This document shows positions 1 to 64,000 of a DNA stretch of 64,000 nt, piece by piece. The stretch is taken from the NCBI RefSeq assembly GCF_007744515.1, contig NZ_CP036268.1:1445640-1509639 (forward strand). Direction: 5' to 3'. Both the position numbers and the translations under genes were made by a program. Below the pieces are notes generated by a model, which ran no database searches, was not told the DNA's origin, and saw only the letters and a list, made by a program, of their open reading frames with translations. Source of the stretch: Stratiformator vulcanicus. GTDB lineage: Bacteria; Planctomycetota; Planctomycetia; Planctomycetales; Planctomycetaceae. How positions within the stretch are numbered: position 1 is the first letter of the stretch; each line of letters opens with the position of its first letter.

Positions 1-640
1 TGTCCTTAAAATCGCGCTGACGTTTCCGCACGGAATCCTGTAGCTTCCGCAGACGGGTTTCCCGCTCATGGAGGCGTTGCTCGGCCTCCCGTCCTTCGTC
101 AAAGGTCTCCCGCAGCGATGCCAATTGGAGGTCGAGCAGCACGCGCTTTCGCTCGGCGTCGGCGGCACGATCGGCGAAGCCCGCGAAGACATTCTGCAAA
201 TCCTGCTGCCCGATTGCCCCGAGCAAGCCGGCTGACTGCGAAGCGGCGGGCGTTGCTCTGGGCGGCGCTGCTTCGACGGCCATTTCGATCGGGCCGATCG
301 CCAGATGGTCGCCCGCTCGCAGAAGCATCGCGTCGCGGACCGGTCCGTCGTTGAGCCAGACGCGTGGATCGAGCGGCTTGAGCCGGACTTCATGACCCTC
401 CGACTCAATAACGGCATGCCGCGCGGCGATGCCGCCGGCGCGAAAGTGCAAATCGCAATCGGGCGCGCTGCCGAGCGTGAGCCGACCCGGGCCGAGCAAC
501 CGGGTGCGGGCCAGCGACGCGGGCCGCACCACTCGAATTTGAAGTGTGGCGGGGTGGCTTCCGCGCAAAGCAGCCTCGGCCGAAGCGTCCGTCAAGTCGG
601 CCCGGCTCGTAGTGTCGGACTTTGGGGATGCGACGGACAA
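1..640 (-). CDS. FHA-domain protein with coiled coil (3' end outside window)
   Basis: The reverse-strand frame is open from a stop codon near 650 to base 1, so the C-terminus lies outside the window. The N-terminal part reads like a forkhead-associated fold: a strand ending TLGSAPDCDL, then RHAVIE and WLNDGPV, which sit where FHA domains bind phosphothreonine, then AGDHLAIGPIEM. After a linker comes a charged, heptad-like helix rich in Arg, Glu and Leu (below about base 200) that is probably a coiled coil. FHA domains bind phosphothreonine peptides, so this may be a partner of the Ser/Thr kinases encoded nearby; that is inference. No ATG is available after the upstream stop; a TTG at 638-640 is the longest start, but a GTG or TTG further in is equally possible. 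Confidence 0.7.
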   Translation of the reverse strand, partial: MSVASPKSDTTSRADLTDASAEAALRGSHPATLQIRVVRPASLARTRLLGPGRLTLGSAPDCDLHFRAGGIAARHAVIESEGHEVRLKPLDPRVWLNDGPVRDAMLLRAGDHLAIGPIEMAVEAAPPRATPAASQSAGLLGAIGQQDLQNVFAGFADRAADAERKRVLLDLQLASLRETFDEGREAEQRLHERETRLRKLQDSVRKRQRDFKD

Positions 641-1022
641 CAGCAGCCTCGTGGGTCAGAGGTGACAGGCGAACGCGAAACCGACGCACAATCGTACTTC
701 GAACGTGCATACGGACCGTGCGGCGCCTGTCGGTCGGTCTTATGGGAGTCAAACCGTTCAGTCAGTGCGGCAGTGAGCGCAAAGTGACGCTCCATGTCGG
801 TGCATCGGCCGCGCGCGAGGTGTCTCTGAATGCGGAGGGGACGGAAGCGGGGAAGACAGGCGAAGCCGAGAGCAGTTTGACCCTTATGGGGACAGTGGTG
901 ATAATTCCGCCGGGAGCCAGTTGTTCCGAATCTTCCGGCGGTCCGGCATCTCTGAAGCAAGTGGTGGTTTGCGGCCATCAATCGGCCATCTACACTATGG
1001 CGAAGACGGCGTAGGGCGTGAC
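641..1022. other. Intergenic region, divergent
   Basis: This gap lies between the divergent FHA gene and the zinc-ribbon membrane gene. No reading frame in it looks coding: the frames on both strands are Arg-rich, GC-driven translations. It contains the promoter candidate at 877-905. Confidence 0.5.
877..905 (+). promoter_or_regulatory. Sigma-70-like promoter candidate
   Basis: TTGACC at 877-882 and GATAAT at 900-905 are separated by 17 bases, each one mismatch from the consensus hexamer. Transcription from here would start near 912 and give a leader of about 110 bases before the membrane gene at 1023. Read by eye only. Confidence 0.5.
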
Positions 1023-2264
1023 ATGATCGACATGACCGGCTGGTCGCTCAACGTCACACGCCGCAAGCCTGCGAACGCCGAACCAGTCCCCTTCGAGCGA
1101 CGCTGTCTGTGCGGGACGCCGCTGACCGGAGAGCGGACCGAAGCGGCCGCTGCGGTCGAGTGTTCCGAGTGCAGGCGGCAATGGTTCGTCCTGCCGATCG
1201 ACGTCTACCCGCGCCGCGGTAACGCGCGCCGCAAGACGTATCGACCGGCTGATGCGAAGAAGCTGCTCAAGTCGTCGAGCGTCGCCGTGCAAAAGAAGGC
1301 CGTGTCCGCGTCGGGCACGGCGGGTCGCAAGATTGCCGAGTCGTCGCGGAATGTAGCGAGAAATCTGGTCCCGAAGATCAACACGGCGTTGATTCGGTTC
1401 CAACTAATCCTCGGGGCGATCGCTCTTCTCATTGCGATGACGATCGGCTGGCTCTGGCATCAATCGGCCGTCGAAGAAGCGCGTCGAGGTCTACAAAGCG
1501 CGATCGTCACTGCCGAAGAAGCGGTCGGCCTGAAAGACTTCGAGCGGGCAAAAACCGTACTGGAACCAATCGTCCGTCAGCTCGATACGTTGGGGATGAG
1601 CGGCCCCTCGGTTCAACTGGCCCGGCAGCGATATGCGGAGAGCGTTGCGGCGAGCGATCTCAGTTCGCAGCCGCTATTCGAGTTGATCGCCGAAGCGTCT
1701 GACACGATTGCTCAAAGTCCGCCCGATGTCTGGCGGCGGCGATTCGACTTTCTCTATCAGCAGAAGTGGCTGCTGTTCGATACCGAATTGATCCGAACCG
1801 AAGAACTCATATTCCCCGAGCCTGAGATTGATGATTCGGAACCGACAGACGATTCGGGTGACGATGCCGAGCCGGCGGAGCCGGTCCCGCTGATCGTGAA
1901 TCGACTCACAGTTCCCATTGCGGGAGGGCAGGGAAGGCCGGTCGAATTCATTGCTGACCTCGACATCTTCGCGGACCTGCCGGTCGACGCCCGGCCGCGA
2001 CGCGTCATCTTCGCCGCTCAGATGATCGAAAGCGTGCCGCCCGAAGATGGCCGCGGTTGGCAAATTCGCTTGGACCCCGAGACGGCCGTGTTTTGGACCG
2101 ATGAATCGAGCCTCAAGGCCTTGGGTTACGAGTCACTGCCCGAGAGCGACTTCGCCGAAGTTCGAACGATCTTGCAAGAGCAGTCCGAACGAGCGGGGCT
2201 CGAGATTGAGACCGAACCCTCGGATTCTCCCGAGAAATCGGACGAGGAGGAGGTCGATCAGTGA
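1023..2264 (+). CDS. Zinc-ribbon, single-pass membrane protein of unknown function
   Basis: From the ATG at 1023 the protein is 413 residues; the frame is open back to 921, but the extra 34 residues do not look like protein. A CxCG (Cys28, Cys30) and a CxxC (Cys47, Cys50) form a probable zinc ribbon. A single hydrophobic segment at about 123-145 follows a basic stretch, so the N-terminus is probably cytoplasmic. The outer part begins with a helical, TPR-like stretch (150-210) and ends in an acidic tail. The function is unknown. Its stop overlaps the GTG start of the next gene, so the two are probably translated together; the second protein is exported, which would fit a shared envelope role. 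Confidence 0.75.
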   Translation: MIDMTGWSLNVTRRKPANAEPVPFERRCLCGTPLTGERTEAAAAVECSECRRQWFVLPIDVYPRRGNARRKTYRPADAKKLLKSSSVAVQKKAVSASGTAGRKIAESSRNVARNLVPKINTALIRFQLILGAIALLIAMTIGWLWHQSAVEEARRGLQSAIVTAEEAVGLKDFERAKTVLEPIVRQLDTLGMSGPSVQLARQRYAESVAASDLSSQPLFELIAEASDTIAQSPPDVWRRRFDFLYQQKWLLFDTELIRTEELIFPEPEIDDSEPTDDSGDDAEPAEPVPLIVNRLTVPIAGGQGRPVEFIADLDIFADLPVDARPRRVIFAAQMIESVPPEDGRGWQIRLDPETAVFWTDESSLKALGYESLPESDFAEVRTILQEQSERAGLEIETEPSDSPEKSDEEEVDQ

Positions 2265-3811
2265 GCCGCAGTCCTCAGCGTCGCCAAACCGCCGGCCTTA
2301 CATCGGTATTCATCTTGCTTGCCGTGTTTTCGGGTTCCGTAGCCTTCGCAGCCGCGCCGATTTCGATCCGTGAATTCAAGGAGATGGCGCCCAAGTATCC
2401 GATCTTCGCCGAAGGCCGCACCACGTTGACGCTCGAAGGACGCCGGGCTTCGTCGGGTGGGACCTTGCTGAAGTTTGAAAACTTCGATGTGCGGTTCCGA
2501 CCGGTCGAGGGCGAGTTCCCGCTATTTCGCAATCGGAATGCGAACGCCCAGGTCCGCGGCTACATGGTGAGAGTTGATGGCGGCTTCGAGTTTCGCGTCG
2601 AACAAATCGAAGAGAAGCCGTCCGATCTCGATCGTTTCAAGAATGAACGCGTACTTATCGACGGTAGCGATCCCGACGCACTGCGTGATTTCGCGGAGCG
2701 GGTCCGCGAGCGCGCGGCGTTTTACGACGACGACCAATTGAGGGCGATGGCCGACGCCGCGCTTGCTCGATCGATCGAATTGCGTCGTCGATTGCTCGCC
2801 CGCGATGACGCTGCCGGCAGAGTGGAACTCGCCGAGGAATTGGAAGGAAAGACTTCAAAGACACGGCTGGCGGCGGAATTGCGTCACGAGGCCTGGCGGA
2901 TTCGACGCAATGAAATTCCTGCCAAGAAATTTGACGAGCGGCGCGCGTTCGCGGAGTCGATCCGCAAAGAGTTGACCGGGGCCGACAAGGTTCTCAACCC
3001 ATATCCGCGAGAACTGGCCGCCGACTACCAAGACGATCCGCTCCGAAACTATGCCGATGTCAAAGACGAAGAGCGGGCTTCGCTCCATCGACTGTTCTAT
3101 ATCGAGACCTTGCTTTCCGCATTCGACGCGAAAGCCACGGCCGATGGTCGAAATGGTGCGGAAATCGCCAAATTGATTGAGGCTTCGATCCCGGAACGGA
3201 CCGATGTGGCCGCGGCTTATCGAGCGCGGGCGGTCGAATATCGGACTCGGCACGCGGCCGAGCTGACACGAGAAGAGGTCGTTGCTTTTGCGGCAGAACT
3301 TCGCGCGGGGAAGGAAGCACAAAAGGCGGATCAGGTACTTCGCGACTGGTTGGCCTCACGCACGACATTACTGAGGCGGGACGGGGCCGGCGGCCTCGTG
3401 CGGGCCGCGTCGGAATACACCGACCTGCTCGGCGATCAGGAGACCGCCGCGACACTCTTGCTGGAGGCCGCAAAGCAGTCACCTGACTCAGAAGAGGTCG
3501 CCGCAGCTCTCGCCAAGCTCGGGTACGAAGAGTCGGCGACCGGTTGGCTTTCCCCGGCCGAGGTCGCCGCTCGCAAGACGGCACGGGAATCGGCGTCGAC
3601 ACCCGATGCGATCGCGATCGGAATGCGGATTGATGACGTGGTGCGAATTCTGGGTCGGCCCGACGCGATCTCTCGAACCGTGTCGGCGTCTCAATTGCAT
3701 GAAATCTATATCTACCGCACCGGCGGCTCCCGCCTGGCCGTGCATTTTCTGCGGTATAGCGGCGATGACTTAACGAAGTCGCGCGTCGTCGGTCAGCAGG
3801 TCGTTCCGTAA
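2261..3811 (+). CDS. Exported helical-repeat protein with BamE/SmpA-like C-terminal motif
   Basis: A 516-residue protein starting with GTG inside the previous gene's stop (4-base overlap). Residues 1-30 form a signal peptide ending AAAPIS. Residues 35-115 look like a beta-rich domain. The centre (about 130-430) is charged, helical and TPR-like, with Ala, Glu and Arg in heptad-like spacing. The last 60 residues contain IGMRIDDVVRILGRPDAIS, which resembles the G-x-s-x-x-x-V-x-x-x-l-G-x-P motif of BamE/SmpA-like domains in outer-membrane assembly proteins. It may act in the envelope with the zinc-ribbon membrane protein upstream. I do not recognise the full-length family. Confidence 0.75.
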   Translation: MSRSPQRRQTAGLTSVFILLAVFSGSVAFAAAPISIREFKEMAPKYPIFAEGRTTLTLEGRRASSGGTLLKFENFDVRFRPVEGEFPLFRNRNANAQVRGYMVRVDGGFEFRVEQIEEKPSDLDRFKNERVLIDGSDPDALRDFAERVRERAAFYDDDQLRAMADAALARSIELRRRLLARDDAAGRVELAEELEGKTSKTRLAAELRHEAWRIRRNEIPAKKFDERRAFAESIRKELTGADKVLNPYPRELAADYQDDPLRNYADVKDEERASLHRLFYIETLLSAFDAKATADGRNGAEIAKLIEASIPERTDVAAAYRARAVEYRTRHAAELTREEVVAFAAELRAGKEAQKADQVLRDWLASRTTLLRRDGAGGLVRAASEYTDLLGDQETAATLLLEAAKQSPDSEEVAAALAKLGYEESATGWLSPAEVAARKTARESASTPDAIAIGMRIDDVVRILGRPDAISRTVSASQLHEIYIYRTGGSRLAVHFLRYSGDDLTKSRVVGQQVVP

Positions 3812-3827
3812 AAGGAAGATGTCTCGG

Positions 3828-4736
3828 TTAAGAGTCGAGGTCGACCCCCATGTCTTTGAACAGCCATTTCATGTCCTCCCACACATCTTTTTTTGCGGGA
3901 GGATTTCGCAGCAGGTACGACGGGTGATAGGTGCAGGCGACTTTCGCCTCGCCGTACTCGAAGAATTGCCGCCGCATCTTTCCGATCGGCTGGGATGCTC
4001 CCAGCAAACTCTTTGCCGCGACCGAGCCCCAGCAGACGATGTAGTCGGGACGCACGAGTGCGATTTGTGCGTCGAGATACTCGCGGCAATTCGCTGCTTC
4101 CGTCTCCGACGGATTTCGATTGCCCGGCGGGCGGCATCGCAGGATGTTGCAGATATAAATCTCCTCGCGCTTCATCCGACACGCGCCGATGATTTTGTTG
4201 AGCAATTGCCCGGCTCGGCCCACGAACGGCTCTCCTTCTCGGTCTTCATCGGCCCCCGGTGCTTCGCCGATGAACATGATCGCCGCCTCCGGATCGCCGA
4301 CGCCGAACACCGTTTGAGTTCGAGTTTCGGCCAACTCTTGGCATCGCGTGCAGCGCGAAACCTTCTTCGCCAAGGTCGTCAGCCGGCGAATTCGCTCGTC
4401 GCGAGGGTAGGACTCTGTCGGCAGCTCGACTTCGACGTTGGTCGCAATGACTGACGGCTGCGGCTTCGTGGACGTCGGTTTCTTCTTGCCGTCAACCTTC
4501 GCTGCGGCATCTTTCTCAGCATCATCGTACTTGGCGACGGCGGTCAGGAAGGTAAGGTCGAACGCTTCTGACCGGGGCAGATGCGTTAGTCCCGCCCGAC
4601 GATCGGCTTCGAGCCGTTTCCTCAGCATCCGCCTGAGCGTCACGATGTCCATCAATTTCGATCCGGTTGCGCCGCCGCCTGCCGCGGCAAATATCGATTC
4701 GGTGAGTGAATCGGTTATCGAATCGGAGAATGACAA
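3828..4736 (-). CDS. Uracil-DNA glycosylase, family 4
   Basis: A 302-residue protein that removes uracil from DNA and so starts base-excision repair. Motif A is GEAPGADED (158-166) and motif B is HPSYLLR (271-277). Cys129 and Cys132 (CTRC) with Cys201 and Cys217 match the CX2C...CX15C spacing of the 4Fe-4S ligands in family 4. [10 protein letters not shown] and CRPPGNRNP are also typical. The first 110 residues are a low-complexity, Lys- and Ser-rich extension longer than in most members; translation could instead start at Met29 (4652). The gene converges on the exported-protein gene ending at 3811, 16 bases away. Confidence 0.92.
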
Positions 4737-5195
4737 CGGATCGCCGCATTGTCCAACCGAGCGGGTCGTCCGATGGCATCGTTAGCACATGTGCTCAATG
4801 ACGCGGCATGTCGGCTTGGTCGGCAAGTTGTGTGGCGGGAGCAACGGTCTCGCCGCGAGCCGACCGTTCTTAGGAACTCGTCAAAATGTCGGGGGACAAC
4901 CCGAGTTCACGTCGGTCGCACGTTGGTAAATCTCCCAGAGACAAAGCAACTCGAAAATTTTATCGGGAAAAATCCGATCCGTTGGCCCGGAATATGTATC
5001 CCGTGGACGCAGAAAGTCTTTATGGTCCTGCCTTGGGAAGCCTGATGGCCTCCCTTCACTGCCTTCCTGACAACGCACTCGTTTCTTCGACATGGGCGGC
5101 GACCCATGCTCGGGAAGAAGAGCTGGCTCGCCGAAGTCCGCAATAGAAGTCCACAAGAATTGTTTCTGTCCGCGACCTACGCGGACCTACCTCGC
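4737..5195. other. Intergenic region, divergent
   Basis: This gap of 459 bases separates the glycosylase gene from the kinase gene. Short frames exist on both strands but none has convincing composition or a recognisable domain. It should hold the divergent promoters; I could not pick a confident pair of hexamers. Confidence 0.4.
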
Positions 5196-6257
5196 ATGGC
5201 TAAATTCCAGAAAGTTTCCGATCGGCCGCGAAGCCTTGGCAGCTTCGAAAGGGGAAACGCGCGCGTGGACGGCGACTCAACCGATCTGACGCAGACGATT
5301 CAGATTCAGCCATCGGTTGCCTCCTCGGTGACCTCGCACTGCGGCGCGCAAGCTGCAACCGATGCCGCGGCGAAGCAGAAAGACACGGTCTGCGGTCGTA
5401 GCGACGTCGAAACCGTCGACAGTCCGGCGCGGTTGCCGATTGTCCCGGGCGTCAACATCAGCCATCGGATCGGGCGCGGATCGTGTGGTTCGGTCTACGC
5501 CGCCCGTTTGGTCTCGAACGACCGCGCCGTATGCGTGAAAATCCTCTCCGCCTCATTGGCGGACGGCCCGATCGATCGCCGCCTTAGACGGGAAGCCTTC
5601 ATTACCGCGATGCTGTCTCACCGACACATCGTGCGGACCGTCGACTTCGGCGAAATCTCTCGTATCCCCTATCTGGTGACCGAACTGGTCCCCGGATTGT
5701 CCTTGGATCGACTGCCGCCGATCGGGATGGCCGGCATTTGCGAAATCGGTCGTCAGGTGTCCTCAGCACTTGCCGCGACACACCGCGCGGGCGTGGTTCA
5801 TCGCGACGTCAAACCGGCGAACATCGTCGCCTCGTTGGACGGCAAGGGATTCCCGCGGGCCAAGTTGATCGACTTCGGTCTCGCCCGATGCCCGGGCGAT
5901 TCCGACGATGAAGACGGCTTGATTCGGCCGCGGCAGTCGCTCGGGTCTCCGCCCCATGTCTCGCCGGAACAGATTTCGGGACCGGTCGTCGTCGATGGTC
6001 GAGCCGACATCTACTCGCTGGGTTCGACTCTGTTTGAAATGTTGACCGGTTCGCCGCCGTTCGGTTCGACCGTGCCGGAGACGTTGACCCGCAAGTGCCA
6101 CGAATCAGCTCCGCCATTGCGTTCGCTGCGGCAGGACGTGCCGCCCGCGTTGGAACGGCTCGTCGCCGCAATGCTAAAGCGCAAACGTGTGGACCGACCG
6201 GCCGAAGCGTCCGCGGTAGCGGCCGAACTCGCCGATCTGGCCTCAAGTCTCCGCTGA
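5196..6257 (+). CDS. Soluble Hanks-type Ser/Thr protein kinase
   Basis: A 353-residue kinase from the ATG at 5196; the frame is open upstream to at least 5106. After about 85 Ser/Thr/Ala-rich residues come the glycine loop IGRGSCGSV (92-100), the ATP-binding lysine in VKIL (Lys115), the catalytic loop HRDVKPAN (202-209), DFG (226-228) and SPE where most kinases have APE (256-258). YSLGSTLFEMLTGSPPF matches subdomain IX. The protein ends right after the kinase fold: no membrane segment or sensor domain follows, so it is probably cytoplasmic. Planctomycetes encode many such kinases. The substrate is unknown; the FHA protein at the left edge is one conceivable partner. Confidence 0.9.
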   Translation: MAKFQKVSDRPRSLGSFERGNARVDGDSTDLTQTIQIQPSVASSVTSHCGAQAATDAAAKQKDTVCGRSDVETVDSPARLPIVPGVNISHRIGRGSCGSVYAARLVSNDRAVCVKILSASLADGPIDRRLRREAFITAMLSHRHIVRTVDFGEISRIPYLVTELVPGLSLDRLPPIGMAGICEIGRQVSSALAATHRAGVVHRDVKPANIVASLDGKGFPRAKLIDFGLARCPGDSDDEDGLIRPRQSLGSPPHVSPEQISGPVVVDGRADIYSLGSTLFEMLTGSPPFGSTVPETLTRKCHESAPPLRSLRQDVPPALERLVAAMLKRKRVDRPAEASAVAAELADLASSLR

Positions 6258-6365
6258 CGGTCGGGCTCGGTTCGGTCGGCAGTCCGTTGAGTGCGACGTT
6301 CCCGGCCATCCACATTTCGCAGATTTCAGTTTAAGGGCTGACCGACCACCTTTCGCTTCGGGCAG

Positions 6366-6396
6366 TTGACTCTGAGGCCGGTACGCCGGTAATAAT
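6366..6396 (+). promoter_or_regulatory. Promoter candidate for the aroF leader RNA
   Basis: TTGACT at 6366-6371 and AATAAT at 6391-6396 are each one mismatch from the sigma-70 hexamers, but the 19-base spacer is longer than ideal. A start near 6403 would put the leader peptide start about 40 bases downstream and give an untranslated leader of roughly 285 bases before aroF. Confidence 0.4.
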
Positions 6397-6442
6397 AGGA
6401 TCGTTACGGGAATATTTTTCACGGCCCATCGGACCTCACGTC

Positions 6443-6532
6443 ATGCACTCTCGAAATCGACAGATCGTCGTCGCGGGTGCTTGGTATTTTTGGTTTACCA
6501 CCGGAACGGTTCCGGGCCGGGGAGACGCGTAA
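6443..6532 (+). CDS. Putative aroF leader peptide with Trp-Tyr-Phe-Trp-Phe run
   Basis: A 29-codon frame from ATG 6443 to TAA 6530-6532. Codons 14-18 (6482-6496) are TGG TAT TTT TGG TTT, encoding W-Y-F-W-F: five consecutive aromatic residues using all three end products of the aromatic pathway, directly upstream of the gene for its first enzyme. This is what a transcription-attenuation leader peptide looks like (known for trp and phe operons). A ribosome stalled on these codons would cover the strand of the first hairpin that starts at 6501. A weakness is the lack of a clear Shine-Dalgarno sequence before 6443. The rest of the peptide has no obvious meaning, as expected for a leader. Confidence 0.72.
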   Translation: MHSRNRQIVVAGAWYFWFTTGTVPGRGDA

Positions 6533-6571
6533 CGACTTCCTACCACTGTGCGAAAGCAAGGCCCCGGAATC
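6501..6571 (+). promoter_or_regulatory. Alternative pause and antiterminator pairings of the aroF leader
   Basis: Segment 1 (6501-6506, CCGGAA) can pair with segment 2 (6510-6515, TTCCGG) as a pause hairpin. Segment 2 extended (6508-6518) can instead pair with 6560-6571, the left arm of the terminator, over about 11 pairs with one bulged C and one G-U. The two pairings exclude each other, and the second destroys the terminator. A ribosome held at the aromatic codons would mask segment 1 and favour the antiterminator; one reaching the stop at 6530 would mask segment 2 and allow termination. Pairings were drawn by hand; no energies were calculated. Confidence 0.6.
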
Positions 6572-6592
6572 ACGCGATTCCGGGGCCTTTTT
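6558..6592 (+). terminator. Intrinsic terminator (attenuator) upstream of aroF
   Basis: A perfect GC-rich stem, GCCCCGGAATC (6561-6571) with GATTCCGGGGC (6576-6586), extended by flanking AAG/CTT, has a 4-base loop and runs directly into five Ts (6588-6592). It lies 25 bases after the leader peptide stop and about 97 bases before aroF, so it would end transcription before the gene unless the antiterminator forms. Confidence 0.85.
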
Positions 6593-6688
6593 CGTTGGGC
6601 GATTTGCACAAGCCGATGTTCGGAACAATTTAGTCAATCCCGTTGGTGAAACCCGGCCGAGCCACACGACGGCCGACAGGAGTGAGTA

Positions 6689-7705
6689 ATGATCGTCGTC
6701 ATGAAGCGAGGCACGAGTGAGGAGGCGGTCAAAGACGTCTCCGGCCGCATTGAGGAAATGGGAATGAAAGCGCATGTCATCGTCGGAACCGATCGCACCG
6801 TGCTGGCGGCCGTCGGCAAGGAGAGCGAAACGCTCCGGCAAGAACTCGAGGCGCATCCGCAGGTGGAGCAGGCAATGCCGATTCTGGCCCCATACAAGAT
6901 TGCCAGTCGTGAAACCAAACCGGAGCCGAGCACCGTCACGGTCAAAAGTCTGAAGATCGGCGGTGGTCATATCGGAGTGATCGCCGGGCCGTGCTCGATC
7001 GAGAGCGAGTCGCAAATCTTCGAATCGGCCCAGCGCGTCAAAGAGTCGGGGGCGACGGGGTTACGAGGCGGGGCCTTCAAGCCGCGCACCAGTCCCTATT
7101 CCTTCCAGGGAATGAAAGAGGAGGGGCTGAAACTGCTCCAGGCCGCCGGTCAGGAAACGGGATTGGCGACCGTCACCGAAGTGATGGCTCCTCATGATGT
7201 TGACCTCGTCTGCCGCTACGCCGACGTTCTGCAGATCGGTGCGCGGAACATGCAGAATTACACCCTGCTCGAAGCCGTCGGCGGCGTCGATACGCCGGTG
7301 GTTTTGAAACGGGGGGCATCGGCGACGATGGACGAATTCCTGTTGGCGGCCGAATACATTCTCAACGGAGGCAACCAGCAGGTCATCTTGTGCGAACGCG
7401 GCATCCGCACTTTCGAATCGCACACGCGGTTCACGCTGCCTCTGGCGACGGTCCCCTATCTGCAAGAACGAACGCACCTGCCGGTCGTGATCGATCCGTC
7501 GCATGGAACGGGTGTCGCTTCGCTCGTGCCGCCGATGTGCCTGGCGGCTATCGCCGGCGGGTGCGACGGATTGCTTATCGAAGTCCATCCTGACCCGACT
7601 CACGCCGTCAGCGACGGTCCGCAGTCGCTGACGCCCGAGGCGTTCGACGATACAATGCGACGGGGTCATCAGGTCGCCGCTGCGGTTGATCGGAAACTCG
7701 GATGA
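6689..7705 (+). CDS. aroF: 3-deoxy-7-phosphoheptulonate (DAHP) synthase, type I beta with N-terminal regulatory domain
   Basis: A 338-residue enzyme that condenses phosphoenolpyruvate with erythrose-4-phosphate, the first step of aromatic amino acid synthesis. Residues 1-70 form the small ferredoxin-like domain ([10 protein letters not shown] at the start) that mediates feedback inhibition in the Thermotoga-type enzymes. The catalytic barrel has GPCSIES (100-106, metal-binding Cys102), [16 protein letters not shown], the GARNMQN and VVLKRG strands, and DPSHGTG. A good Shine-Dalgarno, AGGAGT, lies at 6678-6683. Expression is probably controlled by the attenuator just upstream. The last 37 bases overlap csrA on the other strand. 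Confidence 0.96.
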
Positions 7706-7869
7706 GAGAAGGGCTCGCCCGATGCGATCAGTTCGCCCCGACGGATCGGAATGTCTTCGGGCGCATCGATCGCTAAGGTGACCCGCCCGCCCGACGTGCG
7801 GACGACGGAAACCGTGATTCCATGCCCGATGACAATCTGTTCGCCCGACTTACGATTGAGGACCAGCAT
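7669..7869 (-). CDS. csrA: Carbon storage regulator CsrA, RNA-binding
   Basis: A 66-residue protein with the standard CsrA start MLVLNRKSGEQIVIG, the central VTLAIDAPEDIPIRRGEL, and a short variable tail. CsrA dimers bind GGA motifs in mRNA leaders and alter translation or stability. A GGGAG lies a few bases before the ATG. The 3' end runs 37 bases into the end of aroF on the opposite strand, so the two transcripts must overlap at their tails and there is no room for a terminator between the genes. Length and core sequence are normal, so I see no sign of decay. Confidence 0.95.
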   Translation of the reverse strand: MLVLNRKSGEQIVIGHGITVSVVRTSGGRVTLAIDAPEDIPIRRGELIASGEPFSHPSFRSTAAAT

Positions 7870-8119
7870 CCTTGCGCTCCCGAAGAGTGACGTTTTGATC
7901 TGAAAGCCCGTTATATGTTTTTATGTGCAGTGAACGCAAGTTCTGATTGGCGAAAAAGTTTTTTTCGTTCCGGCCGGCGGCGTGCGTATACTCACAGAAA
8001 TTCCGGCGGACTTGCGGGATAATTGATTAGATCGAGATTGAGAGATTCAACCGATCATTTGGTAGAATGTGCCCCCGGGCGACCCGGACGGTTTCAGCGT
8101 TTTTACGAGTCGATCAGCA

Positions 8120-9859
8120 ATGCAACGCATCGAAGATTCCCCGACGATTATTGTCGACTCGGGAGACCAATCTTCGAAGGCTGATACAAGAGCGGCCGAC
8201 TGCAGCGGCTCGTTGCAGCGATTTTTCTGCCCGCACAAGGGAATTCAGCAGGGCGGGTCGGCGAGGTTTCTTTCCGAGCAGACACTCCTGCTGCGGAAGA
8301 GGCTCAGACTGGCGGCGATCTTCCTTGCGATCGCGTTCACCGCGTTTCTGGTGAGAGCGCTGATTCTCGGCGATCACCCGCACTTCCGGCTCACACACGA
8401 TCTCAACGTGTGGATGTCATTCGTCGGAGTCACGATCAGCCTGTGGATCGTCGCCGGGGTGCTGTGGTCGCCGCTTCACCTTCCGCGGTTCGGATTGTTC
8501 GGCTCGGAGTTTCTCGTCTTCGGTCTTCCCGGACTGTTCTTCGCGTACGAGCAGGCGTCGATGGTCTGCGAGTGCGACCTGACGATGGCCGATGATTACG
8601 CCTCCGCATTCCCCGGGCAGACTGTGCTGCCCTGGATCATCCTGATCCAGATTTACGCGGCATTCGTGCCGAGCGGGACCCGCCGGGCGATCGGGGTGAT
8701 CTCCGTGATGGCGGTTGCTCCCTTGGTGGCGGCATTGATTACCAGCAGCCGGGTCGATCAGGAAGTGCTGCGGACCGTGCTGTACGAGCGTGGCGCGTTT
8801 TCAGCCATGGCAATAACGATGGTGATCGTCGCGGCGGTCTCACTCTACTGCACCTATCGCATGGGGAAATTTCGGCGTGAGGCGTTTGATGCAGCGAGCA
8901 TCGGATCGTTTACGCTGGGCCGACGGCTCGGAGCGGGCGGCATGGGTGAGGTCTATCTCGCCGAGCACCAGTTGCTCAAACGGCCGTGTGCTGTGAAGTT
9001 GATCCGCCACGAGTTTGCTCAAGAGAAGCGGGCCCGCGACCGTTTTGAGAGTGAAGTCCGCGCCGCGGCCGGCCTGACACACCCGAATACGATCGAAATC
9101 TACGATTACGGGGTGACCGACGACGGCACGTTCTATTACGCCATGGAATTTCTGCCGGGGATGAGCCTGCAAGATCTCGTTGCCGAATTCGGGCCTTTGC
9201 CGCCGGGGCGAGTCGCCTATCTGCTGGCTCAGGTCTGTGATGCCCTCAATGAGGCCCATTCGAAGGGCTTGGTGCATCGCGATATGAAACCGGGCAATAT
9301 TTTCGCGGCCGAACGTGGTGGCAATTACGATGTGGCCAAGCTGCTCGATTTCGGGCTCGTCAAACAGACTCGGCCCCAGCCGGGCGATATCGAACACACC
9401 GCCGAAGGCGTCGTCATCGGTTCGCCGCTGTACGGTGCTCCGGAAAGCTTGACGAATGAGTCGAACGGTCCGACCGCCGATATCTATTCCCTCGGGGCGA
9501 CCGCGTATTACGCGCTCACGGGTCGGCCTGTGTTCGATGAGCGAAACGCGTTGAAGGCGGTCTCGGCTCATTTGAATACGATTCCCGAACCAATGTCTCA
9601 TTTCGCAGATGTGCCGGACGACCTGTCTGCAGTGGTGATGCGGGCCCTCGCCAAGAACCCCAAGAGTCGGTTCGCCTCAGCGGCCGAGATGGCCGAAGCG
9701 ATCCGAAGCTGTGAGTGCTTCGGATCCTGGGGGCCGCTCGAAGCCGCACAGTGGTGGTCGACGCTCAAACGCCAGCCAGCCTCCGACTCGGCCTCGCACG
9801 ATACCGATGCGATCGACGAAACGCGGGAGCAGACCGCGCCAATCTATTCGATGGTTTGA
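8120..9859 (+). CDS. Membrane-anchored Ser/Thr protein kinase with N-terminal six-TM region
   Basis: From the ATG at 8120 (579 residues) the protein begins with about 60 soluble residues, including a zinc-like CxxH, then about six hydrophobic segments (near 63-84, 99-116, 131-144, 168-185, 191-210 and 227-246). The kinase domain follows: LGAGGMGEVYLAEH (269-283), Lys293 in AVKLI, HRDMKPGN (386-393), DFG (410-412) and APE (440-442). Most bacterial Hanks kinases have the kinase first and the membrane anchor after it; the order is reversed here. The membrane region may sense the membrane or a small ligand; that is inference. A TATACT at 7987-7992 could be its -10 element. The substrate is unknown. 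Confidence 0.92.
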   Translation: MQRIEDSPTIIVDSGDQSSKADTRAADCSGSLQRFFCPHKGIQQGGSARFLSEQTLLLRKRLRLAAIFLAIAFTAFLVRALILGDHPHFRLTHDLNVWMSFVGVTISLWIVAGVLWSPLHLPRFGLFGSEFLVFGLPGLFFAYEQASMVCECDLTMADDYASAFPGQTVLPWIILIQIYAAFVPSGTRRAIGVISVMAVAPLVAALITSSRVDQEVLRTVLYERGAFSAMAITMVIVAAVSLYCTYRMGKFRREAFDAASIGSFTLGRRLGAGGMGEVYLAEHQLLKRPCAVKLIRHEFAQEKRARDRFESEVRAAAGLTHPNTIEIYDYGVTDDGTFYYAMEFLPGMSLQDLVAEFGPLPPGRVAYLLAQVCDALNEAHSKGLVHRDMKPGNIFAAERGGNYDVAKLLDFGLVKQTRPQPGDIEHTAEGVVIGSPLYGAPESLTNESNGPTADIYSLGATAYYALTGRPVFDERNALKAVSAHLNTIPEPMSHFADVPDDLSAVVMRALAKNPKSRFASAAEMAEAIRSCECFGSWGPLEAAQWWSTLKRQPASDSASHDTDAIDETREQTAPIYSMV

Positions 9860-9895
9860 GCGATAGACCTCAGAGTTCCCGACGGAGTACTCGAC

Positions 9896-10144
9896 CTACG
9901 TGTCCGACTTCTGCCAGTGCAGGCGGTCGAGCGTGATGACGCCGGTCCGCAGCGCACAGTTCAGGCACAATTTATGTGCCCCGTCGTCGACGTATATCTC
10001 GCCCCCCACGATCAGATGGTAGAAGTCTTCGCCGGGATTCTTCGAGTAGCAGTGCTGCTTGGTGAAATCGGCCTTGATGTGAGCCTTCCAGTCGCCGCTG
10101 CGCGAGACGTAGAGTCGGCGGTCGTTCGGTTCGTTTTCGGACAT
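9896..10144 (-). CDS. Small Cys/His-containing protein of unknown function
   Basis: An 82-residue soluble protein with no signal peptide. Cys32 next to His31, and Cys60 and Cys63 (CLNC) near the end, could bind a metal. Aromatic and charged residues are spaced as in a compact folded protein, and the frame is protein-like where the overlapping frames are Arg-rich. It converges on the kinase gene ending at 9859. I do not recognise the family. Confidence 0.6.
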   Translation of the reverse strand: MSENEPNDRRLYVSRSGDWKAHIKADFTKQHCYSKNPGEDFYHLIVGGEIYVDDGAHKLCLNCALRTGVITLDRLHWQKSDT

Positions 10145-10520
10145 GGCGCGATGTCACTCTTTGCCAAATGACTCTGCAGGGCCATTTGATTCTATCGCTT
10201 AAGTCGGCGACCGCCATTTCGGAACGGCGATGCTCGATTATTTGGTCGCAGTCACGAAATCAGGGCGTTCGAGTCGTGCCGCGAGAATTCTCGCTGAGAT
10301 CAGGGCTTTGTCGGAATCAGGAATTGGACGTTACGCCAATTGTTCCGGTCGAAACGACTATGCCCGAAAGTCGCACCGCAATGATCGCTCGGCGCGGAGA
10401 CCGCGGAGCAAACTTGGCCGTCAGATACGACGATTCATTGGGAGGCCCGTCTGCCGACCCGATCCGAACGAATCAGTCTCGCATCGGGTTTGACCGCTCC
10501 CCCAAGCGAGAAATCGACGT
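10145..10520. other. Intergenic region
   Basis: No convincing gene. A long plus-strand frame from 10168 into the next gene exists but is Arg/Ser-rich and out of frame with it. The region probably carries the divergent promoters for the small genes on either side. Confidence 0.4.
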
Positions 10521-10844
10521 ATGTCGCTCGAAGCCGCCTCGGTAAAGACCGTCGAACAATTGCACGAATACGTTCACGGCGTGCTGTGTGCCCATGAGAA
10601 CCTGCTGCCCGATCAATTCACAACGTCTTCGATCCCGATGATGCGCAAAGGCCGATCATGCGGGCTGCAATTTTCGCTCAAGGGCCCCCGCGAGTTGCGG
10701 CTCGGAGCGGTTTGGGCAACCGATCACAATGTGATCTTGTTTTATGACGCCCGGGGCGAACGGTTCCGTCGTGAACGACTGAATTGCCGACTGTCGACTG
10801 CCGCCGATCGAAACTCCGAAGGCTCGCTCCGCAACGCGGCTTGA
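10521..10844 (+). CDS. Small conserved-looking protein of unknown function
   Basis: A 107-residue soluble protein starting MSLEAASVKTVEQLHEYVH. It reads as alternating helices and strands (LGAVWATDHNVILFYDARGERF is a clear strand pair) with no membrane segment or known catalytic motif. It is transcribed alone and converges on the secreted-protein gene ending at 10863. No family recognised. Confidence 0.6.
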   Translation: MSLEAASVKTVEQLHEYVHGVLCAHENLLPDQFTTSSIPMMRKGRSCGLQFSLKGPRELRLGAVWATDHNVILFYDARGERFRRERLNCRLSTAADRNSEGSLRNAA

Positions 10845-10862
10845 GCGGCAGGGGAATCGCGA

Positions 10863-11519
10863 TTAGTCGTGGGAGGCAACCGACGGAGCGGTCAGTTCTG
10901 CGAGCATCTGCCTGGCTTCGGGGGCACCCAGTTCCTCAGCCGTCCGATAGTGCAGGCGAGCCAGTTCGACTCGCCCGTTCTCCGCAGCCTTGCGGCCCAG
11001 TGCGATGAAGCGGGCCGCATCACGCTTCGAACCGCTGTCGCGGCGAGCCCTCGACCGGTCGGCGAGTTTGATATCTGCGGCCTCACGCTCACGGCCTTCC
11101 GCGATGACTCCGCCAGAGCGAAACCGTCGGCTCATCGCGTAGGAAGTCGGGTCATCGTAGGCCGACTTCGTATAGGCCGACATGTGATTGGTCCCGTGGC
11201 GGGCATCCTCGAGAATCATCCGGTCCATTTCATGCAGGTCGTGGATGAAAGGCCGAACCGTGATCGCCGTTGACGATCGCGTTCGAGAAATGCGGCTGCC
11301 GAACCCGTTCGGCAGCGAACTGCCGGTCGAATCGCGGGCCGACTTCAGTCCGCCGAGATAGGCCTCGCCCCGATCGGGAACCGAGACCGTTGTGTTGACG
11401 GAGGCGATACCGAACGTCGGTTGCTGAACCGAAATCGCTTGTGCTGACGCCATCACGCCGAAACCGCAACACGCAGTGCTGACTGCGGCGATTCGCAAAG
11501 TTCTGGTCAGGTTCGACAT
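10863..11519 (-). CDS. Exported protein with C-terminal TPR/Sel1-like segment
   Basis: From the ATG at 11519 the protein is 218 residues. The start is chosen because a signal peptide follows at once (basic RTLR, hydrophobic core, then ASAQA). The frame is open to 11606, but that extension lacks such a signal. The middle is Ser/Arg/Asp-rich and probably disordered. The last 50 residues form two helices, roughly AARFIALGRKAAENGRVELA and RLHYRTAEELGAPEARQML, resembling a TPR or Sel1 pair. The function is unknown. Confidence 0.65.
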   Translation of the reverse strand: MSNLTRTLRIAAVSTACCGFGVMASAQAISVQQPTFGIASVNTTVSVPDRGEAYLGGLKSARDSTGSSLPNGFGSRISRTRSSTAITVRPFIHDLHEMDRMILEDARHGTNHMSAYTKSAYDDPTSYAMSRRFRSGGVIAEGREREAADIKLADRSRARRDSGSKRDAARFIALGRKAAENGRVELARLHYRTAEELGAPEARQMLAELTAPSVASHD

Positions 11520-11904
11520 TGCACCGGACGAGTTTGAGTCGCGAGGAATGCTGAGGGCAGTTCGGTCAAGACCCTCTCCTAAGTTACAATACGCAAGGCC
11601 GCCCAAAATTTGACCGAAATTCCGGTCGCGGGTCCGTTTCCCGAGAAAGTTGTGCCATTTTCTGGGTGGCCGGGGACGGCGCTTTCGCCGCCCCCGGAAC
11701 GCTTGCTCTCAATTTCGGATTGCTTGACGAAGGCGTCGCCGGAGACACGTTCCCTGTGGGCGTCGTAAAGACGCCGTCTACAGCCACCCTCCCGGACTCC
11801 TAGTCCTTGTGAACTGCCTTGTTACCAAAATTGAGGGGCGGAAGCGAAATCGTTCGATGGCAATCGAGTCCCGTGCTCATGCAGCGGGCTTGTCATTACG
11901 CGTC
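11520..11904. other. Intergenic region with a GC-rich hairpin
   Basis: No gene seen. At 11670-11697 a 12-base arm with one mismatch folds on itself around a CTTT loop (CCGGGGACGGCG with CGCCGCCCCCGG). No T-run follows on the plus strand, so it looks more like one of the dispersed palindromes of this genome than a terminator. Confidence 0.5.
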
Positions 11905-12720
11905 TTACTTTGCGGTCCAACCGCCGTCGACGGCGACCATCGAGCCGGCCATGTACGAGGCCGCATCGCTGGCGAGGAAGATGGCCGCCCCCTGAATTTC
12001 CGGGAGTTCGCCCCAGCGTTTGCACGCGGTCGCCCCGACGACGTCTTGAACGATCTGCGGATCGTCTTTGACCGGAATATTCATTTCGGTCAGAAACGGC
12101 CCCGGACAGATCGCGTTGACCGCGATCCCATGCGGTGCCAATTCGAGACCGAGGGCCCGCGTCATCTGCACGACGGCGCCCTTGCTGGTCGCGTAAGGGG
12201 TTCGGTCTTCAAGCCCGACCAGGCCGAGCGTGCTGGCGAGATTGATGATTCGTCCTGATCGCGCGTGCTTCATGTGAGGCACAACGGCTCTGCTGCACAG
12301 CCAGGTGCCGTCGACGTTGACCCGCTGGACGTTACGAAACTGCTCGAAAGACAACTCATCGATCGGCCCGCGGATATTGATTCCGGCGCTATTGATCAGG
12401 ATGTCGATGCGTCCGAATTCGGTGTGAACTCGTTCCACCATGCTCTGGACAGCCTGCTCATGAGTGACGTCCGCTTTCAAGCCGATCGCCTTTCGACCGA
12501 AGTCTCGGGCGATCGCTTCGGCAGCCTCCACAGCTTCGTCTTCATGGCGGCTCACCAGTACGACATCAGCCCCGGCGGAGGCCAGTCCGGCTGCCATGGC
12601 GCGGCCGAGTCCTTTCGATCCGCCGGTGATGATCGCGACGCGATCCGTCAGATCGAATTGCGTGATCCCGGGCAGTGGCGAATCGGCGTCCCCCGGCGTT
12701 TCAGCAGAAGTCTCACTCAT
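11905..12720 (-). CDS. Short-chain dehydrogenase/reductase (SDR)
   Basis: From the ATG at 12720 (271 residues; the frame is open to 13056, but that part overlaps nadB and is Arg-rich). It is a classical SDR: cofactor loop TGGSKGLG (32-39), NSAG (110-113), and the catalytic Ser163, Tyr176 and Lys180 (YATSK), with CPGPFLTEMN after the fold's sixth strand. Arg58 after the second strand suggests NADP(H). The sequence resembles gluconate 5-dehydrogenase and 2-deoxygluconate 3-dehydrogenase types, but the substrate cannot be told by eye. It lies 74 bases downstream of nadB on the same strand and may be cotranscribed with it. Confidence 0.9.
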   Translation of the reverse strand: MSETSAETPGDADSPLPGITQFDLTDRVAIITGGSKGLGRAMAAGLASAGADVVLVSRHEDEAVEAAEAIARDFGRKAIGLKADVTHEQAVQSMVERVHTEFGRIDILINSAGINIRGPIDELSFEQFRNVQRVNVDGTWLCSRAVVPHMKHARSGRIINLASTLGLVGLEDRTPYATSKGAVVQMTRALGLELAPHGIAVNAICPGPFLTEMNIPVKDDPQIVQDVVGATACKRWGELPEIQGAAIFLASDAASYMAGSMVAVDGGWTAK

Positions 12721-12794
12721 GATTGCCGCCGCTTTGTTGTTCAGAGGGTGGGAGACGCGCTGCGTTGGAACCGGAGCGTTGCAGCATGAACGAT

Positions 12795-14420
12795 TCAGGT
12801 AGCAGCCAGCAAGGACACATGGTCGAGTTGGTCTTCGCGAGGCTCGGGGAAATCGCTGCGGAAATGAACGCCACGTGACTCCTGGCGCGCCATCGCCGAA
12901 GCGATCATCAGTCGGGCGACCAATAGCATGTTCTGAAGTTCCCAACCGCGCGGCTTTTGGAACTCGCGGCTCGAGATGTATCGATCCCAAAAGTCGACCT
13001 GAACCCGGGCATCCTCCAGACCTTCGGCATTCCGCGAAATGCCGACGTGACGCCACATCAAACTCATCAGACTGTTCCGCACGTCGTCGAGATCGATGTC
13101 CTCATCGTCTTGATCGTCTGACGCCGGCCACTCCGCGACGAGCGGGGGCATTGAGAAGCGGTCCGGCGTGGCGAGGGCATGCTCCGATGCCGCAGCTCCG
13201 CATCGTCGACCATAGACGAGTCCTTCCAACAGACTGTTCGACGCGAGGCGATTGGCTCCGTGAAGCCCGGTGGAAGCCACTTCACCGGCGGCCCACAAAC
13301 CGGGCAGGGAGGACGCTCCGAGTTCATCGACCGTGACACCGCCGATCATGTAGTGCGCTCCGGGACGGACCGGAATCAAATCGGAGGCGATATCGAGGCC
13401 GAATTCGCGGCAGACCTTGCCGATGTTCGGAAACCGCTCGGCAATCAAATCCCGATCGAGGTGGGTCAAATCGAGGTAGACGCAGGGGTGATTCGTCCGC
13501 GCCATCTCGGACGTGATCGCCCGGCTGACTTCATCCCGCGGGGCCAACTCCAGCTGCGGAGAATATTCGGGCATAAATCGTTCGCCGCGAACGTTCCGCA
13601 GAAAGGCCCCTTCACCCCGGACCGCTTCGGAGATCAGATGCCGTGAGCTGCCGGCGATGTAGAGCACAGTCGGGTGAAACTGCATCAGCTCCATGTCCCG
13701 CACTTCGGCCCCGGCGCGAAACGCGGCGGCATGACCGTCGGCGGTTGCGATGTCGGGATTGGTCGACTCACGATAGAGCCGACCGGCACCGCCGGTACAC
13801 AGGATCGTCGATTTCGCCCACACGAACGTCTTGCCGTGTTGCGGATTCCAAACCAGAGCGCCGCAGCAACGCCCGTCCCAGGAGAGCAGGTCGAGCAGAA
13901 ACGTCTGCTCCCATGTCTGGATCGTTTCTCGCTGGATCACCGCGTCTCGAACGGCCCGCATGACTTCCCAACCGGTCGCGTCGCCTAACGCGTGGGCGAT
14001 CCGGCGGTGGCTGTGGCCCCCTTCGCGCGTCAGCGCCAGCTCCCCATTGATTTCGTCGAAGTGTGCCCCGTAGGAAATCAGCTCGCGGATCCGTTCGGCG
14101 GCTTCCGCCACGACCGATTCGACCACGTCGGGGTCGCACATGCCTTTGCCGGCGGCGATCGTATCGGCGGCGTGATTGGCGATCTCGTCGAGCGGGTCGA
14201 GCACGCCGGCAATGCCCCCCTGGGCATAGCTGCTGTTCGACTCGGTCACAGCATCTTTTGTGACGACCACCGTTTCCAGCTTCGTGTCGATCGACAGGGC
14301 GGCCCGCATCCCCGCGATACCGCCCCCGAGAATCAGCACGTCGGTGAACATGTGCGGCACCCGTTTCGGATTGAACTGCACGAGATACCGTCGTCTGACG
14401 GGGAGAGTCAGTGCAGTCAT
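12795..14420 (-). CDS. nadB: L-aspartate oxidase
   Basis: An FAD enzyme that oxidises L-aspartate to iminoaspartate for NAD synthesis. The start MTALTLP gives 541 residues; Met24 (14351), just before FTDVLILGGGIAGMRAA, is the more usual start for the family. The dinucleotide loop is GGGIAG. SSYAQGGIAGVL, GGHSHRR, ELMQFHPT, SRAITSEM and RPGAHYMIGGV are the family's substrate and FAD contacts. The C-terminal helical domain is complete. No nadA or nadC is visible in the window. Confidence 0.96.
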   Translation of the reverse strand: MTALTLPVRRRYLVQFNPKRVPHMFTDVLILGGGIAGMRAALSIDTKLETVVVTKDAVTESNSSYAQGGIAGVLDPLDEIANHAADTIAAGKGMCDPDVVESVVAEAAERIRELISYGAHFDEINGELALTREGGHSHRRIAHALGDATGWEVMRAVRDAVIQRETIQTWEQTFLLDLLSWDGRCCGALVWNPQHGKTFVWAKSTILCTGGAGRLYRESTNPDIATADGHAAAFRAGAEVRDMELMQFHPTVLYIAGSSRHLISEAVRGEGAFLRNVRGERFMPEYSPQLELAPRDEVSRAITSEMARTNHPCVYLDLTHLDRDLIAERFPNIGKVCREFGLDIASDLIPVRPGAHYMIGGVTVDELGASSLPGLWAAGEVASTGLHGANRLASNSLLEGLVYGRRCGAAASEHALATPDRFSMPPLVAEWPASDDQDDEDIDLDDVRNSLMSLMWRHVGISRNAEGLEDARVQVDFWDRYISSREFQKPRGWELQNMLLVARLMIASAMARQESRGVHFRSDFPEPREDQLDHVSLLAAT

Positions 14421-14781
14421 CAGCAGCTACTTTCGGGCAAACGCGTTGAGGATCGTTGATCCATCATAGCGGCCGCCGAAAGTTGTCCGAAAGTCGCGGA
14501 GTCACGAGCGTGTGATCGGTTCCCGAATGCTGCCGCAAAACAGGTTTTTCAGAACGGCACAGAGGCATTATTTGATGCGGCGAATCCCTGCAAATGCGGC
14601 ACTCTCATCAACGTATCGTATTGCGTTACGGGCACTTAAGGCGGGAATTGGCGGCTGAGCGGCCAATGTTCGTGAAGGTTTGTGAAACATTTGTCAGAAG
14701 GTGGACTTTGCTCTGGACACTAACCGAATGATTGTCAAAATTCGCGCGCCTTCCGGTCCTCTCCCACCTAGGACATATACC
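14421..14781. other. Intergenic region, divergent
   Basis: The gap between nadB and the small gene at 14782 is more AT-rich than the genes (for example around 14555-14640). No frame in it is convincing and no repeat was seen. Confidence 0.4.
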
Positions 14782-14997
14782 ATGGCTTTGATTCGTTGGA
14801 TGATGGAAATTCTCAAGACCGACCTGCTCAGTGAAGATCTCGCGATCGAAGCCGACGAGCGGGAGCCTGCCGATCACGCGCCCGCAAGCTCAACAATCAC
14901 GACGTCCCGAAATCCGGTCGCGGATCGGTTCAATGACGACTTCGTCAAACAACTTCGGGACCTGAAGTCACTTGCGGGCGACCAGTCAGCCGCTTGA
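14782..14997 (+). CDS. Small acidic protein, doubtful
   Basis: 71 residues from the ATG at 14782, starting MALIRWMMEILKTDLLSEDL and ending in a helix (DRFNDDFVKQLRDLKSLAG). An AGGA lies 7 bases before the start. The frame extends to 14701, but the upstream part looks random. The composition fits a small real protein; nothing identifies it. Confidence 0.4.
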   Translation: MALIRWMMEILKTDLLSEDLAIEADEREPADHAPASSTITTSRNPVADRFNDDFVKQLRDLKSLAGDQSAA

Positions 14998-15115
14998 GAC
15001 GGCATTTGTGGCGAGGAAGACGCTTCCGCTCCGAAGCCCCGATCAGTGGTTCGCGGACCGCTGAAACGGGGTTTTGGCTCTTCTTGAAGTGCGATCCCGA
15101 AGAGACCGAAGATAA

Positions 15116-15145
15116 TTGAGAAATTTGCGGGCGTCCCGTCATACT
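15116..15145 (+). promoter_or_regulatory. Promoter candidate for the ECF sigma operon
   Basis: TTGAGA (15116-15121) and CATACT (15140-15145) with an 18-base spacer lie about 40 bases upstream of the sigma gene start. The match is moderate, and an ECF-specific promoter could equally apply. Confidence 0.35.
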
Positions 15146-15186
15146 AAAGTAAGCGCCTGTTCTTTCTTCCGTTTCAAGTCTCTGCT

Positions 15187-15738
15187 TTGGCTCATTCAGC
15201 CGATCGGCACGAGCCTCTCAAGGCACGAACCGGCGAGTTTGTGAAGCTCTGGACGGCCCACGCCCGACAGGTTCACAAGTTCGCGTTTATTGCCATGCGC
15301 AGTCATGTCGATGCCGACGACGTACTGCAGGAGACCGGTACGGTTGCGTGGGAACGGTTCGACGAGTTTGAATCGGGGACCAATTTTCAGGCATGGGTGA
15401 TGAGCATTGCTCGCCTGAAAGTGCTCGAGACCATTCGACGCAAGAAACGCCGTATCGTGCCGAGCGAATCGTTACTCAAATTGCTGGTGGACGAGAGTGA
15501 CCGGGCCGGTCGCTATCTCGAGCGGCAGCGCGATGCGCTCAATGAGTGTCTCCAGCGATTGAACGCGGCTGATCAGGAACTGATGCGTTGGCGGCATTCT
15601 GAGGAACTGCCGGTTGAAGAGATTGCGACGAGATTGAATAAGTCGGTTGCGACGGTGTACCGATCGATCGCGCGGGTCCATGAAGTTTTATACGGCTGTA
15701 TTTCCCGAGTGGTTGCCGGCGGAAAAGGAGCAATATGA
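15187..15738 (+). CDS. ECF-type RNA polymerase sigma factor
   Basis: A 183-residue sigma factor with only regions 2 and 4. Region 2 contains DVLQETGTVAWERFDEF and NFQAWVMSIARLKVLETIRRKKRR. Region 4 contains LPVEEIATRLNKSVATVYRSIARV, a helix-turn-helix for the -35 element. The start used is TTG at 15187, the first start in a frame that already reads like the family (FVKLWTAHARQVHKFAF); a GTG at 15241 is possible. Its stop overlaps the ATG of the next gene (ATGA), tying the two proteins together. It resembles the sigma factors paired with FecR/LamG proteins that are numerous in planctomycetes and verrucomicrobia. Confidence 0.9.
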   Translation: MAHSADRHEPLKARTGEFVKLWTAHARQVHKFAFIAMRSHVDADDVLQETGTVAWERFDEFESGTNFQAWVMSIARLKVLETIRRKKRRIVPSESLLKLLVDESDRAGRYLERQRDALNECLQRLNAADQELMRWRHSEELPVEEIATRLNKSVATVYRSIARVHEVLYGCISRVVAGGKGAI

Positions 15739-17447
15739 AGTCCGACTCTCGCTCCGCTCCGTCCCCATCGCGGAAGCGGCTGATGCGACTGATTCGACTC
15801 ACCGAAGCACAGCACGTGCCCGACGAAGTCGTACGCGATCTTTATGAGCTACTTGAGACCGATCCTGAAGCACGGCGCGACTACGCCGAGTATATGCAGA
15901 TGGTCTGGTCGCTCGAGTGGGACGGCGTCCCCCACGGTTCGGCCGATGAGGCGCCGCCTTCGCGAGCGATTCGAACGATCGGTCCGATCCGTCGCTACCA
16001 GACGCGTCGCCGCATCGAAATCACGGCCGCGATTTCAGCGGGTCTACTGGCATCAATCGCGCTGGTCGTTCTCGTCGTCATCTCACTGCCCGCCACGCCG
16101 GAAGCGAGGTTGGCGGCTCAGTTCGGCGGGGCCAAGCTACTGCCTGTGTTCGAGGGGGCGGCGGTCCAACCGATTTCGCCCGAAGGTCCGGTCGCGACCG
16201 GGGGATATCGGCTCGATCAAGGCATGGTCTGCTTGGAGTTTTCGAGCGGATCGACCGTCGTCGTCGAGGGGCCGGCATCATTCATTATTGCCGATAACTC
16301 ACATTTTTCCGTCGATCAGGGTCTCTATTCGATCGTCGGGCGACCGGGCTTCACCGTCGCAACTCGCGGTGGAACCATTATCGACCTCGGCACCGAATTC
16401 ACGGTCGAAGCCGCGACCGATCATGTGACCACGCAGGTCGTTAGCGGAGCTGTGAAAGTCGGGGAAATGGAGACAAACGGTGATGCAGATTTCCAGCGTC
16501 TGCAGGCCGGGGATGCGGCCACAGCGACGTCCGGCACGGCCTGGACCGAGACGGATTTTGACGTCTCCGATTTTCTCCCCCCGGCCGCGGTGGTCGCGAT
16601 GGCCGAAGGAGATGACCGGCCCTACTATCGCTGGCTGGCCCAGAGCCGCCGCATTCGTCGCGATTCGGACGTGTTGCTCTATATGACATTCGGGGACGTG
16701 CGATTCGGAGACGATTGGGTCTCCGACCAGTCGACGAACAATGCCCCGCCCGCCAAAATCTTCGGAGCGCGGCCCGTGACCGGTCGTTTCGCGGAAACGA
16801 CAGGCCTGTCATTTCGCGGGGTCGACCATGCCGACGTGGTGCTGTTTGACGAAGAGTTCTCGAAAGCGTTGACGCTTGAAGAGCCTCGGACGTTAGCCGT
16901 CTGGTTCCGTACGTCTGACCGGCAGGAGGTTCACGGCTCCCTGATTGCCACAAACCGAATTGCCAATGTGCATGAGCGACCGGAGGGCGAGGACCGAGAA
17001 CTTCCACTATCCGCTAAAGCGAGTTGGGCGTTCCGCATCAGCGGTCATCACGGTCATTCCACTCAGCGGGAAAGTGGGCTGATCAGCTTCGCGCAGGCGC
17101 AGAACGAATGGAATCATCATCCCCATTGGCAAACCGGTTCGATGTCGGGAGCTGCCATCGGGAGTTGGATGCATGCCGTCGCGGTCGTCGAACCGTTTCC
17201 CGACAACCCGAAACTCGGAACGACGAAGCTCTACATCAATGGGCGGCTCGAAGCGGAACGCAGCGGTGCGTTGTCCATTCCTGGAAACAACGCGCTGAAG
17301 CTCGGCGGCATGGTCGATGACGAGGGTCAACCGGTCAGTAGCAGGGAATCCTTCGAAGGCACGATTGACGAATTCCTCGTCTACGGACGAGCACTTGAAG
17401 CCGCTGAGATCGAAGAACTCTACGACAATAGCCGACCCGCCTTCTGA
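15735..17447 (+). CDS. FecR-domain membrane protein with C-terminal LamG domain, probable regulator of the upstream sigma factor
   Basis: A 570-residue protein. A cytoplasmic N-terminus (1-95, helical, with RLIRLTEAQHVPDEVVRDLYELL) may hold the sigma factor. One membrane segment (about 96-120, AAISAGLLASIALVVLVVI) leads outside. The FecR-like part runs to about 265 and includes ATRGGTIIDLGTEFTVEA and VVSGAVKVGEM. The C-terminal half is a concanavalin-like LamG jelly roll (LAVWFRTSD, KLYINGRLEAE, GTIDEFLVYGRALEAAEIEELY). LamG folds often bind sugars, so it may sense a polysaccharide outside and release the sigma factor; that is inference. It is coupled to the sigma gene by a 4-base overlap. 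Confidence 0.88.
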   Translation: MKSDSRSAPSPSRKRLMRLIRLTEAQHVPDEVVRDLYELLETDPEARRDYAEYMQMVWSLEWDGVPHGSADEAPPSRAIRTIGPIRRYQTRRRIEITAAISAGLLASIALVVLVVISLPATPEARLAAQFGGAKLLPVFEGAAVQPISPEGPVATGGYRLDQGMVCLEFSSGSTVVVEGPASFIIADNSHFSVDQGLYSIVGRPGFTVATRGGTIIDLGTEFTVEAATDHVTTQVVSGAVKVGEMETNGDADFQRLQAGDAATATSGTAWTETDFDVSDFLPPAAVVAMAEGDDRPYYRWLAQSRRIRRDSDVLLYMTFGDVRFGDDWVSDQSTNNAPPAKIFGARPVTGRFAETTGLSFRGVDHADVVLFDEEFSKALTLEEPRTLAVWFRTSDRQEVHGSLIATNRIANVHERPEGEDRELPLSAKASWAFRISGHHGHSTQRESGLISFAQAQNEWNHHPHWQTGSMSGAAIGSWMHAVAVVEPFPDNPKLGTTKLYINGRLEAERSGALSIPGNNALKLGGMVDDEGQPVSSRESFEGTIDEFLVYGRALEAAEIEELYDNSRPAF

Positions 17448-17488
17448 TCGACTCTCTGCGGGTCGTTGATTGTCCGGCAAGCCGAACG

Positions 17489-19000
17489 TCATTCGTCCCA
17501 GTCGAGCGCCCGCCTGACCGCTTCTCGCCAGCGCTCGTATCGCCCGTCGGAGTCGGACCGAGGCTGCGTTGGGCGAAACTCGCGATCGAGCGCCCAGTTC
17601 GCTTCGATCTCGCTCAGGTCGTCCCAGACACCGGTTGCCAGTCCTGCGAGGTACGCTGCACCGAGGGCGGTTGTCTCTCGCACGACCGGTCGATGCACCG
17701 GCACGCCGAGCAGGTCGGATTGAAATTGCATCAGCAGATCATTCGCCGAGGCTCCGCCGTCGACCCGCAATTCCTTAAGTGTCACGCCTGAGTCGGCGGT
17801 CATGGCATCGAGCACGTCGCGGGTCTGAAAGGCCATTGATTCGAGAGCCGCACGGGCCAGATGCGCCTTCGTCGTGCCGCGGGTCAGCCCGACGATCGTG
17901 CCCCGTCCTCCGGGGTTCCAATAGGGAGCCCCCAGACCAACGAACGCGGGCACAAAATAGACGCCATCGCTATCGGTGACCTGATCGGCGAGCTGTTCGA
18001 TTTCACTGGAATGCTCGATGAAACCCATCTGATCGCGCAGCCATTGCACGACGGCTCCGGCGACAAGGACCGACCCTTCGAGGCAGTAGGTGACCTCCTC
18101 GCCGATCTTCCAACCGACCGTCGTCAGCAGCTTTTGCTCGGAGACCACCGGTTTCGTGCCGGTATTCATGAGCAAAAAACATCCGGTGCCGTAGGTGTTC
18201 TTGGCGGTGCCGGGTTGGAAGCACGCTTGCCCGAACGTGGCGGCCTGCTGGTCTCCGGCGATGCCCGCAATCGGCAATTTCACGCCCAGCACCGTCGGAT
18301 CGGTTTCACCCACGATTCCGCTCGAGGGCACGATCTCCGGCAGCATTGCCCGCGGGACGTTGAGGATACCGAGCAGTTCGTCGTCCCAGTCGAGCGTCTC
18401 CAGATTGAACAGCAGCGTCCGACTGGCGTTGCTGACGTCGGTCGCGTGGACCTTCCCGCCGGTCAGCCGCCACAGCAGAAACGAATCAACCGTGCCGAAC
18501 AGAATCTCGCCGCGTTCCGCGCGAGCGCGCAATCCGTCGATCGTGTCGAGCAGATAGGCGATCTTCGTCCCGGAGAAATACGGATCGAGCAGCAACCCGG
18601 TCTTCCGGGTGAACGTCGCTTCGTGTCCGTCCTCGCGCAGCTTCTTGCAGAATTCGGTGGTGATTCGACTCTGCCAGACGATGGCATTCGCCACCGCTTT
18701 CCCGGTTGCGCGGTCCCACAGGACGGTTGTTTCGCGCTGATTGGTGATCCCGAGCGCCGCAACGGGACGATTTTCCGCATCGGCTTTCGACAACGCCGCT
18801 TTAGCCGTGGTGATCTGCGAATCCCAGATGGCCTCCGGATCGTGCTCGACATGCCCCGGCTGCGGGTAAAGCTGTTCGAACTCCTGCTGACTCGACGCCA
18901 CGGCTCGACCATCGCGCCCGAATAAAATCGCCCGGCTGGAAGTCGTGCCCTGATCGAGGGCGAGGACACAGGTTTGTGAGGAACTTTGGGTGCTCGGCAT
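17489..19000 (-). CDS. glpK: Glycerol kinase
   Basis: 503 residues, the family's usual length. It phosphorylates glycerol to sn-glycerol 3-phosphate using ATP. The ATP-binding start is [14 protein letters not shown]; the second phosphate motif is [30 protein letters not shown] and [15 protein letters not shown] are both typical. Further FGGY-family marks are [18 protein letters not shown] and [17 protein letters not shown]. The gene is alone; no glpF or glpD is adjacent. It converges on the FecR/LamG gene 41 bases away. Confidence 0.97.
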
Positions 19001-19103
19001 TGCTGATCTCCGAAATAGCGACCGGTTGCGAGAAGTCGAACGCCCCGGCTAGGCTCAGCAGACTTTGATATGTGTCAATCCGCAAGGAAACAGGACGTTA
19101 CCA

Positions 19104-20633
19104 ATGCACAGATTGATTGCCAGATACCTCGCCCTTACAGCATTTTGTTTTTCCACTTCGCTTGTTCACGCGGCCGAACCTCCGTGGGTCAATCCGGCTT
19201 ACGGGGTCATGGTCGGCGAGGTGACTTCAAATTCGGCCATTGTTCAGGCCCAACTGACTGCAGGGCGATTTATTGGGCGGGGTTCATTAACAGATGGGGC
19301 CGGCCGATTCACATTGTATGAACGCCGTGGACAATTTGACCTCAAGAAAACCGCCGAGTCTGGCGTCCTAAAGGTCACGAAAGCAGACGACGGCTCAATA
19401 ACGAAGCACATCTTCCGTGGCCTTCGCCCGAGTACGCAATATGTGGTCGCGTTCTCGTGCGCTGGAACGGTCAAGACTCTTCTCATGCCCGATCTGCACA
19501 ATACACCCGGGTCCGCTTCATCTCGATTTAAGACATTGCCTGAGTCGACAGAGAAGGCAGCGTCCAGCTTCGTTGTCGTCACCGGCATGAACTACGCCAA
19601 GTTCCACGGCGATCCAACACTCAATATCGCCGAGCAGAAAAAACTCAACGCCGGACAACTCGGCGGACCATATACCGGATCGGACAAACGCAAAGGCTAC
19701 CCGGCCCTTGAAACCATTAAGAACTTAAAACCCGACTTCTTCGTCGGCACAGGCGATAATGTGTACTACGACACGCCGACAAAGCCGCGCGCAAAAACTA
19801 AAGAAGAGATGCGGGCCAAGTGGCATCAGCAGTTCGCACAGCCGCGGTATCGGGGACTCTTCGCGAGCGTCCCCACCTATTGGGAAGTTGATGACCACGA
19901 CTATCGCTATAATGACAGTGATAACACCGGCAGTAAGGAGCCGTCACCGGAACTCGGGAAAGAAGTGCTGCTGGAGCAACTGCCGATCGTGCCCGATGAC
20001 GACCCCGATGCGAAGACCTACCGCACGCATCGCGTCGGGAAAGACCTGCAAATTTGGCTGACGGAGAACCGTTTCTACCGTTCCCCCAACAAGATGCCCG
20101 ACGGCCCGGAGAAAACAATCTGGGGCCAAGAGCAACAAGAGTGGTTGAAGAAGACCCTCGCCGAGAGCGACGCCACGTTTAAGATTTTAATCTCGCCGAC
20201 GCCGATGATTGGGCCGGATGACGCTTACAAGACCGACAATCACACCAATCCAGGCGGCTTTCGCCATGAACGCGATCAGTTCTTCGGCTGGCTAATGAAG
20301 GAAGGGCTGCTCGACCGCAATTTCTATATTGTCTGCGGCGACCGCCACTGGCAGTATCACTCGGTCCATCCTAGTGGCGTCGAGGAGTTTTCCTGCGGCG
20401 CACTGGTCGACGCGAATGCGCGGCTCGGACGTAAACCCGGCGACCCGAAGTCGACCGACCCCGAGGGACTCATCGAACAGCCCTACTATCAGACCCCGGC
20501 CTCAGGCGGCTTCCTCAACGTCCGCGTCGAACCGGCCGAAGAAGACACTCCGGCCAAACTTCACTTCGTCTTCCTCGACGAACATGGCAAGGAACTCTAC
20601 CGCGAAACGAAGACACCCGGGACAAAGAATTAA
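19104..20633 (+). CDS. Exported PhoD-like metallophosphatase
   Basis: 509 residues from the ATG at 19104, chosen because it opens a signal peptide ([19 protein letters not shown], cleavage near VHA-AE). [21 protein letters not shown] matches the fibronectin-like N-terminal domain of PhoD enzymes. The metal site motifs are [16 protein letters not shown] and GDRHWQYHS, and [11 protein letters not shown] is the substrate loop. PhoD enzymes are secreted phosphodiesterases/phosphomonoesterases using Ca or Fe. A sulfatase follows 42 bases downstream on the same strand, so the pair may work together on phosphorylated and sulfated polymers; that is inference. Confidence 0.9.
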
Positions 20634-20675
20634 ATTCAGAATTTTAATTAATATTGATCGTAGCCTTGGTTACCA

Positions 20676-22445
20676 ATGAATAAACCTTTAATTGCCGCCG
20701 TCGCGGTTTCTTGCCTGATCTGCAGCTTCGTCGCGGCGGCGGAACCGCCCGCGGACGACCGGCCAAACGTCGTCCTGATCATGACCGACGACCAGGGTTG
20801 GGGGGATCTCAGCGCGAGCGGTAATCAGAATCTGAAAACGCCCCATATTGATTCTCTCAAGCGCGACGGCGTCAGTCTCGAGTACTTCTACGTCTGCCCG
20901 GTCTGCTCACCGACGCGGGCCGAACTGCTGACCGGCCGTTATCATCCGCGCGGCAACGTCTACGATACGTCCGAAGGTGCCGAGAGACTCGACCTTGACG
21001 AGCACACGCTCGGCGAGTCCTTTCAAGCGGCAGGCTATCGCTCCGGAGCGTTCGGCAAATGGCACAACGGATCTCAACCGCCCTATCATCCGAATGACCG
21101 CGGCTTCAACGAGTTCTACGGCTTTTGCTCGGGACATTGGGGACACTATTTCAGCCCGCCTCTTGAGCGGAACGGCAAAATGGTGCGGGGTGATGGGTAC
21201 GTGACCGACGACTTTACGTCCGAAGCGATTAAATTTATTGAAGACAACCGCGACCGCCCCTTCGTTTGCTATCTCCCCTACTGCACGCCGCACGCCCCGA
21301 TGCAGGTGCCGGACGAATACTTCGACCGTTTTAAGGATAAAAAACTCACGATGCGGCATCGCGATCCGCAGAAAGAGAAAGACCTTTTCACGAAGGCAGC
21401 GCTCGCGATGTGTGAAAACATCGATTTTAATGTCGGACGCGTCCTTAAAACGCTCGAGCAACTCGACCTCAGTGGCAACACGATCGTCGTCTACCTTTCG
21501 GACAATGGCCCGAACTCCTACCGTTGGAACGGCGGCATGAAAGGGAGGAAAGCGTCGACCGATGAAGGAGGCGTTCGGGTCCCACTCTTTATCCGATGGG
21601 ATGACCGGCTGCCCGCGGGCAGAAGCATTAATGAAATCGCCTCAGCCATTGACTTGTTCCCCACGTTGGCTGATCTCGCCGGAGTTGAAATCTTAGCAGA
21701 AAAGCCGCTCGATGGGGTTAGCCTTGCTCCCCTCTTGCGATCCGATCAACCCGATTGGCCGGAGCGTCTCGTCTACTCGCACTGGGCGGGAAAAGTCAGT
21801 GTGCGGAGTCAGCATTATCGGCTCGACGATCGCGGACGATTGTTCGACATGCGTAACGATTTCGGACAACGCAATAACATCGCTGATCAAGAGCCGGAGC
21901 AAGCAACACGCTTGAAAGTCGCCGCAGAAAAATGGCGGACGGAAGTGCTCACAGAAATTGATCGAACGCCCCGGCCCTTTACTGTCGGCTATCGCGACAC
22001 CACCTGGCTGCCCGCCCGCGATGCGACCCCGCACGGCCATGTCCGCAGAAGCAACCGCTGGCCGAACTCGTCTTACATGACTGATTGGACCTCTCCGAAG
22101 GACCGCATCGTATGGAACGTCGATGTGATTAATTCCGGAACCTACGAAGCCACTCTCTTTTACACGTGCCCGGAGTCCCAACTCGGCTCGGTCGTCACGC
22201 TGACTGATGGAAAATCTCGCACATCGGCCGAGGTGACCGAGGCTTTTGATCCGGCCTTAATTGGTCACAAAGAAGATCGGTTCCCTCGCAAAAATACCTA
22301 CCACAAAGACTTTCGGCCGCTTCGCATGGGCGAACTCAAACTCAGTCGCGGTGAGACCAAGCTCACGCTGCAAGCCGAGCAGGTGGCCAACACCAGTGTG
22401 ATGGATATGCGGTATCTGAAACTCGTCAAAAAACAAGCCGATTAG
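20676..22445 (+). CDS. Exported sulfatase (formylglycine-dependent, family S1)
   Basis: 589 residues with a signal peptide (MNKPLIAAVAVSCLICSFVAA). Metal ligands sit in IMTDDQGWGD (Asp38, Asp39). The active-site cysteine, to be converted to formylglycine, is Cys77 in CSPTR (77-81), followed by AELLTG as in the family. Later marks are FGKWHNG, FVCYLPYCTPHAPMQVP and YLSDNGPNSYRWNGGMKG. The last about 130 residues form an extra beta-rich domain outside the catalytic fold (DWTSPKDRIVWNVDVINSG, then YEATLFYTCP), resembling a carbohydrate-binding module. The substrate is unknown. It probably shares a transcript with the PhoD-like gene. Confidence 0.94.
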   Translation: MNKPLIAAVAVSCLICSFVAAAEPPADDRPNVVLIMTDDQGWGDLSASGNQNLKTPHIDSLKRDGVSLEYFYVCPVCSPTRAELLTGRYHPRGNVYDTSEGAERLDLDEHTLGESFQAAGYRSGAFGKWHNGSQPPYHPNDRGFNEFYGFCSGHWGHYFSPPLERNGKMVRGDGYVTDDFTSEAIKFIEDNRDRPFVCYLPYCTPHAPMQVPDEYFDRFKDKKLTMRHRDPQKEKDLFTKAALAMCENIDFNVGRVLKTLEQLDLSGNTIVVYLSDNGPNSYRWNGGMKGRKASTDEGGVRVPLFIRWDDRLPAGRSINEIASAIDLFPTLADLAGVEILAEKPLDGVSLAPLLRSDQPDWPERLVYSHWAGKVSVRSQHYRLDDRGRLFDMRNDFGQRNNIADQEPEQATRLKVAAEKWRTEVLTEIDRTPRPFTVGYRDTTWLPARDATPHGHVRRSNRWPNSSYMTDWTSPKDRIVWNVDVINSGTYEATLFYTCPESQLGSVVTLTDGKSRTSAEVTEAFDPALIGHKEDRFPRKNTYHKDFRPLRMGELKLSRGETKLTLQAEQVANTSVMDMRYLKLVKKQAD

Positions 22446-22472
22446 AAGTGGTTGCGAAGCATTTAATAGACA

Positions 22473-22497
22473 AGCCCGAGGCGCAAGCCGTCGGGAC
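22473..22497. repeat. Dispersed intergenic repeat, copy 1
   Basis: A 25-base unit, AGCCCGAGGCG...CCGTCGGGAC, whose reverse complement recurs at 37691-37715 with two mismatches. It lies between the 3' ends of two convergent genes. Each unit is a weak palindrome. Confidence 0.65.
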
Positions 22498-22570
22498 AAT
22501 CACTGGTTGATCGACCAGCCGCTCGCGCCTCTGGCTGGTATTAAGACCACATATATCAAAGCCGCCGCAT

Positions 22571-23848
22571 TTAGATGTGGTAAATCCCGGGCATCGGGAC
22601 GGGGTAGCGTCCCTGTTCGTCGGGGGCGATCGGAGGATCGGTCGACCAATCGACCGTATTCGGCACAAGTTGCTCCTCAGAGGCAAGGACATCTCGGATA
22701 GACAGTTCGCGACCTGTGTACGCCGCCATTCGCCCGAGAATCGCCGTCAGCGTGCTTTGGGCGCCGTATTCAATCTCATGATGCAATCGATTGTCACGAA
22801 TCGCTGCGAAGAGCGCGTCATGCTCCAATTGATACGCGTTCGCAACGCTCTTTACTCGCGACTTTTTTCCGTTAGTGAAGAAACGGCATTCTCTGTAGCG
22901 CACAGTTTCAAACGAGCCGTTAGTTCCTTGGCAAGCGGTTCCCACTTTCGTCCAGGTCGACGGATTGTGCCGACATTGGGAGATATAGTGCGTGCCGTCG
23001 GCGAATTCATAGTCGATGTTGAAGTGATCGTAAATCTGGCCGTACCTCGGTGCCGTCCGAACCTGTCGACCGCCCATACCACGTGCCCGTTCGGGGTAGG
23101 CCCCTTGAAACCAGCAGACCGCATCAATTTGATGGATGTGCTGCTCGACCAAATGATCCCCGGAGAGCCAAGTGTAGTAATACCAATTGCGCTGCTGGTA
23201 CTCGAGTTCGTTTCTGCATTGTTGACGGGTGCGGCGGGGTTCCCAGACGCCGAACGAATTGTAATAGGCTTTCCAGAAAAGCGGTCGACCGATAACGCCG
23301 TCGCGAAGCCTCTTTGCCGCTTCGATATAAGACGGGTGATGTCGTTGCTGAAAGCCGACGCCGATTCTTAGTTGATGCTTCTTGGCTTTCTGCGCGGCGG
23401 TCATAACCCGCTTAATTCCGAAGATGTCGGTTGCGACCGGTTTCTCCATAAAGATATGTTTCTTCGCGGCGACGGCTTTCTCGAAGTGCTCGGGACGGAA
23501 ACCTGGCGGGGTCGTCAGCAGCACGACGTCGACGTCGCATTCGAGAACGCGGTCGATTCCGTCGAAGCCCGAAAACTGTCGTTCCGGCGGCACGTCGAAC
23601 CGCTCCGGACGGGTAGCCATCCTCGCCCCGAGGTGCTTTACCGCTGAGTTCAAACGATCCTCAAACAGGTCCGCCATCGCAACCAGTTGAACCGGGCCCT
23701 CGGTATTAAGCGCCTGCAGTGCTGCGCCACTGCCACGTCCTCCGCAACCAACCAGTCCGACCCGAATCAAGTCGCTCCCGTCAATGTGTCCCGCATCGGT
23801 CGGCTCCGGGATCGATTCATCATTCTTGGCATTAAGTTCCGACTCCAT
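22571..23848 (-). CDS. Gfo/Idh/MocA family oxidoreductase
   Basis: 425 residues. The NAD(P)-binding fold opens with VGLVGCGGRGSGAALQAL, and FMEKPVATD carries the EKP motif of the family. GVGFQQRHHPSYIEAAKRL and SGDHLVEQHIHQIDAVCWF carry the conserved C-terminal-domain histidines. These enzymes oxidise or reduce sugars, inositols and related polyols; the substrate is not clear here. No signal peptide is seen, although many planctomycete relatives have a Tat signal. It is transcribed towards the sulfatase, 126 bases from its end, and lies just downstream of the AraC gene on the same strand. Confidence 0.9.
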   Translation of the reverse strand: MESELNAKNDESIPEPTDAGHIDGSDLIRVGLVGCGGRGSGAALQALNTEGPVQLVAMADLFEDRLNSAVKHLGARMATRPERFDVPPERQFSGFDGIDRVLECDVDVVLLTTPPGFRPEHFEKAVAAKKHIFMEKPVATDIFGIKRVMTAAQKAKKHQLRIGVGFQQRHHPSYIEAAKRLRDGVIGRPLFWKAYYNSFGVWEPRRTRQQCRNELEYQQRNWYYYTWLSGDHLVEQHIHQIDAVCWFQGAYPERARGMGGRQVRTAPRYGQIYDHFNIDYEFADGTHYISQCRHNPSTWTKVGTACQGTNGSFETVRYRECRFFTNGKKSRVKSVANAYQLEHDALFAAIRDNRLHHEIEYGAQSTLTAILGRMAAYTGRELSIRDVLASEEQLVPNTVDWSTDPPIAPDEQGRYPVPMPGIYHI

Positions 23849-23899
23849 GAACGACGGCCTTCAAGAAAGGTGTTCGAATAAATTCTGCCTGCATGCCTC

Positions 23900-24802
23900 T
23901 TAAGTATTGGAGGTCTCTGTCGCTTCGGTATATCGGCGACGGTACTCGCGGGGCGTCATCCCTCTCGATTCTCGGAATCGACGATTAAAATATGAGACGT
24001 TGGCGAAACCCGCCTCGAGGCTGACGTCGAGAATGCTCATGTCCGAGTCCATCAGCAAGCGACACGCGAGGCCGATTCTTAATTCATTTAAATATTCGGT
24101 CAGTGTCTTTCCGGTCGACTGTTTAAAGAAGCGGCTAAACGCCGAAGGATTCATGCAGGCGTGACTTGCCAGCTCTTCGTGCGATAGGTTGGGATTGCGG
24201 AAATGCTGAGAGATATAATGACAGACCTTCTCGGTTCGCGTTTCAGAGGCGGAGGTCAGACTCGGCGCGAACCCTTGCGAAGAGAGCGGTTCGGCCGACG
24301 GGCAACTTGAAAGTTCTGAAAGCACTTCCAAGAGATGAATGAGTCTTAGAACCGGTGGTTCGATTGTCATTCTTGTCATCACGGCGCCAATCTGTTCCCC
24401 GACTTCGGCAGGAAACCACAACCCACGTCGCGCTGACGTAAGCATCATTGAAATGGCTTCGAACTCGGGCAGTTCGAAGAATTGTTCGCCGAGAAAGTCG
24501 GGGTGAAATTGAATGACGATTGCCGAGTGCCGATCGTATTTGCGACCGAGATATTGGTCGCTCTGCCATGTGTGAGGCAGATCGGAACCGATCAGCACGA
24601 GGTCATGGTCGCGGTAGCTGTCGATGTTATCGCCGACCAACCTCGTTCCGGTGCCGCGGTCGACGTAGGTCAGTTCAATTTCCGGATGGCGATGCCACCG
24701 CGACGGCAAATTCAGGCCGGTGCGATCGAAACAGCGAAACGACGACCCGATCGTCGGAATGAGTTTTTCAAATGTCGGTTTCACCATCACAGGCTGCCCC
24801 AT
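23900..24802 (-). CDS. AraC-family transcriptional regulator with cupin sensor domain
   Basis: 300 residues from the ATG at 24802; the frame continues to 24997 but the added residues are not protein-like. The N-terminal half is a cupin-type sensor (RWHRHPEIELTYVDRGTGT, then DLVLIGSDLPHTW). The C-terminal 100 residues hold both helix-turn-helix units (LSHEELASHACMNPSAFSRFF and SILDVSLEAGFANVSYFNRR) and end GMTPREYRRRYTE. Such regulators usually activate sugar-use genes when a ligand binds the cupin. The divergent ROK kinase operon and the downstream oxidoreductase are the likely targets. Confidence 0.92.
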   Translation of the reverse strand: MGQPVMVKPTFEKLIPTIGSSFRCFDRTGLNLPSRWHRHPEIELTYVDRGTGTRLVGDNIDSYRDHDLVLIGSDLPHTWQSDQYLGRKYDRHSAIVIQFHPDFLGEQFFELPEFEAISMMLTSARRGLWFPAEVGEQIGAVMTRMTIEPPVLRLIHLLEVLSELSSCPSAEPLSSQGFAPSLTSASETRTEKVCHYISQHFRNPNLSHEELASHACMNPSAFSRFFKQSTGKTLTEYLNELRIGLACRLLMDSDMSILDVSLEAGFANVSYFNRRFRESRGMTPREYRRRYTEATETSNT

Positions 24803-25192
24803 CGGGCCATGACGACGCGATCGTAAACTCGGTGCGGCGCATGGCAGCCGAGCCAATTCTTGAGACCCATCAAGTCTATCGAAACTCCGCACACATGGTA
24901 CTGGTGGGATACTATTTACTTGCAAAACAATAAGAGTGAGACACAGTTCTGCAATCACAGTGCAAGTTCGCGCAATGTCGTACCCTGGCCATTCCATCTG
25001 AAGAACAACCGATCGGCAAAGAAGATTGATCAGACTATTCAGTTTTCAGAGAATTCCGCAGATATGCACCCGGCATCAGCAACGCTTCCGTCCTCGCTGG
25101 CGCACATCGTGTATTAACATCAGCGAATCGGTGTTGAGATTTGTTCTGTTCACCGGGTACGATTAAAGTGTTCCGGCAACTATAGAGAGGAT
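24803..25192. other. Divergent regulatory region between araC-like and ROK genes
   Basis: 390 bases, more AT-rich than the flanking genes (24900-25080). It presumably holds the promoters of the AraC regulator and of the ROK gene and the regulator's binding sites. I could not define a clear pair of direct repeats by eye. Confidence 0.45.
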
Positions 25193-26212
25193 GTGATCGG
25201 CGTGTATTTGGGAATCGACATTGGCGGAACGGTCACGAAGCTGGGACTATTCTGCGGCGATCTTAATTTGATCGCGGAAGAAACCATCGAGACGGACTCG
25301 ATCCGCCACCCGGGCACAGCGTGCGATATTCTCGCTGATCGCGTTCAGCAATTCATGTGTTACGACGGTGCTTCGCCGAATCGACCGCTGGCTGTGGGAG
25401 TTGCTGCGCCGGGGGTGTTCGACAAGCAAACTGGACTTGTTAAGCAGGCTGCCAATCTGCCGCAGTGGGAGAACCGCAACCTTTACGCGGACCTGTCTCA
25501 CGTGATCGGTTCAACGGTCGTCCTTGTTAACGATGCAAGCGCTGCTGCTTTGGCTGAATTTCAACACCGTGAACTTAAAGAAACCAACTCGCTTGTCTTA
25601 TTAACGCTCGGCACCGGAATCGGTGGAGGCATCGTCATTGATGGCCGTCCCGTGACTGGCAGTCACGGCTGCGGCGCGGAGGTCGGTCACATGGTGATTG
25701 ATCATTCGGTGGGTGCTCGCTCCTGCGGCTGCGGTCGGGTTGGGCATCTTGAAGCCTACGCGGGGGCCCGCGGAGTCGTGAAACGTACCGATGATCAACT
25801 CGCCGCCGGCGAAGCATCAACTCTTCACGCCAGAACATTGCTGGAGCCACTCACGCCGAAAGTCATTGCGGAAGAAGCGGAGGCGGGCGATCCGCTTAGT
25901 CAATTGATTATCAAACAAACGGCATTCTATCTCGGCGTCGGCATCTCCCAGATCTGTCATGTTATTGACCCCGATCATGTCGTGCTCGGCGGGGGAATGA
26001 ATTTCGGCGGGACGAAGACGGAACTGGGCCGCAGTTTTCTGAACGATATTCGGCAAACGCTTCGTCAGTTTTCGCTCGACCAAATTGCCGAATCGACAGA
26101 AGTTGAATTCTCTGCGTTAGGCAACGCCGCCGGTGTTCGCGGGGCGGCGATCTTCGCCAGAAGTTATGTGAATATTGGGACTCCCGACGGATCGTGCGTA
26201 TTGACTCCGTAA
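25193..26212 (+). CDS. ROK-family sugar kinase (glucokinase or N-acetylhexosamine kinase)
   Basis: 339 residues starting with GTG, preceded by AGAGAGG. The phosphate-binding loop is GIDIGGTVTKLGLF, and LTLGTGIGGGIVIDG is the second. The ROK signature GAEVGHMVIDHSVG is followed by the zinc site CGCGRVGHLEAYAG, where the usual third Cys (G-C-x-E) is His, which can still bind zinc. Catalytic Asp lies in LVNDASAAALAEF. It phosphorylates a hexose or amino sugar; the neighbouring NagB-like gene favours an amino sugar, by context only. Confidence 0.88.
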   Translation: MIGVYLGIDIGGTVTKLGLFCGDLNLIAEETIETDSIRHPGTACDILADRVQQFMCYDGASPNRPLAVGVAAPGVFDKQTGLVKQAANLPQWENRNLYADLSHVIGSTVVLVNDASAAALAEFQHRELKETNSLVLLTLGTGIGGGIVIDGRPVTGSHGCGAEVGHMVIDHSVGARSCGCGRVGHLEAYAGARGVVKRTDDQLAAGEASTLHARTLLEPLTPKVIAEEAEAGDPLSQLIIKQTAFYLGVGISQICHVIDPDHVVLGGGMNFGGTKTELGRSFLNDIRQTLRQFSLDQIAESTEVEFSALGNAAGVRGAAIFARSYVNIGTPDGSCVLTP

Positions 26213-26308
26213 GTGAGAAATCTGTGCGCGCGGTATTCTCTTTGCTATTAAGATGAAATCATTCGTGGCTTTGAGTTGTTTCATCAGGCAGGGCACTTTT
26301 GCGCGCTA

Positions 26309-27331
26309 CTACCATTTTAAGATGACCTTACCGCTTTGCCCGGAATTCATTAGTTTGAACGCCTGCTCGTATTCGGTGTAGTCGAGTCGGTGGGTGATGA
26401 CCGGGGAAATATTGAGCCCGCCCTGAAGCATTACGGTCATGGCGTACCACGTCTCGTACATTTCTCGGCCGTAAATACCCTTAATCGTGAGCATGTTAAA
26501 CACGACTTCATTCCAGTCGATCGCGATTTCTTCAGAGGGAATACCGAGCATCGCGATTTTGCCGCCGTGACAGGTGTTCGCCAGCATTTCCCGGAAGGCG
26601 GACGGATTGCCTGACATCTCCAGTCCGACGTCGAACCCCTCTTTCATGCCCAGTTCGGTTTGGATATCGGCAATTCGTTCCTGCTTCACATTAATCGTTC
26701 GCGTGGCCCCCATTCGTTGGGCCAACTCGAGCCGCCAATCATTCACATCGGTGACGACCACGTACCGCGCCCCGGCGTATCGCACGACTGCGGCCGCCAT
26801 GCAGCCGATCGGTCCGGCACCCGTAATTAAGACGTCTTCGCCCAGCACCGGAAACGATAGCGCCGTGTGGACCGCATTCCCGAACGGATCGAAGATTGAC
26901 GCAACATCGCGGTCGATATCGTCCGCATGATGCCAGACATTTGACATAGGTAGCGAGACGTACTCCGCGAACGCCCCCGGCCGGTTGACTCCGACTCCCT
27001 CAGTATGAGCGCAAAGATGACGTCGCCCGGCAAGGCAGTTGCGGCAGCGCCCGCAGACGACGTGGCCCTCACCGCTGACGACTTCCCCGGGGTGAAAGTC
27101 ATTCACGTTCGAACCAACTTCGACGACATCGCCGACGAATTCGTGACCCACGACCATTGGGACCGGAATCGTTTTTTTTGCCCAATCGTCCCAATTGTAA
27201 ATATGAAGATCAGTCCCGCATACACCGGTGCGATCGACCTTAATCAGGACGTCGTTAATACCGATTTTCGGTTCGGGGACGTCTTCGAGCCAAAGCCCCG
27301 GCTCGGCATGTTTTTTAACAAGTGCTTTCAT
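26309..27331 (-). CDS. tdh: L-threonine 3-dehydrogenase or close zinc alcohol dehydrogenase
   Basis: 340 residues, nearly the length of E. coli Tdh (341), and colinear with it. The catalytic zinc ligands are Cys38 ([10 protein letters not shown]), His63 and Glu64 (GHEFVG). The structural zinc is bound by Cys93, Cys96, Cys99 and Cys107. [21 protein letters not shown] and the fold [14 protein letters not shown] also match. Tdh oxidises threonine to 2-amino-3-ketobutyrate. Kbl, the usual next enzyme, is not in the window; the gene sits between amino-sugar genes, so a related sugar-alcohol substrate is possible. An oxidoreductase gene precedes it on the same strand by 30 bases. Confidence 0.85.
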
Positions 27332-27361
27332 CTTTGTCCGGCAACTCTGTGCGGCTCGACA

Positions 27362-28447
27362 TTATGACTGTAAATCAACTGTTCGCCCTTCGCGAAATGA
27401 GCGATCGGCTGCTTCGACGATCCGCATGGAATTGACCGCGTCGGCGAGGTGATCCGAAAGGTCGACATTGTTCTGGATCGCATCCACGAGAAACTGCTGT
27501 TCGCGGCGGCAAAGTTCATCGTGATCCGGTTCGTCTTCAATCTGCAAAATTTCATCCGGTGATGCAAAACTACCATCGTCTCTTAAGTCCGCTTGGTGGA
27601 TCAGCAATGCCTCGGTCTGCGTGTGGGAGTCGACATCGGCACTACTTCCGACATCAGCCGCCTTCGTTGCGTTAATCGAGACAGAGCCGCGCGGTCCGAC
27701 CACGTCTTTAACGAAAAAGGCTGTTTCACTCATCATCGGCCCCCAGCCCGCTTCGTACCAGCCGACGGAGCCATCATCGAAGGTGACCTGCAAGTGGCCG
27801 TAGTTGATTTTTCCTGCCGGCAACTCCTCAGTCAGGCGGGCTCCAATGCCTGAGACCCGCACCGGTTTCGCGCCGGTCATCTGGCACATCACGTCGACGT
27901 AATGCACGCCGCAATCGACGATCGGCGAGACGGACGACATTAAATTCTTGTGCGTTTCCCAGTTCGAGCCGCTCGATTGCTGGTTCAAGTTCATCCGCAT
28001 TACGAGCGGCTTGCCGAGCGTTTTTGCGACTTCAATAAATTGCCGCCATGCCGGATTGTGCCGGAGGATATATCCGACGACCATCTTAAGGCCGCGGTCC
28101 TGAGCGAGATCGACCAACGCGACAGCTTGCTCGACCGACTCGGCCAGCGGCTTCTCGACGAAGACGTGACAACCGGCCTCCAACGCCGCTTTCGCGTAGT
28201 CGAAATGGGTTTCGGTGTAGCTGGAGATCGACACAATATCCGGGTTCGTCGTAGCGAGCGCCTCTTTGAAGGAATCGAAGCCCGGGATCGATTCGTTGAG
28301 CTCAGAGAGTAATCCCTCTCGCGATTCGGCCGAGCGTGTGCACAGCCCGACGATCTGACAATTATCAAGCGCGTGATACGCCAAGGCATGCGATCGCCCC
28401 ATGTGCCCGGCGCCGACGCATAAGACTCGAAAGTTCCCGTCCGCCAT
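27362..28447 (-). CDS. Gfo/Idh/MocA family oxidoreductase
   Basis: 361 residues. FRVLCVGAGHMGRSHALAYHAL is the NAD(P) loop, FVEKPLAESVEQAVALVDLA the EKP motif, and PIVDCGVHYVDVMCQMTG the conserved His-containing helix of the C-terminal domain. It probably forms an operon with the Tdh-like gene downstream (30-base gap) and the NagB/PIG-L gene upstream. It is only distantly similar to the other Gfo/Idh protein of the window. Confidence 0.9.
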   Translation of the reverse strand: MADGNFRVLCVGAGHMGRSHALAYHALDNCQIVGLCTRSAESREGLLSELNESIPGFDSFKEALATTNPDIVSISSYTETHFDYAKAALEAGCHVFVEKPLAESVEQAVALVDLAQDRGLKMVVGYILRHNPAWRQFIEVAKTLGKPLVMRMNLNQQSSGSNWETHKNLMSSVSPIVDCGVHYVDVMCQMTGAKPVRVSGIGARLTEELPAGKINYGHLQVTFDDGSVGWYEAGWGPMMSETAFFVKDVVGPRGSVSINATKAADVGSSADVDSHTQTEALLIHQADLRDDGSFASPDEILQIEDEPDHDELCRREQQFLVDAIQNNVDLSDHLADAVNSMRIVEAADRSFREGRTVDLQS

Positions 28448-28560
28448 CTGTCGTCATCTCACCTGAGAGTTCCGGTCGAAAGACCAATCCGTTTTGCCAC
28501 TTTAGAGATCAATACGATTGATTCGCCGGCGAAAAATAATTGAAAAAGATAAATGCATCG

Positions 28561-30528
28561 CTAGATGACATCGCCTTTCCAGCGAACGAAGCCTTCAATG
28601 GCTTCAAATTCAGCCAACCCGAGTCGGTCGAAGGTTTGGGCTGTCTCGGCATTTCGTTGTTCGGCCCGCTGCCAGAATTCTCTGCGGTCCGGTCCGGGAA
28701 ACAGGGCCTTATCTTTTTGCGACTCATGCTTAAAGATCGCGACTCGTTTTCGTTCCACTTCGTCCGGGCTCAAGGGAACGGCCATTTCGATTTCATGGGG
28801 TGCCCATTCCTGCCAGGCTCCGCGGTACAGCCACACTTCGCACTGCTGAAACCACTCGTCGCCTTTGACTTCTTCGCAAGCCCGCAGGACCGCCGCCAGA
28901 CAGGTGCGGTGCGTGCCATGCGGATCGGACAGGTCCCCGGCCGCATAGATTTGATGCGGCTCGATGCCGCGTAACAGGTCGACGGTGATGGAGAGGTCTT
29001 CGGGACCGAGCGGCTTCTTTTTCACTCGCCCGGTTTCATAAAAGGGAAGGTCCAAGAAGTGCAGCCGTTCCTCCGGAACGCCGCAGTATCGTGTGGCGGC
29101 TTTCGCTTCGGAGCGACGGATCAGCCCTTTGACCTTTTGAATCTCAGCACTATCGACTTGGCCCGGCTGCTTATTGCGAAGAAATTCTTCGACGTGCGAC
29201 TCTAAAGCCGCGACCCGATGGGCATCGACTTCGAATGTGCGGCACAGGTCACCGACGAAGTCGGCGAAGCGGATCACGTCGTCATCGAAGACGGCGATAT
29301 TACCCGAGGTTTGATAAGCGACGTGAACTTCGTGTCCCTGATCGGCCAGGCGAATTAAGGTGCCACCCATTGAAATGACGTCGTCATCCGGATGGGGTGA
29401 GAAAATTAAGGCCCGTTTCGGATAGATGTCTTCAAAACGTCGTCGCCGGTCTCCCGGCTGCCGCGCATCGGGGCGTTTGCCACCCGGCCAGCCGGAGATC
29501 GTCTCCTGCAGGCTTCGGAAGACCCGAAGGTTGATGTCGTAAGCCGGGCCGTGCTCGGCCAGCAGACTCTGTAAGCCGTGTTCGTTATAGTCCTCATCCG
29601 TTAATTTCAGGATCGCTTTCTCGACCTCGCCGGCCAGCCAGATGACTGCTTTGCGAACGATCGACGGCTCCCACTCGACCGCCCCTGTCAGCCATGGCGA
29701 GCGACTTCGCGTCAGTGCGGCGGCGGCGGCTTCGTCCAGATAGACTCTCGCGTTCGGGTGCTCCTGCAGGAACGTCGCGGGGATGGCCGGTGTAATCGGC
29801 CCCTCGATCGCCTTCGCGACGATCTGCGACTTCCCCTCGCCGAACGCGATCATGATGACTTCCCGCGCTCCGAGCACGGTGCCGACGCCCATCGTAATCG
29901 CGCGGCGGGGCACGTGTTCGGCCCCGAAGAAGTCGCTCGCCGCATCGACCCGCGTGACGCGATCGAGCGTGATCAGCCGGGTGAGAGTTGATCGACCCGA
30001 CCCGGGTTCGTTGAAGCCGATATGCCCTGTGCGACCGATGCCGAGCAACTGAATATCGATCCCGCCCGCCTCTTCGATCTTTAGCTCATACTGGCGGCAA
30101 TAGTCGGGAACCTGCTCGACAGCCAGCGTTCCGTCCGGGATATGGACGTTGGCCGGATCGATATCAATGTGATCGAACAGATGCTCGCGCATGAACCGCA
30201 CGTAACTTTGCAGTTCGTCCGGCAGCATCGGGAAGTATTCGTCGAGGTTAAACGTGACAACGTTTTGAAACGAAAGGCCCTCATCGCGATGGAGCCGCAC
30301 GAGTTCTGAGTAGACGCCGACCGGCGTTGATCCGGTCGCAAGGCCGAGCACAGCTTGTTTGCCCTCGGCAGCGCGCTCTGTGATCAATTCGGCGATTCGA
30401 TCAGCGACTTCCTTGCTGATCTGAGAAGGATTCGACGCCACCTGCGTCGGAATCTGTTCGCCGTTCTCACGATCGGTCGTTTCGATCGACATGATTTCGT
30501 TGTCACTACTACTGATGAGATCAGACAT
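28561..30528 (-). CDS. NagB-like glucosamine-6-phosphate deaminase fused to PIG-L (LmbE) deacetylase domain
   Basis: 655 residues with two enzyme folds. Residues 35-280 match NagB: GLATGSTPVGVYSELVRLH, TFNLDEYFP (Asp96) and GHIGFNEPG. At the position of the E. coli catalytic Asp141 (GNDGH) this protein has Thr (GRTGH), while the His and Glu of the triad remain. Residues 370-650 match PIG-L deacetylases, with SPHPDDDVISMGGT (zinc site HPDD at 379-382) and DPHGTHR further on. The fusion would link deacetylation of an N-acetyl sugar to deamination or isomerisation. Long NagB homologues of this kind occur in Bacteroidetes and planctomycetes. The start MSDLISSSDN is the longest; Met13 is also possible. 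Confidence 0.9.
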   Translation of the reverse strand: MSDLISSSDNEIMSIETTDRENGEQIPTQVASNPSQISKEVADRIAELITERAAEGKQAVLGLATGSTPVGVYSELVRLHRDEGLSFQNVVTFNLDEYFPMLPDELQSYVRFMREHLFDHIDIDPANVHIPDGTLAVEQVPDYCRQYELKIEEAGGIDIQLLGIGRTGHIGFNEPGSGRSTLTRLITLDRVTRVDAASDFFGAEHVPRRAITMGVGTVLGAREVIMIAFGEGKSQIVAKAIEGPITPAIPATFLQEHPNARVYLDEAAAAALTRSRSPWLTGAVEWEPSIVRKAVIWLAGEVEKAILKLTDEDYNEHGLQSLLAEHGPAYDINLRVFRSLQETISGWPGGKRPDARQPGDRRRRFEDIYPKRALIFSPHPDDDVISMGGTLIRLADQGHEVHVAYQTSGNIAVFDDDVIRFADFVGDLCRTFEVDAHRVAALESHVEEFLRNKQPGQVDSAEIQKVKGLIRRSEAKAATRYCGVPEERLHFLDLPFYETGRVKKKPLGPEDLSITVDLLRGIEPHQIYAAGDLSDPHGTHRTCLAAVLRACEEVKGDEWFQQCEVWLYRGAWQEWAPHEIEMAVPLSPDEVERKRVAIFKHESQKDKALFPGPDRREFWQRAEQRNAETAQTFDRLGLAEFEAIEGFVRWKGDVI

Positions 30529-30844
30529 GCCCCGGCTCTATCACGATGGTAACTGAAATGTTCGACAGAATCTGCACTTCGGTTTTCGATCGCATCATAA
30601 CAGCCTGGCGGGACGCGACCTGCGGCTGAATTACCAGAAATGGTTCGGTATGCGCGCATGTGGGAGCAAAACGCGTCAATCAGCGCGATTCGGAGCGAAT
30701 TGTGGTGAGGATTCTACCCGTCTTGGGTGAACTGTCGGTATTCTGACCGACGCCGTGTTCATGTGATGGCACCAGTTCACGTGATGGCACACGAGAGGTG
30801 GATTGCGGCGATCGCTGGTTCGATCGGGCGGGACGAGCGTAGCC
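30529..30844. other. Intergenic region upstream of the NagB-like gene
   Basis: 316 bases with no convincing gene. It holds the tandem repeat at 30757-30792 and should contain the promoter of the leftward sugar operon. Confidence 0.45.
30757..30792. repeat. Two tandem 18-base repeats
   Basis: GTTCATGTGATGGCACCA (30757-30774) is followed at once by GTTCACGTGATGGCACAC (30775-30792). The copies share 15 of 18 bases. The spacing is not quite two helical turns, so it could be a double regulator site upstream of the NagB-like gene, or a chance duplication. Confidence 0.6.
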
Positions 30845-31300
30845 TCATTCCGCGTCCGCTTGCTCACCAAAACGGATCGACTTGAAGATGGTCTTCACCG
30901 TATCGGCATCGGCCCCGGTTCGTTGAACGAACATCGTCAGGCGGATCATGCCTTCGACCTTGGGAAAGTGGACGCCGATCGTCTCACCCTTTGCCGCGAT
31001 CCACGCCCGTCGGCCGTCGATCTTCGTCCATTTTCCCTCGTACCCCTCGCCGTCGAGCGCATTCGAATACCAGCCGTAGTCAAAGGAAAGGGTCATCTCC
31101 TTGCCGTTGTAACGACCGACGAACGAGTCGATCCCCTGTACCGGCTGCTCTTTGAGGTCGGGAGGCGCGTGAAACGAAAACTTTCCGCCCGCGTCATGCT
31201 TCTGCCAGTCTTCGGGGACTTCGGCGATGGCCATGCCAGCAGAAATTGCTACGGACGCTGCGGTGAACAACATAGCGACTTGAATTTCGGTTAATATCAT
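30845..31300 (-). CDS. Exported protein of unknown function
   Basis: 151 residues from the ATG at 31300, chosen because a signal peptide follows (MILTEIQVAMLFTAASVAIS, cleavage near AIA-EV). The mature part starts PEDWQKHDAGGKFSFHAPPDLKE and continues with strands ending TVKTIFKSIRFGE. This layout resembles small beta/alpha periplasmic proteins that begin with 'KFSF(H/R)APPDL', but I cannot name the family. It is a single gene, divergent from the esterase at 31535. Confidence 0.7.
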   Translation of the reverse strand: MILTEIQVAMLFTAASVAISAGMAIAEVPEDWQKHDAGGKFSFHAPPDLKEQPVQGIDSFVGRYNGKEMTLSFDYGWYSNALDGEGYEGKWTKIDGRRAWIAAKGETIGVHFPKVEGMIRLTMFVQRTGADADTVKTIFKSIRFGEQADAE

Positions 31301-31534
31301 TGCGATTCTGTTATTAAGGTGAGGGGCCACGGATTTGACGCGGGAAGCGACTGTCGGGTTCCGCTTATCTTTCGATTCTCGCTGCAAGCAGGCTTGAAGC
31401 CACATCTCACGAGAATTCATCCTGGAATCTGCTGGGCAATCGGAGGCAGCACGCACTTTTCCGAGTACAGATCGCAAAGCAGTGCTTATTCATCCCAAGG
31501 CCGCACTTAACTTCAACTAAACCTAGAAAATAAC

Positions 31535-32419
31535 ATGACCAACACCACTGACTTTTTGGCCGCGGCGATCGCATTGATTTTGACCGCTGCCGTTCAGTTC
31601 GCCGCGATGGCAGACGAACATCCGGCACCCAGCCGACACACTTACAAAACAGTCGGCGATCGTGAGTTAACCGTCGATGTGTTCGAACCAACCGGAAAAG
31701 CGCCGTCGGGCGGACGACCCGCGATTGTGTTCTTTCACGGGGGCGGGTGGGTCTTCGGTAAGCCCGCGGATTATCATGCGGCCTGCCGGCGGTATGCGGA
31801 GAAGGGGCTGGTCGTCCTGGCGTTCGAGTATCGCCTCTCCATTAAAGAAGACGGCAGCTATCCGCATCCGGACATCACGCCGGTCGAGAGTACGCTCGAT
31901 GCGCGGTCGGCGATGCGATGGCTGCGAGCCAATGCGACGAAGTTCGGCGTCGATCCGGACCGCATCGCCGTGGCCGGTCGCTCGGCGGGAGGGCAGCTCG
32001 CCATGGCGACGGTGCTGCTCGATAAGTTGAACGAGAAGTCGGATGACCTCTCCGTCGACCCGGCGGCCAATCTTTTGATTCTCTACTCCAGCAACTTCAA
32101 TACGTTGGAGCAGTGGGTCGATCGCATTTTGGCCAAACGCCGGAACGAGATCTGGTCGATTTCCCCGCATCACAATTTGAAGGCGGGAGTGCCGCCGACC
32201 ATCGCCTTTCACGGAACCGAAGACGACACCGTCCCCTACTGGGTCGTCCTCCACTTTCGGAAGAAGACGACCCGGCTCGGGAACGATTTCACCCTCGTGC
32301 CAATTGAGGGGAAGAAGCACTTACTCGGCGAAGAGGACGGGCCTTACGGCGTCTACCTCACCGAAGATGTGCTCAAGAGGACCGACGAATTTCTCGAGAA
32401 GCACGGCTATCTCGACTGA
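31535..32419 (+). CDS. Exported alpha/beta-hydrolase, esterase/lipase type
   Basis: 294 residues with a signal peptide (core AAIALILTAAVQFAAMA). The oxyanion motif is HGGGWVFG (68-75), the nucleophile is Ser150 in GRSAGGQ, the acid is Asp230 or Asp231 in HGTEDDTVPY and the base is His262 in GKKHLL. This is the HGGG-type fold shared by acetyl-xylan and hormone-sensitive-lipase-like esterases. In planctomycetes such secreted enzymes often remove acetyl groups from polysaccharides, but the substrate here is not known. It is divergent from the small exported gene. Confidence 0.88.
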   Translation: MTNTTDFLAAAIALILTAAVQFAAMADEHPAPSRHTYKTVGDRELTVDVFEPTGKAPSGGRPAIVFFHGGGWVFGKPADYHAACRRYAEKGLVVLAFEYRLSIKEDGSYPHPDITPVESTLDARSAMRWLRANATKFGVDPDRIAVAGRSAGGQLAMATVLLDKLNEKSDDLSVDPAANLLILYSSNFNTLEQWVDRILAKRRNEIWSISPHHNLKAGVPPTIAFHGTEDDTVPYWVVLHFRKKTTRLGNDFTLVPIEGKKHLLGEEDGPYGVYLTEDVLKRTDEFLEKHGYLD

Positions 32420-32525
32420 AAATCTGCCGGTCGGGTCAGCAATGGCCGTGCGTTGCGCATCGGCCACCTCCACTGACACGAACATTGTCTGGCACTATTC
32501 GTGGTTGCCGTCGGTTCGTCAGCGG

Positions 32526-32747
32526 TCAGTTGACGCAGATGTTATTGGCGAGCGAGCGACCTTGCAGGCCCTTATGGGCGGCGTGGCCGGCCAGTTGCTT
32601 GTTGTAGAACGTCGTGGTGCAGCCTTCGAGGACCACGCGCTCTTCGTCGACGGTGATTCGCAGTTGCTGAATTTCACTGCCGGTACGAAGCCGAACGTGC
32701 CGTTCGATGTCTTCGACTAACGACTTCGGTTCAAGGGTATCTGTCAT
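32526..32747 (-). CDS. BON-domain-like small protein
   Basis: 73 residues from the ATG at 32747 (frame open to 32798; a GGAG 9 bases before 32747 favours this start). The sequence RHVRLRTGSEIQQLRITVDEERVVLEGCTT followed by a helix (YNKQLAGHAAHKGL) has the beta-alpha pattern of BON domains, which often bind phospholipid or other proteins. There is no signal peptide, so it would be cytoplasmic. It is alone, between convergent and divergent neighbours. Confidence 0.65.
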   Translation of the reverse strand: MTDTLEPKSLVEDIERHVRLRTGSEIQQLRITVDEERVVLEGCTTTFYNKQLAGHAAHKGLQGRSLANNICVN

Positions 32748-32937
32748 GCCGCACATCTCCATCCACGCGGTTTTACGAAACAAATAGTCGCCATCCATCC
32801 TGAAGCGACCACCGACAACATAATCATTTTTTCTGATATGTCGGGGTGGAAATTGCTCGATTCGCCGAATTCCCTCAGATTCGTCATGATGGAGAGAGAT
32901 TGGTCAAAACTGATTTCCGTTTGTGAGCGAGTCCGGA

Positions 32938-33996
32938 ATGAATTCCGCCGAAGAAGCTTTTCTCGATCAGCTACTCAACACCCCCGGCACCTCGGGATAC
33001 GAGGAAATGATTCAGGAGGTCGTCCGCGAATACGCCGAGACCTTCGCCGATGATGTCTCGACCGACTGGCACGGCAACGTCACGGTCCGCTGTGGGACGA
33101 ATGAGTCGCGCCGGGTCATGCTCGCCGGGCACTGCGATCAAATCGGGCTCGTCGTCAAGCACATTGACGACAAAGGTTTCCTTCGTGCCGGACCGGTCGG
33201 CGGGTGGGACGTGCAGACGCTGATCGGTCAAGCGATGGATGTCTGGACAAATTCCGGCGGAGTCCCCGGCGTCATCGCCCGCAAAGCGATTCACCTGTTG
33301 TCGCAAGACGAGCGCAAGCAGGTGCCCGAAGTCAAAGACCTGTGGGTCGATATCGGCGCGAATGACAAGGCCGATGCCGAAGAGGTCGTCTCGATCGGCG
33401 ACCCCGTGACCCTGCGGCTCGGCCCCCGCAAAATGCGAAACGGGTTCCTCTCCGGCCCCGCCATGGACGACCGCGTCGGCGTCTGGGTCGCGATTCAAGC
33501 GGCACGTCGGGCGAAAGAACAGGGCTGCGAGGCATCGGTCTTCGCGGTCTCGACCGTGCAGGAAGAGATCGGCCTCCGCGGAGCCAGAACCAGTGCCTAC
33601 CGGATCGACCCGCACGTCGCGATCGCGATCGACGTGACCCACGCGACCGACACACCAACGGTCGATCCGAACGAACTCGGCGACATCCGACTCGGAGCCG
33701 GCCCGGTCGTATTCCGCGGGGCGAACGTCAATTCGGTCCTGTTCGAGCGACTGACCAGCGGCGCATCTGAGCAGGACATCCCCTATCAAGTGGCGGCCCT
33801 GAACCGGCCCGCCAGCAACGATGCTAACGCCCTGCAGCTCACCCGCGGGGGCCCGGCGACCGGGGTGATCGGCATTCCCAACCGCTACATGCACAGCCCG
33901 GTCGAAATGATCTCGCCGGCCGATCTCGACGCCGCGGCCAACCTGCTGGCGGAATTCTGCACATCGCTCGAATCCGACAGCGACTTCACTCCGTAA
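32938..33996 (+). CDS. M42-family metallo-aminopeptidase
   Basis: 352 residues from the ATG at 32938; a GTG at 32923 would add five. The zinc site residues are seen in AGHCDQIGLVV (His and Asp), MDDRVGVWVAIQAARR (Asp) and STVQEEIGLRGAR (the EE pair); IAIDVTHATDTP adds another Asp. M42 enzymes form large tetrahedral complexes and trim short peptides in the cytoplasm; some were misnamed endoglucanases. No signal peptide is present. The gene is transcribed alone. Confidence 0.92.
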   Translation: MNSAEEAFLDQLLNTPGTSGYEEMIQEVVREYAETFADDVSTDWHGNVTVRCGTNESRRVMLAGHCDQIGLVVKHIDDKGFLRAGPVGGWDVQTLIGQAMDVWTNSGGVPGVIARKAIHLLSQDERKQVPEVKDLWVDIGANDKADAEEVVSIGDPVTLRLGPRKMRNGFLSGPAMDDRVGVWVAIQAARRAKEQGCEASVFAVSTVQEEIGLRGARTSAYRIDPHVAIAIDVTHATDTPTVDPNELGDIRLGAGPVVFRGANVNSVLFERLTSGASEQDIPYQVAALNRPASNDANALQLTRGGPATGVIGIPNRYMHSPVEMISPADLDAAANLLAEFCTSLESDSDFTP

Positions 33997-34230
33997 TTTC
34001 TGGTTGGAGCGGCGTCATCGATTTACCGTAACATCATTCTCAGAATGCGCTTATGTCGATCATCTTCGGGGTGGGTGATTTTGGGGCGGCAGAATCTCCG
34101 TCGACATGCAGATAATTTGATGGGTCGCGTTCTGTCCGCGTGACCCTTCGCGGATCGCGATGCCGAATACGCGACGGCGTGGGCGACCTGCTCAAGTCGA
34201 ACGAATTCCCACCTGCAACCTGTCCTGCCC

Positions 34231-37200
34231 ATGCCAATACGAACTGCCGCTCGACTGCTGACCGGTTTCACGCTCCTGCTTTCGGCAGCGGGCGTCTCCA
34301 CGGCGGGTCGCCCCGATTTCTACCACGACTTCGGCCCGTTCGTGGCGAAATACTGCGTCTCGTGCCACGACGCGGACGAGGGTGTGTTGGCAACCGGCGT
34401 TGACCTCGAATCAGTCGCTTCCGAGCGGGTCCTGCGTGACGATGAATCGATCGAGGCGATCCTTCATCAGATCGAGAGCGGCTCCATGCCCCCCGGCAAG
34501 GCCGCCCAACCGACCGATGACGAGCGGACCAAGGTCGTCACCTATCTCGAACGCGTCATTATCGACGTGCAGGATCTGCAGCCGGACGACCCGGGCATCG
34601 TGGTGATGCCGCGGCTCAACCACAACGAGTACGACCGGGTCATCGAGCAACTGACCGGCGAAGTGATCGACGCTTCAAAGTACCTGCCGACCGATCCGCA
34701 GGGAGGCGAAGGCTTCCTGAACGTCGGCTTCGAACAAGCCGTCACCGCGGGGCAGATCGAGAAGTATCTCGACGCCGCGAACTATGTGCTGAGCCACGCG
34801 AAGGTTACGCCGGCGACTGGTATTTCTTGGGAAGGTTCACCCGTCCCGGCGCTGGGGACGCCGGCACAACTACGGACTTATCTCGTCAACGACTGGACGT
34901 CGGCGCTGCGACGTTCCGACAACGACATCTTCGGCTACGGCGCCGGTGACCGGCGTAGGAAGTGGACCAATGCCGATGTGCTGTTCGCACTCTGGAAACA
35001 TCATCACAGCCCCAACAAGAGCGGCCCTGAAGATTTTAGCAAACTCGGTCCGACACTCGACCCGCCGATCGCGGGGCCGGTTCTCGCCAACTGGTATGAA
35101 TTCCTCGGTTCAATGGACCTCGGCGACAAGCGCTACGATGAGTTCCGCAAAGAGTTTTTCGGCGACTGGTATGAATTGCCGCCACCGGGCGGAATCTCCG
35201 ACAAAGATGCCCGCAAAATTTGCGAAGAGGTCGCTGAACCTTACACGATGATGGAAAATGTTCGCACCGGCGGGGACGAGCAGGAGAAGCAAGTCGATTT
35301 CTTCGGCAATCGCAAGGCGTCGGTGAAGAAGGGGTCTGATATCTGGTTTACGATTAACACCGGTGGCAAGCCGCGCGGTACGCAGTATGCGATCATTAAA
35401 AGTACTGAATTTCGATTTAATAAATCGGGCGATCTCGGCGACCGCTGGAATAAGCATTGGCCAGAACTTGTTTCCGTCGATGGGAGGAAGTTTGAATGGG
35501 GGAAGGGGATTCGCGGTGTTAAGGTCGGCAAGGACGAAGCGATCGTCGAACTCCCTGTAACATTTAAGGTTCCTGTCCCGAAAGGTTGCACGGCGATCCG
35601 TGCCAATGCGAAGCTCGACGAGAAACTCAATCCGAACGGACGCTGCCAACCGTTCTTCTCGACGAGGCCGCCTTCGAAGCAGGACCTCGTCTTTAAAGAA
35701 GGCGAGAACCTGCTGGGCGTCGGCTTCAACTTCAAAGCCCTCGAAGATCTTGTCGAGGTCCGCAAGTACTTCGGTGTCCCCGGCAAGCCGGTGCGAACCA
35801 ACCAGCCTTACCTCGCTTTCTCGCAGTTCGAAAAGTTTCCGATCCGTTATCTCGACGTCGCCACTTGGCCGAACGTGAAAATCGAAGACGGCAAGGTCGT
35901 CAGCACGACCCGGCAAAGTCGGCTGGATGAGATCATCGGCGGCAACCCGACCAAGCCGCGGTTCCTGTCGATGAACCAATTGCGTGCGGCGGCTGGTTCG
36001 GACCTTTCGAAGCGGATCGACTCGCTTGAACTTGATCTTGAATGGGCTGCTCAGATTCCGCTGCAAGAACTGCGGGCCTTGCTCGTTGATAACGGGCGGC
36101 CTTCGGCGGTCGAGGGCGATCGCGCGACCGAAGAAGACTTTAAAAAGATGTCGTACGCGCAGCGTCGCGATTACGAGAAGCTGTTAGGCGAGGTTGAAGC
36201 CTTTGAAGCGAAGTTGGAGGGCCAGGCCCGGCCGATCGTCGCAGAATTTGCCGAAGACGCCTGGCGGCGAGAGGTAAGCAGTACAGAAGTCGATCGGCTG
36301 CTCGTGGCCTATCAGGCGGAGCGAGCCATCGGCGGGTCGTTCGATGCGGCCGTCAAGCAGTCGCTCAAAGCGGTCATGATCTCGCCCGACTTCCTGTTCC
36401 GACCGTCTTCGATCGCCGGTGGTCCCGGTGCGAACCCGAAGCCGTTGAGCGATCTGGCGTTGGCTAACCGATTGGCGTTCGTTCTTTGGGCAGCCGCTCC
36501 CGATGAAGAGCTTTTAGAGCTGGCACGAGCCGGACGCTTAAAAAGCGACGACGAGTTAAAGAAGCAGGTCCGCAGGATGCTTAAGGACGACAAGTCCGAG
36601 GCACTCGCGACCGATTTCGCCGGGCAATGGCTCGGCTATGCCGACTTCGATCGCCACACCCGACCCAATCCCGAACGATTTCCCGAATATGATCAAGCAC
36701 TCCGCGAGGCGATGTATGAAGAAGTCGTCCGCTTCATGCATGACATGTTTAAAAATGATGCTTCGATCACGAACCTGATCGATTCCGACTACACCTACGC
36801 GAACGGCAAGCTCGCCGAGTTTTACGGCTTGCCGAAGGTGAAGGGTGATCGGCTCCAGAAAGTAAATATTCCTCAAGACCTGAAGAGCCGACGCGGTGGC
36901 TTATTCGGAATGGGGGCGGTCTTAACGCGAACGTCGACGGCACTGCGAACCAGCCCGGTCCTTCGCGGGGCGTGGCTCTACAAAACGGTGCTCGGCAATC
37001 CGATGCCCGAGCCACCACCCGACGTCGAGATGATCTCGATGGACGAGACCGACGACAAGGGCCGCACGATCGCCGAGCAATTGGCCGAGCACCGCGCGAG
37101 TCAGATTTGCGCGACCTGCCATGACAAGATCGACCCGCCCGGCGTGGTGCTGGAACACTTTGATCCCATCGGACGTTGGCGGGACAATTATAACGCCGGT

Positions 37201-37500
37201 AATCCAGTCATCGACGAGTCCCGGTTGCAAGATGGACGCGAGATCGATGGTCTCGGCGGACTGCGGCAGTATCTCGAGTCGGAGCAGGACCGCTTCTACC
37301 GGCAGTTTTCCAAGAAGCTGTTGGCGTATTCGCTGGGGCGTAACCTGCTGATTACCGATAAAACCTTAATTCAAAAGATGGTTGCCACTTTGAAAGCAAA
37401 CAGGGGCAAACCGGCCCGAGCGATCGAAGCGATCATCCTCAGCCGGCAGTTCCGCTACCGACGCGATGCAACTTCGAAAGACTTGGCTGGTAATAACTAA
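34231..37500 (+). CDS. DUF1592/DUF1588/DUF1585 planctomycete haem protein, first cassette
   Basis: 1089 residues with a signal peptide (RLLTGFTLLLSAAGVSTAG). A c-type haem motif CVSCH lies at 42-46 in the planctomycete cytochrome-like domain, and LNHNEYDRVIEQLTG starts the DUF1587 part. The usual succession DUF1587, DUF1595, DUF1592, DUF1588 and DUF1585 can be followed: GSFDAAVKQSLKAVMISPDFLFR, LALANRLAFVLWAAAPDEEL, RRGGLFGMGAVLTRTST and the late CATCHDKIDPPG. About 330 extra residues lie between DUF1587 and DUF1595 (about 195-640), longer than in the second cassette. The function is not established; these proteins travel with DUF1552 genes, here the next gene. Confidence 0.93.
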   Translation: MPIRTAARLLTGFTLLLSAAGVSTAGRPDFYHDFGPFVAKYCVSCHDADEGVLATGVDLESVASERVLRDDESIEAILHQIESGSMPPGKAAQPTDDERTKVVTYLERVIIDVQDLQPDDPGIVVMPRLNHNEYDRVIEQLTGEVIDASKYLPTDPQGGEGFLNVGFEQAVTAGQIEKYLDAANYVLSHAKVTPATGISWEGSPVPALGTPAQLRTYLVNDWTSALRRSDNDIFGYGAGDRRRKWTNADVLFALWKHHHSPNKSGPEDFSKLGPTLDPPIAGPVLANWYEFLGSMDLGDKRYDEFRKEFFGDWYELPPPGGISDKDARKICEEVAEPYTMMENVRTGGDEQEKQVDFFGNRKASVKKGSDIWFTINTGGKPRGTQYAIIKSTEFRFNKSGDLGDRWNKHWPELVSVDGRKFEWGKGIRGVKVGKDEAIVELPVTFKVPVPKGCTAIRANAKLDEKLNPNGRCQPFFSTRPPSKQDLVFKEGENLLGVGFNFKALEDLVEVRKYFGVPGKPVRTNQPYLAFSQFEKFPIRYLDVATWPNVKIEDGKVVSTTRQSRLDEIIGGNPTKPRFLSMNQLRAAAGSDLSKRIDSLELDLEWAAQIPLQELRALLVDNGRPSAVEGDRATEEDFKKMSYAQRRDYEKLLGEVEAFEAKLEGQARPIVAEFAEDAWRREVSSTEVDRLLVAYQAERAIGGSFDAAVKQSLKAVMISPDFLFRPSSIAGGPGANPKPLSDLALANRLAFVLWAAAPDEELLELARAGRLKSDDELKKQVRRMLKDDKSEALATDFAGQWLGYADFDRHTRPNPERFPEYDQALREAMYEEVVRFMHDMFKNDASITNLIDSDYTYANGKLAEFYGLPKVKGDRLQKVNIPQDLKSRRGGLFGMGAVLTRTSTALRTSPVLRGAWLYKTVLGNPMPEPPPDVEMISMDETDDKGRTIAEQLAEHRASQICATCHDKIDPPGVVLEHFDPIGRWRDNYNAGNPVIDESRLQDGREIDGLGGLRQYLESEQDRFYRQFSKKLLAYSLGRNLLITDKTLIQKMVATLKANRGKPARAIEAIILSRQFRYRRDATSKDLAGNN

Positions 37501-37512
37501 GCACGATTTAAC

Positions 37513-37659
37513 GGGTGCCGGGGGCGTGTCGCCCCCGCATCTCAAAGCTCATTCACTCATTGCACCGGCTGGGCAATCTGATATTCGAAAAGGTTGAGTG
37601 GCGACCGTGCAATAACAAAGCGGACATCACCCTGCGGGGGCGACACGCCCCCGGCACCC
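37513..37659. repeat. Pair of perfect 27-base inverted repeats
   Basis: Bases 37513-37539 (starting GGGTGCCGGGGGCG) and 37633-37659 (ending CGCCCCCGGCACCC) are exact reverse complements, 93 bases apart. Each arm also contains its own small palindrome (GGGGGCG-TGT-CGCCCCC). The pair lies between the DUF1592 and DUF1552 genes and could fold the intergenic RNA into one large hairpin. No transposase is nearby. Confidence 0.85.
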
Positions 37660-37690
37660 ATTAAAGATATTTCATCTTCGACATTTCATC

Positions 37691-37715
37691 GTCCCGACGG
37701 CTAACGCCTCGGGCT
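37691..37715. repeat. Dispersed intergenic repeat, copy 2
   Basis: Reverse complement of the unit at 22473-22497 with two mismatches (GTCCCGACGGC...CGCCTCGGGCT). It ends 3 bases before the first possible ATG of the DUF1552 gene, which speaks for the later start at 37743. Confidence 0.65.
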
Positions 37716-37718
37716 TAT

Positions 37719-39062
37719 ATGGCTTCAAATCCAAGCAGTAATATGATTCAGCAAGAACAAATCACGCGACGCTTCGCTCTTCAAGGTCTCGGAGCATCAC
37801 TCGCACTGCCTTGGCTGCCGAGTCTCGCTTGGGCGAAGGGCGGACGGGCTGCCGAGAAGTTCGCTCCGCCGAAGCGGTGGGCCTACCTCATGATGTCCAA
37901 CGGCGTGAACCCGGAGGACTGGTGGGCGGAAGAGACATCTTCCGGGCTGGAACTTTCAAAGACGCTTAGTCCTTTGAACGAGTACAAGAATAAGCTCGTC
38001 GCCTTCGAAGGCCTGAACCTTGTACCGGGCTCAACGCCGGGGGCCGGTCACACCTATTTCACCAACTTTCTCGCCGGCTCGGCTTCGCTCGACGATCAGG
38101 GCGAGACCGGCCAGACGATCGATCAACTGATGGCCGATGTCATTGGTCAGCAAACGGCGATCCCCGCGATTAATCTCGGGATTGAGCCGCCCGAAGCGGG
38201 TTCCACCGGAAGTACGTCAGCGAAATCGACGATCTCCTGGCGAAAGAAAGGCACGCCCGTCGCTCCGGAAGTCGTGCCGCGTCAGGCATTCGATCGGCTG
38301 TTCAACACGCAGATGCTGATGCGCGATACGAGCGTGCTCGATGTCGTCCTCGGCCAATCGAAACAGCTCGAGAGACAACTCGGCCTGCAGGACCGCAAGA
38401 AGTTGGACGATTTTATGACCTCAGTCCGCGACGTGGAAAAGCGGATCGAGAGGATCAGCCAACCAAGGTCGGTCGACGAGTGGCAGCCGACGCTCTCGGA
38501 GCCCGATATGGATGCACCGAAGGATGGCCTCGACTTTGACCTCCCGACGCATGTCCGGCTGATGCTCGACATCATGGCGCTGGCATTTCAGACCGACAAG
38601 ACGCGGCTTGCGACGCTCTTAATGGCGGCCGATGTGTCTTACAATATTCGCTATAACTTCATTCCGGGCATTCGAGGCGAGGCGCTGCACGGGATTTCGC
38701 ACCACGGCAACAAGCCCGATGCGAAAAAAGATTACCAGATCGTCAACGAATGGCACGTCAAACAGTACGCCTACCTCTTAAAGAAGCTGGACGAAGTCGA
38801 CGAAGGCGGCCAGAGCATTCTTGATTCGAGCATGATCATGATCGGCTCGAACATGTTCGACGGGCACATTCACGACTACCGCAAATGCCCGCTCGTGATG
38901 ACCGGCGGAGCCGCCGGTGCCATCAAGACCGGCCGCGTGCTCAACTTCAAACCGGAAGATAAAGACCGAGCCGTCGCCAACCTGTGGCTGTCGCAAGCTC
39001 AGGCGATGGGAGTTGAGATCGAGAGTTTCGGCAACAGCACGGGAACGCTACGCGGGCTGTAG
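37719..39062 (+). CDS. DUF1552 protein with Tat signal, first cassette
   Basis: 447 residues; Met9 (37743, MIQQEQ) is an equally good start because the first ATG touches a repeat. A Tat signal follows: TRRFALQGLGASLALPWLP, with the two Arg at 17-18. Family marks are MSNGVNPEDWWAE, GLNLVPGSTPGAGHTYFTNFLAG, IDQLMADVIG, LDIMALAFQTDKTRLATLLMA and SSMIMIGSNMFDG. DUF1552 proteins are exported folded and always seen beside DUF1592 proteins in planctomycetes. The biochemical role is unknown. Confidence 0.93.
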   Translation: MASNPSSNMIQQEQITRRFALQGLGASLALPWLPSLAWAKGGRAAEKFAPPKRWAYLMMSNGVNPEDWWAEETSSGLELSKTLSPLNEYKNKLVAFEGLNLVPGSTPGAGHTYFTNFLAGSASLDDQGETGQTIDQLMADVIGQQTAIPAINLGIEPPEAGSTGSTSAKSTISWRKKGTPVAPEVVPRQAFDRLFNTQMLMRDTSVLDVVLGQSKQLERQLGLQDRKKLDDFMTSVRDVEKRIERISQPRSVDEWQPTLSEPDMDAPKDGLDFDLPTHVRLMLDIMALAFQTDKTRLATLLMAADVSYNIRYNFIPGIRGEALHGISHHGNKPDAKKDYQIVNEWHVKQYAYLLKKLDEVDEGGQSILDSSMIMIGSNMFDGHIHDYRKCPLVMTGGAAGAIKTGRVLNFKPEDKDRAVANLWLSQAQAMGVEIESFGNSTGTLRGL

Positions 39063-39090
39063 TAACGGTAAGCGAGCCGGACGTGTTTGG

Positions 39091-39864
39091 TTATTTTTTC
39101 TCTTCAAATAACCGCTCATGCACGACGGCTACATCGTGCATGTAACCGCTGATCGGTAATTGGCTCGGATCGGCAGCCGCGGCGGCGCGGATATGTTTTT
39201 TTGCCGCCTCGGTATCTCCGGTCGCTTCGGCATAAATGCCGAGGTAGAGGTCGGCATAGAACATCCGACCCGCGAGCGTGGTCGGATTGGGGTCGCCCTC
39301 GCGTGCCGCGGCAATGACGTCTTCTGACGTCGCGTTGCCGCGGAACAGTTCATAGACCTGCATCATCGGAATCCGGGTATCGTTCTCGATCGGCAGCAGT
39401 TCCGCACGGGCTTTCTCAATACCGACGTCCGGATCGCGTGCCATGCAAAGAAATCGCCACACGGCGTTCTCGACGTCGTTGTCATCGTACGACTGATAGA
39501 GTGCGAACTGTTTCGCCCCCGCGTCATACATGCCGGCGTAATATTGTGAAATGCCGCGCTCCCAAAGCCGACGCTCGGCTCCCGGATTGAGTTCGACATA
39601 TCGGTCAAAATCGGCCACCGATTGCTTGAATTGACCGTCGACGAAGTGCTCGACCGCGCTGGCGTAAAAATCGGCGGCGCTTTCGGGGGCTGGCTCGGGA
39701 CTAATCGATTCCGGTAATTCCGCCGCGGGTTCCCGTTCGTCGATAGGTTCCTGTACCCGCGCTGCTTCGGTCGACGCGGCCTCCGGTTGGGAAATCGACC
39801 CGTCATCGCAGGAGAGGCACAGCGAGACCGGCAGCAAAAAAAGCAGCCGTGAGCGGAGCGACAT
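39091..39864 (-). CDS. Exported, possibly lipid-anchored TPR protein
   Basis: 257 residues with a short hydrophobic N-terminus (LLFLLPVSLCLSC, possible lipid-anchored Cys19, although the box is not canonical). An acidic, Pro/Glu-rich linker (25-65) follows, then TPR-like helices: FYASAVEHFVDGQFKQSVADF, LWERGISQYYAGMYDAGAKQF and MFYADLYLGIYAEATGDTEA. It would sit in the periplasm and bind another protein. It is convergent with the DUF1552 gene and divergent from priA. Confidence 0.8.
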   Translation of the reverse strand: MSLRSRLLFLLPVSLCLSCDDGSISQPEAASTEAARVQEPIDEREPAAELPESISPEPAPESAADFYASAVEHFVDGQFKQSVADFDRYVELNPGAERRLWERGISQYYAGMYDAGAKQFALYQSYDDNDVENAVWRFLCMARDPDVGIEKARAELLPIENDTRIPMMQVYELFRGNATSEDVIAAAREGDPNPTTLAGRMFYADLYLGIYAEATGDTEAAKKHIRAAAAADPSQLPISGYMHDVAVVHERLFEEKK

Positions 39865-40024
39865 TGCAGATCTCTCTGTCGGGAGGAGTCGTCATGAAAT
39901 GAAAATGTTGGCGGGATTCTCACACAATTCGGTCGCCGTCGCGACGGTGCCGTCCCAAATCGATCGCCGATTCGTATGATGCCTCCATGCGATCGATTAC
40001 GGCGTGAGGCAAGTTGACGGAGCA

Positions 40025-42373
40025 ATGAATACCGAGAAGCAACAGGGACTGTTCGACGAGGGAACACCGCTGCCCGGGCCAATGCCGTGGGAGGAGGCGG
40101 CTGTTGAAGATGTCCTGATCGCCGAGATCGCCCTTAATAAGCCGCTCGACGATCAATACAGCTACATTGTTCCCGATCCGCTCCGTGAGCGGATCCGAAC
40201 GGGTGGCCGGGTCCGAGTCCCGTTCGGCCGGGGCAATCGCTTCGAATACGGTTTCGTCACCGCGCTAAAGACGGCCGCCGACTATCGAGGCAACGGAACG
40301 TCCCAAGGGGTGCCGAAGCGGTTGAAGTCGATCGAATCGCTCGTCGATGAAGAGCCGCTGATCGAGTCGCAGATGCTCCAACTGACGAAGTGGATTGCCG
40401 ATTACTACCTGTGCGGCTGGGGCCAAGTTCTGCATTCGGTGGTGCCCGCGGGAGTCCGCCGCGGCGCGGGCACCCGCTTGGAAACGTTCGTCGCACTTAC
40501 ACCCGAGGGCGAACAGGCCCTCGCAACGCATTCGCTGGGTCGAAAACAACGGGCCGTTGCGGAGATTCTGAAGTCACGGAACGAGCCGGTCCTTGCAACC
40601 GAGGTTGCCGCCGCTGCCGACTGTGGGACCGGTCCGATACGTGAGTTGGAACGCAAAGGCTTCGTGGAGCGATTGAAAATCCGCAGCGAAGTGGAATTGG
40701 CCGCTGCGGCCAATGTCGACAAGACCGAAGAGTTTCACCCGACGGCGGAACAGGCCGCATCGCTGGAGAAAATTCTGGGAACAATTCAATCGGGCGAGCA
40801 CCGCACGATTTTATTGCACGGCGTGACCGGCAGCGGCAAGACGGAAGTTTATATCCGCGCGATCGAAGAGGTCGTTTCTTATGGAAGACAGGCCATCGTG
40901 CTCGTGCCGGAGATCAGCCTAACGCCGCAGACGATTCGCCGGTTCCGTCGGCGGTTCGATTCAGTGGCCGTTCTGCACAGTCACTTGAACGATGCGGATC
41001 GGCACGCGCACTGGAAGCGGATTAAGAGCGGCGACGTTCAGGTTGTCGTCGGAGCCCGCAGTGCCATCTTTGCCCCGACGCCGCGATTAGGCCTTGTGGT
41101 CATTGATGAAGAACATGAAACGTCCTTTAAACAGGACACGACGCCCCGCTATCACGCTCGGGAGGTCGCTGAGCAGCGGACACGCTTCGCCGGTGTGCCG
41201 CTCGTCCTCGGGTCGGCGACTCCGACTTTAGAAAGCTGGCACGCGGCGAAGACAGGGCGCTACGATCTCGTTTCGATGCGCAAACGGGTGGGCAATCTGG
41301 AAATGCCGCCGGTGACGGTCGTCGACATCCGAAACGACCCGCAGGTCCGCAAGGGTCAGGCGATCGGGCGGATTTTAACATCCTCGATTCGTTCCGCGTT
41401 GGAAGAGGGCAGCGACGAACAACCGGGCGACGGCCAAGTCATCTTGTTCTTAAACTTAAGAGGCTTCAGCCCGGCGGTCTGGTGCCCGGCCTGCGGATCG
41501 AGCCTGAGATGTGATGACTGCGACATCACGATGACGTGGCATCGCGATATCCGCCGCGTGCTGTGTCATAGCTGTGCGCGCGAGGCCGACGTGCCAAAGG
41601 CGTGTCCCTCTTGCGGGCATCAGGGTTGGAAGTTTGTCGGGGCCGGTACTCAGAAATTGGAAGACGAAGTCAGGGCGAAGTTCCCCGAATATTCACTGGC
41701 GCGGATGGACAGCGACTCGATGAAACGACCGGGCAGCCACGACGAAGTGCTCTCCGCGTTTCGCGACGGCAAAATTCGGATTCTGCTCGGCACGCAGATG
41801 ATCGCCAAAGGGCTCGACTTTCCGAATGTGACGCTCGTCGGTGTGATCGACGCCGACACGCTGCTGCATCAACCCGATCTCCGTTCCAGCGAACGAACCT
41901 TTCAACTCATTGCGCAGGTCGCCGGACGGACGGGACGCAGTCACCGCGGCGGGCGGGTGCTGGTTCAAAGCGCGAATCCGGCCGATCCGGCGATCCGACG
42001 CGCGGCCGAGCACGACTATCTCGCCTTCTCGGCGTCGGAAATGCAGGACCGCGAAGTGATGGCGGCTCCGCCGTTCCGGCATTACGCCCGTGTGATCTTA
42101 AGGGGCGAAGTCGAGTCGGACGTGAAGCGGGCCGCGCGAGCTCTGGCTGATCGAATCCGTCAATGTTCTGATGCCGGCGGCACTGGCGTTTCGGTCCTTG
42201 GCCCGGCGCCGGCCCCGATCTCGAAATTAAGGAAGCTGCACCGCTTCCATCTTCAACTGGCGGCGACCGAATCGGAGTCCCTTCGAGCCTTATGGCGGCG
42301 CGTCGAAGCCGACATGCCCCGCACACCCGGCGTGGAACTGGCGATCGACGTCGACCCAATTAATATGCGATGA
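40025..42373 (+). CDS. priA: Primosomal replication-restart helicase PriA
   Basis: 782 residues from the ATG at 40025 (frame open to a GTG at 40004; ACGGAG lies just before the ATG). The N-terminal 3'-DNA-binding domain (DQYSYIVPDPL, GGRVRVPFGRGN) is followed by the helicase: Walker A GVTGSGKTEVYI, VPEISLTPQT, DEEH in VIDEEHETSFKQ, and GSATPTLES. Zinc-binding cysteines lie in CPACGSSLRCDDC and CHSCAREADVPKACPSC. ILLGTQMIAKGLDFPNVTLVG and QVAGRTGR complete the second helicase lobe. It reloads the replisome at collapsed forks. Confidence 0.97.
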   Translation: MNTEKQQGLFDEGTPLPGPMPWEEAAVEDVLIAEIALNKPLDDQYSYIVPDPLRERIRTGGRVRVPFGRGNRFEYGFVTALKTAADYRGNGTSQGVPKRLKSIESLVDEEPLIESQMLQLTKWIADYYLCGWGQVLHSVVPAGVRRGAGTRLETFVALTPEGEQALATHSLGRKQRAVAEILKSRNEPVLATEVAAAADCGTGPIRELERKGFVERLKIRSEVELAAAANVDKTEEFHPTAEQAASLEKILGTIQSGEHRTILLHGVTGSGKTEVYIRAIEEVVSYGRQAIVLVPEISLTPQTIRRFRRRFDSVAVLHSHLNDADRHAHWKRIKSGDVQVVVGARSAIFAPTPRLGLVVIDEEHETSFKQDTTPRYHAREVAEQRTRFAGVPLVLGSATPTLESWHAAKTGRYDLVSMRKRVGNLEMPPVTVVDIRNDPQVRKGQAIGRILTSSIRSALEEGSDEQPGDGQVILFLNLRGFSPAVWCPACGSSLRCDDCDITMTWHRDIRRVLCHSCAREADVPKACPSCGHQGWKFVGAGTQKLEDEVRAKFPEYSLARMDSDSMKRPGSHDEVLSAFRDGKIRILLGTQMIAKGLDFPNVTLVGVIDADTLLHQPDLRSSERTFQLIAQVAGRTGRSHRGGRVLVQSANPADPAIRRAAEHDYLAFSASEMQDREVMAAPPFRHYARVILRGEVESDVKRAARALADRIRQCSDAGGTGVSVLGPAPAPISKLRKLHRFHLQLAATESESLRALWRRVEADMPRTPGVELAIDVDPINMR

Positions 42374-42392
42374 GTGGTAATATGCGATGAGT
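42361..42392. repeat. Tandem 15-base duplication at the priA stop / next start
   Basis: TAATATGCGATGAGT occurs at 42361-42375 and again at 42378-42392, a perfect duplication with a 17-base period. The first copy carries the priA stop (TGA at 42371-42373) and the second the ATG (42387) of the following gene. Before the duplication the two would have overlapped as ATGA. Confidence 0.85.
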
Positions 42393-42683
42393 AAATTAAA
42401 CCCCGACAACTCGCTTCAAGCCCTGCCGCAACAAGCACAATTCTTGGTGCCGTATGTGCTCAAGTACCGCATCGATTCTAATGACGATATCGCCGTCGCA
42501 GACCCGATGCCGTCGGCTGAACTGGCCGAACTTCGTAATGTTGCCGCCCGAGTTAAGCTGCACGGCGTCTACAGCCTGGTGAATGAGCATCTCGACAAAT
42601 ACCCCGAAACGAAATATGACGAGAGCGTGTGGCTGTATTGGTTCTTCGGGCTGCTGGATGATTTGGGGTTGGACTTTGAGTGA
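42387..42683 (+). CDS. Small protein of unknown function downstream of priA
   Basis: 98 residues, soluble and helical, with conserved-looking HGVYSLVNEHLDKYPETKYDESVWLYWF in three chunks and an acidic end. It starts 13 bases after the priA stop, so it is probably cotranslated from the same message. I do not recognise the family. It ends before a double hairpin at 42760-42792. Confidence 0.65.
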   Translation: MSKLNPDNSLQALPQQAQFLVPYVLKYRIDSNDDIAVADPMPSAELAELRNVAARVKLHGVYSLVNEHLDKYPETKYDESVWLYWFFGLLDDLGLDFE

Positions 42684-42759
42684 GACTTGTCCAAATCCCG
42701 AGAGCGTGATGGTCGCAAACGGCCATCATATGGTCGGCGACGTTCTCGAAAGACATCTT

Positions 42760-42792
42760 GTGCCTTTCGGCACCCGGCCAAGATAGGCCGGG
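42760..42792. repeat. Two adjacent hairpins in an intergenic region
   Basis: GTGCC-TTTC-GGCAC (42760-42773) and CCCGGCC-AAGATA-GGCCGGG (42773-42792) are back to back. No T-run follows on the plus strand, so this resembles the dispersed palindromes of the genome, though it may help end the priA transcript. Confidence 0.55.
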
Positions 42793-42876
42793 CTACCCGA
42801 TCGTTGCACTCCAGGTCATCAGCGAAGTAAGACTCTCGGCAGCGTCGAGATTACAAATGGCTTATTTTCACAGTCA

Positions 42877-44316
42877 TTAAGCAACGATCGCATCGACCGA
42901 TTGCCGCTCTCGCTTCCGCGGGCCGAGCCGTCCCGGGACTCCTACGGCTGAGAGCATCGTGTTATAGATATCGATGCCTTCGGACCCGGCGTCGACGATC
43001 GAACCGGTCTTCAGTCGACCGCCGGCGCTGGTGACGGCGTGGAAGATGCCGGAGAGTTCGCGCTTTGTGTCGTTGTGCCGACCATCTCCCGACTCGGTCG
43101 AAACGGTGATCAGCGAGTTGTCGAGGATGGTGCGACCGTTCGCCTCGAGCGACTCCTTGTCGTCCAGCAGCGACAGGAAGTAAGCGACTTCCCGCATCTT
43201 CATATGAGCGTGTGCCCGCAACTGCTCGTTCGACTTCTTCTCGTTAAATTTATGCCACCATTCATGGCTGCAGCCTTTGTCGCCCGATGCCTTTAACTGC
43301 TTGGCGTCGTTGAAGTCGCAAATTTTCCGGCCGTCGTAGTCGTAGCGTCCGGTCAGGCGGATGCGCTCACCCGCGGCGAGGAAGGTGAGTGAGCCGAAGC
43401 GAACCCGGTCGGTTTTAATCGCCATCGCGTATAATTCGGCCATCAGCCGCCATTCGGTCGTTAATTCCTCAAGTGTGATATCAATACCCTGTCCCCCGGG
43501 GTCGGCGGCGCCGCCGTGCAGCAGGTGCGACGGGTCGGGCACGGCCGGGCCTTTGTTGTCATGCCGAAGCGAAAAGGCGCGACGCTCATACTCGCGGATG
43601 CGATCGAGATGTTCCTGTACCCGGGCGCGGGACGTCTCTCCGAGCGGTGAACGGGCTCCGGTATAAAACTTGTATTGGTCGACGACGGAGTCGAGCACGC
43701 TCTGCTTTAATCGCTTCTTCCGCACCGCGTCGGCATCTTGAGGGTCACCGGAAACGCTCAATGAACCGAACACGCGGTCGAAAACGTCACGGGGGCGCTC
43801 CTGCATGGTGGCGGCGACGGTGCCGTCGGGGTTGTAACTGTGAACGTACCGGCTGACGCGGCTGCGCCGGAAAAACGTACCTGCCACCAATGTGGGGACC
43901 ATCCCGGCGGGCAGGCCGTTCGGGTAGTAATGTCGGCGGATGACCTGATCGACCGAGGGCCCGCCCGCCCGCGCTTCGCCGTTGGGAGGCTCGGCGGTAA
44001 ACGCGCCCGAGGCCCCGTCGAAGTGGGCATTAATGCCCGACTCATCGCAACGGACCTGATCGACCTGTCGCATGACGAGCAGTTTGTCGGACAGCGGCTT
44101 CAAAGGTTCGAGGACGCCCTCGTAGCCCTCGTCTTGCAGCGGAGCCGGAATGCCGAGCCCGAAGAATACGTTGAATGCCCGCATCGGCACGCCGGCCGAC
44201 GCCGACGGTGCGGCGCACGCTTTGGCGAAGAGCATTTCTTCCAGCAATGGCAGCCCGATCGCGGCTCCGCCGAGGCCGCGCAGCATGGTCCGACGGCTTA
44301 TGGGACGAACGCTCAT
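42877..44316 (-). CDS. DUF1552 protein with Tat signal, second cassette
   Basis: 479 residues. The Tat signal is SRRTMLRGLGGAAIGLPLLEE with Arg8-Arg9. FNVFFGLGIPAPLQDEGYEG, RQVDQVRCDESGINAHFDGASG, VQEHLDRIREYERRAF, MAELYAMAIKTDRVRFGSLTF and NSLITVSTESGDGRHND are family-like. Its start overlaps the stop of the DUF1592 gene by 4 bases, so the two are translated as a unit in the order DUF1592 then DUF1552. The sequence is only distantly related to the first DUF1552 protein, so this is a separate subtype and not a recent copy. Confidence 0.9.
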   Translation of the reverse strand: MSVRPISRRTMLRGLGGAAIGLPLLEEMLFAKACAAPSASAGVPMRAFNVFFGLGIPAPLQDEGYEGVLEPLKPLSDKLLVMRQVDQVRCDESGINAHFDGASGAFTAEPPNGEARAGGPSVDQVIRRHYYPNGLPAGMVPTLVAGTFFRRSRVSRYVHSYNPDGTVAATMQERPRDVFDRVFGSLSVSGDPQDADAVRKKRLKQSVLDSVVDQYKFYTGARSPLGETSRARVQEHLDRIREYERRAFSLRHDNKGPAVPDPSHLLHGGAADPGGQGIDITLEELTTEWRLMAELYAMAIKTDRVRFGSLTFLAAGERIRLTGRYDYDGRKICDFNDAKQLKASGDKGCSHEWWHKFNEKKSNEQLRAHAHMKMREVAYFLSLLDDKESLEANGRTILDNSLITVSTESGDGRHNDTKRELSGIFHAVTSAGGRLKTGSIVDAGSEGIDIYNTMLSAVGVPGRLGPRKRERQSVDAIVA

Positions 44317-46226
44317 TCTTCGGTCTCGCTTTGTGCGGTGAGAATTAGGTCGCTGGTCGCCAGCGCGACCACCAGGTCTTGATAGGTGCCGCCTGACTGC
44401 CAGGCTCGTTGATGGACGTCACGCACGAGTGGCGCCTCCGTTCCGGTCGGCATCCGGCCCAGTGCGAATTGGATGAACTTCCAGGTCAGCGTTTCGCGGA
44501 CGCGATCGCTTTCGGACAGAAGTTGCGACAGTTCGGCGGTTGATTCGAACGGGGTGGCCTTCGCATCTCCGGGAAACAGGACCGTCCCGTCCTCGCGCAG
44601 AGTATTACCGTGCCGGTCGCGACTTGCGTGCCGACCGAGCCCGTCGAATTGCTCCAAACCGAAAGCGAGCGGTTCAAAGCGTTTGTGGCATCCGCCGCAG
44701 GCTTCATTCTTGATGCGGGCTTCGGCGATCGATCGGTTCGAACGCCCCGGCTCTGTCGGAACGGGCGTCGTATCGACACAAGGGGGAGGGTCTTTTACGG
44801 CCCCTCGCAATACGTCGTGTAGGACGAACAGTCCGCGTGCGACCATCGACGCTTCGTCGCCGCCAATCGTCAGGACGCTGCCCTGCGTGAACAATCCACC
44901 GCGAGACGGGACATCCTCAAGATCATACCGCCGCAATCCCTCACCGGTCGGCTTGATCCCGTAGTGCTTCGCCAGCGTCGGCGTTAAATAGGTAAACTGA
45001 GCATCGAATAGGTCGCTCAGCGGACGGTCGTCGGCCCATAAGACTTCTTCGGCGAACCGCAGCGTTTCGGTCCGCATGTCGGAAGCCAGCTCATCGTTCC
45101 AGTCCGGATAGTGGTCTCGATCGGGTTGCAGGTTGCCGAGTCGACTGAGATTGATCCATTCGCTGATGAACTGCCGGGTTTGTTCCGTCGCCCGCGGGTC
45201 CTTCAGCATCCGTCGAACTTCGGTTTCAATCGACTTTCGATTCGACAGATTCCCCTTCTCAGCGGCATCGAGGAGCTGCTCATCGGGCGGGCCGCCCCAA
45301 ATGAAGTAGCTCAGGCGTGAGGCGACTTCGTAGTCATTCAGCTTTGCCCGCCCGTCCTTTTCATGCTGACGTTCCATGCGATAGAGGAATCGTGGCGACT
45401 GAAGCATGGCCTCGATGGTGATCGCGACGGCATCGTCGAAGTTCCCGCCGGCGCTCGCGACCGTCGTGGTCAAACCGCGATATTGATCGACTTCCCACTC
45501 GTCCAACGGCCCCCGCAGCAGGACGCGTCCCATCTTGCCGATAAGGGGCCGCATCACCTTGTCGATCATCAGCCGCTTCTTTTCGAAGCGGCGGGCAAAT
45601 TTGCTGATGTCGGTCCGTTCGACGGCGATCTCGGCCAGTTTTGCGTAGCCGTCGATATGCTGCATGTCGACGCCGAGGTTGTAAGCGGTATTGCTGAAAC
45701 CGTCGGCTCGCAGATCCGGAGGCAGCAGTTCCTTCGCCTCGTCGGTCAGATCGACACCCAATGTCGCTTTTACCGTGGCGACGTATTCGGCACGCGTCAG
45801 TCGCCGCACCCATCTTCGGGACGAATCGGAACCGCGGCCATAGACGACCGGATCAATCCAATCGACGGTATAGGCCGCTCCGTCGTCGATCCAACGTTTG
45901 ATCGCGTCCGCTTCGTGCTTGGGGATCGGATCGCTCCCCTTCGGCATCTCTCCGTTGACGACGCTTTCCCAGACTTGGCTATCGGCAGGCTTCCCGGGAA
46001 CGAGAGCCCCTGATTCGATCGCGGCGGCGCGTCGAGAGAGATCGACCCCGCCCTTTGCGGATGCACTGTCGTGACATTGCAGGCAACGGTTCGCGAGGAT
46101 TCGCGCCACGTCAGCGTCGAACAGAGACGCCGACTTGTTCGAAGACGAATCCGCTATCGCCGGAGTCGCGACGAGGACCATCAACAAGGCGAGGCATATG
46201 ATCGGGCGAAAGAACGGCAGACGCAT
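44313..46226 (-). CDS. DUF1592/DUF1588 haem protein, second cassette
   Basis: 637 residues with a signal peptide (MRLPFFRPIICLALLMVLV). The haem motif is CLQCH at 48-52 and a second CGGCH lies near 550 in the DUF1588/DUF1585 part. LTRAEYVATVKATLGVDL starts DUF1587; MLQSPRFLYRMERQHEKDG, YEVASRLSYFIWGGPPDEQLL and SRGGLFTQGSVLTIGGDEAS mark DUF1595, DUF1592 and DUF1588. At 637 residues it lacks the 330-residue insert of the first cassette and is the compact form of the family. Confidence 0.92.
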   Translation of the reverse strand: MRLPFFRPIICLALLMVLVATPAIADSSSNKSASLFDADVARILANRCLQCHDSASAKGGVDLSRRAAAIESGALVPGKPADSQVWESVVNGEMPKGSDPIPKHEADAIKRWIDDGAAYTVDWIDPVVYGRGSDSSRRWVRRLTRAEYVATVKATLGVDLTDEAKELLPPDLRADGFSNTAYNLGVDMQHIDGYAKLAEIAVERTDISKFARRFEKKRLMIDKVMRPLIGKMGRVLLRGPLDEWEVDQYRGLTTTVASAGGNFDDAVAITIEAMLQSPRFLYRMERQHEKDGRAKLNDYEVASRLSYFIWGGPPDEQLLDAAEKGNLSNRKSIETEVRRMLKDPRATEQTRQFISEWINLSRLGNLQPDRDHYPDWNDELASDMRTETLRFAEEVLWADDRPLSDLFDAQFTYLTPTLAKHYGIKPTGEGLRRYDLEDVPSRGGLFTQGSVLTIGGDEASMVARGLFVLHDVLRGAVKDPPPCVDTTPVPTEPGRSNRSIAEARIKNEACGGCHKRFEPLAFGLEQFDGLGRHASRDRHGNTLREDGTVLFPGDAKATPFESTAELSQLLSESDRVRETLTWKFIQFALGRMPTGTEAPLVRDVHQRAWQSGGTYQDLVVALATSDLILTAQSETEE

Positions 46227-46396
46227 TGCGATCCTTACTCCCGCGTTCGCATCGCCGACGCGGGAATCTCGAAGTTTCGGCCAGGGTCTCCGCCGCAGAT
46301 CAGCGGATACCGATGTATCTTCAAATTGTCACGCGTTCGCAGGCGGAAAACAATGACTCCGCGGGGTCTGACAAGGAAAAACCTCATCAAACGAAT

Positions 46397-46424
46397 CGAA
46401 GCCGGCCACAAGTGACCGGCTTCG
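46397..46424. terminator. Hairpin downstream of the His-rich lipoprotein gene
   Basis: CGAAGCCGGCCAC (46397-46409) pairs with GTGACCGGCTTCG (46412-46424) at 12 of 13 positions. It lies 63 bases beyond the stop of the leftward lipoprotein gene. Four Ts follow on the plus strand, where no gene arrives; on the minus strand the tail is ATTCGTTT. Either it is a weak terminator for the leftward gene or a dispersed palindrome. Confidence 0.45.
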
Positions 46425-46487
46425 TTTTCAAACTGAAAAGACATTGTCGACCGGAGGGCGAAACCCTCGGACCGCGTGGCGGTCTAT

Positions 46488-47087
46488 TTAGGCGTCTGAT
46501 TCTTCGTCGTCGCTGTGCTCTTCGCCCTCTTCGTGATCATGGTCGCCGTGGTCGTGATCCCCATGGTCATGATCGTGATCGTGGGTGAGGTCGCCGTCGT
46601 ATGATTCGCCGCCGGCCATGATGTGAAAGTGGCCGTGCATGGCTTCGATATCGTCGGTCGGCAGGGTTTCGAGCGCGAGCGAGAAGGTGCTGGCTTCGCC
46701 GCCGTCATTCGGCTCGATGGCTTCCATTTCAAACTCCTGCTCTTCCTCTTCGCCTTCAGCGTTTTCGGTTTCGAGGTCGAACATGACTTCGGTCGCCATC
46801 TTCGGCTCTTTCAAGTCGGAACCGGTCAGGTAGAGCATCGCCATGCCGGCTTCCTTGTCGACCACAAATTCGCCGTGCAGCGAGTGGTCATCGGAGAACT
46901 CAATGATATGACCGCCGTGGGCTCCTTCGTGGGCATGATCGTGATCGTGGTCATGCTCGTCGCTGTGAGCTCCCTCTTCGACTTCGGAATACTCCTGATA
47001 ATCGCCCTGCTCGCCGCAACCGACGGCGAAGCCGACAAGGGCCACCAACGACAGGGGAAGCATCCAATGGGTGAAGCGCATCGTCAT
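46488..47087 (-). CDS. His/Asp/Glu-rich exported lipoprotein, putative metal binder
   Basis: 199 residues with a lipoprotein signal (LPLSLVALVGFAVGC, lipid-anchored Cys24). His-Asp clusters lie at about 43-60 and again at about 168-190 (repeats of DHDHDHGDHDHG). The middle is a folded beta-rich domain (GEFVVDKEAGMAMLYLTG, ATEVMFDLE) broken by an acidic stretch. His-rich ends of this kind bind zinc, copper or nickel in other proteins, so metal storage or delivery in the periplasm is plausible, but no efflux or uptake gene is adjacent. The start could also be the second ATG at 47081. Confidence 0.78.
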   Translation of the reverse strand: MTMRFTHWMLPLSLVALVGFAVGCGEQGDYQEYSEVEEGAHSDEHDHDHDHAHEGAHGGHIIEFSDDHSLHGEFVVDKEAGMAMLYLTGSDLKEPKMATEVMFDLETENAEGEEEEQEFEMEAIEPNDGGEASTFSLALETLPTDDIEAMHGHFHIMAGGESYDGDLTHDHDHDHGDHDHGDHDHEEGEEHSDDEESDA

Positions 47088-47174
47088 TCCTCAATTTCGT
47101 GTGATTTATTCGGACTTCCTTTTGGCCGCAGTATACCGGATCGCCGTGCAAACGAGAACGCACCCGGATCGCGT

Positions 47175-47289
47175 CAGGTTCACAAACCGCGCACGAAGTA
47201 AGCGGATCGATCATCAGGTTCACAAGCCGCGCACGAAGTAAGCGGATCGATCCAGCAAGCCGGACCCGCTTACTTCGTGCGCGGCTTGT
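47175..47289. repeat. 38-base direct repeat plus inverted third copy
   Basis: A 38-base unit (CAGGTTCACAA...GGATCGATC) occurs at 47175-47212 and 47215-47252, with one mismatch, at a 40-base period. A 24-base part (CCGCTTACTTCG...GCTTGT, 47266-47289) is an exact reverse complement of 47222-47245, 20 bases further on. The whole could fold into a long hairpin between the lipoprotein start and the peptide transporter stop. Confidence 0.85.
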
Positions 47290-47319
47290 TGCGGGGGGTG
47301 ATTGAATTGGCGAGTTCGC

Positions 47320-48750
47320 TCAGCCTTCGCTCGACATCGCGTCGATGTCGGCCCGTTCGATCGTCGCACCGTGATCGGGGTCGTCGTCCTGGATGTAGGT
47401 CTTGCCGCGGTAGAACATCGCGAACGGGATGTAACAGACCGCCGCAACGAGCATCACACCGGTGAAAAACCAGTAGTAAGAGGCGCCGGGGAGGAGCGAT
47501 GACCCGTCGGCGTTGGTAATCACCATATTCACAACCGCCACGAACTCATTCCCCGCGGCGACCGACAGTAGATATAACGCCATCACGACCGACTTCATGC
47601 TGTTAGGGGACTGCGTGTAGCTAAATTCGAGACAGGTGACCGAGACCATTACCTCCGCCGCCGTCAACACGAAGTAGGCCAGCACCTGCCAAGAGATATG
47701 CGGCGTCTGCCCGGCCGCGATTGCCGCCTCAATCATCGCGCTGACGGCGAAGGAAGCGGCGGCGAGAAACATTCCGATGCCGATCTTCCGAAGCGGCGTC
47801 ATTCTCCAATGACGATCGATCATCGGGTAGAGGATATAATTAAATAGCGGTATTAACGCGAGGATAAAGAAGGGGTTCAACGCCTGCACTTGGCTCGGCA
47901 GGATATCCCAACCCAGCACCGCGGTGTTCATCTTCTTCGCCTGCAATACCCAAGCCGATGCCGTTTGATCGAACAGGCACCAAAAGGCGGCTACGAAGAT
48001 ATAAAGCGGAATCAGCTTTAAGATCACGCCGAGTCCTTCGCCCGTAAAGGCATCTTTAAAGAGCTTCTCTCCGCGGGCCGGGACATGCACAAACTTATTG
48101 CGGCCCAACCAGAATACGAAGGTCGCGATTGCCATGAGTACGCCCGGTACCCCGAAGGCAATATCGGCCCCATATCGTACTAGAAGGACAGGCGTCAATA
48201 AGGTCGAAATAAACGCCCCGAGATTAATCGCGATATAGAACCAGCCGAACACTTCGCCGAGCCGGTGCTTATTCCCCTGTCCGAATTGATCGCCCACGTG
48301 AGCCGAGACGCATGGCTTGATCGCCCCGGTGCCGAGAGCGATTAAGGCCAGACCGAGGAACAACCCCATCTTCGGAGAGATCACGCCGCCCAATATCTCG
48401 TGATTGAGCGTCACCGCGAGGGTGAAGTGCCCGATCACGTAAACAATCGACAGCCACAGGATCGTTCGATATTTGCCGAACAGCCAGTCCGAAAGCAGTG
48501 CCCCGATCAACGGGGTGAAGTAGGCGGCTGCGACGAAGTTATGCACCCAGGTTTTGGCCGTCCCTTCCGAGACCGCCGCCATTTCACCGCTCGCATTGGT
48601 CATGTAGTCGACCATGAAGACGGTCAGGATCGCCTTCATTCCGTAAAAGCTGAACCGCTCCGCCGCTTCATTCCCCACGATGTAGGGAATCCCCGGCGGC
48701 ATCGTGGTGATGTTCTGCGGCTTGGTCGCGAAGCGGGGTTCTTCAGCCAT
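47320..48750 (-). CDS. POT/PTR-family proton-coupled peptide transporter
   Basis: 476 residues with about 12-14 hydrophobic segments. The family's opening helix is GNEAAERFSFYGMKAILTVFM (the ExxERFxYYG motif), followed by YFTPLIGALLSDWLFGKYRT and GTGAIKPCVSAHVGDQFGQG, both POT signatures. It imports di- and tripeptides with protons. The gene is alone, but the M42 aminopeptidase of the window could process such peptides. Its start is divergent from the large membrane protein gene at 48938. Confidence 0.93.
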   Translation of the reverse strand: MAEEPRFATKPQNITTMPPGIPYIVGNEAAERFSFYGMKAILTVFMVDYMTNASGEMAAVSEGTAKTWVHNFVAAAYFTPLIGALLSDWLFGKYRTILWLSIVYVIGHFTLAVTLNHEILGGVISPKMGLFLGLALIALGTGAIKPCVSAHVGDQFGQGNKHRLGEVFGWFYIAINLGAFISTLLTPVLLVRYGADIAFGVPGVLMAIATFVFWLGRNKFVHVPARGEKLFKDAFTGEGLGVILKLIPLYIFVAAFWCLFDQTASAWVLQAKKMNTAVLGWDILPSQVQALNPFFILALIPLFNYILYPMIDRHWRMTPLRKIGIGMFLAAASFAVSAMIEAAIAAGQTPHISWQVLAYFVLTAAEVMVSVTCLEFSYTQSPNSMKSVVMALYLLSVAAGNEFVAVVNMVITNADGSSLLPGASYYWFFTGVMLVAAVCYIPFAMFYRGKTYIQDDDPDHGATIERADIDAMSSEG

Positions 48751-48937
48751 AGGGATTTGCGATCTCTGTCAGTCCAGGCACCAATGTGCATTCCGGCGAG
48801 CTTTGAATTCGCGGCGAATATAGCAAAGATCGAGCGTCAAAGAACGGATCGAGCGCAGGTTTAGAGGTTCCAAGGGACTTCCGAACCCGCCGCGAAGTCG
48901 GTCTGAGGAAGTCGCTCTTGGTACGAAAGGATGCGTG

Positions 48938-50935
48938 ATGGCATTGGCAGGCGGAGCGGGACTGTTGCAATTGGTTCTGACGATGCTGCTCGGCGGGGGG
49001 CTCGCCGGGGGCGGAATTGCGGGGATGCCGCCGGGCGAACGCGATCCGAACTTGATCAAAGCCGCGTCCACGGAATGCCTGATCTACTGCGAATGGGTCG
49101 CGCGCGGGGCGGGAGAGCCCGGTGGTCCCGGAGTCGTCGGATTCGCTGCCGATCCCGAAGTCAAAGACTTCATGGAGAAGCTCACGTCGGCCGTCACGAG
49201 CCGACTGCGAGAAGAAGCCTCCCGCGAAGGCCCGGAACAGCAAATCGTCGCCGAGCAACTTCCTCAGTTACTGATCGACCTCTCGGCGCGTCCGGGTTGC
49301 ATCCTGCTGAACTACGCCCCGCGGAACGTCGGGGGAGCCGACGCCGAGCCGCTCGACGAAGCAGCGGCGCCCTGGGCAGCCTATCTGCGCGGACTCGAAG
49401 CCACCTTGATCATCGACGGTGGCGAAAAGTCAGACGAAATCGCCGACCGCATCGGGAAACTGCTCGACGTTCCGCCGGGCTTGGAAAAGACTGATGACCT
49501 CAAAATGCAGTCGTTGCCCATCCCCGTACCGGGACTGAAAATGACGCTGCATCGGGACGAGAACTACTTCGTGCTCGCCGTCGGTCGTGAAAGCCTGATT
49601 GAGACCGCGTTGTCCGGGATCGCCGGCGACGGAAACGGACTCGCTGAGGACGACCGATTCGCCAAGGCTTTTGAGGCCACCGAGGTGAAGAAGCTGTCGA
49701 GCCTGCTCTGGTTGGACTCGGCGCGATTGCTCGAGGTCGGGTCGACCTCATTCGGCATGTATGGCGGTGTCGCCAACGGCGTGGCCCGCACGCTCGCGCT
49801 CGATCGGCTCGACTCCATCGCCACATGTGTCGGTGTCGAAGAAGGACAGATCGTCACGCGAACGGAACTTCGCGTGATGGATGGGGACCGAGTCGGAATC
49901 TGGGCTCTGGCCGCCGGAGAAGCGATTCAGGCCGACGATTTCAAGACCGTTCCCGGTGACGCCGACTTCGTCGCCGCGGTCTCGATCAATGCGAAAGAGA
50001 TACTGACGCAAACCCGAACGATCATCGCCCAGACGAGTCCGAACTCCGTCGAAGTGCTGGACCGGCGGATCGAGCAATTCGAGACCATGCTCGGTCATTC
50101 ACTGGAGGAGGATGTGCTCACGTCATTCGGCCAGAAGGTCATTATCCACAACGCCCCCAGCACCGGTGGTGTCTTCATTTCGTCGCCGATCGCAATGGTC
50201 GAAGTTACGAAGCCGGAGCAGGCGTTCGGAATCTTCAGCAAGTCGATGTCGCTGCTGGATGACTGGTTACCTGGCGAGACCCGGGAGCCGCCGCGGCGAC
50301 GCGGAGTTTTTCTCGCGAAGCAGAAATTTCTCGGCAAGACGATCTATTACGTCAATTTCGTCGGCGAGGATGAAGTCCCATTCGCACCCTCATTCTGCTT
50401 TACCGGCAAGCACGTCGTCGCCGCCCCGCATCCGCAGCCGATCAAGGCCTACCTGCGATATGTCGATAGCCCGTCGGATGAGCAGGAATCATTCGCCGAC
50501 GTCGTTCAAGAAATGGTCTCAGGATCAGAAGGCGAGGTCATTGCTTACAACCGGCTCGACGCTAATAAGGCCGTCGATCTGCTCTACGCGGTCGTCCCCT
50601 ATGTCGCACAGATCGTGATGTCGGAAGGGCAGAAGCGGGGCTTGGAGATGACGGTGTTCGATGTCCCCTCAGCGGCCGCCATCCGGCCTTATGTTTTTCC
50701 CGCAACGTCGCTGACCACCCGGACCGACCGGGGCTACGTCGTCGAGAGCCGCGCAGCTTTGCCGGTTCCGGGGTTGCAAGTGGCACCGGCGGCGCTCGCC
50801 GTTCCGTTCTTCGCGGTCCAAAGAAGTGCTTCCCGAGCGCGAGCAATGCGGGAGTTCAACCTGCAGCGGCAGGAAAGACTGCTGGAAAAAGCCGAAGAGG
50901 CGGCCGAAGAAGCGGCGGACGAAGCAGCCGAATAA
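48938..50935 (+). CDS. Large exported or membrane protein of unknown function with Ala/Glu tail
   Basis: 665 residues from the ATG at 48938 (a GTG lies one codon earlier). The start is a hydrophobic Gly/Leu-rich segment (GAGLLQLVLTMLLGGGLAG), a signal or anchor. The body is a long alternating helix/strand protein with DUF3352-like features (a run of strands such as YYVNFVGEDEVPFAPSFCFTG) and no catalytic motif I can name. The last 25 residues are nearly only Ala, Glu and Lys and probably form a charged helix, like the linker in the gene at 53649. It is likely a periplasmic structural or scaffold protein. Confidence 0.75.
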   Translation: MALAGGAGLLQLVLTMLLGGGLAGGGIAGMPPGERDPNLIKAASTECLIYCEWVARGAGEPGGPGVVGFAADPEVKDFMEKLTSAVTSRLREEASREGPEQQIVAEQLPQLLIDLSARPGCILLNYAPRNVGGADAEPLDEAAAPWAAYLRGLEATLIIDGGEKSDEIADRIGKLLDVPPGLEKTDDLKMQSLPIPVPGLKMTLHRDENYFVLAVGRESLIETALSGIAGDGNGLAEDDRFAKAFEATEVKKLSSLLWLDSARLLEVGSTSFGMYGGVANGVARTLALDRLDSIATCVGVEEGQIVTRTELRVMDGDRVGIWALAAGEAIQADDFKTVPGDADFVAAVSINAKEILTQTRTIIAQTSPNSVEVLDRRIEQFETMLGHSLEEDVLTSFGQKVIIHNAPSTGGVFISSPIAMVEVTKPEQAFGIFSKSMSLLDDWLPGETREPPRRRGVFLAKQKFLGKTIYYVNFVGEDEVPFAPSFCFTGKHVVAAPHPQPIKAYLRYVDSPSDEQESFADVVQEMVSGSEGEVIAYNRLDANKAVDLLYAVVPYVAQIVMSEGQKRGLEMTVFDVPSAAAIRPYVFPATSLTTRTDRGYVVESRAALPVPGLQVAPAALAVPFFAVQRSASRARAMREFNLQRQERLLEKAEEAAEEAADEAAE

Positions 50936-51020
50936 GTCCGTTGATCGCAGCCTCCGTCCTGCGTTTTGGCAGGCGGAGGCACCGCACTTGGACAACGGTC
51001 TTGACTTACTCTGGAACCAA

Positions 51021-51341
51021 ATGCTTTGGTCGTGGCTCCGTGATGGCGACGAACCGTGGGGCCCCGCCTACTTCTGGTTCAATGTCGCCGAGGGCCTCAT
51101 CTGGTTCGGCCTCGGCTTCTATGTATTAATCCGCGCCTATCGTCGCTCATGGCGGGAGGGACTGTCGCCCGTTGAAACGGCATATGCCGTCGCCTTCGTC
51201 GTATTCGGCCTGACCGACCTGCGAGAGGCGTGGATTTGCACTCCAGTTCTGATTATTGCCAAAGGCCTGATCTGCGCGACGATACTATTGATTCGACGTG
51301 AAATAACGCGGCGTTACTATCTTAGCACGAAGTGGATTTAA
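51021..51341 (+). CDS. Small membrane protein of unknown function
   Basis: 106 residues from the ATG at 51021; a TTG at 50988 would add 11. Three hydrophobic helices (FWFNVAEGLIWFGLGFYVLI, TAYAVAFVVFGLTDL and VLIIAKGLICATILLI) separated by charged loops. The frame continues upstream into the end of the previous gene, but that part is Lys/Arg-rich and not protein-like. The family is not recognised. Confidence 0.65.
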   Translation: MLWSWLRDGDEPWGPAYFWFNVAEGLIWFGLGFYVLIRAYRRSWREGLSPVETAYAVAFVVFGLTDLREAWICTPVLIIAKGLICATILLIRREITRRYYLSTKWI

Positions 51342-51344
51342 CCC

Positions 51345-51366
51345 GTAGGGCGGGCTATGCCCGCCG
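51345..51366. repeat. Inverted repeat, left copy, flanking a membrane gene
   Basis: GTAGGGCGGGCTATGCCCGCCG, itself a palindrome (GGCGGG-CTATG-CCCGCC). Its reverse complement occurs at 52468-52489 with one mismatch, so the gene between them is framed by the pair. Confidence 0.8.
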
Positions 51367-51412
51367 AAGCGTGCGTAATTAATTTCGAGAACCATGTGAT
51401 AGATGTTTAGGG

Positions 51413-52372
51413 TTAATTCGATGGCGGGGTACCGTCTTCCGACTTCGCCGCTTGTTTTGTTTCGTCCGCAATTTGATTGATCTCATTGCAAGAGGATGCG
51501 AGCAACTGCCGAGACTTAATTCCCGCCAGCCTGCAGACACCCTGAGTCACCAACATTGCAACGCCGGCGGCGAAGATCGCGATAATCAAATTTTCAATTG
51601 CGTGCGGTGGATGCCAGGCGAACACATTCTGCGGGTGCAGGTATCGATCGTCTTGCACACGCGAACTTCCGCTGATCGTCCATTCGTTACAACCGCTGCG
51701 AAAACACGGCAGCGGAAAGCCGTGAACGAATTTGTCGTCGCGACCGCGATTTCGCCCTTCAGTCAACATCCGGCTGACCGCATCCAAATTGTCCGGCCAC
51801 TGGCTCCCGCCCGGCTTTAAGGAGTCGGGAATCAGGTTCAGCGCGGCAAAGTGTAACAGCACGGTCGTGCCAACCACTAAGGAAACGGCTGTTATTTGTC
51901 GGAGAGCAGCGAACCGTAAACGTGCGGGCACCGCGAAGATGAGGGTCAACGAGGCGGCGACAAACGGCATCCAGTACGGAATAATTAAAGAAAAATGAGG
52001 CGGGACGATATAGCACGTCTCGTCACGTGGTTTGTCATCCCAATTCGCCAAGAGACCGAGAAACTCGAACCGATCTGGCTCCCTGATATTGATAAAAGTA
52101 TAATGCGAACTTTTGAAGACCGTTAAATCATCCGCTCTGCTGCTGTCATCGAACAGAATTCTGAATGCGAATCCATTCCAACCGGCGGCACCTTGCACGA
52201 TAAAACCGCGATACGAAACTGATATTCCAGGGTTGAATCCTCGCATCGTGAGGTCGTTATGTTGAAACAGACGCAACGATAGTGTGGTCGCGAGGCACGC
52301 TGTCGCCGCGAATAACAACCCCAAACGTCGCCACCGCCTCCACCGGGACCTTCCGGAACCCGATCTATGCAA
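51413..52372 (-). CDS. Membrane protein of unknown function
   Basis: About 319 residues from a TTG at 52372; the frame runs to 52564, but its first part is the translation of a repeat and overlaps the end of the Nudix gene. Basic residues (SRWRRWRRLG) precede a first membrane helix (LLFAATACLATTLSL). An outer beta-rich part follows, then hydrophobic stretches (IPYWMPFVAASLTLIFAV, LVVGTTVLLHFAAL and NLIIAIFAAGVAMLV). No catalytic motif is seen. It lies between the inverted repeats at 51345 and 52468, has no homologous neighbour here, and could be a passenger of a small mobile unit. Confidence 0.6.
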   Translation of the reverse strand: MHRSGSGRSRWRRWRRLGLLFAATACLATTLSLRLFQHNDLTMRGFNPGISVSYRGFIVQGAAGWNGFAFRILFDDSSRADDLTVFKSSHYTFINIREPDRFEFLGLLANWDDKPRDETCYIVPPHFSLIIPYWMPFVAASLTLIFAVPARLRFAALRQITAVSLVVGTTVLLHFAALNLIPDSLKPGGSQWPDNLDAVSRMLTEGRNRGRDDKFVHGFPLPCFRSGCNEWTISGSSRVQDDRYLHPQNVFAWHPPHAIENLIIAIFAAGVAMLVTQGVCRLAGIKSRQLLASSCNEINQIADETKQAAKSEDGTPPSN

Positions 52373-52467
52373 CTGGCGGTTGTTGACTACTGTCGAATCA
52401 CGTATCAACGGAATCGTCCTCGTCGCAGCTCCGCCACTCTTTATGTTCCGCTTTGCCACTTCGATCG

Positions 52468-52489
52468 CGGCGGGCACAGCCCGCCCTAC
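52468..52489. repeat. Inverted repeat, right copy, overlapping the Nudix stop codon
   Basis: Reverse complement of the repeat at 51345-51366, one mismatch in 22. Its last bases include the stop codon (52486-52488) of the Nudix gene, so the repeat has reached into the coding end. Confidence 0.8.
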
Positions 52490-53004
52490 TTTAAGAAGGT
52501 CTCCAGCGCTCTTCGATTTGATTCGAACGCCATGTTGGACAATTCGTTTTCGCCGGGCACGCACAGATGAAATGAGCTGATTTCGCTTTCCTCGGCCTTA
52601 AGCGGCTCGAACGACTCCACCTCAACTCGAAAGAACGCGTCGGTCACCGGCGCGGTGATGCCCTTAAAGGTGTAGTCGTTGGGGAATGAGCACAGATAGC
52701 TCGTTTCGATGGCCTTGAGACTCGTCTCTTCAACGACTTCGCGGATGAGTGCTTCTTCGAGCGTCTCGCCACGATCGACGAAGCCCCCCGGTACGCCGAA
52801 TTTCCCTTTCCCCGGATCACGAGCCCGGATGACGAGCAGCACTCGATCCTCGGGGTCGGTCACAATTCCGCCCACCGCCACGATTGGGTTGAAGAAATGC
52901 TGGAAGCCGCAGTTCTTGCAAACGAGAGGAACCGTGCCGGGATTCTCAACCGGTGTCCCGCAGCGGGGGCAATAACGGAACGCGTCGATCACCGATTCAG
53001 ACAT
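52486..53004 (-). CDS. Nudix hydrolase with N-terminal zinc ribbon
   Basis: 172 residues. The zinc ribbon is CPRCGTP and CKNCG (residues 12-34). The Nudix box GGFVDRGETLEEALIREVVEE (near 73-93) carries the REVVEE catalytic glutamates. The layout (ribbon then Nudix) resembles NADH pyrophosphatase and related enzymes that hydrolyse nucleoside diphosphate linkages; the SQPWPFPxS motif of NudC itself is absent, so the substrate is open. It lies 23 bases downstream of the gene at 53028 on the same strand. Confidence 0.92.
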   Translation of the reverse strand: MSESVIDAFRYCPRCGTPVENPGTVPLVCKNCGFQHFFNPIVAVGGIVTDPEDRVLLVIRARDPGKGKFGVPGGFVDRGETLEEALIREVVEETSLKAIETSYLCSFPNDYTFKGITAPVTDAFFRVEVESFEPLKAEESEISSFHLCVPGENELSNMAFESNRRALETFLK

Positions 53005-53027
53005 GAAGCAATCCCAAACTTAGTTCG

Positions 53028-53474
53028 TTAAGCCGGCTCAGATGCGGATGGGCAATTGGGAACACGACGACTATGCAGCCATTTTAAGACGCGATCAATA
53101 TCCATTTGCCACGATGACTCATTGGGCGGCAAAATGACATAGCGATCGACGGGAACTTTCGGATCGATCCGCGGGTATAGTTCGGGCAAAGAATCTATCA
53201 ATCCCCCCGGCAGCCACATCAGGTTCCCGTCCGTTGCCGTTTCTCGCAGCCTTAAGAGCAGGCTTTGCTGCGCAGGAACCGGAGAGTCGCCAGCAAGCAT
53301 AGCGCACTCGATTTCATCGAGGCGAAAGTCGAATGCGTCCGGCTTCCGGCCGTCGCGACACTCCTCCCAGCAAATCCGTTTGCCGTCCGATCGCAATCCG
53401 CCACGTTCGCGAAACCGGTTCTTCTCATAAAGTATCGCCAGCGTGCCCGCTCCTAACACGAAGGAAGCAACCAT
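53028..53474 (-). CDS. Small membrane-anchored protein of unknown function
   Basis: 148 residues starting with a hydrophobic stretch (MVASFVLGAGTLAILYEKNRF), then a soluble part with two Cys near ICWEEC and a helical end (DIDRVLKWLHSRRV). No known motif. Its ATG lies 9 bases after the stop of the 48-codon gene upstream, and the Nudix gene follows 23 bases on, so the three form one tight leftward operon. Confidence 0.65.
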   Translation of the reverse strand: MVASFVLGAGTLAILYEKNRFRERGGLRSDGKRICWEECRDGRKPDAFDFRLDEIECAMLAGDSPVPAQQSLLLRLRETATDGNLMWLPGGLIDSLPELYPRIDPKVPVDRYVILPPNESSWQMDIDRVLKWLHSRRVPNCPSASEPA

Positions 53475-53483
53475 CGCCTCGCC

Positions 53484-53630
53484 CTAGTGATTTCGCAACC
53501 AACCGAGCGACCACGCGACGGCGCTGAGCAGGCACATGGCGATCAGGACATAGAGAAAAAAGAAGGATCGCCTCGGCGTTGCCAAGACGACCCATTCTGA
53601 ATCATCAATTTGAAATTCGTCGCCTGCCAT
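53484..53630 (-). CDS. 48-residue single-pass membrane protein
   Basis: A short frame from ATG 53628-53630 to TAG 53484-53486. It reads MAGDEFQIDDSEWVVLATPR, then a membrane helix (SFFFLYVLIAMCLLSAVAWS) and a short basic end (LGWLRNH). Acidic start, Arg-Arg before the helix and a regular hydrophobic core make it look real, as does its place 9 bases before the next gene. The function is unknown. Confidence 0.6.
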   Translation of the reverse strand: MAGDEFQIDDSEWVVLATPRRSFFFLYVLIAMCLLSAVAWSLGWLRNH

Positions 53631-53648
53631 TTGAATCGATCAATCGAT

Positions 53649-54389
53649 CTACTTCCGGCCCTCGGCTTTGTCGACGCGATTTTGCACCTTGCGGCCCCTC
53701 GTGGCAGAAAGTTCCTGCGACTGCCCCCAGAGGTAGAACACAAAGCCGCAGATTGCGCCGACGAGTGTGGCGGAAATAACGGCGGCGTTGCTCTGCGTGA
53801 AGCTCGAATTCTGTGCGGCCGCCTGTGTCGTCAGCACGAGGCCGAACAGGCTGATCGCCAACCCGAGCGCATCGGAGAAAATTTCGGTCAGACTGAAGCC
53901 GAGTTTGGCGAGGACGATCAGCTTCCCAATCACCAACTGCAGCGCATAACTGACGACGCCGGTGACCATGATTGTGAACGCGACCCAATGGAAGAAAGAG
54001 AATTCGAGCGCCTCGGCGAGGGCGTAGATTGGCTTGAGAATGCCCGCTTTGATCTCACCGGCCTCGTCACTTTCGTCGATCTGGCGGGCGATATCTTCGG
54101 CCTTGTCTTTCGCATCGGAGGCCAGTTTCTTCGTCTGGTCGCCGAGATTCTCAGCACCCTCTTCGACCGATTCGGCGGCTGATGAACCAGCTTCGGCCGC
54201 CGCCTCACCCGCCTCTGCAGCCGCATCGCCGGCACTCTCAGCCGCATCCTCTGCGGAGTCAGCGGCATCTTCGGCAGAATTCTCGGCGGCCGAGTCGCCA
54301 TCCTGAGCGAAGCCGACGGCTGGAACCGCCGCCGTCAGAGCGATCGTGAACACAAACAGCAGCCACGGCGAAAGTGGTAACGTTTTCAT
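53649..54389 (-). CDS. Exported membrane protein with long Ala/Glu-rich coiled linker
   Basis: 246 residues from the ATG at 54389, chosen for the signal peptide that follows (LPLSPWLLFVFTIALTAAVPA, cleavage after FAQ). Residues 30-90 are nearly only Ala, Glu, Asp and Ser in an imperfect repeat (DAAESAGDAAAEAGEAAAEA), likely a long charged helix outside the membrane. Three or four membrane helices follow (FHWVAFTIMVTGVVSYALQL, ALGLAISLFGLVL and AAVISATLVGAICGFVFYLW) with a basic end. It is downstream of a sulfatase but not obviously linked to it. The function is unknown. Confidence 0.72.
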   Translation of the reverse strand: MKTLPLSPWLLFVFTIALTAAVPAVGFAQDGDSAAENSAEDAADSAEDAAESAGDAAAEAGEAAAEAGSSAAESVEEGAENLGDQTKKLASDAKDKAEDIARQIDESDEAGEIKAGILKPIYALAEALEFSFFHWVAFTIMVTGVVSYALQLVIGKLIVLAKLGFSLTEIFSDALGLAISLFGLVLTTQAAAQNSSFTQSNAAVISATLVGAICGFVFYLWGQSQELSATRGRKVQNRVDKAEGRK

Positions 54390-54690
54390 TTGAGGTATCC
54401 TTCTGAGCGCAAAGTGATCCGGAAAGTCATCCAACTGACCTGCAACAAGGTAACGCCAAATACGTTCGAATGGTTCATCAGACTGTAAATTTCAGGTGAA
54501 CCCTGATGCCGATCCGCATGTGCGACATTGGGCCTGCGATCAAACAATGTAGGAAGCGCTTCGATACTCTCAATGCGATGCGGGAACAGCGACTTCCACT
54601 TGCATCTGCGGGCATCATCATGCGAACAGACCGGGAACGACTCACCCGGGAAATCGAGCTCGCCTGCCCCTCCTCGACCAGTGCCAAGAG
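54390..54690. other. Intergenic region
   Basis: 301 bases between two leftward genes. No gene or repeat was recognised. It must contain the promoter of the gene at 53649. Confidence 0.4.
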
Positions 54691-56142
54691 TTATTCTCGC
54701 AAACGTTGCTGAGTCAGACGCTTCACAGCCGCAGCCTCCGCGGCTGCCTCGAATTTCGGATTGGCCTCGTTTGGTACCGGTGCCCCGATCGAGTCTCGCC
54801 ACTCACGCAATTGACTGAGCAACTTGTCACGACGCTCCGGATCGGTCTCAGATCGATTTGTTGTTTCTCCGATATCGGATCGCAGATCATAAAGTTCGAT
54901 TGCACCGTCTTCAAAATACTCGTGCAATTTCCAGTGACCGACACGAATCACACTGCAGGGGCGAGTTCTAAATAGCGGATCACGCTGCTCATTGGCGACG
55001 CTCGGGTAAGACTGCAAGTAGGCGGGAAAGTGCCAGTAGATCGGACGATCCTCGAACGACGAGACCGACCCCTTCAGCAACGGCACAAGGCTTTGCCCGT
55101 CGCAATGTTGATCGGTCGGCAATCGGACTCCCGCGACTTCACACAGCGTTGGATAAATATCGACGGCGGTGACCGGAACCTCCGACTTTGATCCTGCTTT
55201 AACGACGCCGGGCCACACGATAAAGAGCGGCACACGGATGCCCCCTTCGTAATAGGTCCCCTTATAGCCTTTCAATGGTCGCATGTCGGTCGCGGGGCCA
55301 TATCCTCCATTGTCTGAGGAGAAAATAATGACCGTCGAGTCGAGTAAATTTAATTCGTCAAGTGACGCGACGATCCGACCCACGCCGTCGTCGACGGCCT
55401 GTATCATGGTCGCCATCGTGACATGATCATGCAGCTCGCCCGCTGGCTTTGCTTGATACTTCTCCACCAACTCCTTCTTCGGTTGAAGCGGTGTGTGAAC
55501 GGCAAAGTGTGTTAGGTAAGCGCACCAGGGGCCATCAGAGCTCTCGCGTATGAATTGAATAACTTCGTCGCTGAGTCGGTCGGTCACATATTCACCGTCA
55601 GGGGCGTCCCTCAGCCCGGGCACTTTGCCATGAGGAGGGTAATAACCGCGCGGGGGTCCGCCGGAGTGCGATCCTCCGATGTTGACGTCAAATCCGTAAT
55701 CCCGCGGGTCATGACTTAAATGCCACTTGCCGAACGACCCGGTCTTGTATCCGGCAGCCTGCAGGCGGTCCGCCCATGTCTTAATTTCAGCGTCGAGCGT
55801 TGATACTCCCGGAATATGCAATAGCCGACGATACTCGGCCCGACCACGCGGTTTCGTCCCGACGTTAAATATCTGATGCCGCGGCGAGTATTGTCCCGAC
55901 AGCAGACAGGCTCGAGACGGTGCACAGTTGGCCGCCCCGGCGTACGCATCGGTAAAAACCATCCCCTGTGCTGCAAGTCGATCCAGATGGGGCGTCTCGT
56001 AAAAATCGCTTCCCATAAACCCCGGGTCACGCCAGCCGAGATCGTCGAGATAAATAAACAGGATGTTAGGACGTTCTTCCGCACCGGCGAGACCGCCCAT
56101 CGCGAGGCTGAAGATTGCAGCAACCAACAAAATATGTCTCAC
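54691..56142 (-). CDS. Exported sulfatase (formylglycine-dependent, family S1)
   Basis: 483 residues from a GTG at 56142 with AAAGGAT upstream; the frame is open to 56235 but the signal peptide starts here (MRHILLVAAIFSLAMGGLAG). Metal ligands are Asp33 and Asp34 in YLDDLGWRD. The formylglycine cysteine is Cys73 in CAPSR (73-77), followed by ACLLSGQY. FGKWHLSHDPRDYGFDVNIGG, FAVHTPLQPK and IFSSDNGGYGPATDMRPLKG are family marks. It lacks the extra C-terminal domain of the first sulfatase. Substrate not known. Confidence 0.94.
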   Translation of the reverse strand: MRHILLVAAIFSLAMGGLAGAEERPNILFIYLDDLGWRDPGFMGSDFYETPHLDRLAAQGMVFTDAYAGAANCAPSRACLLSGQYSPRHQIFNVGTKPRGRAEYRRLLHIPGVSTLDAEIKTWADRLQAAGYKTGSFGKWHLSHDPRDYGFDVNIGGSHSGGPPRGYYPPHGKVPGLRDAPDGEYVTDRLSDEVIQFIRESSDGPWCAYLTHFAVHTPLQPKKELVEKYQAKPAGELHDHVTMATMIQAVDDGVGRIVASLDELNLLDSTVIIFSSDNGGYGPATDMRPLKGYKGTYYEGGIRVPLFIVWPGVVKAGSKSEVPVTAVDIYPTLCEVAGVRLPTDQHCDGQSLVPLLKGSVSSFEDRPIYWHFPAYLQSYPSVANEQRDPLFRTRPCSVIRVGHWKLHEYFEDGAIELYDLRSDIGETTNRSETDPERRDKLLSQLREWRDSIGAPVPNEANPKFEAAAEAAAVKRLTQQRLRE

Positions 56143-56447
56143 GGCAGTATCCTTTAATTTATAAATGAAGGGTGACACGGAGATAAAATCGACGGCCACG
56201 CAAAGGTTCGTCTGCGAGAACGCAATGCCCTTCAATCGTGCCCCGCATCATATCGCAGTGATTCGACCGGTTCGAGTCTGTTACGTCGCTTGCATTCGAC
56301 TTCTGCGGACAATTACCGGCCGGTGCCGATCGGGCGGCGTCAATCTCAGCGAATGTCGGGAAGCAAGTCACGGTAACTGGACCAGCGATGGGGACCGACT
56401 ATGATCGGCGGCGAAAATAGCGGAAATCAGCTCGGAGCATCGCTGCG
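56143..56447. other. Intergenic region, divergent
   Basis: 305 bases between the sulfatase and mscL. No gene was recognised; the frames on both strands have random composition. It presumably contains both promoters. Confidence 0.4.
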
Positions 56448-56861
56448 ATGGGATTTGTCAATGAGTTTAAGAAGTTTGCGATTCGCGGGAATGTGGTCGA
56501 TCTGGCCGACGGCGTGATCGTGGGCGGGGCATTAAGCAAAATCACAAGTTCGCTGGTCGACGACATCATCATGCCGCCGATTCGGATCTTGTTGTCTAAT
56601 GTCAATCTGGCGGAATTCAGCGTCAAACTCGGGACGAGTTCCAAAGGGGAGCCGATCGAACTGAATTACGGCTCGTTCCTGCAGGTGCTGCTCAATTTCA
56701 TGATCATCGCCTTCATCGTGTTCTTAATGGTGCGGGCGATCAATACTTTGAAAGATATGAGCGACGAGAAAGCCGAGTCGGACCCGAAATCGCCCGACGT
56801 GCCCAAAGACATTCAACTGCTGGCCGAAATCAGGGACACTCTTCAGGCACAATCGAAATAG
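56448..56861 (+). CDS. mscL: Large-conductance mechanosensitive channel
   Basis: 137 residues, the normal length. FVNEFKKFAIRGNVVDLADGVIVGGAL is the conserved first helix and pore region (in two parts here: the N-terminal amphipathic helix and the gate), followed by the IIMPPIRI motif and the second membrane helix FLQVLLNFMIIAFIVFLMVR. The cytoplasmic helix bundle ends the protein. It opens when membrane tension rises on osmotic downshock. The gene converges on rnpA, 9 bases away. Confidence 0.96.
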   Translation: MGFVNEFKKFAIRGNVVDLADGVIVGGALSKITSSLVDDIIMPPIRILLSNVNLAEFSVKLGTSSKGEPIELNYGSFLQVLLNFMIIAFIVFLMVRAINTLKDMSDEKAESDPKSPDVPKDIQLLAEIRDTLQAQSK

Positions 56862-56870
56862 AGTCGCCCT

Positions 56871-57215
56871 TCAAATTTTGCGAGGAAGTTTTGCCGCCAA
56901 TTTTCGGATCGATTTGGCGTACTCCGCGGTGTTGGCAATTACGCCTTGCCGAGGAATCAGAATTAAGTCCCAGCCGACTGGCAGTTCGTGTTGTGTGAGC
57001 CGGAATCCTTCACGCAGACGTCGCTTAATTTGGCTGCGCGTCACGGAATTCCCGTGCTTTCGCGATACGCTCAGGCCGAACCGCGTCACTGATGAATCAT
57101 TGGGGAGGCCGAACACCAACAAGCGATCGTCGCCCGCCCGCACACGACCATCGTAAACCCGACGGAACTCGGCAGGCTTCCGCAGGCGTTGATGATTTCC
57201 GATACCGTATCGCAT
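56871..57215 (-). CDS. rnpA: Ribonuclease P protein component
   Basis: 114 residues. KPAEFRRVYDGRVRAG, RFGLSVSRKHGNSVTRSQIKRRLREGFRL (in the RNR region; here NSVTRSQIKRRLRE) and WDLILIPRQ are the family marks. It binds RNase P RNA and helps mature tRNA 5' ends. In most bacteria rpmH lies just upstream and yidC nearby; neither is seen here. The frame is open further upstream through three 15-base repeats, so an earlier start cannot be excluded. Confidence 0.93.
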   Translation of the reverse strand: MRYGIGNHQRLRKPAEFRRVYDGRVRAGDDRLLVFGLPNDSSVTRFGLSVSRKHGNSVTRSQIKRRLREGFRLTQHELPVGWDLILIPRQGVIANTAEYAKSIRKLAAKLPRKI

Positions 57216-57223
57216 GACGCAGT

Positions 57224-57268
57224 GATCTGTGACGCAGAAATCTGTGAAGTGGGGATCTGTGACGCAGT
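57224..57268. repeat. Three 15-base direct repeats upstream of rnpA
   Basis: GATCTGTGACGCAGA (57224-57238), AATCTGTGAAGTGGG (57239-57253) and GATCTGTGACGCAGT (57254-57268) are head to tail; the first and third differ by one base and the second is diverged. A partial unit (GACGCAGT) precedes them. They start 8 bases upstream of the rnpA ATG. Confidence 0.8.
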
Positions 57269-57427
57269 CGTCGCCCTCGAAAAAAGCAAGCCGGTTGCGA
57301 TAAGCACGAACCGGAAGTCGTCAAAACAATTTCGCGACTTGCTGTTCGTCACAACCGCTTCGCGTCGCTATGATAGTCGCCGCCGACAGGGTCGACAAAG
57401 TGATCGACCGCTTTTGCAGTCGCCCAC

Positions 57428-57781
57428 GTGGATTCGATATTGGCATCAAAAACCTCAGCGGCACCCGTCGAGCAAGGCGAAGGCAGCGAGAACCGGTTTC
57501 CCCGCTGGACGTTCCTGTCGAACCATGCGCACGTCCTGTTCGTGATTTACTCTGATCCCGAGGCGGTCCTGCGTCTCGTCTCCGCGGAGGTCGGAATTAC
57601 GGAACGGGCAGTGCAACGGATCGTCGCCGATTTGGAACGCGAAGGCATTATTCGTCGGGAGCGTGTCGGGCGTCGAAACCGTTACGAGGTGCTGACCGAC
57701 GCGCCGCTTCGGCACCCGATCGAGGCCCATCGCACCGTGGGCGACCTGTTGCGTTTAATAGCGAAGGACGATCCGGAATAG
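57428..57781 (+). CDS. Winged-helix DNA-binding protein (MarR/ArsR-like)
   Basis: 117 residues with a GTG start. The winged helix is [20 protein letters not shown], the recognition part [20 protein letters not shown] and the wing [15 protein letters not shown]; a helix ([16 protein letters not shown]) follows, probably for dimerisation. The first about 28 residues are less ordered, and a later start is possible. The fold is that of small transcription regulators; the target is unknown. It converges on the PhyH-like gene, 7 bases away. Confidence 0.75.
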
Positions 57782-57788
57782 CCGATCA

Positions 57789-58550
57789 TCAGGCTTCGGG
57801 ATCTGGCGCTGCCGCGATCGGTATGCGGTTATTCCACTCCAGTCCGCCGGGTAAGTCATCCCGCGCATATTCGATGTGGATCACCCGCCGCTGCCCGGGT
57901 ACCAACGCTTTCGCCGAGGCGTGAAGCGTCATCGGGCACATCGCGACGACCCCGCCCGCCGCGACTTCGCAGGTGACTTCGCCGTGACGTTCTCGGCATT
58001 TCGTAATTTCATCGTCGAGCCAACCGCTTTGATGCGAACCGGGCACGACCCGCAGCGCCCCATTCTCGGCCCGGCAGTCATCCAGATGCACGCGCAACGC
58101 CAACATCCCGGCCATGACATCGGGCGGGGGCTGCACCTGCCACACGCCGACCTTCTGCCCCCACGCCCGAAAGCCGGGGGTCTCGATCCGCTCGCGCACC
58201 GAGATCACACTGTCCTGATGCCAGCCGAGGTTCCAATTCGCATCGGCGGTTTTATTAAACAGAATCGCCCGCACCGCAAAGGCATCCGGCCCCAACAGCG
58301 ATCGCACCACGCCCGACAGTTCCACCCCGACGGCCAACTCCTGTATCGCCGGGGAAGTCTCCAACAGATTGCGGATCCCGTACACACTCTTACGTCGACG
58401 CACCGCCGCGGTCTCCGGAATTTGCGCCAACGCGTCCCGCAGTTGCTCAACGGCTGGGGGATTCAGCACGTCCGGGAACACAGCGTACCCGTCAGCCTGA
58501 AACGAGCGCGCCAACTCCGGCATCACGTTCGAAGCGAATGAGGTCGGCAT
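57789..58550 (-). CDS. Phytanoyl-CoA dioxygenase (PhyH) family protein
   Basis: 253 residues of the Fe(II)/2-oxoglutarate oxygenase fold. The iron ligands are His111 and Asp113 in GWHQDSVI and the distal His210 in MTLHAS; the Arg of GQRRVIHIEYA binds 2-oxoglutarate. RVVPGSHQSG is typical of the family. Planctomycetes carry many such genes with unknown small-molecule substrates. No signal peptide is present. Confidence 0.9.
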   Translation of the reverse strand: MPTSFASNVMPELARSFQADGYAVFPDVLNPPAVEQLRDALAQIPETAAVRRRKSVYGIRNLLETSPAIQELAVGVELSGVVRSLLGPDAFAVRAILFNKTADANWNLGWHQDSVISVRERIETPGFRAWGQKVGVWQVQPPPDVMAGMLALRVHLDDCRAENGALRVVPGSHQSGWLDDEITKCRERHGEVTCEVAAGGVVAMCPMTLHASAKALVPGQRRVIHIEYARDDLPGGLEWNNRIPIAAAPDPEA

Positions 58551-58678
58551 ATCGGATTGGAATTATTCGGTGGCGGAATTTTCTTCGTGCCAGTTTATCG
58601 GTCTCGGCCGAACTTCAGAACCCCCACCACGCTGACGGCATATCCGAATCTGGACGACCGCGAAGCGCAACGCAATTA

Positions 58679-59155
58679 CTACGGCGTTAAGATATGCTCG
58701 CCGCCCGCGAACTGCTCGTGGCATTGATTGCAGTTCTTGATCATCTCGCGGTAGCTCGCCCGCACGCCGTCGACCTGCTTTGCCTTCGCGGAGACGTAGA
58801 GCTTGCGGCCGTTCTCCCGCACAGTCACGGCGTGCTGGGCCCAGTCATCCGCATCGTTGCTCGGCTTTCGGATCATGAGCAGATTGCCGACCTCCGCGAG
58901 CGTGAGGGCCTCCGACTTGATCGCCCCCCACTTCAACCCGTCGTCCGCCTTCGCCATTTCCTTTTTAAGCCGCTTGAACGACGGCTGATTGATGTACTCC
59001 ATGAACTCATGCATGTCCGACTCGACCGGCACCTGCTGCATGCTCGGCGACGACCCCTCCTGAGCCGAGACCTGCGCGGGTTGAGAGAACACCAATAAGC
59101 CCCCGGTAGCGAGGACGGCCAATGCGACGAGCGAAGTCAGAATAGTGCGAGACAT
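58679..59155 (-). CDS. Exported c-type cytochrome, cytochrome c'-like
   Basis: 158 residues with a signal peptide (LTSLVALAVLATGGLLVF, cleavage near VSAQE). The single haem motif CNQCH lies at the extreme C-terminus (142-146), in a last helix, as in cytochrome c' and related four-helix haem proteins. The rest is helical with no other motif. It would be a periplasmic electron carrier or gas-binding protein. It is divergent from the methyltransferase gene. Confidence 0.85.
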   Translation of the reverse strand: MSRTILTSLVALAVLATGGLLVFSQPAQVSAQEGSSPSMQQVPVESDMHEFMEYINQPSFKRLKKEMAKADDGLKWGAIKSEALTLAEVGNLLMIRKPSNDADDWAQHAVTVRENGRKLYVSAKAKQVDGVRASYREMIKNCNQCHEQFAGGEHILTP

Positions 59156-59387
59156 GACGAAGCTCCTGGGAGATTGATCTGGTGAACACTATCCAGAATG
59201 AGGGATCGATTGTGATTGTGTCAACCGGCATTGAACCAGGATGGGGGTTGGCCCCGGAAGGCTCAAAACAGATAGTGGTCACACACGAGACACGCAATGC
59301 CGTTATAGAGATTGTCGAATTGCTTAGCTGCTCGCCCCTGTGTACGGTACAAGCGGTACGATTTCGCTTTGCTTCGGACCGAATCAG

Positions 59388-60401
59388 ATGAGCAATCTGC
59401 GAGCTATTGATCTCTTCTCCGGCTGCGGCGGGCTGACCGTCGGACTCGAAGACGCCGGATACCGGGTTGTCGGTGCAATCGAACGCGACGATGATGCCGC
59501 TACGGTGTACGCTTTGAACCACCCCGACGTACATTTGTGGCATTGCGACATTCGCGAAGTAAACGAGAAGGATGTCCGCGGTCAGCTATCTCTAAAGGTT
59601 GGCGAATTAGATCTTCTTGCGGCTTGTCCTCCGTGCCAAGGCTTTAGCACGATACGGACTCGCAACGGCCTTCGGCCGGCAAAAGATCCGAGAAATAGCC
59701 TCATCCGTGAAGTCGCTAGATTTGCTGAAAAATTGCGACCAAAATTTGTTCTGTTCGAAAACGTGCCCGCACTAGCCCGTAATCGCCGATTCTCAAATCT
59801 GGTTAAGAGGCTAAGCGATACTGGATACTCGACTTGTTGGAAAATCTGTGACGCCGCCGACTACGGCGTTCCTCAGCGAAGAAAACGACTGGTTTTGCTT
59901 GCAACTAGCCTCGGCAGTCCAGAATTCACGAATTCGCCAGATGCACGCGAGACAGTACGCGACGCAATTGCAGGCCTTCCGGTACCTGGTAATTCAGGAG
60001 ACGAACTTCATGATCTGCCCGAACGGCGCACCGACCGTATTCGGGAAATGATCCACTTGATACCTCACGACGGCGGGAGCAGGAGCGATTTACCTGAAAA
60101 ATACATGCTTCCCTGCCATCGTGCCTGCAATGGGTTCAAAGACGTATACGGCCGAATGCATTGGGATCGCGTCGCGCCCACTATCACGACAGGTTGCTTT
60201 AATCCTTCGAGGGGTCGATTCCTGCATCCCGAGCAAGATCGGTGCATTAGTTTACGCGAAGCTTCTCTGCTTCAGGATTTCCCGGGCGCCTATACGTTTC
60301 CGGCGGGCCTTGGCAAACAGCGTATTGCGACGTTGATCGGAAATGCCTTTCCACGTCGCATGGTGAGTCATCACGCGGCGTACCTATCTACCTTGCTATA
60401 A
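59388..60401 (+). CDS. DNA (cytosine-5) methyltransferase of a restriction-type cassette
   Basis: 337 residues from the ATG at 59388. All core C5-methyltransferase motifs are visible: I (AIDLFSGCGGLTVGLEDAG), IV with catalytic Cys83 (CPPCQGFSTIR), VI (FENVPAL, Glu124), VIII (QRRKRLVLLA) and X (RIATLIGNAFP). The recognition domain is only about 100 residues, so the target is probably short, and cannot be read from sequence. It is the first gene of a three-gene operon (4-base gap to the ATPase/nuclease gene) and would protect self DNA. Confidence 0.96.
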   Translation: MSNLRAIDLFSGCGGLTVGLEDAGYRVVGAIERDDDAATVYALNHPDVHLWHCDIREVNEKDVRGQLSLKVGELDLLAACPPCQGFSTIRTRNGLRPAKDPRNSLIREVARFAEKLRPKFVLFENVPALARNRRFSNLVKRLSDTGYSTCWKICDAADYGVPQRRKRLVLLATSLGSPEFTNSPDARETVRDAIAGLPVPGNSGDELHDLPERRTDRIREMIHLIPHDGGSRSDLPEKYMLPCHRACNGFKDVYGRMHWDRVAPTITTGCFNPSRGRFLHPEQDRCISLREASLLQDFPGAYTFPAGLGKQRIATLIGNAFPRRMVSHHAAYLSTLL

Positions 60402-60405
60402 TTCA

Positions 60406-62409
60406 ATGCCTAATAGCGACAAGCTTACTTTCAAGGTACTTGGGCGAACGCTAGAGCACTTCGGCGTTCAAATGTATACACAGCGGCCCCCGGCGCTTGC
60501 TGAGTTGGTTGCCAATGGTTGGGATGCTGGTGCCCATAATGTCGACCTTGTCTTGCCGCGGGAAGAGGACTATTCGCCAGATAGCTCTACAATTGAAATT
60601 TCCGATGATGGCACAGGAATGACTTTCGAGGAGGTTCGGGATGAGTACCTGGTTTTAGGACGAAACCCTCGTGAGCAGTATGGCAATGAAAAATATGGCC
60701 GGCGCATTATGGGGCGGAAAGGGATTGGTAAATTGGCGGGTTTTGGACTTGCGGCGGAAATCGAGGTGCTTACTTGGCGAGATGGGCATGCCACGCGATT
60801 CTGGTTGAAGCGGGATCAGCTTAGGCTGAAGAGTAACGAAGTGAAGGATATCGATATCGATTTCAAACGCGAAGATCCACCAGACGGTGGCACCTCGCAC
60901 GGCACTATCGTGTTGTTGTCAAAGCTCAAGCACAAGACGCCCATAAAAATCGAGGATCTGTGTACGTCGCTCGCACGTCGATTCAGCCGCACTGTTAGGG
61001 GGCGAATGGAAATTAGAGTTAACGGTGATACACTTCCCGATCCCACGCCAAAGCTGACATTTCGATTTCCTGAAGAAGGCTTTGCCGAGGTGAGTTTGCC
61101 GTCAGGAGAAGTAGTCCGGTACTGGTACGGTTTTTCGCCCGAAACCATAAAGCTGCGTGAATTGCAAGGCTTCATAATTCTCGTCAACGGGCGTTCCGCG
61201 CAGGCTCCGCCGTTCTTTTTCGGTGTGGAATCGACAGCCTCGGGGCAACATTCAACTAAATATGTTATTGGCGAAGTCGAGGCAGACTTTGTAGATGCGG
61301 CTGCAGATGACGACTCTGATGTTATCTCGACCGATCGCCAGAATATCGATTGGGAGGAGGAAAATGTACTCCAGCTGAAGCTGTGGGGTGAGTCACTTTC
61401 GAGGAAGGTTCTAGCGGAATGTGCTCGGACAAAGGGCGAAGAGTTTGAGAATTGGGCATTAAATGACCCGGATTATTCGGAGCGACTCAACCGTCTCGAC
61501 CGCGCGTCCAAGAAACAGGTGAAATCGTTTTTGAGGACGCTTGGCAGTGCGGAAGTTGAATCCCATCGGTCGCGTGATCTCGCGAGTTCATTGCTTCGAG
61601 CGTATGAATATCGGCATTTCCATGATGTGGTACAAGACATTGTCGATGTAGGACATGACCCAGAAGCACTTCAGAGACTCTTGGTTAAGCTTACGGACTG
61701 GAAGGTTCTGGAAAGTAGGGCCGTATTGGAGGTAATCAACGGGCGACTTCAGATCATTGATAAGTTCGAATCTATGCTCGCTAACGACGCGCCCGAACGC
61801 GCCGGGCGTGTCGGAGTAGATAATATGCATGACTTGTTGGCACGTCACCCGTGGATATTGAATCCGGAGTGGCAAATCCTTTCGGAAGAAAAAAGAATTA
61901 CAACTCTGATGCGGGTGTGGTTTGCTGCTGAGGAAACGGATGATGATGACTCGCGTAGAATCGATTTTCTTGGACTGTCGGCGGATCGACGAACTGTAAT
62001 TATTGAGATTAAACGACCTGATCATGCTGCTACACAAAAAGAAGTCTCTAGGCTTGTAGAGTATAAAGATAAGCTATCGCAGTCGGTTCCTGATGAGCAG
62101 ATACAAATGGTGCTTGTATGTGGGCGAAATCCGAAGATTACCCCGAGTGAGCTTAAGTTGTGGGAGCGGGAAGAGAATAGAGAAATCCGATTTTGGAATT
62201 CGATATGTGAGAAGACGAAACGGACATATTCGCACTATCGGGCGCTATTGGAGTCGGATATCGATCATCCTGATTTCGCGAGCGCAACTCGCGAAGTCAT
62301 GAAGACTCGAGAGGTAATTGAAAGAGGGACAGTCCATCGCGGTCCCGAAGAGGATGATCGTCGTCTCGGTCGTCAAGATATCGAATATCGGGAGGGCGAA
62401 GATGGATAA
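60406..62409 (+). CDS. GHKL ATPase fused to a PD-(D/E)XK-like nuclease domain
   Basis: 667 residues. The GHKL (Hsp90/MutL/MORC) ATPase at 1-290 shows ELVANGWDAGA (Glu33, Asn37, Asp40), ISDDGTGM (65-72) and GRKGIGKLAGFGLA (103-116). A helical middle (330-460) leads to a C-terminal domain: HDLLARHPWILNPEW, then RRIDFLGLSADRRTVIIEIKRPD in two chunks, with Asp520, Glu534 and Lys536 placed like a PD-(D/E)XK nuclease of the NucS or DUF4263/Shedu kind. MutL/MORC-like GHKL proteins in restriction operons were described by Iyer, Abhiman and Aravind. The cutting enzyme of the cassette is therefore probably this protein. It is AT-richer than its neighbours (24 of 60 GC at 61981-62040). Confidence 0.85.
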   Translation: MPNSDKLTFKVLGRTLEHFGVQMYTQRPPALAELVANGWDAGAHNVDLVLPREEDYSPDSSTIEISDDGTGMTFEEVRDEYLVLGRNPREQYGNEKYGRRIMGRKGIGKLAGFGLAAEIEVLTWRDGHATRFWLKRDQLRLKSNEVKDIDIDFKREDPPDGGTSHGTIVLLSKLKHKTPIKIEDLCTSLARRFSRTVRGRMEIRVNGDTLPDPTPKLTFRFPEEGFAEVSLPSGEVVRYWYGFSPETIKLRELQGFIILVNGRSAQAPPFFFGVESTASGQHSTKYVIGEVEADFVDAAADDDSDVISTDRQNIDWEEENVLQLKLWGESLSRKVLAECARTKGEEFENWALNDPDYSERLNRLDRASKKQVKSFLRTLGSAEVESHRSRDLASSLLRAYEYRHFHDVVQDIVDVGHDPEALQRLLVKLTDWKVLESRAVLEVINGRLQIIDKFESMLANDAPERAGRVGVDNMHDLLARHPWILNPEWQILSEEKRITTLMRVWFAAEETDDDDSRRIDFLGLSADRRTVIIEIKRPDHAATQKEVSRLVEYKDKLSQSVPDEQIQMVLVCGRNPKITPSELKLWEREENREIRFWNSICEKTKRTYSHYRALLESDIDHPDFASATREVMKTREVIERGTVHRGPEEDDRRLGRQDIEYREGEDG

Positions 62410-62809
62410 CCTCAGCTCAAATCAACGGCGGAGGTGCATGAGCCAAAATCGTGGCAAAAACACATCGATCGAACTGGCTGTTCGCAGTCATCTGCACAGA
62501 CGTGGTATGCGTTTTCGGAAGAATGTTAAGGCATTGCCCGGTTGCCCTGACATTGTATTCTCAAGAGCGAAGCTTGCCATATTCCTCGATGGCGACTTTT
62601 GGCACGGGTATCGTTTTCCATCGTGGCACCACAAATTGTCGAAACCGTGGCGAGAGAAGATCGAGGAAACACGGAAGCGCGATCGTCGGATTCATCGACG
62701 GCTGAGACGTCATGGATGGTGCGTTGCTCGTTTTTGGGAGCATGAAATTCGGTCAGATTTGACCGCTGTCGTTGACGAAATATCTAGGCTCTTGAAAAGC
62801 TCACAGTAG
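62402..62809 (+). CDS. vsr: Vsr-like very-short-patch endonuclease
   Basis: 135 residues from the ATG at 62402, overlapping the previous gene by 8 bases. MSQNRGKNTSIELAVRSHLHRRG is the family's start (in two parts), then RKNVKALPGCPDIVF with the metal-binding Asp50, and FLDGDFWHGYRFP. E. coli Vsr has GCFWHHHHC here with a structural zinc; the Cys is Asp in this protein, so zinc is probably not bound in the same way. Vsr nicks at T-G mismatches made by deamination of 5-methylcytosine, which suits its place next to a C5-methyltransferase. It ends 1 base before the stop of xylA on the other strand. Confidence 0.92.
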   Translation: MDNLSSNQRRRCMSQNRGKNTSIELAVRSHLHRRGMRFRKNVKALPGCPDIVFSRAKLAIFLDGDFWHGYRFPSWHHKLSKPWREKIEETRKRDRRIHRRLRRHGWCVARFWEHEIRSDLTAVVDEISRLLKSSQ

Positions 62810-62810
62810 C

Positions 62811-64000
62811 CTAAAGATACCAATTCACCACATTCTCCAACATCTCCTGCCGCCCGCTCTTGTTCTTATCCGCTTCACCCTTGTCGAGCATGTATTGTTC
62901 GAGTTCTTTGAAGCCGACTTCGCCGGATTCGATTTTGGCGCCGATGCCGGTGTCGTAGCTGTTGTAGCGGTCTTTGACGAAGTCTTTTAAGACGCCGTCT
63001 TTGCGGATGGCGGCGGCGATTTTGGTGCCGCGGGCGAAGGCGTCCATGCCGCCGATGTGCGCGTGGAACAGGTCGACCGGTTCGAAGCTCTCGCGGCGGA
63101 CCTTGGCGTCAAAGTTGGTGCCGCCGCTGCCGAGCCCGCCCTGTTTTAAGATCACGAGCATGATTTGCGTTGTGAGATAAATATCTGTCGGGAACTGGTC
63201 GGTGTCCCAGCCGAGGAGCAGGTCGCCGGTGTTGGCGTCGATCGAGCCGAGGGCGTCGTGCAGGCGGGCATATTCCAGCTCGTGCATCATCTCATGACCG
63301 GCGAGCGTGGCGTGATTGGTTTCGATGTTTAATTTCACGATGCCGTCAAGGCCGTTGCGGCCGATGAAATTAAGACACGCCGCAGCGTCGAAGTCATATT
63401 GATGCTTCGTCGGCTCTTTGGGTTTGGGCTCGAACAGAAACTGTCCGTCAAAGCCGATGCTCTTGGCATGCTCGTGGGCCAAGTGCATGAACTTGGCGAG
63501 TTGGTCGAGCTCGCGGCCCATGTCGGTATTATAAAGGTTTTGGTAGCCCTCGCGGCCGCCCCAAAAGACGTAGTTCTCCCCGCCGAGTTCGTGGGTGACT
63601 TCGATCGCTTTCTTCACCTGCGCGGCGGCGTAAGCGAAGACGTCGGCGTTGCAGCTTGTGGCGGCCCCGTGCATGAAGCGGGGGTTGCTGAAGAGGTTCG
63701 CCGTGCCCCAAAGGCACTTAATGCCGGTCTTGTCTTGATGCTCCTTGAGGAGCTTCGCGATCGCGTCGAAGTTGGCGTTCGTTTCCTTGAGATTGGCGCC
63801 TTCGGGGGCGACGTCGCGATCGTGCCAGCAGTAGTAGGGGGCACCGAGCTTTTCGATAAATTCGAACCCGACCTCAACGCGTTTCTTCGCCATGTCGAGC
63901 GAATCGGTGCCGTCCTCCCAAGGACGCTCGGCCGTGCCGGGCCCGAACGGGTCTCCGCCGGTGCCGCGGAACGTGTGCCACCAACACACGGCGAAGCGGA
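62811..64000 (-). CDS. xylA: Xylose isomerase (5' end outside window)
   Basis: At least 396 residues are encoded; the frame stays open to the right edge ([12 protein letters not shown]), so about 40-50 N-terminal residues are missing. It converts D-xylose to D-xylulose. Catalytic His lies in [11 protein letters not shown], metal ligands in [16 protein letters not shown] and DTDQFPTD, with [15 protein letters not shown] and [14 protein letters not shown] conserved. It is GC-rich (39 of 60 at 63541-63600), unlike the abutting cassette. No xylulokinase is visible. Confidence 0.96.

Follow-up and report, generated by a model that had tools for sequence, protein, structure and literature searches.

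Ribosome-mediated attenuators of the trp, pheA and pheST genes in Proteobacteria are built from regulatory codons in a leader and mutually exclusive 1:2, 2:3 and 3:4 helices with an intrinsic terminator; each reads one amino acid and lies before end-pathway or tRNA synthetase genes. The ilvGMEDA and thr attenuators each combine, in a single leader, the signals of several amino acids from a branched pathway. The aroF gene of C. glutamicum has a Phe-Tyr-Phe leader (PMC4046766), aroR, and is controlled by Phe and Tyr (PMC7356990); to go by its title, the paper of Neshat et al. 2014 (cited in PMC7356990) assigns aroR-aroF to ribosome-mediated attenuation. In Actinobacteria, a survey published in 2005 detected no conserved RNA structure upstream of operons for Phe or Tyr (PMC1262725), and a 2010 survey added Firmicutes to leader-peptide systems that had been known only from Proteobacteria and Actinobacteria (PMC2965389). 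Our literature search found no such element described in planctomycetes; a prediction in the comparative study Lopatovskaya 2010 is not excluded.

The DNA analysed here (the window, 64,000 nt from the planctomycete Stratiformator vulcanicus) carries aroF at 6689-7705 on the forward strand, encoding a DAHP synthase of type Ibeta (PRK08673 subfamily) as judged by profile matches (NF006421, 472.6 bits against a cut-off of 335; TIGR01361, 373.9 against 267.75). We hold with high confidence that the element in front of this gene is a working ribosome-mediated attenuator which reads the supply of Trp, Tyr and Phe and sets aroF transcription. The regulatory codons, exclusive helices and intrinsic terminator are those of the proteobacterial attenuators, although here they precede the gene for the first common step. 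As in C. glutamicum, a leader peptide with aromatic codons stands before a DAHP synthase gene; the phylum is different, the C. glutamicum run lacks Trp whereas W, Y and F occur together in 44 of the 50 runs found in this work, and the C. glutamicum enzyme is of type Ialpha, in contrast to the type Ibeta enzyme here. Several amino acids share one leader, as in ilvGMEDA and thr, these being aromatic rather than branched-chain or threonine. The Rfam amino acid leader families (Trp_leader and its relatives) gave no covariance-model match to the element up to E 5 in the window or E 1 in 15 relatives. The mechanism is of a known kind; what appears to be new is its occurrence in this phylum, the mixing of aromatic codons and the extent of the set described below.

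All features of the element lie on the forward strand. A leader ORF of 29 codons (MHSRNRQIVVAGAWYFWFTTGTVPGRGDA) runs from 6443 to 6532, with its stop codon TAA at 6530-6532; the ATG at 6443 is the sole ATG, GTG or TTG start downstream of the prior in-frame stop. The codons TGG TAT TTT TGG TTT (6482-6496) encode the run W-Y-F-W-F, and in-frame aromatic runs are conserved at the orthologues. Both frame and run had been proposed in a first-pass annotation and are present as it gave them; the weakness it conceded, a leader start without a clear Shine-Dalgarno, is real, none being evident before ATG 6443 in the window sequence. In one genus group (g49), changes within the leader numbered 8, 28 and 54 at codon positions 1, 2 and 3, which clearly fits translation. 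No such bias was found in the other genus groups, and as the result over six groups is mixed it is not taken as proof that the leader is translated.

Five bases past the aromatic run begins a 1:2 hairpin (CCGGAA/UUCCGG, 6 bp, loop CGG; 6501-6506/6510-6515) with an energy of -6.4 kcal/mol alone. Segment 2 of the antiterminator (6508-6518) pairs, with one bulge, with segment 3 (6560-6571), which folding identified as the left arm of the terminator, common to both structures. The 3:4 intrinsic terminator (6558-6592), supported by folding and covariation, consists of 14 perfect pairs (6558-6571/6576-6589; 12 without two A-T pairs), a 4-nt loop (6572-6575) and a run of five T (6588-6592). The annotation had recognised the hairpin, the alternative pairing and a perfect terminator stem with five T, all of which stand; its figure of 11 bp for that stem was slightly too low. 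It had also proposed folding the RNA with part of it masked, and the outcome favours its reading. The unmasked fold of 6497-6595 contains the 1:2 hairpin and the terminator (-48.6 kcal/mol, z -3.9); when 6497-6506 is masked and the right arm of the terminator has yet to be made, the 2:3 pairing becomes the minimum (6507-6575, -27.8). Membership in the class of ribosome-mediated attenuators was judged by a leader ORF with a codon run for the amino acids of the controlled pathway, an intrinsic terminator between leader ORF and gene, and an antiterminator that uses, and so excludes, the left arm of that terminator. The window meets all of these. A 1:2 hairpin adjoining the codons was a further criterion; it is present in the window, with the weaker support across loci given below.

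In the mechanism we propose, a ribosome would translate the 29-codon ORF while RNA polymerase transcribes the leader. With ample charged Trp-, Tyr- and Phe-tRNA it would clear W-Y-F-W-F, reach the stop codon at 6530 and cover 6508-6518; with segment 2 covered, segments 3 and 4 would pair and transcription would stop at about 6592. Were any one of these charged tRNAs scarce, the ribosome would stall on the run and hide segment 1 (6501-6506), so that segments 2 and 3 could pair, no terminator would form and aroF would be transcribed. Leader translation, stalling, the response to each amino acid and the coupling of transcription to translation are all inferred.

Conservation of the element was observed directly. 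Regions 5' of the DAHP synthase orthologues, taken from 59 relatives and 80 named contigs, were searched for two things: a leader ORF in which 5 or more of 8 codons are aromatic and, 10-110 nt further on, a strong terminator. Run and terminator occurred together at 50 of 104 DAHP synthase upstream regions, as against 0 of 1040 dinucleotide shuffles. When the class was sampled more widely, 72/118 regions had the element under strict settings and 84/118 under relaxed ones, with shuffles giving 0.0 and 0.2. Examples had already been seen when the thresholds were set, and related genomes are not independent; despite both, the gap from the shuffle null is very large. The strict search placed the element in 9 of 16 families of the class, and it was found at 8 of 20 loci in other classes of the phylum. 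In the window's own family the distance from run to terminator is mostly 54-64 nt, though the sequences differ. Some 30-40% of orthologues have no detectable element, whole small families among them. The prevalence is a lower bound: the aroF leader of one genome (G014) was missed by the script and found by a covariance model with E 6e-10.

Covariation of the competing helices was also observed, in an alignment-free test in which one arm was swapped between loci over 5000 permutations. The 2:3 arms (z -10.4, 0/5000) and the 3:4 arms (z -19.6, 0/5000) covary strongly and the 1:2 arms weakly (z -3.4, 2/5000). The first-pass annotation had named a jointly kept run and terminator, and compensatory changes in the three stems, as what would support its reading; relatives have supplied the former, and the latter clearly for two of the stems. 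Taken singly, 40 of the 50 loci showed stronger 2:3 pairing than their spacer shuffles at p<=0.05 (39 of 50 when segment 3 was lengthened). The corresponding figure for the 1:2 hairpin, taken locus by locus, was only 4 of 50, and minimum free energy z-scores in 35-nt windows gave no signal for it (median z +0.36). It is the least conserved stem and may be dispensable, because a ribosome reaching the stop codon would, by inference, itself cover segment 2. The arms are made from different sequences at different loci, e.g. CCGGAA/UUCCGG in the window, CCUAC/GUAGG in L030 and CCUUCG/CGAAGG in L067, and outside the pairing arms the sequence between run and terminator is unconserved.

The mixed runs of F, Y and W fit an enzyme of the first common step, which is needed for all three products. 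Sensing of all three amino acids is nevertheless an inference from the codons, and the attenuator might instead answer mainly to phenylalanine, with tyrosine, the tryptophan codons being minor. Phe codons do dominate (F 180, Y 95 and W 68 over the 50 loci), five runs contain no W, and the C. glutamicum aroF leader is Phe-Tyr-Phe (PMC4046766). Against this, Trp, normally a rare residue in proteins, is found in 45 of the 50 runs, two of the five codons in the window run are W, and in one family (f2) the runs are dominated by WW. We regard a mainly phenylalanine-responsive element as possible but unlikely.

Other explanations carry little weight. An upstream kinase gene (5106-6257) is transcribed in the same direction and ends 300 nt before the hairpin, which might then be no more than its 3' terminator, with the aromatic run there by chance. 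It is extremely hard to reconcile this with a run and terminator that recur together at a fixed distance in dozens of loci and in none of the 1040 shuffles, with a terminator left arm that has a conserved, covarying antiterminator partner, or with the 12 of 31 named loci at which the nearest upstream ORF lies on the opposite strand (by a longest-ORF heuristic). In Firmicutes, leaders that control amino acid genes through a terminator are often T-boxes, and a T-box, a riboswitch or a site for an RNA-binding protein could in principle control the terminator here, the ORF being incidental. That is scarcely credible, as no Rfam family matched the window or the 15 relatives, models of the T-box and other riboswitches included, as only the pairing arms are conserved in the stretch from run to terminator, and as the codons follow the downstream pathway: aromatic before aroF, Leu before leuA and Ile/Val before cimA. 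It could also be argued that the leader peptide acts in trans as well, as peTrpL of S. meliloti does (PMC7298713), or that the ORF boosts aroF translation by reinitiation, which has been proposed downstream of short leader genes in Planctomycetes among others (PMC4833913). However, the peptide is unconserved outside the aromatic run, and in the window 156 nt separate the leader stop from aroF, too far when compared with the peak at 10-13 nt (PMC4833913). Neither addition seems at all probable, and attenuation by a stalled ribosome remains the preferred reading.

That the element controls entry into the shikimate pathway, as the annotation inferred, holds only in part. An attenuator does precede aroF, which is the sole type Ibeta DAHP synthase gene of the window genome; a second enzyme, of type Ialpha (G000:C1:4157996-4159015), has none, so the element controls one of two pathway entries in this genome. 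A type II DAHP synthase is absent from the window genome and was found in 1 of 30 relatives. Absence of the element from paralogous genes was observed: in the same genomes it was found at 0/30 second type Ibeta copies and 0/19 type Ialpha genes, and trpE gave 0/28. At loci such as L129, L137, L148, L150 and L151, the frame preceding the second type Ibeta copy has a PheA-like end, ...YLFFLDFEGH..., suggesting a putative pheA-aroF operon without an attenuator.

Trained on 21 Planctomycetaceae elements, a covariance model recovered aroF elements and also gave full-length matches elsewhere. Those before leuA have leucine-run leaders, e.g. MNQNLLLLQLLLITPGC, and those before cimA (citramalate synthase) have Ile/Val leaders, e.g. 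MPNTLINVGSQIGPITIVRIVVPGRCGLG. When tested directly, 19 of 27 leuA and 12 of 28 cimA loci had leader and terminator, with null values of 0.0 in both cases; the same device was sought at ilvB and found at 0 of 30 loci (null expectation 0.05). The antiterminator arms covary at both genes (0/5000 permutations for leuA, 3/5000 for cimA). In the window genome, leuA itself (G000:C1:1370262-1371743, locus L354) has the leucine leader MNEPPNSFNRLLGLLL followed by a terminator. Loci of cimA with Ile/Val leader ORFs and terminators are L316/L381, L319/L364, L386, L378 and L363; to our knowledge a cimA attenuator has not been described. One further match of the model, at G000:C1:2553427, is not an element, being a tRNA followed by a terminator, and matches in G001, G002, G003 and G049:C51 were rejected as they have no matching leader.

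With its leuA and cimA versions, the aroF element is best understood as belonging to a set of attenuators. It is rather probable, though far from settled, that Planctomycetota hold an old, undescribed set of this kind, with W/Y/F leaders at type Ibeta genes, Leu leaders at leuA and Ile/Val leaders at cimA, some of them leaderless. Since the element recurs across the phylum and has Leu and Ile/Val versions, planctomycetes very probably control their aromatic, Leu and Ile/Val pathways through ribosome stalling on nascent mRNA, a reading that rests on sequence alone. The element predicts the mode of control of the planctomycete aromatic, leucine and isoleucine pathways, and it may supply amino-acid-responsive control elements for tractable planctomycetes, e.g. 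Planctopirus limnophila.

Attenuation needs a ribosome close behind RNA polymerase and so implies coupling in planctomycetes, where it has been questioned: a separation of transcription and translation has been reported for Gemmata, is disputed for Planctomycetes and is discussed in PMC5394234 and PMC5287468. If our reading is true, nascent mRNA is translated during transcription even in cells with a proposed spatial separation, and the need for a closely following ribosome makes the dispute testable. Squalene epoxidase was found in 4 of 5 genomes of genus g39 and in 0 of 8 other genomes tested. Gemmata is known for sterol synthesis, and on this basis g39, with its member G047, is probably Gemmata, an inference from gene content. 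This genus has no attenuated DAHP synthase copy, and G047 has leuA and cimA leaders with terminators.

Upstream of the leader a promoter-like site, TTGACT (6366-6371), 18 nt and TAATAA (6390-6395), was read from the sequence on the forward strand; it is weak and only loosely sigma70-like, and a consensus scan made no call at 6366-6395. Relatives have TTGACg-N17-TAgcaT at the corresponding place. At loci with the leader ATG no more than 33 nt from the run, a -10 box lies 5-8 nt ahead of the ATG in 14 of 27 cases against 1.7 expected, the form in these short-leader loci being CTTGcc-N16/17-CATAAT-N6/7-ATG. With a -10 box so close to the ATG, the leader ORF would begin at the 5' end of the mRNA. 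At L027, L030, L032, L043, L048, L088, L111 and others the box ends 6-7 nt before the ATG, and by their sequences these leader ORFs look leaderless. The window leader is of another subtype, with a longer 5' end and no -10 box 5-8 nt before its ATG. Planctomycetes have been inferred to make little use of Shine-Dalgarno sequences and to initiate in a leaderless or S1-type manner (PMC5397173). The ilvBNC attenuator of C. glutamicum (Morbach 2000, cited in PMC4046766) likewise has a leader peptide without a Shine-Dalgarno; unlike it, the planctomycete start is inferred from the position of the -10 box, at 14 of 27 loci, and the window itself is excluded.

Two features of the surroundings of aroF were also noted. 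In one relative (G004:C1:1007560-1009876), ilvB lies directly 5' of the aroF attenuator. Directly behind aroF in the window, a convergent frame on the minus strand (7705-7870) encodes a CsrA-like protein (MLVLNRKSGEQIVIGHGITVSVVRTSGGRVTLAIDAPEDIPIRRGELIASG), and csrA occupies the same place behind aroF in the relative L005.

What the first reader, a model, noticed from the sequence alone, without database searches (positions are those of the whole stretch)
59388..62809. Three-gene restriction-type cassette: C5 methyltransferase, GHKL-nuclease, Vsr
Seen: three genes with 4-base gap and 8-base overlap, so one operon; the second encodes a GHKL ATPase with a C-terminal nuclease-like motif, the third a Vsr-like endonuclease. 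Known: MutL/MORC-type ATPases have been noted in restriction-modification operons. No ordinary restriction enzyme gene is present, so the fused ATPase/nuclease probably does the cutting, or Vsr acts with it. Inference: a compact, complete defence unit whose mode of target recognition is not obvious.
Basis: partly seen in the sequence, partly recalled or inferred. Interest (0 to 1): 0.72.

Follow-up and report, generated by a model that had tools for sequence, protein, structure and literature searches.

The report
ATPase-nuclease restriction cassette with repair enzyme
A planctomycete-type bacterium carries a three-gene DNA self/non-self system whose cutter is a MORC-like ATPase fused to a nuclease, a kind already predicted in print and found in many microbes, so it is an ordinary member of a poorly understood family.

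Summary
Three genes lie head to tail: a C5 methyltransferase (59388-60401), a GHKL ATPase-nuclease (60406-62409) and a Vsr-type endonuclease (62402-62809). The middle protein models as a MORC-like GHKL+S5 ATPase followed by a PD-(D/E)XK nuclease of the EndoMS/Shedu type, with E464, D520 and E534-x-K536. This matches paraMORC3, described in 2008 as part of restriction-modification operons with cytosine methylases and Vsr. NCBI's BbrUII/HgiDII restriction-enzyme model matches it strongly but below the curated cut-off. The trio recurs: of 80 genome loci with a relative, 69 have a C5 methyltransferase, 38 a Vsr and 36 both. Vsr is optional and unrelated to the state of the nuclease motif, so the ATPase-nuclease most likely cuts and Vsr repairs deaminated 5-methylcytosine. 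The same genome holds a second methyltransferase, restriction enzyme, Vsr operon with an EcoRII-type middle gene. Less ordinary: close relatives of the ATPase-nuclease swap methyltransferases, once for an adenine methyltransferase, and 20 of 70 relatives have Met for the catalytic Lys. Target site and ATP dependence are unknown. Verdict: new member of a known kind.

The parts
59388..60401 (+). C5 cytosine DNA methyltransferase (337 aa); target-recognition region about residues 173-265
   Evidence: Pfam DNA_methylase 1.6e-54; TIGR00675 dcm above cut-off; target-recognition region conserved at 40-55% in 17 relatives
60406..62409 (+). GHKL ATPase + S5 + helical linker + PD-(D/E)XK nuclease (667 aa), predicted restriction enzyme, paraMORC3 type
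60433..61434 (+). MORC-like GHKL+S5 ATPase module, residues 10-343
   Evidence: model pLDDT 86.2; MORC3 5ix2_B Z 25.0, rmsd 3.4, 297 aligned
61795..62205 (+). PD-(D/E)XK nuclease domain, about residues 464-600 (E464, D520, E534-x-K536)
   Evidence: alignment counts; domain model pLDDT 91.1; EndoMS Z 11.7, NucS 11.3, Shedu 11.2
62402..62809 (+). Vsr-type T:G mismatch endonuclease (135 aa), DGDFWHG variant without the cysteine of the usual HGCFWH motif
   Evidence: Pfam Vsr and TIGR00632; alignment to E. coli Vsr 1cw0

Best explanation
A horizontally acquired Type II-like restriction-modification cassette. The C5 methyltransferase marks host DNA at one short site (inferred). The middle protein is the restriction enzyme: its MORC-like GHKL+S5 module binds ATP and dimerises (inferred from fold and intact motifs), and its C-terminal EndoMS/Shedu-type PD-(D/E)XK domain cuts unmethylated DNA (inferred). 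The Vsr protein is an accessory that nicks T:G mismatches left when 5-methylcytosine at those sites deaminates (inferred from family). Shown: gene order, domains, conserved active-site residues, recurrence of the trio. Not shown: cutting, ATP use, the site.
For: Gene order M-R-V with a 4-base gap and an 8-base overlap. GHKL residues E33, N37, D67, G69, G71, K105 invariant in 70 of 70; E464 67/70, D520 67/70, E534 69/70. N-terminal fold: MORC3, Z 25.0. C-terminal fold: EndoMS Z 11.7, NucS Z 11.3, Shedu Z 11.2; profile to NucS E 4.3e-05. NF050001 BbrUII/HgiDII restriction enzyme matches 70 of 70 aligned proteins. 69 of 80 genome loci and 76 of 80 viral-contig loci have a C5 MTase. GHKL and MTase distances correlate, r 0.34, 0 of 2000 permutations as high. 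A second M-R-V operon in the same genome has an EcoRII-C nuclease as its middle gene. Cassette GC 0.50-0.535 against 0.581 for the window, third-position GC about 0.50 against 0.59-0.79 in three neighbours: foreign origin.
Against: No activity is shown anywhere here. P0002 scores 247.8 bits against the NF050001 cut-off of 550. 11 of 80 genome loci have no C5 MTase in the DNA held (some contigs are cut) and one close relative has a D12 adenine MTase instead. K536 is M in 20 of 70, so cutting by the same chemistry is not certain for the whole family. I identified no separate target-recognition domain in the middle protein.
Confidence: 0.75

Rival explanations
1. A dedicated mismatch-repair or VSP unit: the GHKL protein acts as a private MutL for Vsr, and its EndoMS-like nuclease works on T:G mismatches at methylated sites rather than on foreign DNA.
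For: The nuclease domain is near EndoMS/NucS, a mismatch endonuclease. MutL plus ATP raises gonococcal Vsr activity (PMC6116569 passages). GHKL and Vsr genes overlap here.
Against: No Vsr in 42 of 80 genome loci and 67 of 80 viral-contig loci; the three closest relatives (L205, L206, L003/L129) have no Vsr in the DNA held; the EndoMS likeness is shared with Shedu at a tied Z.
Confidence: 0.1
2. Vsr is the cutter or an essential second subunit of the cutter, with the GHKL protein as a regulator or loader.
For: Vsr is a true nuclease family and its gene overlaps the GHKL gene here. In Caulobacter a Vsr-like protein causes a DNA damage response when the cytosine methyltransferase is lost (PMC12907096 abstract).
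Against: Vsr presence is not linked to K536 being kept or lost: 23 with and 23 without against 12 and 12, Fisher p 1.0; with 3 kb on both sides 18 and 19 against 5 and 11, p 0.37. Vsr is optional. GHKL-Vsr distance correlation is weaker, r 0.14, 10 of 2000 permutations as high.
Confidence: 0.07
3. A decayed or silent remnant: an acquired cassette whose restriction activity is lost.
For: Low GC and foreign composition; no site-avoidance signal for GTCGAC (observed/expected 0.93), though the true site is unknown. A decayed version of the same arrangement occurs in a Neisseria gonorrhoeae record.
Against: All three frames are open and all catalytic residues examined in the middle gene are intact.
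Confidence: 0.08

Closest known systems
paraMORC3 GHKL proteins of restriction-modification operons (Iyer, Abhiman and Aravind 2008, PMC2292703)
   Same: GHKL + S5 + C-terminal restriction-endonuclease-fold domain with E-D-ExK; operons with cytosine methylases and Vsr, as the authors state (parts 1 and 2 of 4 read; passages)
   Different: The paper stresses SFII helicases in such operons; none lies beside this cassette (neighbours: cytochrome c', PhyH, xylose-isomerase-like barrel). Met for Lys in part of the family and the D12 partner are not in the parts read.
BbrUII/HgiDII family restriction enzymes (NCBIfam NF050001)
   Same: Related by profile, E 2.3e-73; all 70 aligned proteins match; partner MTases M.HgiDII and M.BbrUII are 5mC enzymes, M.HgiDII at GTCGAC (PMC5867850 passages)
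   Different: 247.8 bits, below the cut-off of 550, in two stretches; target of this system unknown
EndoMS/NucS and Shedu (SduA) nuclease domains
   Same: Fold of the C-terminal domain, Z 11.7 and 11.2
   Different: Pfam scores below cut-off; neither is known to me as fused to a GHKL ATPase (recalled)
E. coli Vsr (V.EcoKDcm, 1cw0) and gonococcal Vsr enzymes
   Same: Vsr family, E 5.1e-13 to 1cw0
   Different: DGDFWHG in place of HGCFWH; the zinc ligands recalled for E. coli Vsr are not all kept

Membership tests
paraMORC3 (Iyer 2008) | N-terminal GHKL domain with intact ATP-binding motifs | tested here: met
   E33, N37, D67, G69, G71, K105, G106, G108, K109 in 70 of 70
paraMORC3 (Iyer 2008) | S5 domain after GHKL | tested here: met
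   Model matches MORC3 ATPase over residues 10-343, Z 25.0
paraMORC3 (Iyer 2008) | C-terminal RE-fold nuclease with E-D-ExK | tested here: met
   E464, D520, E534-x-K536; EndoMS/Shedu fold
paraMORC3 (Iyer 2008) | Lacks the MORC motif GhXhhpXXRhl | tested here: met
   0 of 70 aligned proteins match the motif
paraMORC3 (Iyer 2008) | Direct homology to the paper's own paraMORC3 sequences | not tested
   Those sequences were not in hand
MORC family proper | GhXhhpXXRhl motif in the S5 domain | tested here: not met
   No match in P0002
BbrUII/HgiDII restriction enzyme (NF050001) | Score above the curated cut-off | tested here: not met
   247.8 bits against 550
BbrUII/HgiDII restriction enzyme (NF050001) | Cleaves the cognate unmethylated site | not testable with these tools
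   needs a cleavage assay
Type II restriction-modification | DNA methyltransferase gene next to a restriction nuclease gene | tested here: met
   nuclease by fold and motif only
Type II restriction-modification | Both enzymes act at the same sequence | not testable with these tools
   no methylome or digestion data
Vsr | Score above the TIGR00632 cut-off | tested here: met
   113.8 against 97.85
Vsr | T:G mismatch nicking | not testable with these tools
   needs a nicking assay
Shedu (SduA) | SduA_C above Pfam cut-off | tested here: not met
   19.2 against 27
MZA defence system | MzaB above its cut-off | tested here: not met
   21.6 against 850

The most novel reading that the evidence does not exclude
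The ATPase-nuclease does not read the site by itself but takes its specificity from whichever methyltransferase it is paired with, as an ATP-gated M-R complex. Its nearest kin (window, L003, L206, L205, L049) are partnered with a shared-TRD C5 enzyme, a divergent C5 enzyme and a D12 adenine enzyme, and no separate recognition domain was identified. That would make it a modular GHKL-powered restriction motor, mechanistically unlike classical Type II enzymes.
Probability: 0.15. Interest if true: 0.65.

Novelty: new member of a known kind. Interest (0 to 1): 0.33.

Why it matters
It adds a clean example, with no helicase gene beside it, of a MORC-like ATPase fused to a nuclease in a methylation-linked defence cassette. 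Eukaryotic MORC proteins act on silenced DNA by an unclear mechanism; a compact three-gene bacterial system with a measurable read-out (restriction) would let one test what the ATPase does. The partner swaps and the Lys-to-Met variants give concrete comparisons.

Tried and rejected
Target site by genome statistics: in 60 stretches of 20 kb of the own genome plus the window (1,264,000 bases, about a quarter of the genome) GTCGAC was 1189 against 1285 expected (0.93), within the general depletion of palindromes; nothing pointed to a site. The genome also has another restriction system, so avoidance could not be assigned.

Target site by comparison with M.HgiDII or M.BbrUII: their sequences were not in hand. 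The gonococcal methyltransferase pieces in L046 have a recognition region of another type, judged by eye from the alignments as nearer to L049's than to the window's, so no site was carried over.

Vsr as compensation for a lost nuclease lysine: tested and rejected.

Mosaic origin of the cassette (M and V from one lineage, R from another): best BLAST hits suggest it (M 53% and 52%, V 54% and 59% to L119 and L073, whose ATPase-nucleases are 26% and 29% identical). A tree places the window's ATPase-nuclease with L003, L206 and L049 at 100/100, away from L119 and L073, but the methyltransferase tree is unresolved around the window. So a swap within this cassette is not shown.

Promoter and terminator scans were not above chance. 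Empty-site comparison: homologues of the upstream cytochrome gene were found in 11 of 21 family genomes, the own genome included; their flanks were not examined, so no insertion site is claimed.

A wrong-strand ORF reading for minus-strand loci was corrected. The structural second-look lists are limited to Foldseek's own candidates; families not listed there are not excluded.

Full report
Where it lies. The window is bases 1,445,640-1,509,639 of a single-contig genome of 5,228,745 bases. The phylum is inferred to be Planctomycetota: a 'same phylum' genome (G090) has a contig of 78,124 bases that matches in length a contig titled Planctomycetota bacterium. The cassette sits between a cytochrome c'-like gene and a xylose-isomerase-like gene, both on the other strand; no helicase gene is beside it.

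Observation. The products match C5 DNA methylase, GHKL ATPase and Vsr. GC is 0.535, 0.499 and 0.500 for the three genes against 0.581 for the window, and third-position GC is about 0.50 against 0.59, 0.75 and 0.79 in three neighbouring genes, which indicates foreign origin.

The middle protein. An AlphaFold model from 70 aligned proteins has mean pLDDT 86.2. Residues 10-343 match MORC3 ATPase at Z 25.0, rmsd 3.4, 297 aligned; other MORC and then Hsp90 entries follow. The C-terminal domain modelled alone (69 sequences; L081 was left out) has pLDDT 91.1 and matches EndoMS (Z 11.7), NucS (11.3) and Shedu (11.2); these are tied. A profile of that domain finds NucS in the PDB at E 4.3e-05 and EndoMS at 0.0012. 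In the 70 proteins the ATP-binding residues E33, N37, D67, G69, G71 and K105 are invariant; E464 is kept in 67, D520 in 67, E534 in 69 and K536 in 46, with M in 20. These 70 are the window and 69 of the 80 loci; 11 loci were dropped (8 with GTG or TTG starts, L114 and L128 short, L104 without a usable start).

Distribution. In 294 genomes of the phylum, 31 (the own genome included) have a match at E 0.001 or better, many to the ATPase part alone. Of 31 plasmid records with a match, 15 were opened. Ten of those 15 have an annotated cytosine methyltransferase at the gene; three have an annotated Vsr close by (Deinococcus L039, Rhizobium L042 and L043), one has a Vsr some 4.5 kb away (L038), and two records carry no annotation there. 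Of 80 genome-contig loci, 69 hold a C5 methyltransferase, 38 a Vsr and 36 both; of the 57 with 3 kb on both sides, 50, 24 and 24. Of 80 viral-contig loci, 76, 13 and 13. One search kept the best 80 of 552 confirmed and the best 80 of 145, so these are shares among the best matches.

Who cuts. All 70 aligned proteins match the NCBI model for BbrUII/HgiDII restriction enzymes; the window protein scores 247.8 bits, below the cut-off of 550. Vsr presence is independent of the nuclease motif: 23 with and 23 without among K-type, 12 and 12 among the rest. Distances between ATPase-nucleases correlate with those of their methyltransferases (n 69, r 0.34, 0 of 2000 permutations as high) more than with those of Vsr (n 38, r 0.14, 10 of 2000). 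The same genome has, at about 4,636,335-4,638,876 of the contig, a methyltransferase, a nuclease with an EcoRII-C domain and a Vsr with the usual HGCFWH motif, in that order. I therefore read the window cassette as M-R-V with the ATPase-nuclease in the R slot. That reading is inference; no activity was measured.

Vsr. The window Vsr reads DGDFWHG where the E. coli enzyme reads HGCFWH. Zinc ligands of E. coli Vsr are recalled, not from a call; by that recollection they are not all kept. Among the 38 Vsr-bearing genome loci, by my reading of the table, 10 have a residue other than cysteine at that place. Published work shows Vsr stimulated by MutL and ATP (PMC6116569, passages) and a Vsr-like protein causing a damage response when its methyltransferase is missing (PMC12907096, abstract).

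Partners. The window methyltransferase and 17 relatives share a recognition region at 40-55% identity, close to the level of the catalytic part, so a shared site is plausible; the site is unknown. The four nearest ATPase-nucleases are L205 (48%), L206 (47%), L003 (45%) and L049 (40%). L206 and L003 have methyltransferases of the window's type (53% and 50%); L049 has a divergent C5 enzyme; L205 has no C5 enzyme in the DNA held but a D12 adenine methyltransferase starting 5 bases after the ATPase-nuclease stop (Pfam 7.2e-32). No Vsr was found in L205, L206 or the 19 kb around L003 (L129); L049 has one. In a tree of 20 rows, in which L205 was not included, the window, L003, L206 and L049 ATPase-nucleases group at 100/100; the methyltransferase tree is poorly resolved.

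Prior art. Iyer and colleagues (2008, PMC2292703; parts 1 and 2 of 4 read, passages) described MORC and paraMORC ATPases in restriction-modification operons with cytosine methylases and Vsr-superfamily nucleases, and paraMORC3 with a C-terminal RE-fold domain bearing E-D-ExK. PMC8011034 (passages) reports related GHKL genes with C5 methylases and Vsr. M.HgiDII is a 5mC enzyme at GTCGAC (PMC5867850, passages). Paper searches for paraMORC, HgiDII/BbrUII and combinations of GHKL, Vsr, MORC and EndoMS listed, among the titles and abstract beginnings seen, no biochemical study of a paraMORC3 ATPase-nuclease; the library lacks most subscription papers, and a recalled identifier for the original BbrUII paper was not held.

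Verdict. A real, intact and recurrent cassette of a kind already predicted. The open points worth testing are whether ATP drives cutting, how the site is read, and why part of the family has Met for Lys in the active site.

Noticed in passing
L151:6335-8876 (own genome, contig about 4636335-4638876): A second operon of C5 methyltransferase, EcoRII-C nuclease and canonical Vsr in the same genome
   Followed up: partly
L205:4929-7852: Closest relative of the middle gene (48%) is followed 5 bases on by a D12 adenine methyltransferase instead of a C5 enzyme
   Followed up: partly
window 62011-62013 (K536) and the same column in alignment A2: The catalytic-type lysine is methionine in 20 of 70 aligned proteins, with E464, D520 and E534 mostly kept
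   Followed up: partly
L046 (Neisseria gonorrhoeae record): A decayed version: methyltransferase and ATPase genes are in pieces while the Vsr frame is open
   Followed up: no
L039 (Deinococcus plasmid p96k): ATPase-nuclease, C5 methyltransferase and Vsr lie next to DISARM genes
   Followed up: no
L034 (Pantoea plasmid pPagL15_1): Methyltransferase and ATPase-nuclease lie among prophage genes such as holin and lysis genes
   Followed up: no
window 60406-62409 against PHROGs: phrog_6203, labelled unknown function, matches the middle protein over residues 6-612 at 2.8e-89; it could be annotated as this family
   Followed up: no
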